Notes under the pieces: model-generated | What the model was told of the DNA's origin: nothing | Database searches by the model: none | Seen by the model: only the letters and a program-made list of their open reading frames with translations | Program-made: the position numbers and the translations under genes | Source of the DNA: a virus | Virus record (IMG/VR): IMGVR_UViG_3300029258_004101 | Span: 1 to 22,056 of that record | Reading direction: 5' to 3' (one strand) | Length of the DNA stretch: 22,056 nucleotides | Shown: one piece after another, positions 1-22,056 of the stretch | How positions within the stretch are numbered: the stretch's first letter is position 1 | How the letters are laid out: every line of letters begins with the position of its first letter

Positions 1-171
1 TGGCAGAAGACTGCACTTGAGATTCCATAATGACACCTCTAAGCATTTGGAATATCTAGGCTTAGGTTTGACGTGTCCCCACTGGACCTCAGTCGGTTCC
101 GCCCGTATGCTAAAGATATTACCAAAAAAAACACTTAATGTCAAACACTTTTCCCAGGAGTATTAAGACTA
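1..171 (+). other. Left edge: possible gene end plus leader
   Basis: One frame is open from base 2 to the TAA at 164-166 (55 codons), so this could be the 3' end of a gene cut by the window edge. Its translation (ending KHFSQEY) matches nothing I recognise, and a 55-codon open stretch is not rare by chance. A weak promoter-like pair, TGGACC at 83-88 and TATGCT at 106-111 with a 17-base spacer, lies upstream of the first complete ORF. AGGAG at 156-160 is that ORF's likely ribosome-binding site. Neither interpretation is strong. Confidence 0.25.
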
Positions 172-366
172 ATGGATTCAGAAGTTATCGATAAAATCAG
201 ACAACAGGCCCACGAAGCCCCCTCTCCCTGGCGGGATCACCTCCTTACTCTCCTGGACGCACTTGATGCCCGGGACCGGCTCATCGCTGACTTTCGCGCC
301 GTCGAGGCCGCCCGCAAGGCCACTGGCCTGCCGTCTGTAAACCCCAACTTCCCGGGCAAACCTTGA
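172..366 (+). CDS. Small hypothetical protein (64 aa)
   Basis: I do not recognise this protein. The ATG at 172 is preceded by AGGAG at 156-160, an 11-base spacing that is slightly long but usable. The product is short, soluble and mostly helical in appearance, with alternating acidic and basic residues (DALDARDRLIADFRAVEAAR in the middle) and no cysteines, signal peptide or membrane segment. Codons are GC-rich at third positions, like the structural genes downstream, which supports real coding. It ends just before a promoter that drives the next gene, so it belongs to whatever operon lies to the left of the window. In many phages small unknown proteins of this size sit at the end of the early or lysis region, but there is no evidence for such a role here. 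Confidence 0.55.
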   Translation: MDSEVIDKIRQQAHEAPSPWRDHLLTLLDALDARDRLIADFRAVEAARKATGLPSVNPNFPGKP

Positions 367-396
367 AAATATTTTTATTTCCGCCCGGTTTTTCCC

Positions 397-425
397 TTGC
401 CCACCCCTCACTTTTCGCCTACAAT
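397..425 (+). promoter_or_regulatory. Promoter of the zinc-ribbon protein gene
   Basis: TTGCCC (397-402) and TACAAT (420-425) are separated by exactly 17 bases, a sigma-70-like arrangement with a near-consensus -10. The -35 is preceded by TTTTTCCC, a context shared by two other promoters called in this window (1436-1463 and 19128-19156). Transcription would start near 432, leaving a leader of about 44 bases before the ATG at 476. Confidence 0.55.
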
Positions 426-475
426 CCCCCCATCGGACCAAAATCCTATACCTTCAACACCAAAAGGCCCCACTT

Positions 476-1363
476 ATGCTCGACATAAAATGCCCCTACT
501 GCAACGAAAAGCTCGAATCTATCCCCGACAGTATGAAGGGCCAGCAACTCCAATGTGCCAAATGTTGTAAATGGCTCACCGTTCCGAAACCCAAAAAACA
601 ACCCCTCCCGGCCAAGAAACCAACCCCTGGCAAACTCGCCCAGCGCAAAAAGATGGTTTCCAATATCTTCACCAAGGCCTGGCACAGCACGCCCGCCGCC
701 TTCAGGACCGGCTTTCTGACCACACTCGGCGTCATCGCCGCCATCGGCATCTCCGTCTATCTCTACACCAACTATTACATATCTTCCAGCCACTCACAAT
801 CCAACCAAACAATACGCCCTGCCCCCCAAGTCACAACCTCACCGCAATCCCCCACCTACAGCCTGGCTTACTACGAACAATACCTAGCCAACAAAGCTGT
901 CTTCCCCATCGAGACCAAAGCTGGCATTCTCCGTGGCCGCCAGCTCACCAGGCACACCTTTTCACCCGATGTCAATTACTCACAACCTTGTCTTTCCATC
1001 TGGACAGATAGCCAGGATACGGTTTGTGGTATATCTGCCCTGTGGAACTCCTGGTCTGAAACAACAACCAAAAAGGATATGGAAACTTACGGATTCATGG
1101 GCATTTCACCTAACGCCTTCACTCACAGTATAGTTCGCAGCTCCTTTGAAAACCTCATCCCTTCGCCCAGCCCCTTTCGCATCGATTCCCTCAACTTCCT
1201 GCCCGATCCCGATGAAGAATCTCCATCCCCCAAATTGACCCATCTATTCACCGTTGATTACCAGAACCCATGGTCCATCCAGATAAACTATTTCATCGCC
1301 GTAGTCAGCGATAAACCCATCAAAACCATTAACCGCTATCTAGCTACCGCCCAAACCTGGTGA
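476..1363 (+). CDS. Zinc-ribbon, membrane-anchored protein of unknown function
   Basis: The N-terminus carries a zinc ribbon with two knuckles, C6-x2-C9 and C27-x2-C30 (CPYC, then CAKC). A Lys/Pro-rich linker follows, then a single hydrophobic segment at about residues 79-102. After that come a Ser/Gln/Pro-rich stretch and a C-terminal domain of roughly 170 residues with no motif I know. The likely topology is a cytoplasmic zinc ribbon with the large domain outside the membrane. The ATG at 476 follows AAAGG at 463-467. The gene has its own promoter (397-425) and its own terminator (1393-1430), so it is transcribed apart from the late operon. This suggests either a lysogenically expressed accessory gene or a resident host gene. 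Zinc ribbons followed by one membrane segment are frequent in Planctomycetota proteins, but the function is unknown. The C-terminal half has less biased codon use than the head genes. Confidence 0.85.
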   Translation: MLDIKCPYCNEKLESIPDSMKGQQLQCAKCCKWLTVPKPKKQPLPAKKPTPGKLAQRKKMVSNIFTKAWHSTPAAFRTGFLTTLGVIAAIGISVYLYTNYYISSSHSQSNQTIRPAPQVTTSPQSPTYSLAYYEQYLANKAVFPIETKAGILRGRQLTRHTFSPDVNYSQPCLSIWTDSQDTVCGISALWNSWSETTTKKDMETYGFMGISPNAFTHSIVRSSFENLIPSPSPFRIDSLNFLPDPDEESPSPKLTHLFTVDYQNPWSIQINYFIAVVSDKPIKTINRYLATAQTW

Positions 1364-1392
1364 TCGGCAGCATCCTCAAATCCGTCCGTTCT

Positions 1393-1430
1393 GGCCGGTC
1401 TTGACCCCGGCCCCTGTTTTTTTTATTTTT
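1393..1430 (+). terminator. Intrinsic terminator after the zinc-ribbon gene
   Basis: GGCCGG (1393-1398) pairs with CCGGCC (1407-1412) across an 8-base loop. A run of eight T, one A and seven more T follows shortly after. It lies 30 bases past the stop at 1363 and just before the next promoter, so it isolates the upstream unit from the late operon. Confidence 0.75.
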
Positions 1431-1435
1431 TTCCC

Positions 1436-1463
1436 TTGACTTCTCTCTTTTTACAGCTAAACT
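1436..1463 (+). promoter_or_regulatory. Candidate late-operon promoter
   Basis: TTGACT (1436-1441) and TAAACT (1458-1463) are spaced by 16 bases, with the same upstream TTTTTTCCC context as the promoter at 397. It is the only good promoter-like sequence between the terminator at 1393-1430 and the first gene of the structural operon. Transcription would begin near 1470 and run into the terminator at 1521-1563. Confidence 0.5.
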
Positions 1464-1469
1464 TCCCTC

Positions 1470-1564
1470 CAGTTAGATAATTTTCACGCGGAGTTGCCTC
1501 TCCGCAAAGCGTGCTAACCCAGCCCGCTGACTGAGGTTGTTGAATCCCAGTGGCGGGCTTTTTA
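1470..1564 (+). ncRNA. Candidate short leader RNA ended by the 1521-1563 terminator
   Basis: This is the predicted transcript from the promoter at 1436-1463 to the T-tract near 1564, about 95 bases. It contains a first hairpin, GCGGAG (1488-1493) with CTCCGC (1500-1505) and a 6-base loop, followed by the terminator stem. No convincing ORF lies inside it. The arrangement resembles the short RNA made between a phage late promoter and its first terminator before antitermination. The transcript itself is inferred, not observed. Confidence 0.3.
1521..1563 (+). terminator. Intrinsic terminator or attenuator upstream of the late operon
   Basis: AGCCCGC (1521-1527) pairs with GCGGGCT (1553-1559). 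The stem continues inward through ACTG (1530-1533) with CAGT (1548-1551), and the arm is followed by TTTTTATA. It sits 78 bases upstream of the lipoprotein start and downstream of the only nearby promoter, so the late operon would need readthrough or antitermination, or a promoter not recognised here. Confidence 0.65.
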
Positions 1565-1640
1565 TATGCGCCCGCCCCCATGACCAAAATCGCGGCCCGA
1601 CGGATCGGACCGCCAAACACCGTACATGGAGGTACCTGAC

Positions 1641-2354
1641 ATGTATCGCAAGCATCTGTTACAACTGCTCTTATGTGTTCTTGTGGTCTTAACCTTTTCT
1701 TTTCTTGCCGGCTGCGGCTCTCTCCGCTTCGCACCCTCCGAGTCGCAAAAGCAGCTCGCCTTCTCCACCCACCAGACGGCCGCCGCCGCCGCCGACCTGG
1801 GCTTGCAGCCCGGCTCCGTGGCCGCAGGCAAGCTCGTTGACGGCACCGCCGCCGCCCTGGCCTATACCGGCATGCCAAAAAGCCCCCAGATCGAAGACTA
1901 CTCCACCACCGCCTCCCAGGCGGCCGAAGATGCAGCCCGCCGGCCCACGGCCGACGATGTTTTTACCGCTGCCGAGGGCGGCCTCTCGCTCGCCGCCGAG
2001 CTGGCCATCCTCTTCGGTGCCGGCGGCGTAGGGATAGGCGGCAAGAAGCTCCTCGACTGGATCGCCCTGGCCCGCAAGAAAAGTGCAGCCCTCAAAGAGG
2101 TCGTTCAGGGCAACGACCTGCTCGCCAATTACCTGCGCAATAATGGCAAGACCGCCGAGCTGGACGCCTTCAAGGCGTCCCAAAACACCAAACAATCAGA
2201 CCAGACCAAACTACTCGTTGCCGCCGAGCGAATCGGCAGCCTCCGCTATGTCGTTGCCGACCGGCCGGTCATGCCGCCGGCGCCGCCGCCGGACGCACCT
2301 GACGCCTTACTCAAGAGTCGCAATGCCGAAACATCAGCCCCGGATACCACCTGA
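1641..2354 (+). CDS. Secreted lipoprotein, phage late operon
   Basis: The start at 1641 is chosen over an in-frame ATG at 1626 because GGAGGT at 1628-1633 lies 7 bases before it. The N-terminus is a textbook lipoprotein signal: MYRKH, a hydrophobic run at residues 6-23, then the lipobox L22-A-G-C25, so C25 should be lipidated. The rest is Ala-rich. It has a Gly-rich hydrophobic stretch at about residues 120-135 (LAILFGAGGVGIGGKK), a helical middle and a Pro-rich tail (MPPAPPPDAP). It is about 237 residues, longer than a typical outer-membrane spanin. It heads the late operon and precedes a protein with an N-terminal membrane segment and coiled coil, so a lysis (spanin-like) role is possible, while a structural or exclusion role cannot be ruled out. 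The family is not recognised. Confidence 0.85.
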   Translation: MYRKHLLQLLLCVLVVLTFSFLAGCGSLRFAPSESQKQLAFSTHQTAAAAADLGLQPGSVAAGKLVDGTAAALAYTGMPKSPQIEDYSTTASQAAEDAARRPTADDVFTAAEGGLSLAAELAILFGAGGVGIGGKKLLDWIALARKKSAALKEVVQGNDLLANYLRNNGKTAELDAFKASQNTKQSDQTKLLVAAERIGSLRYVVADRPVMPPAPPPDAPDALLKSRNAETSAPDTT

Positions 2355-2421
2355 CCGCCGCCGGGGATCGCCGTCGCATAGTTTTTCGCAAAATCAGACA
2401 TTATATAAGGGACACTCATCA

Positions 2422-2796
2422 ATGGAAAACCAGTTGCCCTGGAACATCATTGTCGCTGCACTGCTCTCGTTGGTCGGCGGTCTTATAATCTTTTATTTAC
2501 GCTCCATCAAGCAATGCCTCACCACTTTAGGCCAGCGTATCGACCGGTCAGAGACTGACATCAAACAGATCACCCGGCAGATCGCCGATTGCAAGGTCGA
2601 TTGCCAGCGTACCACTGTCAGCAAAGAGGACTGGGTTCGCGGCGAGGCCGTCTCTCGCGGCGAACTGAAGAACATCACCACATGTCTAAACCGCATGGAA
2701 GGCAAGCTCACAGTGGTCGAGCGGCTTCCGGATATCTGCGGCCAGATCGCAGGTCAAATCGCGGCCAAATTCCAGGGAGTTAAACCCAATGGATAA
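2422..2796 (+). CDS. Membrane-anchored coiled-coil protein (DUF2730- or spanin-like)
   Basis: The ATG at 2422 follows AAGGG at about 2407-2411. The same frame is open far upstream, but only this start gives a sensible N-terminus. The 124-residue product has one membrane segment at about residues 8-26 (NIIVAALLSLVGGLIIFYL). A probable coiled coil follows (about 27-60, with regularly spaced I/L and polar residues), and then a hydrophilic C-terminal region. In Mu-like phages a protein of this topology (the DUF2730, Mu gp25-type) lies immediately before the gp26/gp27/gp28 packaging genes, exactly as here. The topology also fits an inner-membrane spanin partner of the upstream lipoprotein. It overlaps the next gene by 8 bases, implying translational coupling. 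Family assignment rests on topology and position, since I see no diagnostic motif. Confidence 0.8.
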   Translation: MENQLPWNIIVAALLSLVGGLIIFYLRSIKQCLTTLGQRIDRSETDIKQITRQIADCKVDCQRTTVSKEDWVRGEAVSRGELKNITTCLNRMEGKLTVVERLPDICGQIAGQIAAKFQGVKPNG

Positions 2797-3094
2797 AAAG
2801 CTCCAAGCCATAAAGATCAAACAGCAGCGCGGCCTGGTCATATTCAACCTCGGCCACTTCTATCCCACCCCTGTCCGGCTCGACACCCTCTACCGCACGG
2901 TATGTATGGACGAGACTTACGACAAAGAGCTTTTCCGCCGCGATATCCACTACCTTAAACAAAAAGGCTATATTGCTTTTGTTGACGATAAGATCGGCGG
3001 CCTGGACTCGTTCGACGCCAGGGTTGTCATTCTCACTGAGACCGGCAAGGAGATCGCCGAAGGGACCATGACCGACCCGGCCCTGGAGATATAA
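2789..3094 (+). CDS. Mu gp26-like small protein with winged-helix character
   Basis: This 101-residue protein begins inside the end of the preceding gene (8-base overlap), with GGGAG at 2775-2779 as its ribosome-binding site. The sequence has the pattern of a small winged helix. Helical N-terminal segments lead to a recognition-like region (KELFRRDIHYLKQKGYIAFVD, about 52-72), followed by a beta-rich wing (ARVVILTETGKEIAEG). Mu-like phages carry a comparable protein directly before the DUF3486 small terminase, and the same order is seen here, so a DNA-binding or packaging accessory role is likely. The identification comes from order and secondary-structure pattern. An ArsR/MarR-like regulator cannot be excluded, but its place inside the packaging operon argues against that. 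Confidence 0.8.
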   Translation: MDKKLQAIKIKQQRGLVIFNLGHFYPTPVRLDTLYRTVCMDETYDKELFRRDIHYLKQKGYIAFVDDKIGGLDSFDARVVILTETGKEIAEGTMTDPALEI

Positions 3095-3099
3095 ACGCT

Positions 3100-3672
3100 A
3101 TGGCAAAACGCAGAACGCACAGTTCTATCGACAAACTGCCCGGAGGCCTCCGTGATATCTTGACCCGCATGGTCGTTGACGGCCAGTGGCCATCCGACTT
3201 CACCGGCGATCTGGGCGATTACCAGGGCAAGCCCCGCTACGAGGACCTGGTCGCTTATTGTCTGCAAAATGGCCACAACGTCAGCCCCTCCGCAATCGGC
3301 CGCTGGGCCAAGAATCTGCTTGCCCTTGCCATGATGAAACAAAAGGGTGTCATCGTCCGCAACGTCATGGCCACGCTCGGCGATCAAACTGCCAGCGAAA
3401 CCCAAAAGGCCGCCGTCGAGCTTATAACCGCCCAGGCCATCGAGCTGGCTATTTCCGAAAACCTTACGCCCAAACAGATCTCCGAGCTTGCCAAAAGTTT
3501 CAAGGACTGCGCCTACGTCTCGATCACAGCGGATAAGTACATCCGCGACCAGATCGCCGCCAAAGCCAAGGCCGCAGCCGAAAGCACAAAACAAAAACTC
3601 ACCAGTGCGGGCGTTGATCGCAAACTGATTCAGGAAATCGTTGATGAACATTTAGGAGTCGCCTCATCGTAA
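3100..3672 (+). CDS. Terminase small subunit, Mu Gp27-like (DUF3486)
   Basis: This 190-residue protein matches the DUF3486 pattern. A basic N-terminus (MAKRRTHSSIDKLPGGLRD) is followed by a helix-turn-helix-like region with the typical phrase SPSAIGRWAK at about residues 63-72. A long helical C-terminal region rich in Ala, Lys and Glu follows. In Mu this protein is the small terminase subunit that recognises packaging sites and hands DNA to the Gp28-type large subunit. It starts 5 bases after the upstream gene and its stop codon overlaps the apparent start region of the large terminase. No truncation is visible. Confidence 0.9.
   Translation: MAKRRTHSSIDKLPGGLRDILTRMVVDGQWPSDFTGDLGDYQGKPRYEDLVAYCLQNGHNVSPSAIGRWAKNLLALAMMKQKGVIVRNVMATLGDQTASETQKAAVELITAQAIELAISENLTPKQISELAKSFKDCAYVSITADKYIRDQIAAKAKAAAESTKQKLTSAGVDRKLIQEIVDEHLGVASS
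3653..3668 (+). promoter_or_regulatory. Ribosome-binding site with putative ATC start for the large terminase
   Basis: TAGGAG at 3653-3658 is followed after 7 bases by ATC at 3666-3668, which overlaps the small-subunit stop (TAA at 3670-3672) in the sequence ATCGTAA. The frame is open back to 3648, but it contains no ATG, GTG or TTG before the GTG at 3732. The spacing is ideal for initiation at ATC. Confidence 0.4.
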
Positions 3673-5042
3673 CTACCGCCGACCCATTATTATCGAGAAA
3701 GTATTTCCTGCCCTACCAGCGGGACTGGATAGTGGATGGCTCCCCCAGCAAGCTCTGGGACAAGTCCCGTCGTATCGGCGCCACCTATGCCGAATCCTTC
3801 GCCGCCGTAAGCTTGCGCAACAAGATCGACCATCGCCGCGACTACTGGTTTTCCAGCGCCGACGAATCGGCCGCCATGGAATTCGCGCTGTACAGCCGCC
3901 AATGGTGCGAGCTGACAGATGCCGTCGTTAAGGAGTTCACCGAGCGGCTTGAAGATGACAAGGGCTATAAATTCAACAACTACGTCGTCGAGTTTCCCAA
4001 CAACTCGCGTATCAACTGCATGAGCAGCAATCCCCGCCGCTTCCGCAGTAAGGGCGGCGATGTCTGTCTGGACGAATTCGACTGGCACGACAGCCCTGGC
4101 CCCATGCTCGATGCCGCCCTGCCTGCGACCACCTGGGGCTATGATATCAAGATTCTCACCACGCGCAACGGCGAAGGCTCCGAGTTTGACAAGCTCGTCA
4201 AGAAGGCCCGCAAGATAGCCTCCGGTGCGGCCACGGCCCGCCAGCTCAAGACCCTCAACTGGTCTTATCACCTTACCCCGATTACCGTCGCGGTCGAGCA
4301 GGGCCTGGCCGAAAAGATTCGCAAGCTCGACCACATCGACCCGGCCGTTCGTCAGGCATTCCTCGACGACTGCAGGGCCAGGTGCCGCAGCGAAGATGCC
4401 TTCAACCAGGAATACATGTGCGTTCCCTCGGCCGCCGCCAGTACGCTCATACCTTACGATCTATATCAATCGTGTGAAAGTCCCGAATGCTTGCAGGAAC
4501 TTATCCATCATCACCAAGGGCAACGCACCTATTTCATGGGCGGCGACATCGGCCGCGAAAAACACCTGACCGTATTCTGGATCGCCGAGCTGGTCGGCGA
4601 TGTACTCATCGCCCGCAAGATCATCCGGCTCAAAAAAACTCCTTATCATGTCCAGCTCAAGGTCGCCGCCGACCTGCTGGCAAACCGCAACATCGTCCGT
4701 GCCTGTATCGACGCCACCGGCATCGGCGACATGCTGGTCGAGACCCTCCAAAAGGAGTTCGGCGAGCATCGCGTTGAAAAGATCAAATTCACCGCTACTT
4801 CAAAAGAGCACCTGGCCTCCATCACGCTTGGCCGCTTCGAAGATAAGCGTATTCGCGTCCCGGACGATCCTAAGATCCGCGAAAGTTTCCACACGGTCCG
4901 CAAGACCGTCACAGCCGCCGGCAATACCCGTTACGATGCAACCCAAACCGACGAGGGTCACGCCGACGACTTCTGGGCCTGCGCGTGTTGCAACGAGGCC
5001 GCCTGGCAACGGGTAGTTACCCCTGAATGCATTTTGTTGTGA
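3666..5042 (+). CDS. terL: Terminase large subunit, Mu Gp28-like
   Basis: The product is the packaging motor ATPase and nuclease. Counting from the proposed ATC start (458 residues), the conserved Gp28 N-terminal block reads RKYFLPYQRDWIVDGSPSK (11-29). The Walker A-like KSRRIGAT (33-40) and the Walker B DE (D136-E137 in CLDEFDW) follow. The RNase H-like nuclease acidic residues are D294 (GGDIGR), D349 (IDATGIGD) and D434/D435 (HADDFW). All expected catalytic positions are present, so the enzyme looks intact. The first ordinary start codon is GTG at 3732, which would delete most of the conserved LPYQ block, so the true start is probably upstream. ATC at 3666 follows a well-placed TAGGAG. It is probably translationally coupled to the small subunit, which it overlaps. 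The following portal gene starts 8 bases after its stop. Confidence 0.9.
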   Translation: MVTTADPLLSRKYFLPYQRDWIVDGSPSKLWDKSRRIGATYAESFAAVSLRNKIDHRRDYWFSSADESAAMEFALYSRQWCELTDAVVKEFTERLEDDKGYKFNNYVVEFPNNSRINCMSSNPRRFRSKGGDVCLDEFDWHDSPGPMLDAALPATTWGYDIKILTTRNGEGSEFDKLVKKARKIASGAATARQLKTLNWSYHLTPITVAVEQGLAEKIRKLDHIDPAVRQAFLDDCRARCRSEDAFNQEYMCVPSAAASTLIPYDLYQSCESPECLQELIHHHQGQRTYFMGGDIGREKHLTVFWIAELVGDVLIARKIIRLKKTPYHVQLKVAADLLANRNIVRACIDATGIGDMLVETLQKEFGEHRVEKIKFTATSKEHLASITLGRFEDKRIRVPDDPKIRESFHTVRKTVTAAGNTRYDATQTDEGHADDFWACACCNEAAWQRVVTPECILL

Positions 5043-5050
5043 GAAACCGA

Positions 5051-7414
5051 ATGGAATTATCTAATCAATATCTCATCACGCCCGGCGCCGAGACGGCCAT
5101 CGCGGTCGGTTCAGCCAAGGACATCTCGCTCGACGCCGCCATCGGCACATGGCGAACCCTGTTTGGCTCCGACGCCAGCGAGTCTAAACCCAGCCGGCCT
5201 TACAAGCAGGTCGATCTGGTCTTCAACTGTGTCAGCAAACTGATCGAAGCGGTGGTGGGGATGCCGCTGGTCCTATCGACCCTCGACGATAAGGTAGTCG
5301 AATCCGGCCCCGCCTGGGACCTGCTGTTCAACAGCCCCGTCATGAGCTTACAAAAGTTCATCACCGCCACAGTAGGCCACTGGGCCTTGAGCAGGGACGT
5401 CTTTTGGGTCTTCCCCGGCAAAACTCCGGGCAAGCCGCCCACCGAGGTGCACGTCATAAGCGGCACCCAGATGCACGCCGTCACCCACAACAGCCGTCCT
5501 AACGGCGCTTTGATCGGCTGGGAGTTCCGCCCCGCCGGCGGCGCCCCGATCGATTTTTCGCTGGACGAGGTCTATCAGATCAAAAACTTCAACCCTTACG
5601 ACCCACACCACGGCCTCGGCCCCGCCACCGCCGCCAGGCTCAACATAGACTACATCTACGCCGCCACGCTGTTCAATTTCGCATCTTTGGAGAACGGCGC
5701 CGATCCGGGCGTAATCCTGACCACACCCGGCCGGCCGACCCCCGAGGAAGTAAAGATGCTGCGATCCAGTTTCGACGCCCGTCACAAGGGCGCCGCCAAC
5801 GCCAAGCGCACGGCCCTGCTCACCGGCGGCACAGACGCCAAGACCCTCGCGATGAACATGGTGGAGATGCAACTGGCAGAGCTTACCAATATCAGCGGAG
5901 CAAGGGTCTGCTCCACCTTCGGCGTACCGCCGGCCCTTGTCGGTCTGGTAACCGAGGCCCAGTACGCCCACGGCCCCGCCCAGCGTGACTTTATCTTCAA
6001 CACAATTCTCCCGCTTTGCGCAATGCTCGGCGGCGAGATCACCGACGGACTCATCGCCCGCTTCAGCCCAGAAGCTAACCAGTCATCCAGGTCCCCAGGC
6101 CGGCGCAAGCGTTCCTACCTTGCCGCCCGCCAAAAGGCCGTCAACAACCAAAGCAAGCTCTTCGCCTTCTTCGACACCGACCAGCATCCTACCGTCCAGG
6201 AGGCCACCCGCGAGATCGCCGAGAAGGTCTTCGCCTTCACACAGTCCGGCGTCCCGCTCAACGAGATCATCGAGGCCCACGATTTACCTTACGATATCGC
6301 CAAAATCCCCTGGGGCGATCAGTGGTGGATACCCATGGGCCAGGTCCCGGCATCCTATATCACTGAAGCCGGCCCCGAAGGCCTCACCGGCCCGCCGCTT
6401 CCTGAAGGCGAAGTTGACGATGATGACAACGAAGATCAAGGCAAAGACCTCTCGCATACCGCCCGCGAGCTGGCGGGTTTATTAACCGAACAGAAAAGCG
6501 AAAAAGCCGATGACCGGCAAAGGCTTCGGCTCTGGAAAAACTGGGTAATCTCATGGGCCGGTCTCGAGCGTGAATACAACGCGGCCATCCGCACATTTTT
6601 CCTGCGCCAGCAGCGACTGCTCACCGACAAACTAAAGGCCGCCTGCAAAGACCACAAGTCTATCTCCACCAAGGCCGATCCCGCCGAGATCATCGCCCGC
6701 GTTGTCTTCGATCTCCGTGTGGAAAATGGCAAGCTCAAGGTCATACACGATACCTTTTTCGGCCGTGCATCCGAGCTTGGCATCCGCCAGGGCCTTACCG
6801 AATCGTCAGGCCTGGCCTCCGATGCGTTCGAGTCTGCCGTTGACCAGGTCAAACGCTCCTCGCGTATAAATTACAAGCGCACCGTCTCGTCCGTCAAGCT
6901 CTCCAAGGTCAACCAGACGACCCGCGCGAGGGTAGCACGCCAGTTGACCGAAGGCCTCGGCAAGGGCGAGTCTCTCCAGCAGCTCACCGACCGGGTCGCG
7001 AACATCCTCTCGCCCAATAAGCTGGGCGGCCGCAAACGTGCACTTGGCATCGCCCGCAGCCAGACCGCAAGCGCCGTCTCCACCGGCCGCCACGAATCGT
7101 TCCGCCACGCAGCGGTAAAAGGCAAATCCTGGATAACCTCAGCCGACGACCACGTCCGCGACGCCCACCGGATCGCCGGTGCGACTTATGCCAAACCTAT
7201 CCCGCTGGACCAGCCCTTTATTGTCGATGGTGAGGCGCTCGCCTACCCCGGCGACCCAAACGGCTCGGCCAAAAATATCGCCAACTGCCGCTGCCTTGAG
7301 ATCGCCGCAGCGCTGGCGGATGGCAAGGCCGTCACTATCGCAACATACCTGACCATGAGTTTTTATTCCTACAGCCTTATGCAAAAAACCCTGTCAACAA
7401 AAGGGGACAAATAA
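5051..7414 (+). CDS. Portal protein fused to a MuF-type head morphogenesis domain
   Basis: Residues about 20-350 have the HK97-type portal (Phage_portal) pattern, including VFNCVSKLIEAVVGMPLVL, the LGPATAARLNIDYIYAATLF helix and the SGARVCSTFGVPPALVG block. An acidic linker (DDDDNEDQ near residue 455) and a helical section come next. The C-terminal part, about 625-765, is a Phage_Mu_F domain: ARSQTASAVSTGRHESFRHA, W-x-TSADDHVRDAHR, a proline/glycine loop and the final CRC motif (NIANCRCLE). The dodecameric portal is the DNA channel, and MuF proteins are minor head proteins injected or needed for assembly. Here both are one 787-residue chain. I chose ATG 5051 over ATG 5027. Neither has a strong ribosome-binding site, and 5051 follows the terminase stop by 8 bases. 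It is followed one base later by the protease gene. Confidence 0.9.
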   Translation: MELSNQYLITPGAETAIAVGSAKDISLDAAIGTWRTLFGSDASESKPSRPYKQVDLVFNCVSKLIEAVVGMPLVLSTLDDKVVESGPAWDLLFNSPVMSLQKFITATVGHWALSRDVFWVFPGKTPGKPPTEVHVISGTQMHAVTHNSRPNGALIGWEFRPAGGAPIDFSLDEVYQIKNFNPYDPHHGLGPATAARLNIDYIYAATLFNFASLENGADPGVILTTPGRPTPEEVKMLRSSFDARHKGAANAKRTALLTGGTDAKTLAMNMVEMQLAELTNISGARVCSTFGVPPALVGLVTEAQYAHGPAQRDFIFNTILPLCAMLGGEITDGLIARFSPEANQSSRSPGRRKRSYLAARQKAVNNQSKLFAFFDTDQHPTVQEATREIAEKVFAFTQSGVPLNEIIEAHDLPYDIAKIPWGDQWWIPMGQVPASYITEAGPEGLTGPPLPEGEVDDDDNEDQGKDLSHTARELAGLLTEQKSEKADDRQRLRLWKNWVISWAGLEREYNAAIRTFFLRQQRLLTDKLKAACKDHKSISTKADPAEIIARVVFDLRVENGKLKVIHDTFFGRASELGIRQGLTESSGLASDAFESAVDQVKRSSRINYKRTVSSVKLSKVNQTTRARVARQLTEGLGKGESLQQLTDRVANILSPNKLGGRKRALGIARSQTASAVSTGRHESFRHAAVKGKSWITSADDHVRDAHRIAGATYAKPIPLDQPFIVDGEALAYPGDPNGSAKNIANCRCLEIAAALADGKAVTIATYLTMSFYSYSLMQKTLSTKGDK

Positions 7415-7415
7415 A

Positions 7416-8216
7416 ATGGAAACCAGACATATACTCGCATATATCTCCAAAGCGGCTGACGCCATAAACCAAGATGACCACAGTATCAACTTTGTGGTCT
7501 CTACCGACATCGTGGATCGTGACAACGAGCGTGTCATGCCCGAAGCTGTAATGGAGGCCATCACAAAAGGAGATTTCGCCAACAACCCTGCGGCACTGCC
7601 CTGCCACCTGCACAGACTCCAGACCGGCATGCCGCCGTCTGTCGGTCACTGGGACACCGACACAGCGAGACTGCTTAAGCATCGCGTGGAGATGCGGCTC
7701 AATTTCGCGGCCGATACACAGCTAGGCGGTGAATACTGGAAATATTACAGCAAGCGTCACATGCGTGCCGTCTCGATCGGCTTTAGGATAATCGACGGTC
7801 ACGAAGAAGTCATCGACGGCAAGCGCATCTATATCATCACCAAGATCGACCTCTTTGAGATAAGCTGTGTACCGGTAGGCGCCAATGCGCAAGCTCTAAG
7901 CAAACACAAAGAATGGTTCACCCATGCGGACGATCCGGCAAAAGCATCCACCGCGTTCGACGCCAAGGCCATCGCCGATGCAATCATCGACAAAATCAAA
8001 AGCCAGTTTACCATCTGGATCAACGATAACGAAACTATAGTCCAAATCAACGACAGCCTCGAAGAAATCAAATCGCTCCTTTGCCATGACCACGGCGAGT
8101 ATGCGGAGGAGTTCATGCTCGATGACCCCTCCGACCAGCTCGACCCTGCAGGCAAAGCGAATATAACCGAGCAGCAAATTAAAAAAATGTTAATGAATGC
8201 AATTTCCAAACTTTAA
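7416..8216 (+). CDS. Prohead protease, HK97 family
   Basis: This is a serine protease that trims the capsid delta domain during head maturation. The family pattern is clear: H64/H66 in LPCHLHRL, S120 in RAVSIGF and E148 in LFEISCVPVGAN, consistent with the His-Ser-Glu triad of U35-type proteases. About 100 residues after the catalytic domain form an extra C-terminal region. It has acidic stretches and a basic-helical end (ITEQQIKKMLMNAISKL), which could act as an internal scaffold or capsid-binding tail. AAGGGG at about 7401-7406 serves the ATG at 7416, which lies immediately after the portal stop. Position between portal and major capsid gene is the standard one. Confidence 0.93.
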   Translation: METRHILAYISKAADAINQDDHSINFVVSTDIVDRDNERVMPEAVMEAITKGDFANNPAALPCHLHRLQTGMPPSVGHWDTDTARLLKHRVEMRLNFAADTQLGGEYWKYYSKRHMRAVSIGFRIIDGHEEVIDGKRIYIITKIDLFEISCVPVGANAQALSKHKEWFTHADDPAKASTAFDAKAIADAIIDKIKSQFTIWINDNETIVQINDSLEEIKSLLCHDHGEYAEEFMLDDPSDQLDPAGKANITEQQIKKMLMNAISKL

Positions 8217-8235
8217 CTATTGAAAGGTTTATATC

Positions 8236-9600
8236 ATGGAAGAAACCGCTCTTCAGCAAAAAATCGAAACGATGTTAAAAGACACCGTCAAGGGCCTGGC
8301 CACAAAGGAAGAACTCCGCAAGGAGGTATCCGAGACGGTTACTACCGTCTTTGAAGAGCAACAGGCCGAATCTCAAAAGCAGCTCGAAACGGCCAACGAA
8401 AAGCTCGAAGAGACCGAGACCACCGTCAAGGACCTCATCGAGCAGGTCAAATATCTCCGCAAGACCCGCATGGCCCCCATCAAGGATGCCTCCGGCCACT
8501 ACTCCGGCGTCTGGGGTTCCCTCGAGGAGGCCAAGAATTTCGGCCTCTACATCATGTCGGACGTCCTCGGCATCCCCGAAGCCAAAAAGGCGTTCGAAGC
8601 CACCGGCATCGAGCGACGCCGGATGATCGACGGCCAGATCATCGAGGGCAAGGCCATCTCCTCATCCGACCTCACCGCCGGTGCGGCCCTGGCGCCCAGC
8701 GACTTTATTCCGCGCCTGGTCATCCTGATCGAGGCATACAGCGCCTACCGCCAGGTAGCGCAGGAACAACCCCTCGGCGCCGGCGACAGCAGTATCCCCG
8801 CCCAGACCTCCGACATAACTGTTTACTGCCCGGCCGCCGGCGTGGCCGCCACGGAAGGTTCTCTCGGCTTCACATCGCTCGGACTCAACCCCCAGGAATG
8901 GGTCGCTTACGCCGCCGTCAACCGTGACCTGGACGAAGACGCCGCCATCCCGGTCGGCGAGGTCATAGGCCGCAGCCTGGCCCGTGCCTTCGGCAACAAG
9001 GAAGATGCGTGCGGTTTCGTCGGCGACGGCACCAAGGCTTACTTCAACGTCATCGGCGCCCGGGCGGCTCTGCGGGCCGTCGATTCAACCGTAACCAATG
9101 TTGCGGGCCTGCACGTCCAGGACACCGCCGGCGCCTGGTCATCTATCGATCTACAGGATATACTTGCCGTCGCCGGCCTGCTGCCCGAATATGCCGAGGT
9201 CGATATGGGCGATGAGGTCAACTGGGTCACATCCAAGATGTTCTACATGACCGTCATGCTCAACGCAGCCCTGACCGCCGGCGGCGCCTACGCGGCCGAG
9301 GTCACCCGCCCGGACTTCCTGACCAAGCCGACAATCCTCGGCCGCCGAGTCCGGTTTGGCGGCGGCATGCCCAAGGCCAAAGAGTCCGCCGACCACTGCC
9401 CGTTATTGTACGGCAACTTCAAGCTCGGCTCCGCCCTTGGCGACCGCCGCAAAATCACCATCGAGATGTCAACCGAGGCCCGCTTCCTGCAGCGCCAGAC
9501 GGTAATCATGGGCTCCGAGCGTATCGCAATCAACAACCACGGCGTCGGCGATACCACCAACGCCGGCCCGATCGTCGGACTCTGGTCGGATATCGCCTAA
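8236..9600 (+). CDS. Major capsid protein, HK97 fold, with delta domain
   Basis: The first 80 or so residues are a Glu/Lys/Gln-rich coiled coil (QQKIETMLKDTVKGLATKEE onward), the typical delta domain that scaffolds assembly and is removed by the protease encoded just upstream. The remainder follows the HK97 capsid pattern. It has an N-arm, the segment AALAPSDFIPRLVILIEAYS, a P-domain helix, the VNRDLDEDAAIPVGEVIGRSLARAF region and a C-terminal block ending KITIEMSTEARFLQRQTVIM with GSERIAI. Length (454 residues with the delta domain) is normal. GAAAGG at 8222-8227 is the ribosome-binding site. The gene should be among the most highly expressed in the operon. Confidence 0.93.
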   Translation: MEETALQQKIETMLKDTVKGLATKEELRKEVSETVTTVFEEQQAESQKQLETANEKLEETETTVKDLIEQVKYLRKTRMAPIKDASGHYSGVWGSLEEAKNFGLYIMSDVLGIPEAKKAFEATGIERRRMIDGQIIEGKAISSSDLTAGAALAPSDFIPRLVILIEAYSAYRQVAQEQPLGAGDSSIPAQTSDITVYCPAAGVAATEGSLGFTSLGLNPQEWVAYAAVNRDLDEDAAIPVGEVIGRSLARAFGNKEDACGFVGDGTKAYFNVIGARAALRAVDSTVTNVAGLHVQDTAGAWSSIDLQDILAVAGLLPEYAEVDMGDEVNWVTSKMFYMTVMLNAALTAGGAYAAEVTRPDFLTKPTILGRRVRFGGGMPKAKESADHCPLLYGNFKLGSALGDRRKITIEMSTEARFLQRQTVIMGSERIAINNHGVGDTTNAGPIVGLWSDIA

Positions 9601-9681
9601 AAATGTCCAGCGAAAGTTGGGCTGTTATGTAGTTGTTAACTATCTTTTAACGAGCCTTTAATTTACGTGAAAGGAATAACC

Positions 9682-10146
9682 ATGAACCCCGAAGTTCAAG
9701 CAAATTACACCAAAATACTGACTCCGCCGCAGCTCAAGGATAATGGCGATCTCGCCGGCAATACCTACATCGATACCGTCCAGAACGGTACCCAGTGGGG
9801 TCACCTGCAAATACTTATTATTCTCGGTACCGTGGATGCCGCCCTCGGCTCAACCGCCGAGACCACTGCGCCGCTTGTCGAAGAGTGCGATACCTCCGAT
9901 GGTACCTATACCGCCGTCACCGACGCCGCCCTGGCCGACGCGATCGCCGACGATGAAGACGATTCGCTCTTCGCGATCGACATCGACCTGCGAGCGGCCC
10001 ACAAGCGTTACATGCGGGTCCAGGCACCGCATTCCGGCGACGGCACTAACGGAGTTAACGCGGCGATTATCGGCATACTCTCCAAGCCGCAGGTAGCGCC
10101 CGATACAGCAGCTAAGCGTGGCTTTGCAGAGCATATCATTGTCTAA
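9682..10146 (+). CDS. Probable capsid accessory or decoration protein
   Basis: I do not recognise a named family. The ATG at 9682 is preferred over an in-frame GTG at 9667 because AAAGGA at 9670-9675 lies upstream of it. The 154-residue product is beta-rich, with Thr/Asp/Ala-rich turns, an acidic loop (DAIADDEDDSLFAIDIDL) and a small hydrophobic core segment (HLQILIILGTVDAAL). There are no cysteines, signal peptide or membrane segments. It directly follows the major capsid gene, the usual place for decoration or head-stabilising proteins. The closing segment (SGDGTNGVNAAIIGILSKPQ) resembles the beta-strand pattern in the N-terminal part of the gene at 11008, so the two could be related. Role inferred mainly from position. 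Confidence 0.8.
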   Translation: MNPEVQANYTKILTPPQLKDNGDLAGNTYIDTVQNGTQWGHLQILIILGTVDAALGSTAETTAPLVEECDTSDGTYTAVTDAALADAIADDEDDSLFAIDIDLRAAHKRYMRVQAPHSGDGTNGVNAAIIGILSKPQVAPDTAAKRGFAEHIIV

Positions 10147-10162
10147 CAAATACGAATGGCTT

Positions 10163-10207
10163 GTCGCGGGGGCGCAGAAGCATCCGCAGTCCTGCGTCCC
10201 CCGCGAC
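10163..10207 (+). promoter_or_regulatory. Very stable RNA hairpin between head genes
   Basis: GTCGCGGGGGCGCAG (10163-10177) pairs with CTGCGTCCCCCGCGAC (10192-10207). This gives a 15-bp GC-rich stem with one bulged base and a 14-base loop. It is not followed by a T-tract, so it is not a standard intrinsic terminator. It may act as an mRNA processing or stability element separating strongly expressed capsid mRNA from later genes, or as a partial terminator. Confidence 0.7.
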
Positions 10208-10251
10208 CTTACTTACAACTAATTACTTACAACTATATAAGGAGCGTGATC

Positions 10252-10941
10252 ATGCCGTGGATCAGAATCACAAAAACCCACAACCAGGGTTTTAACATGT
10301 ACAGCAAAGGCGAGCTTATCGACCGTCCCGAGTCCCAGATCAAACTACTGCCAGCGGATGTTTACGAGCCGGCCGTCAGTCCTTACGAGTCGCAAGTTGA
10401 CCAGGCCGCCCGCGCACGCGACCTGGCAAAGCAGACATTCCTTCGCCTCCAGCAGGAATCCACCCTCGCCGCCGACAAACTGCGCACTGCCCAAAAGGCC
10501 GCAGAGACCGCCAGCCAGGGTTACGATGAAGCAGACCGTCAGTGCGGCAAGCTACTTGCCGAGCAGGGCAGGTGCGAAGAACGCATCGCCAAACTCGAAG
10601 GCAAGACGGGCAAAAAGGACCTCGCCTCCTTTAACAAGCAAACCGCCCACCTCCGGGACATAAACCGGCAGTTGGAGATTACGCAACTAGTGGTTGTCAA
10701 ATTACAAGCTGTACTCTCAGCCGCCAACACCGAAGTCGAGCTCTGCAAGCTTGCCGCCGAGGCCGCCCGCAAGGCAGCCGAGGCAGCCAACCCCGACAAA
10801 GCCAAACAGGAGCAACCCGCCGATGAACCAGAACAACCAGAACAAAACGAACCTGCCGGCAACGCCGACCCAGAAGCCGCCGAGCCAAAAGATGCAAACA
10901 ACCCCGAAGGACAAGCAGTTTCGGCCCAAGCCGGCAAATAA
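10252..10941 (+). CDS. Coiled-coil, acidic-tailed head-region protein
   Basis: TAAGGAG at 10238-10244 fixes the ATG at 10252, although the frame is open upstream through the hairpin. The first 45 residues (WIRITKTHNQGF, then KGELIDRPESQIKLLPA) have the pattern of small phage head-region proteins that carry a KGE-I-x-RPE segment. Residues about 50-170 are a long Ala/Glu/Gln/Lys-rich coiled coil with three cysteines. The last 50 or so are disordered and rich in Pro, Glu, Asn and Ala (QPADEPEQPEQNEPAGNADP). There are no membrane segments. It sits between the head gene at 9682 and the connector gene. The fused coiled coil and acidic tail could make it an internal scaffold or a connector accessory. 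Function is unknown. Confidence 0.8.
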   Translation: MPWIRITKTHNQGFNMYSKGELIDRPESQIKLLPADVYEPAVSPYESQVDQAARARDLAKQTFLRLQQESTLAADKLRTAQKAAETASQGYDEADRQCGKLLAEQGRCEERIAKLEGKTGKKDLASFNKQTAHLRDINRQLEITQLVVVKLQAVLSAANTEVELCKLAAEAARKAAEAANPDKAKQEQPADEPEQPEQNEPAGNADPEAAEPKDANNPEGQAVSAQAGK

Positions 10942-10954
10942 CTATCGAAAAAAA

Positions 10955-10989
10955 TCTAACATCTGAAATCTGACTTCTGACTTCTGACT
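10955..10989 (+). repeat. Short tandem heptamer repeat (five units)
   Basis: Five consecutive 7-base units: TCTAACA, TCTGAAA, then TCTGACT three times. It fills the gap between the coiled-coil gene and the connector gene and ends just before the ribosome-binding site of the latter (AAGGA near 10993). Heptamer tandem repeats of the TCTGACT/AGTCAGA type are typically intergenic and dispersed in bacterial genomes. Confidence 0.85.
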
Positions 10990-11007
10990 TTACAAGGAAC
11001 ACCGCAC

Positions 11008-11964
11008 ATGGCTGAGCTTGTAGCAATAACCTCCGAGGCCGTAGCCGTCGATGATTCGCTAACCACGCTTATCGACTGGACCAACATCGAGGCCGTTAGC
11101 GGCTTTACGCTCGCCATCGCCAACGCCTCCGGCGGCTCCGCCAACGATATCACCGATATCCAGATCGACACCTCCTCCGACGGCGGCACTACAGTCAGCA
11201 CCGACCAGCACGACGGCGTCCCCGCCGTCCCGGTCGCGGCCGGCGCCGCTGCCGTAGGAACCTTTACCGAATCGGCCGCCTTCGTCCGCATCCGTGCCGT
11301 CTGCGCCGAGGGCGAGGATACCACCGCCACCGCCCAATTGGTAGCAAGCTCCTCAGTTGGCAAGCTAGCGACCCTGACCGACCTCAAGGACCGCCTCGGC
11401 ATCGCTTCAACCAACACCGACCACGACCAGACTCTTGGCCGCATCATCACCGGCATCACAACGATCTTTGAGTCCCATTGCCGCCGCCCCCTGATCATTA
11501 CCGCCGCCGATGTAACCGAATACACAAGCGGCCTGGGCACGCGGCTCCAGCTCAATCGTTACCCGGTAGCATCCATTACGTCTGTCAAGATCGCCATCGA
11601 TTACAATTTCGACGATGTCACCGCCCTGGTCGCCGACACCGAATACCGCCTGACCAATTCCGGCGCAAACGGCATCCTCTACCGCCGTGGTCTCGAATGG
11701 CCGCTGGTCGATGACAGTATCCAGGTCATCTATCGCGGCGGCTATTGCCCCGCCGGCCAAAGCGCAGGCGAAGGCGAGACCGTTCTGCCCGCCGATCTGC
11801 GCGAAGCTGCCATAGAGCAGTCATGTTTTATCTTCAAGCGCAAGGACGATATCGGCCTTTCTGCCGTCTCGTTCGACGGCGGCTCAATCAATAAATCCTC
11901 GCCGATGAAACTCCTGCCCCAGGTCGAATCAATCCTGGCCAATTACAGGAGGGCCTCACTGTGA
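11008..11964 (+). CDS. Head-tail connector (gp6-like) with an extra N-terminal domain
   Basis: The C-terminal 200 residues follow the gp6/gp15-type connector pattern: LTDLKDRLGIASTNTDHDQT, then helical GRIITGITTIFESHCRRPL, TEYTSGLGTRLQLNRYPV, SITSVKI and late helices (LREAAIEQSCFIFKRKDDIG). These proteins form the ring that links portal to tail and stop DNA leakage. The first 115 or so residues are unusual. They are a Ser/Thr/Ala-rich beta-type domain (ANDITDIQIDTSSDGGTTVS) resembling accessory head or decoration proteins and not part of standard connectors. AAGGA at about 10993-10997 precedes the ATG at 11008. It overlaps the next gene by four bases (GTGA), a coupled arrangement. Confidence 0.87.
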   Translation: MAELVAITSEAVAVDDSLTTLIDWTNIEAVSGFTLAIANASGGSANDITDIQIDTSSDGGTTVSTDQHDGVPAVPVAAGAAAVGTFTESAAFVRIRAVCAEGEDTTATAQLVASSSVGKLATLTDLKDRLGIASTNTDHDQTLGRIITGITTIFESHCRRPLIITAADVTEYTSGLGTRLQLNRYPVASITSVKIAIDYNFDDVTALVADTEYRLTNSGANGILYRRGLEWPLVDDSIQVIYRGGYCPAGQSAGEGETVLPADLREAAIEQSCFIFKRKDDIGLSAVSFDGGSINKSSPMKLLPQVESILANYRRASL

Positions 11965-12557
11965 AGATAGTCATGCAAATGGGTCCTGGCTATAAGCAGG
12001 TCCGCGACGAGCTGCTCGCACTCGGGGCCGACATAGAGCAGGCCGCCTCCGAAGGCATGGCCGCCGGCGGCCATATCACCGCCGGTGCAATCGCCCGCGA
12101 CTATCTTTCCGGCCAACCGCTCAAGCGCCGCTCCGGCCAGCTCGCCCGCGAGCTTGACAGTTGGATGGATGCCCCCCTCGACCTGGTCATCGGCATCCCC
12201 GACGGCTCGACCGTCGAACCCTACAAGTGGCTGCTCGGCGATGAGCAGATGACCATCCGGCCCAAGAAGGGCAGGTTCCTGACGATCCCGATCGGCGAGA
12301 ACCTTACCTCCGCAGGTGTCCCTCGTTACACTTCACCCCGCCAGGTAGAAGATGGGTTTTTCCTCAAGAGCAAAGGCGGCCAGCTCCTCTTCGGCCGCAA
12401 AAACGGCAAGCGCGGCAAGTTCCGCCCCTTGTTCGTTTTGGTAACCAGCGTATTCGTTCAGGGCACCGGCGCACTTTACGATGGCGTCATGGCCTCACTC
12501 GACAATATCGCCGATTCAATCGAAGATGCAATCGGCAAGATAAAGGATGTTAATTGA
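11961..12557 (+). CDS. HK97 gp10-like head-tail joining protein
   Basis: A GTG start at 11961 overlaps the upstream stop (GTGA) and follows AGGAGGG at 11947-11953, the strongest ribosome-binding site in the operon. The 198-residue product has an N-terminal helical part and the phrase EPYKWLLGDEQMTIRPKKGR, then FLTIPIGENLTSAGVPRYTS. A C-terminal block, FGRKNGKRGKFRPLFVLVTS, is followed by helices. This pattern is that of gp10-like minor tail or head-tail joining proteins of siphoviruses, which act with the connector and Gp37-like completion proteins at the head-tail interface. Assignment is moderate. A gp37-family relative of Mu-like phages is an alternative. Confidence 0.75.
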   Translation: MKIVMQMGPGYKQVRDELLALGADIEQAASEGMAAGGHITAGAIARDYLSGQPLKRRSGQLARELDSWMDAPLDLVIGIPDGSTVEPYKWLLGDEQMTIRPKKGRFLTIPIGENLTSAGVPRYTSPRQVEDGFFLKSKGGQLLFGRKNGKRGKFRPLFVLVTSVFVQGTGALYDGVMASLDNIADSIEDAIGKIKDVN

Positions 12558-12625
12558 AGTGTATGGAAATTTGTATTTAGCTTACGTTTTCTCAATAAGT
12601 CAGCGTAATACCATCAGCTTAACAC

Positions 12626-12653
12626 AAGGAGGTCCAGCGGAAGCTGGTTGATA
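12626..12653 (+). promoter_or_regulatory. Ribosome-binding site, hairpin and start codon arrangement
   Basis: AAGGAGG at 12626-12632 lies 20 bases before the ATG at 12653, too far for normal initiation. The intervening bases contain CCAGC (12634-12638), the loop GGAA (12639-12642) and GCTGG (12643-12647). They form a 5-bp stem with a GNRA-type tetraloop that would shorten the effective spacing to about 6 bases. An in-frame CTG at 12644 is a possible alternative start. Confidence 0.5.
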
Positions 12654-13147
12654 TGGCAAACGATGGCTCTGAAACATCGATCATCGAGCAATGGCTCGCC
12701 GACACACTCGCGGCCCTGACCGATTCCGGCTCCGCCCTGCCCGGCAATAAGGTTTTCAAAACCGCCGACCTGTGGACTGGCCAGGTCTCCGCCGAGAAGT
12801 CCGGCGCCGAAGCCTTCATCCGTTACGCCCCATTCGCCTTCGTCTCTTATATTCCATCCGATGCCTTCCGTGAGGGCGGCGATGACCAGCGACTTGCCCT
12901 CGATTTCGCCGTCGCGATCGGAGTTACAAGCAAATACCCCGGCGTCGCTCGCTTCGGCGATACGGGTTTTCTCGGCGCCAACAAGATCGAGCAGCTCGTA
13001 ATAGATGCGATCGATCACCAGCGACCGTCAAGCGACTCAGTCAAATGCGATGACCTCAAATTCCAGGGCAGCATCTTAGTAATCGACCGGCCGAAAGTCC
13101 GGCAAGTGCAACTCAACTTTACCGCCGACCGAACCGGCACTTTTTAA
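12653..13147 (+). CDS. Tail completion protein, Mu Gp37-like (DUF1834)
   Basis: The 164-residue product starts with a helix (SIIEQWLADTLAAL) followed by beta strands. Its pattern (IRYAPFAFVSYIP, LALDFAVAIGVTSKYPGVAR, then LGANKIEQLVIDAID and a final strand IDRPKVRQVQLNFTA) matches Gp37-type proteins of Mu-like phages, which cap the tail or join it to the head. Gene order, after a gp10-like gene and before the tail tube, agrees. A gap of 95 bases precedes it, with no gene. Translation start is inferred to be ATG 12653 with a hairpin-bridged ribosome-binding site. Confidence 0.82.
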   Translation: MANDGSETSIIEQWLADTLAALTDSGSALPGNKVFKTADLWTGQVSAEKSGAEAFIRYAPFAFVSYIPSDAFREGGDDQRLALDFAVAIGVTSKYPGVARFGDTGFLGANKIEQLVIDAIDHQRPSSDSVKCDDLKFQGSILVIDRPKVRQVQLNFTADRTGTF

Positions 13148-13162
13148 CAAAGGAATATTATC

Positions 13163-14059
13163 ATGGCAACTGTAAACCAGCGAGTAAAGACCCCCCAGGG
13201 TGTAGTAATCAACGGCGTTGATGCCGGCGGCGCAATGCAGGCCCGCATCAACTGTGGCCACGATTCGATCATACAGTCCACCCCGGACGGCCTCGGCGTC
13301 CCCGTACGCGACAAGGAATGCCAGTTCGTTCGAGGTTCGGTCACAACCCAGGACTGGGTCCACGCCGTAGACCTGCTGACCGGCACTGTCGGCACGTACG
13401 TCTTCTACGAGCGTAAGTCCGGCGTTGCCGCCGCCACCGGCTACATCAAGCACACGCTGACCAACCCGGTAATCCACAACGCCTCCATCAGCTTCACAAA
13501 GGAAGGCTACGCCGTCTGCTCCTTCGACTTCGAGTGCAAGCCCGCCGATGAGACCAAGGGCATCGCCGATATGTGGGTCCCGCTCGACGACCAGGCTGCC
13601 CCCAGCTATATCTCCGCCGCCTGGGGCGGCTACCGGATATTGACCGCCGCCCACGGCGCTGTAAGCATCTACCACGTAACGGCCTTCAGTTTCGCCCTTG
13701 CCCTGCCGCTTAGCCGTGCATGTAACGACGGCGACGTTGGCTATACGTGCGTTGATGCCGACATTGACGGCATGGCCGCCACCGGCTCGATCACCTTCCA
13801 GGATTCCACCATCGCTACCGCCACACTGCTCGCCCAGAAGCTGGCAGTAGCCGCTGCCTCCTCCCTCGTTCTTACCGTCAAGCAGGGCCAGGGCGCCGCA
13901 AGTAAGACCATCACCATCGCCGGTGTCGATTTCGATTCCATCGAAGGCTCCGGCGGCGGCAAGCCCTTCACCGAATACACCGGCCGGTTCGCCGTCGCCA
14001 ACGCTACCGGCACCCCGCTGACCTTAGACGGCACCAACAAAATCATAACAATAGCGTAA
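13163..14059 (+). CDS. Tail tube (major tail) protein
   Basis: This 298-residue, beta-rich protein starts MATVNQRVKTPQGVVINGVD. It has a tube-like first domain (about 1-140) with a strand pattern ending FTKEGYAVCSFDFECKPAD, and a second domain of about 150 residues that is Ser/Thr/Ala/Gly rich. That part (YHVTAFSFALALPLSRACND, TGSITFQDSTIATATLLAQK) could be an Ig-like or decorated domain exposed on the tail surface. AAAGGAAT at about 13149-13156 is the ribosome-binding site. It lies between a completion protein and the tape measure gene, where a siphovirus major tail protein is expected, and no sheath gene accompanies it. The assignment is by order and composition more than by a signature. 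Confidence 0.75.
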   Translation: MATVNQRVKTPQGVVINGVDAGGAMQARINCGHDSIIQSTPDGLGVPVRDKECQFVRGSVTTQDWVHAVDLLTGTVGTYVFYERKSGVAAATGYIKHTLTNPVIHNASISFTKEGYAVCSFDFECKPADETKGIADMWVPLDDQAAPSYISAAWGGYRILTAAHGAVSIYHVTAFSFALALPLSRACNDGDVGYTCVDADIDGMAATGSITFQDSTIATATLLAQKLAVAAASSLVLTVKQGQGAASKTITIAGVDFDSIEGSGGGKPFTEYTGRFAVANATGTPLTLDGTNKIITIA

Positions 14060-14062
14060 CAC

Positions 14063-14089
14063 CTTTGTGATCTCTGTGATCTCTGTGGC
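14063..14089 (+). repeat. Short tandem nonamer repeat (three units)
   Basis: Three consecutive 9-base units CTTTGTGAT, CTCTGTGAT and CTCTGTGGC sit in the 50-base gap between the tail tube and tape measure genes. The unit length and sequence differ from the heptamer array at 10955-10989. Like that one, it is confined to an intergenic gap just before a ribosome-binding site (GAAGG near 14098). Confidence 0.8.
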
Positions 14090-14109
14090 AAAAAAGCGAA
14101 GGTTAATAA

Positions 14110-15654
14110 ATGAGCAAAGACGTCAACGTACATGTAAAAACCGAGACCGACAAGCAAAAGGTCGATGCCTACGGCAACGCCTTCGACCGGGCCGGTGGCA
14201 AGGTCAACGACGCCGGCAGCCAGGCCCAAAGCGCAACCAGGAAGATGAACATCCTCGGCTCCGCCGTCAATTCAGTCACGAGCTTCCTGACGGGCCTTGT
14301 CGGCATAGCCGGTCTTTGGGCGTTTTTTCAAAAATGGCTCAGCTACATCAACAAAATCTCCGAGGCCCAAAAGAAGCTGGTCGAATCCACCAAATCCCTC
14401 GATCACGCCGCCAAGTCACTTGCAAGCCAGGCCGACGTAATGCACATCCCCGGCGGCGTAGAGGCCGCCCGCAAGCAGGTCCTCGATATACAAACCGCCG
14501 GCAAGCTCTCCTCGTTCGAAGCCGCCGAAGCGGTTGCCCTCTCTACCCATTCAGCCTTCGGCACTTCCGGTCAACTGCTCACGCCCGGCCAGCTAGGCAT
14601 TGCCGGTACCGTCGCCAACTTTTCCCGATTGAAGGATGTTGGCCCGGAGTCCATTGGCCCTTTGTTGAAAGTCCTATCTTCTATGGGCGTCTCCAACGAA
14701 CAGGAAGCCGCGTGGCGCATCCAGCAATCATCTATCGTCCAACAAAAAAGCAATGTCGAGGCCTTTAGAGACTTCATCCCCTCCGCTGTCAGTTCTATGA
14801 TTCCCGCCATGGCCAAAGGTGCAAGCCCGGAGATGGCCCTGTCCCAGTACGCCGCCGCCCTGAATACAGTGAATTCCCCCGCCCTTGCCGCTAGTGCGAC
14901 CAAACAAGCCGCCGACATAATGCTCCGGCCTGGTGTGGCCGAGGCTATCGGGGGCGACTTTGCCAACCTGCCTTACGATCAGCAGATAACTGCCCTCTCC
15001 CAGTGGGCCACTCGCTCTAGTTTGCAGCAGCTTTTGGCCGCCAAGCTCGAACCCACACAAGCTGGTCAATTGAAAGGCACCTATAAAGACGGACAGCTAG
15101 GTCTTCTTGATCTGTTTAGCGGCCTTTCCGCCAAGGCCACACCGCAGCAGCTTTTTGACCGGTTCGCTGGCTGGGACATAACCACACCCGGCATAATAGA
15201 AGCAATAGAAGCTGAGGCCGTCCGTGCCGAGGCAACCGCTACGCCTGAGGAACGAGTAGGCCAGGCGTTGATAAAAGCCGGTGAGGCGCAGTGGGAAAGA
15301 GTGGTAGCAGACAAACAGGACAAGTTTATGGTGTCGGACGAATTGGAAAAGAGCAGACTTGTTTGGCAGCTATTAAAAAAACGGATGGACGCCGTAATAC
15401 GCGCAAAGTACGGCGATGACCCTGTTAGTTTTATCGACGACCCTGAGCTTAGAAGGGTTAGGCGGCATATTTTGGACGAAGCTCCGTCTATTATTGATCC
15501 ACTCACAGCCGGTGAGGTTGGCAAGATGGATGCAATGTTAAAGCCGCTTGAAGAGCAGGCCGGCATCACGAACATTCACTATCACAACGATACTATCTTT
15601 GCCCGGCCCGGCGTTGACCCCACGCCTCGCGTGGCACCGGCCGATCTGGAATAA
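14110..15654 (+). CDS. Tape measure protein (short)
   Basis: This 514-residue, helix-rich protein determines tail length in siphoviruses. It starts with polar heptad-like helices (VHVKTETDKQKVDAYGNAFD), then a hydrophobic segment at about residues 47-75 (LGSAVNSVTSFLTGLVGIAG). Long Ala/Gln/Lys/Ser-rich helices follow, and the C-terminal part is charged. Families of this kind place the TMP directly after the tube and before tail-tip genes, as here. At about 1.5 angstroms per residue, a 514-residue TMP predicts a tail of roughly 75 nm. That figure is a rule of thumb. The tail-assembly chaperone pair (usually frameshifted) that commonly precedes a TMP is absent, since only 50 bases separate it from the tube gene. 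Confidence 0.75.
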   Translation: MSKDVNVHVKTETDKQKVDAYGNAFDRAGGKVNDAGSQAQSATRKMNILGSAVNSVTSFLTGLVGIAGLWAFFQKWLSYINKISEAQKKLVESTKSLDHAAKSLASQADVMHIPGGVEAARKQVLDIQTAGKLSSFEAAEAVALSTHSAFGTSGQLLTPGQLGIAGTVANFSRLKDVGPESIGPLLKVLSSMGVSNEQEAAWRIQQSSIVQQKSNVEAFRDFIPSAVSSMIPAMAKGASPEMALSQYAAALNTVNSPALAASATKQAADIMLRPGVAEAIGGDFANLPYDQQITALSQWATRSSLQQLLAAKLEPTQAGQLKGTYKDGQLGLLDLFSGLSAKATPQQLFDRFAGWDITTPGIIEAIEAEAVRAEATATPEERVGQALIKAGEAQWERVVADKQDKFMVSDELEKSRLVWQLLKKRMDAVIRAKYGDDPVSFIDDPELRRVRRHILDEAPSIIDPLTAGEVGKMDAMLKPLEEQAGITNIHYHNDTIFARPGVDPTPRVAPADLE

Positions 15655-15657
15655 CAA

Positions 15658-16050
15658 ATGGCAACCGATTTAATAAGTATCTTTGGCGCCGAGATAAACG
15701 TTACAGCCCAGCCCTGGCTCCATCACCGCAACTACACCGCCTTCCCCGGCGCACACGGCCTCTTGGGTATGTACATGGGCACCAGGGGCTATCCGCTTAT
15801 TATCACCGGCCGCCTGCGTGCCACCGGCGTCTCTTACGCCGCCGCACGCGCTACTCTCCAGACCGCCATCAACGCCATCGACAATTATCTCGCAGCCCTG
15901 CCGGCCGACTATTCCTTCATGGGCTTTACTTACAACTCGGTAGTATTCGACACCTTCCGTCTTATCCCCGGCCGTCGCGGCCAGACGTTCCACTTTACCA
16001 AAAACTGGGTTTACGTGGACTTCGTATGCCAGGCCCGGTCAATGATTTAA
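15658..16050 (+). CDS. Small tail protein (distal-tail-like, unassigned)
   Basis: I do not recognise the family with confidence. The 130-residue product starts four bases after the tape measure stop. It has beta character with aromatic residues (HHRNYTAFPGAHGLLGMYMG, then YPLIITGRLRATGVSYAAAR), a helix (LQTAINAIDNYLAAL) and a strand-rich end (FHFTKNWVYVDFVCQARSMI). Position directly after the tape measure and before the large tail-tip gene fits a distal-tail or baseplate component. There is one cysteine, no membrane segment and no signal peptide. The ribosome-binding site is weak, so translational coupling to the tape measure is likely. Confidence 0.7.
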   Translation: MATDLISIFGAEINVTAQPWLHHRNYTAFPGAHGLLGMYMGTRGYPLIITGRLRATGVSYAAARATLQTAINAIDNYLAALPADYSFMGFTYNSVVFDTFRLIPGRRGQTFHFTKNWVYVDFVCQARSMI

Positions 16051-16052
16051 TT

Positions 16053-16388
16053 ATGCAAAAACTACCAATAGCACGTGACCAATACCCTATCGATCCCAGG
16101 TTAATCGACAGGCGACCGCGTAACCAATTGGAGGTTGAATTCCATTACGTTATCCTCGGCCGACAGCTCAAAGAGGCCCAAACCATTAAGCTCGACGTCG
16201 GATGGATAACCTGCCCGTGCGGCAAACAGCCACACATCCGCGCTATGTACAGGTGCTTATATTGCGGCGTGTGGCTGTGTAAAGACTGTGCTAAGCGACA
16301 TTTTGCCAGTCCGTTCCGGCGACTCTGGAATTGGTTAATTAAACATTCTAAACATTATTTGAGTGAAGTTTGCTATGTCTATCGATGA
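16053..16388 (+). CDS. Cys-rich zinc-binding protein within the tail module
   Basis: The chosen ATG at 16053 lies directly after the upstream stop. An alternative in-frame ATG at 16026 would overlap the upstream gene by 25 bases and add nine residues, and neither has a clear ribosome-binding site. The 111-residue product carries C54-x-C56, H61, C68-x2-C71, C76-x2-C79 and H83, enough ligands for one or two zinc ions in a cross-brace or treble-clef style. After the zinc region is a basic-aromatic segment (RRLWNWLIKHSKHYL). It overlaps the next gene by 14 bases. Zinc-binding proteins are not a standard part of siphovirus tail tips. Structural stabilisation, chaperone or RNA-binding function are all possible. 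It is coupled to the flanking tail genes by overlap. Confidence 0.75.
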   Translation: MQKLPIARDQYPIDPRLIDRRPRNQLEVEFHYVILGRQLKEAQTIKLDVGWITCPCGKQPHIRAMYRCLYCGVWLCKDCAKRHFASPFRRLWNWLIKHSKHYLSEVCYVYR

Positions 16389-18561
16389 TGCCAAACAACT
16401 CGACCGCACCGCCCAGTTCCTCATCACCGAGGTTAAGCGTGCCTACGGCTCCTCGCCGCCGACCTACGATAACGACTGGCAGATCGTCTGGGACGCCAAG
16501 GTTGACCGTATCGAGCTAAACCCCGGCCCCAGGCCGTCTGTCGCCCGCCTGTGGTTCCCCTCGCTCCGCTGGCACCAGTCCCATGATCTTAAGTGGTGCG
16601 ACCGGGTCCGCATCCGCACCGCCGAGCCGGCAGCCGAAGACCGCACCATCATCTACTCCGGTTTCGTCGTCTCTTACCTGTCCAGCTTTTCCGGTGGCAC
16701 CGACAAGGGCGGCTCGTTCGAGCGATGCAGTGTTGTGTGCAAAGACCACCGCTGGCTCCTTTCCGTATCGCAGCCTCTTTACGGCATCCTCGCTCGCGGC
16801 CCGGACGATTACGTCAACTACGGCACGCCCTCGCAGGCCCCCAAGCAGGCCACATCTTATACCTTCCTCTCCGGCCGCCGGGCAGTCTTCAACGAGCACG
16901 GCCGGGCCAACCGCGACCCCGACCTGCTCGACGTCCAGGACACCGACGCAGACTCAACGCACCTGTGCGATACCCCTATTTTTTCGGCCCCGTATTTGGC
17001 GGTTGACTGGACCGCTCGGCAGATGATCGAATATATCCTCTCGCCCGCCAATAATCCAATTTACGATATAATGCCGATCTCCAACCCCGCCGCCATGATC
17101 GGCCTCGATCACCCCGACCTGGCCGCGACCCCGTCATCCGTCGATATCGACCGCCTCTCGCCCCTTGCCGCGATCGATAAGGTTGCAAAATCGGTTGGTA
17201 TGTCTTTTCGCGAGGCTTACGACCCCGACGGCAACGCCACGCTCATCTTCTACAAGCCCGGCAGCGCCTCCGGTTATTCCCGCTCCGCTACCGAGCCTGT
17301 AATCCTGCACACACTCCACGCCCCGGCCGAAGGCGAGGCAATATCCTCAGCCGTCTCGCAGGGCAAATACATGCTCTGGTCGATGGACCTGGCCGAGGAT
17401 ATCACCTCGGTCATCAACGCGCCGCTGGGCCTTGCCCCCCCGGACCGCTTCGAGATCACCGCCGAGCTGGTCCCCGCCTGGCTCGACAGCGACTTCGATC
17501 CCGACACATCCGAATCTAACGCCAATCTGTACTTTTACGAAGCCGACCTCCAGGAGATGACCGACCCGAACTCAAAAGATTATTACAAATACTATCACCC
17601 TCGCGGCAGCTCTTTTGCCCGCGATGTCGGCCGCCGCTGGGCGCTCAACGAGTCCGGCCGCTATACCGGTGGCTCTTACGATCGCGGCGTCCCGTTCGAT
17701 TTTTCGGCCGGCGCCAACCCCGCCATCGACCCTGAATACATCTTAGAGCAGGACAGTGCCGGCCGGCAATATCGCCGCTACGCCCCATTCGACCGCCAGC
17801 TCCTGGACCCTTTGACCCTCCAGGCCGGCTCTCTCAATCCTGTCCCTATTAAGGTGGAGTTTTCTTTTGATGGCGGCACCACCTGGCAGGTAATCCCCGC
17901 CGCCATCAGCTCGCTTTCAGCAGAAGCCGGTCTTTATATCGATGAACCGAATCTGGCTGAGCTTTCCGATCAGGCCCAGGCAACCATCTCAGGCGGCGAT
18001 TTGGACGACGTGCCCCTTAACTTCTTTACCAGCCTTGCCGACGATAAGGTCAACTCCCGCTCATACAAGCTCGGCCAGTGGAAGACCCGCGTTCGCGTAA
18101 CCGCATCTATCCAGATGGACCAGCGCCTCGCCCGCCAGGCCGCCCCCAGCGCCAACTCCGGCTCCGCCTTCGACCAGGCTGCCTGTTACAATCTTACCGA
18201 CAAATACGGCCTCATGGCCCGCTGCCAGTCGAGCGTCTATCACGGCTCCGGTCTATACGCCTGGAACACCAACCCGGCCGCCAAATTCGACAACCATCTT
18301 GCCGCCCTCCGCGACGCCAACGAGGATATGAGTATCTGCGGCTCATTTACGTTAGAGCGGCTCTGGCTCGGTGACGGCGCCGGTGCCATGCCGTTTCAGT
18401 TAGGCGATTCGATCTCTTCCATCACCGGCCGCAACTACGACCTGTCCGCCTCGTTTGGCCAGGCAAAGGTGTACCCCGAGATCTGCCAGATCATCTTTTT
18501 ACCCGAAACCCAAAAGACCCAGCTAATCACCCGCGACCTAAGATTCGCCCAGGTAACGTAG
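16375..18561 (+). CDS. Large tail-tip or hub-like protein
   Basis: This is the largest tail gene (728 residues from the ATG at 16375, which is preferred over the in-frame GTG at 16363). The N-terminal part (about 25-130) has the beta-domain pattern of tail hub proteins: VDRIELNPGPRPSVARLWFP, WCDRVRIRT and IIYSGFVVSYLSS. It is followed by a region (about 210-300) with LAVDWTARQMIEYILS and LSPLAAIDKVAKSVGMSFRE, the helix-turn and cleft pattern of baseplate hub or late-control D-like proteins. The C-terminal part is beta-rich, with a final segment LGDSISSITGRNYDLSASFG and RDLRFAQVT. Role: to close the tail tip and trigger DNA release. There is no lysozyme domain. The start overlaps the zinc-binding gene by 14 bases. 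A virion role is firm, the exact part less so. Confidence 0.75.
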   Translation: MSIDDAKQLDRTAQFLITEVKRAYGSSPPTYDNDWQIVWDAKVDRIELNPGPRPSVARLWFPSLRWHQSHDLKWCDRVRIRTAEPAAEDRTIIYSGFVVSYLSSFSGGTDKGGSFERCSVVCKDHRWLLSVSQPLYGILARGPDDYVNYGTPSQAPKQATSYTFLSGRRAVFNEHGRANRDPDLLDVQDTDADSTHLCDTPIFSAPYLAVDWTARQMIEYILSPANNPIYDIMPISNPAAMIGLDHPDLAATPSSVDIDRLSPLAAIDKVAKSVGMSFREAYDPDGNATLIFYKPGSASGYSRSATEPVILHTLHAPAEGEAISSAVSQGKYMLWSMDLAEDITSVINAPLGLAPPDRFEITAELVPAWLDSDFDPDTSESNANLYFYEADLQEMTDPNSKDYYKYYHPRGSSFARDVGRRWALNESGRYTGGSYDRGVPFDFSAGANPAIDPEYILEQDSAGRQYRRYAPFDRQLLDPLTLQAGSLNPVPIKVEFSFDGGTTWQVIPAAISSLSAEAGLYIDEPNLAELSDQAQATISGGDLDDVPLNFFTSLADDKVNSRSYKLGQWKTRVRVTASIQMDQRLARQAAPSANSGSAFDQAACYNLTDKYGLMARCQSSVYHGSGLYAWNTNPAAKFDNHLAALRDANEDMSICGSFTLERLWLGDGAGAMPFQLGDSISSITGRNYDLSASFGQAKVYPEICQIIFLPETQKTQLITRDLRFAQVT

Positions 18562-18571
18562 AGGATAACTA

Positions 18572-19048
18572 ATGCCCGCACGCATAACAGCATCGTTTGT
18601 CGTCCCCCCAGGCTATACTCCCGGCGATTACGCCGTGCTGCATGCTAGCGCCGCCGGCGGCGCCATCGACTGGGAAACCCCCATAACCGGCCGCAAACTC
18701 GATCTGTTTCCAAACGGCCTGGGCATCCACGGCTGGGGTCACGCCCCCTGGGGCCACTTCCCCTGGGGCCACGGCTATAGTGACGGCCCGCTCGGCTGGG
18801 GCCATCTCCCCTGGGGCCACTTCCCCTGGGGCTATGGCACGGCCCTGATCGAGGATTACTTCGATGTCACCGAATGCGGCGATTACGTGTGCGCCTTTGC
18901 CTGTTACGATTCGCTCGGCAACGCCCACGAAGGCACCCCCGGCCAGGCAACCGCCAGCGTCCACGTAGCCCCGCCGCCGCCGACGGATTTACAGTTTACC
19001 TCTTACAACAAAACGACCGACACATTGGTCCTGACCCTTACGCAGTGA
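18572..19048 (+). CDS. W-G-H repeat tail protein, possible receptor-binding component
   Basis: AGAGGA at about 18560-18565 serves the ATG at 18572. Residues 55-88 hold six W-G-H/Y units, in two triads (W55, W60, W65 and W76, W81, W86) whose spacing is exactly 5 within a triad and 21 between triads, embedded as GWGHxPWGHFPWGH. The N-terminus (ASFVVPPGYTPGDYAVLHAS) and the later region (about 95-158, CGDYVCAFACYDSLGN then PPPPTDLQFTSYN) look like Ig or fibronectin type III strands. Cysteines cluster at the start of that domain (C-x4-C-x3-C). It is the last gene of the tail module, the usual position of fibres, and no other fibre gene is visible. Surface adhesion is therefore plausible, with clustered His residues possibly binding metal. 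The 3' end stops abruptly after one Pro-rich linker and one strand. Confidence 0.8.
   Translation: MPARITASFVVPPGYTPGDYAVLHASAAGGAIDWETPITGRKLDLFPNGLGIHGWGHAPWGHFPWGHGYSDGPLGWGHLPWGHFPWGYGTALIEDYFDVTECGDYVCAFACYDSLGNAHEGTPGQATASVHVAPPPPTDLQFTSYNKTTDTLVLTLTQ
18734..18835 (+). repeat. In-gene repeat coding for W-G-H units
   Basis: Six copies of a TGGGGyCAy-like unit occur, grouped as two triads. Within each triad the unit recurs every 15 bases, as in CCCTGGGGCCACTT, and the triads are 63 bases apart. The repeat lies in frame throughout, so it encodes the peptide repeat and is not an intergenic insertion. Confidence 0.9.
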
Positions 19049-19074
19049 ATAAATGACACGCATTGGGTGTGTTC

Positions 19075-19094
19075 TTTGACAAGTAAATAGCGAC
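19075..19094 (+). repeat. Left flanking repeat of the right-end accessory cassette
   Basis: TTTGACAAGTAAATAGCG (19075-19092) resembles TTTGACAACTGAATATCG at 21654-21671 (15 of 18 identical, same orientation). AAATAGCGAC (19085-19094) is also the exact reverse complement of GTCGCTATTT at 21647-21656. The two sites bracket the three accessory genes. A 10-base match is expected by chance many times in 22 kb, so biological meaning is uncertain. Confidence 0.35.
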
Positions 19095-19127
19095 CCCCTG
19101 GGGCCGATGAATTGCTAAAAAAACCCC

Positions 19128-19156
19128 TTGCCCGGCCCGTCCATTTATGGTAAAAT
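19128..19156 (+). promoter_or_regulatory. Promoter of the first accessory membrane protein
   Basis: TTGCCC (19128-19133) and TAAAAT (19151-19156) have exactly 17 bases between them, and the -35 is preceded by CCC as in the other promoters of this window. The TG dinucleotide just before the -10 (TATGGTAAAAT) adds extended -10 character. Transcription should begin at about 19163-19164, the ATG of the gene itself, so the mRNA may be leaderless. Confidence 0.6.
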
Positions 19157-19163
19157 GCAGTTT

Positions 19164-20267
19164 ATGACCGAAGAAATGGACAACAAACCACAAGATCGCT
19201 CAGATCGGCGGGAACTAAAAGCAATAGCAAAACGTCGCTTTCTGCGTCTACTTATTGTCTGGGGTACTATTACCATTTTTTTTGTTTTTTTTACTATGGC
19301 CCTTTTTTTTACCCTTAAGATAAATATCGAGAACATTCCACCTGTGTTAAGCTCCGCTTTACCCTTGATCAGCATCATGACTGGGACAATCTTAATTTCA
19401 GTCTACACGGTACCGAGGCTCCTAAAATACCTTCAACCGGATTCCCAAGAGACATCGCCAGATGAACCATCCTCGCTCTCTTATGAACACGATCTCTTTA
19501 GCCTTCGCCAGGGAATCACCGCGATCGGGGATGAAAATAGAAAAATGCGGTCTGAGTTATTGCAACAAGTCCACGATTTGTACCAGCGCCTCTCGGGCAT
19601 GGAGGCTCGCCGAATCATGTTGAGCGATGCTGAAAAGAAAGGCGTAGTTGACACAATCAAGACCAACCTCCAGTCTGAAACCGCGCAGGCCGTGCTGGCT
19701 GAAATCGAACATAAGGTGGAAGAACGTACCAAACCTGACTCGCGGGCAGAGCACATCGGCCAACATTTTGAAGCGACTCGCAAGCGGCTACATAGAGAGA
19801 TATTAGCCCTTACCAAGCGAGGCAATCTCAACCTGATCCTTGGTGTCTTTATAACAATTCTCGGCCTCGGGTTCCTGATCTATTACGTCCTATTTGAAAA
19901 CAAGTCTGCCGAAAATGGTCCGTGGCCATTTATATCGCACTTTGCACCTCGGTTGACCCTTGTAGTTTTCATAGAGATATTCGCCTACTTCTTCCTGAGC
20001 TTGTACAAGTCCAGTCTCGCTGAGATAAAGTATTTTCAAAATGAGATGACAAATGTTGAGTGCCGCTTCATCGCCTTGCGTACCGCTATAATTTCAGAAT
20101 ACGAGGATTCTGCCAAACAGGTAATTACAGAACTCGGCAAGACAGAGAGAAACCACGTCTTAGAGAAAGGCCAAACGACCGTAGAACTAGAGAAGGCTCG
20201 TTTAGAGAAAGACATGGTATCCGACCTCGCCCAGAACGCCTCTGAGACGCTAAAAAAGAAGTCTTAA
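19164..20267 (+). CDS. Four-segment membrane protein with coiled coil, accessory
   Basis: The ATG at 19164 is used because it coincides with the predicted transcript start. In-frame ATG 19155 and TTG 19128 lie inside or upstream of the promoter. The 367-residue product has hydrophobic segments at about 27-51, 61-83, 222-245 and 264-285. Between pairs two and three is a long charged coiled-coil region (about 100-215). After the last segment is a helical cytoplasmic tail (SSLAEIKYFQNEMTNVECRF onward). I do not recognise the family. Its lower GC content and A/T-rich codons differ from the structural genes, suggesting separate acquisition. As a promoter-bearing gene at the end of the late region it is a candidate for a lysogenically expressed gene such as superinfection exclusion or anti-phage defence, but no defence motif is visible. 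Confidence 0.85.
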   Translation: MTEEMDNKPQDRSDRRELKAIAKRRFLRLLIVWGTITIFFVFFTMALFFTLKINIENIPPVLSSALPLISIMTGTILISVYTVPRLLKYLQPDSQETSPDEPSSLSYEHDLFSLRQGITAIGDENRKMRSELLQQVHDLYQRLSGMEARRIMLSDAEKKGVVDTIKTNLQSETAQAVLAEIEHKVEERTKPDSRAEHIGQHFEATRKRLHREILALTKRGNLNLILGVFITILGLGFLIYYVLFENKSAENGPWPFISHFAPRLTLVVFIEIFAYFFLSLYKSSLAEIKYFQNEMTNVECRFIALRTAIISEYEDSAKQVITELGKTERNHVLEKGQTTVELEKARLEKDMVSDLAQNASETLKKKS

Positions 20268-20304
20268 CGAATACCCGATTGTTTCCACTATTAGAATAGA
20301 CCCC

Positions 20305-20667
20305 ATGACCGAACAAACCGACAACGAACCAAAACTCACCCTGGCCGAGGCCATCAAAAGGCGAGATGCTATTGAGGCTAACCCAGAAGGAAACGACGCA
20401 CTTGAGCAAGAGATAGAAAAAGCGAAAGAGCTTTGTGTCGATCTAAATCTCTCAACAGATACCCCTCGCGGAGAAGCGCGTAGGCAAACGAAGCTCTCAG
20501 AGTTACTTGATAAGATAGATGCCTGGATCAGAGATGAACGATCCGTCCAATCCGATCAGCACGCAAAGAGACGTTTCTGGCTAGGGATCATTTTAGGCTT
20601 TATTGGCGGTGTAATCATTGCTCAAATATCTGCCATCATTAAATATTTTTACTCGCTCTTTAGCTAA
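20305..20667 (+). CDS. Tail-anchored small membrane protein, accessory
   Basis: This 120-residue protein has a charged, helical N-terminal part and a single C-terminal hydrophobic segment at about residues 90-115 (FWLGIILGFIGGVIIAQISA). It should be inserted with most of the chain in the cytoplasm. The first residues (MTEQTDNEPK) resemble those of the upstream gene (MTEEMDNKPQ), suggesting the pair was acquired or evolved together. TAGAAT at 20292-20297 looks like a -10 box and would place the transcript start at or next to the ATG, but no -35 is clear. No ribosome-binding site is visible. Function unknown. Pairing with the preceding multi-segment membrane protein is the best lead. Confidence 0.8.
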   Translation: MTEQTDNEPKLTLAEAIKRRDAIEANPEGNDALEQEIEKAKELCVDLNLSTDTPRGEARRQTKLSELLDKIDAWIRDERSVQSDQHAKRRFWLGIILGFIGGVIIAQISAIIKYFYSLFS

Positions 20668-20693
20668 CCCCCCTTCTCCCCAACCCCCAACCA

Positions 20694-20769
20694 GCCGATG
20701 CGGGCGGCAGCAACCAGTCTAGCCGCCTGCCCGGCAGTCACTACCTGCCGAACATTTTTTCGCATCGGC
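20694..20769 (+). promoter_or_regulatory. Nested inverted repeats upstream of the methyltransferase
   Basis: The 155-base gap between the accessory membrane protein and the methyltransferase has no gene. GCCGATGCG (20694-20702) pairs with CGCATCGGC (20761-20769). Inside, GGCGGC (20703-20708) pairs with GCCGCC (20722-20727), and CGGCAG (20732-20737) pairs with CTGCCG (20745-20750). The last stem is followed by AACA and TTTTTT, which looks like an intrinsic terminator. A three-way junction RNA or an alternating terminator/antiterminator switch is possible, and transcription through it would control the methyltransferase. Confidence 0.5.
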
Positions 20770-20806
20770 CTTTTCGAACTACCCGTTATGTTAACGCAGC
20801 AACCAG
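20707..20806 (+). repeat. 11-base direct repeat GCAGCAACCAG
   Basis: GCAGCAACCAG occurs at 20707-20717 and at 20796-20806, 89 bases apart. The first copy spans the loop of an internal stem, and the second lies 16 bases before the methyltransferase start. It may reflect a small duplication or a protein-binding site. Confidence 0.55.
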
Positions 20807-20809
20807 AGA

Positions 20810-20824
20810 ATGGGAAGTACCCAT
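20810..20824 (+). promoter_or_regulatory. Hairpin covering the methyltransferase start
   Basis: ATGGG (20810-20814) pairs with CCCAT (20820-20824) across the loop AAGTA. The second arm includes the A and T of the start codon at 20823, and the first arm and loop include the GGGAAG that could act as ribosome-binding site. Folding would therefore hide both elements. The stem is only 5 bp. Confidence 0.35.
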
Positions 20825-21608
20825 GGCAACTTTATTCCCCTGGCTCGGCGGCAAGTCCCGCCAGGCCGCCCGCCTTTGCCGGCTCTTACCCGATCACGCC
20901 TGTTATGTCGAGGTCTTTTTCGGCGCCGGCAGCGTCTTTTTCACCAAGCCCCGCGCAAAGGTCGAGGTCATCAACGACATCGACGCTCGCCTTGTCAACC
21001 TGTTTCGCATCGCACGAGCTCACCCCCGCGAGCTGATCCGCCAGCTAAGGTTCCAGACCGCCGGCCGCCGCGACTTCGACGACTACAAGGCCCAGCCAGG
21101 CCTCACCGACATCCAGCGAGCCGCCCGCACCTGGTTTATTTTGAAGTGCGCCTTCGGCGGCACCGGCGGCAAATCCTCCGCCACATTCGGTTACGCCGCC
21201 ACCGGCTTCCGTGGCCTCCGGCGTGCGTCCTTTGGTGTCTTGCTCCGCTGTCATCGCCGGCTCGACGGTGTCTATATCGAAAACCTCGACTTTGCCGACC
21301 TGATCGCCCGTTACGATCGGTCGCACACGCTGTTTTTTTGCGACCCTCCTTACTGGCAGACAGCCGATTATGGAATCAGCTTCGAGTGGCCCGATCACCA
21401 GCGGCTCGCCAAAGCGCTGCGATCTATCAAGGGCAGGTTCCTCTTGACCATCAACGACCACCCCGACATCCGCACGCTCTACCGGGGCCTGGTAATAAGG
21501 AAGGTATCGGTCAGCTACTCCGTAGCCCGTGACAAGCGTCCCAGTGCCCGCAACCGCACCGAGCTGATAATCGCCAACTACCCGCTGCCCCGGCAGCGGA
21601 CAAAATAA
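20823..21608 (+). CDS. D12-class adenine-N6 DNA methyltransferase
   Basis: The product transfers a methyl group from S-adenosylmethionine to adenine N6 in DNA. The motifs are clear: FPWLGGKSR at residues 5-13 (SAM-binding glycine loop), VEVFFGAGSVFF at 29-40 with F-x-G-x-G-S, and catalytic DPPY at 174-177. Length (261 residues) is normal for Dam-like enzymes. GATC is the typical target in this class, but specificity cannot be read from the sequence. Codon use returns to the GC-rich style of the structural genes. The start at 20823 has only a weak GGGAAG and lies in a small hairpin. A terminator follows at 21613. In phage biology such enzymes protect the phage genome from restriction or act in regulation. 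No companion restriction enzyme is present. Confidence 0.93.
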   Translation: MATLFPWLGGKSRQAARLCRLLPDHACYVEVFFGAGSVFFTKPRAKVEVINDIDARLVNLFRIARAHPRELIRQLRFQTAGRRDFDDYKAQPGLTDIQRAARTWFILKCAFGGTGGKSSATFGYAATGFRGLRRASFGVLLRCHRRLDGVYIENLDFADLIARYDRSHTLFFCDPPYWQTADYGISFEWPDHQRLAKALRSIKGRFLLTINDHPDIRTLYRGLVIRKVSVSYSVARDKRPSARNRTELIIANYPLPRQRTK

Positions 21609-21612
21609 GGTC

Positions 21613-21635
21613 CGCCGCGCCATTCCGGCGTTTTT
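21613..21635 (+). terminator. Intrinsic terminator after the methyltransferase
   Basis: CGCCG (21613-21617) pairs with CGGCG (21626-21630) across an 8-base loop, followed directly by TTTTT. It lies 4 bases past the methyltransferase stop and would end transcription of the accessory cassette. Confidence 0.65.
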
Positions 21636-21646
21636 CTGTGTGGACC

Positions 21647-21671
21647 GTCGCTATTTGACAACTGAATATCG
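21647..21671 (+). repeat. Right flanking repeat of the accessory cassette
   Basis: GTCGCTATTT at 21647-21656 is the reverse complement of 19085-19094, and TTTGACAACTGAATATCG at 21654-21671 resembles 19075-19092. The TTGACA at 21655-21660 lacks a -10 at normal spacing, so it is not called a promoter. Confidence 0.35.
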
Positions 21672-22056
21672 CCAGCCGGAGATTTTGGAAATCCCCCGAA
21701 ATCCGGCCAGACAGTGTCTATCTACGCCAAAAACGATGTCCGAACCGATGTCCGATGTCCGCAAAATATGTCCGCTGGCCCCGCCGTTTTTTGTTGGTTT
21801 CAGCGTCCATAACTCTAGTATTAAATACCCCTTAACGGCTCTTTAACCGCGTCGGCCTTTTCCGCCACCTTCTGGCCGCCCGGTGTGATTTTACCCCGAT
21901 TTTACCTGTTTCCGCCACTTTGCTTTTCGGCCAATATTCACCCGCCGCCCGCCTCCAAAATCCCCTTTCACGCCCTCCAATCCCACGATTTCCCCTCGAT
22001 TCCCGCCTATTCCCACCCATCTCCGCCCTCCGCCATATCCCCTGTCCGCTTACACC
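21672..22056. other. Right edge without a convincing gene; pyrimidine-rich tract
   Basis: This stretch contains only short, poorly coding open frames. From about 21880 to the edge the + strand is strongly enriched in C and T and poor in G, with many TCCC and CGCC words (for instance TTTCCCCTCGATTCCCGCC). Runs of this kind resemble the C-rich leaders seen before genes elsewhere in the window, so a gene may begin beyond the edge. A boundary of the phage genome is another possibility. I see no attachment-site repeat that would settle it. Confidence 0.4.
21735..21774 (+). repeat. Cluster of ATGTCCG repeats
   Basis: GATGTCCG occurs at 21735-21742, 21747-21754 and 21754-21761, and ATGTCCG again at 21768-21774. 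That is four copies in 40 bases, all on the same strand, with start-to-start spacings of 12, 7 and 13 bases. Another nearby phrase, CAGTGTCT at 21712-21719, is only weakly similar. Such iterated words could be protein-binding sites. Confidence 0.7.

Follow-up and report, generated by a model that had tools for sequence, protein, structure and literature searches.

A low-GC moron at the variable right end of a Mu-like phage carries a member of a widespread, undescribed family of predicted four-helix membrane proteins

Temperate phages are known to encode inner-membrane proteins involved in exclusion, and P22 SieA and HK97 gp15 are established examples of such prophage-encoded factors (PMC10883804). 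Moreover, prophage cargo hotspots are recognised as reservoirs of antiviral genes, and the transmembrane proteins located there are usually read as suicide effectors (PMC9122126). The P2 old/tin hotspot and the integrase-side cargo of e14 type (PMC9122126) occupy variable slots between two conserved phage genes. Phage morons are, in turn, marked by foreign composition, precise absence from related phages and a promoter of their own, typically but not universally accompanied by their own terminator; they are expressed in lysogens whose late genes are off. Here we describe a locus of a putative transposable phage which resembles these systems in several respects, and we assess what its main product may do in the lysogen.

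The window, i.e. the whole stretch of DNA analysed, corresponds to an IMG/VR record and comprises 22,056 bases. Its genes include those for terminase, portal/head morphogenesis and head proteins. Since its nearest relatives, with portal identities of 53-57%, encode MuA-like (phrog_310) and MuB-like (phrog_296) genes, the window most probably covers the structural half of a Mu-like transposable phage and extends to the right end. Repeated GATGTCCG, ATGTCC and ATGTCG motifs occur at this end (21731-21774), as well as in the right-end regions of the relatives L259 and L177, and are possibly transposase-binding end sites. Two backbone genes frame the locus under study. On the left is the last gene of the tail module (158 aa; 18572..19048, +), with orthologues at 46-78% identity in L177, L257, L258 and L259, whose product displays tandem repeats of the WGHxPWGHFPWGHG type when read from the sequence. 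On the right is a Dam-like DNA adenine methyltransferase (20823..21608, +; phrog_56, E 3.7e-81), with orthologues at 58-61% identity in L177, L178 and L259. The methyltransferases at the right end differ among the relatives of the window: a C5-type-looking gene is found upstream of the last tail gene in L257 (10160-10960), and two Dam-like genes and one C5-type-looking gene follow each other in L178 (5671-9608), the C5 typing being by eye in both cases.

Between the two backbone genes lies an insert of 1601 bp with a GC content of 46.4% (19092..20692, +). Homology with L177 stops at 19091 (AAGTAAATAGC) and restarts at 20693 (AGCCGATGCGGGCGG), and the insert stands in place of about 10 nt of the empty site. 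L177 and L259 have tail genes and a methyltransferase that mostly show 46-63% identity to their counterparts in the window. Both lack the insert, and their methyltransferase comes directly after the last tail gene, with an RNA element between them. The slot is variable, because L257 and L258 hold other small genes at this position. In this it is comparable to the P2 and e14-type hotspots, from which it differs in being the right end of a Mu-like phage and in the putative nature of the defence role of its cargo.

The insert holds a predicted promoter and two genes, P0001 and P0002. Their GC contents (45.9% and 45.5%, compared with 63.9% for the tail gene and 61.6% for the methyltransferase) bear out the lower GC reported in a preliminary description of this DNA, which had also considered a promoter-bearing pair at the end of the late region to be typically placed for exclusion or defence genes. 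The latter view holds insofar as the insert is accessory, bears a predicted promoter, lies past the final tail gene of a temperate phage and is cleanly missing from relatives; it fails in treating the two genes as a system, as discussed below. The foreign composition, the precise absence from the syntenic relatives L177 and L259 (boundaries 19091/20693) and the insert's own sigma-70-like promoter, predicted by a consensus scan, are shared with phage morons. Unlike in typical morons, the insert contains no terminator of its own: the U-tailed hairpin at 20732-20750, examined as a candidate, is part of a backbone RNA element common to L177, L178 and L259, although it could nonetheless terminate the cassette transcript. 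P0001 and P0002 thus form a moron, a low-GC cassette of 1601 bp with its own predicted promoter at the variable right end of a Mu-like phage. We hold both this status and the family membership of P0001 given below to be well supported, with little room for doubt.

The RNA element (20693..20775, +), which constitutes the right flank of the insert, is predicted to fold into a conserved three-way junction with an internal U-run (MFE -38.8 kcal/mol, z -5.3). It features 6 compensatory pairs among 4 phages (the window, L177, L178 and L259) and has no Rfam match; it may act as a terminator, or as a leader that regulates the methyltransferase.

The predicted promoter within the insert is of the extended sigma-70-like type (TTGCCC-17-TGG-TAAAAT; 19128..19156, +), and its -10-like box, TAAAAT (19151-19156), is placed exactly 7 nt before the P0001 ATG. 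A second -10-like box, TAGAAT (20292..20297, +), precedes the P0002 ATG by the same distance but has no recognisable -35, so that a good upstream partner exists for the first box alone. Both boxes had been noted in the preliminary description and were recovered at that spacing; a TANNNT at a gap of 7 is found for P0001 and P0002 only, among the 23 window genes examined, and neither gene has a Shine-Dalgarno sequence. Leaderless mRNAs starting from a -10 box directly before the start codon are established in some bacteria (PMC12340547, PMC3898074). Judged from sequence alone, the gap-7 boxes and the missing Shine-Dalgarno allow for such mRNAs, and leaderless transcripts of both genes are possible. 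A leaderless start was rejected as a trait of the P0001 family, as the arrangement occurs at 11 of 115 loci, compared with 16% in a shuffled background.

The claim that the two proteins share their N-termini also proved sound. MTEEMDNKPQ and MTEQTDNEPK have 5 identities within residues 2-10, and their BLOSUM62 score of 32 is beyond chance, being reached by only 29 of 400,000 random gene-start pairs. The DNA resemblance is confined to the -10 box and the sequence following it up to about codon 11, which fits a short 5' cassette, duplicated or gene-converted, shared by the two genes.

P0002 (20305..20667, +) is an orphan of 120 aa whose single TM helix, at the C-terminus, resembles a tail anchor. 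It lies on the same strand as P0001, 37 nt downstream, and this adjacency, the common box spacing and N-terminus, and the insertion of both genes together would suit a true two-component system (e.g. an effector with a small membrane regulator), formed recently in this phage through duplication of the 5' cassette. The proposal of a paired system was checked by looking for co-occurrence elsewhere, the refuting condition named in the preliminary description. Family libraries, viral contigs, phages, plasmids and P0001-family loci gave no detectable relative of P0002, and neither did 294 genomes of one phylum, although this genome search included no positive control. A conserved pair was therefore rejected, P0002 having no relative at any P0001-family locus. 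Furthermore, the same-strand genes downstream of P0001-family members are heterogeneous. A two-component system is for these reasons very improbable, and P0002 would be a passenger, not a conserved partner, its 5' end being duplicated.

P0001 (19164..20267, +) is a 367-aa membrane protein with four predicted TM segments, belonging to the phrog_5157 family (families A1-A3). Its residues 203-366 match the C-terminal half of phrog_5157 (PHROGs v4) with an E-value of 6.5e-36, and they include the FFL, EIKYFQNE, TERN and KGQTT motifs. PHROGs gives no function for phrog_5157; here the family is widened to include plasmids, integrative and conjugative elements (ICEs) and chromosomes from many phyla, and is provided with a structural model and a motif. 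In profile-guided scans, genome contigs yielded at least 80 relatives and viral contigs 62, attributed by record titles to Pseudomonadota, Bacteroidota, Verrucomicrobiota, Acidobacteriota, Planctomycetota, Myxococcota and other phyla. Members are carried by prophages, ICEs and plasmids, including a Leptospira plasmid, and also by chromosomes of many phyla. Carriage is patchy, with 1 strong match in 149 genomes of one phylum and one subtype of the family in 71 of the 5,426 complete Escherichia coli genomes; the E. coli homologues include WP_000653747 (APEC O1) and WP_001080914 (CFSAN061772). In L072, L142, L148 and L262 the family copies seem to be split into two open frames, and L145 has two tandem copies, which suggests gene turnover.

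P0001 is covered by no model in Pfam, NCBIfam or PADLOC, and a comparison of 107 family members with Pfam and PADLOC (2023) returned weak, scattered matches of single members. SLATT/DUF4231 two-TM effectors resemble P0001 in the long helices flanking a TM hairpin, and 1 of the 107 members matches DUF4231 weakly (E 0.0018). Membership of P0001 in this group was rejected on an hhalign probability of 0.2%, a value which refers to the DUF4231 subfamily alone and to a small alignment of 3 sequences. A literature search by PHROG number and protein accession found no paper on the family, and no member with a tested function was found. On sequence grounds, P0001 thus represents a widespread, undescribed family of predicted four-helix membrane proteins with no name in Pfam, NCBIfam or PADLOC.

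The AlphaFold model of P0001 (pLDDT 82.8) is all-helical, and features in order a TM hairpin, a cytoplasmic coiled region and two very long helices which comprise a second TM hairpin and its cytoplasmic extension. Together with the positively charged residues, it points to an N-in/C-in topology. Searches with the model gave nothing at E <0.001 in PDB or BFVD (best Foldseek E-value in PDB 0.27), and VIA-align matches with Z of about 10 cover long-helix hairpins only, in a range also reached by unrelated long helices. In 99 aligned homologues, R208, G227, F276-F277-L278, Y290, N293-E294 and N330 are invariant. Residue 271, an acidic position in the middle of TM4 (codon 19974..19976, +), is E or Q in 98% of them (E in 87%, Q in 11%). 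A conserved cytoplasmic region at about residues 288-339 (20025..20180, +), reading IKYFQNEMTN..E ... TERN..L.KGQTT in P0001, includes the invariant Y290, N293, E294 and N330 and corresponds to the family motif EIKYFQNE(M/L)TN…TERN…KGQTT. The periplasmic loops vary within the family, next to a conserved buried E271 and invariant cytoplasmic residues.

This pattern bears on whether P0001 acts as SieA does, i.e. by jamming the ejection conduit of related phages from the inner membrane of the lysogen, with no cell killing. P22 SieA and HK97 gp15 provide a precedent (PMC10883804), the position and promoter of P0001 agree with it, and P0001 resembles SieA in that both are inner-membrane proteins with several TM segments, encoded by temperate phages. 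SieA is, however, a protein of 162-164 aa with 3 TM segments (PMC10883804), compared with the 367 aa, 4 TM segments and long cytoplasmic helices of P0001, whose conservation is in TM3-TM4 and the cytoplasmic face rather than in the periplasmic loops. Moreover, the family is found in many phyla and in unrelated phages, whereas such exclusion is usually narrow, and no PHROG other than phrog_5157 matches P0001 at E <0.01. We consider a SieA-like role distinctly unlikely.

The genomic surroundings of the family are those of cargo in many cases. A tyrosine integrase, in most cases at position +1 and on the opposite strand, is the one neighbour that recurs; no partner is constant, and the downstream same-strand neighbours vary. 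Among viral contigs of 15 kb or more, 16 of 45 have the family member within 2.5 kb of a contig end, compared with 6.6 expected (p 4.5e-4), an enrichment which is approximate because contig ends are often predicted prophage borders. In an E. coli e14-like prophage, the family member is located between icd and intE, directly after a Cap15 CBASS operon; it lies between the early genes and the integrase in another E. coli prophage and past the tail genes in further ones, and an E. coli ICE also holds a member. These slots are comparable to those of the P2 old/tin and e14-type cargo. The icd-intE slot of E. coli Ecol_545 (L167:3166-4212) is occupied by a different, unrelated and uncharacterised membrane protein of 348 aa. 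A protein encoded 17 nt after the closest bacterial homologue of P0001 (L015:8914-9864) has, by eye, a SIR2-like N-terminus (VLGAGASCPYGFPSGRDL) and no Pfam match.

Enrichment of defence genes next to family members was rejected against a control at 5 kb: 41 PADLOC families (130 proteins) were counted near the members and 36 (113 proteins) at 5 kb, in a coarse tally of families rather than proteins. Some members are located among housekeeping genes. P0001 might alter host envelope physiology or stress tolerance to the benefit of the lysogen, as a non-defensive lysogenic conversion factor: the gene stands alone and also occurs, with no defence neighbours, in ICEs, on plasmids and between housekeeping genes, and it has a very weak similarity, below the cut-off (E 0.002), to the mycobacterial stress protein PspM. 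The edge and integrase-side positions and the e14-like slot shared with CBASS fit defence cargo better, and we regard such a conversion role as rather doubtful.

The reading we favour, at a probability of roughly 0.45, is that P0001 is a lysogen-expressed exclusion or abortive membrane effector. It fits the predicted promoter, which would be independent of late-gene control, the predicted membrane location, the cargo positions, and the conserved buried acidic residue and cytoplasmic face. In this mechanism, the insert's own promoter would drive P0001 in the lysogen regardless of late-gene control, and the protein would reside in the inner membrane with both termini in the cytoplasm. Upon infection by another phage, the conserved cytoplasmic hairpin and the TERN/KGQTT loop would sense a cytoplasmic event. 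The TM3-TM4 core, with its buried E271, would then permeabilise the membrane or otherwise abort the infection, in a manner similar in principle to RexB. The empty site, the own promoter, the patchy carriage, the integrase and edge positions, the Cap15-CBASS neighbour, the ICE and the published precedent of prophage hotspots count in favour of the effector. Against it are PADLOC families no commoner nearby than 5 kb away, the lack of any clear PADLOC, Pfam or PDB match, the members among housekeeping genes, and the lack of a conserved sensor or enzyme partner in the family. Known membrane effectors, e.g. RexB, act together with such a partner. A broader proposal, namely that P0001 founds a phylum-spanning group of single-gene defence effectors, in which the hairpin would sense infection and gate a pore through E271 with no separate sensor enzyme, is in our judgement unlikely.

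Given the clean empty site, the right end of these Mu-like phages is worth exploring for more cargo. The E. coli homologues make the family tractable in the laboratory; 71 of the 5,426 complete genomes of this species carry one subtype. Should the P0001 family indeed protect lysogens, current catalogues would lack a single-gene exclusion system.
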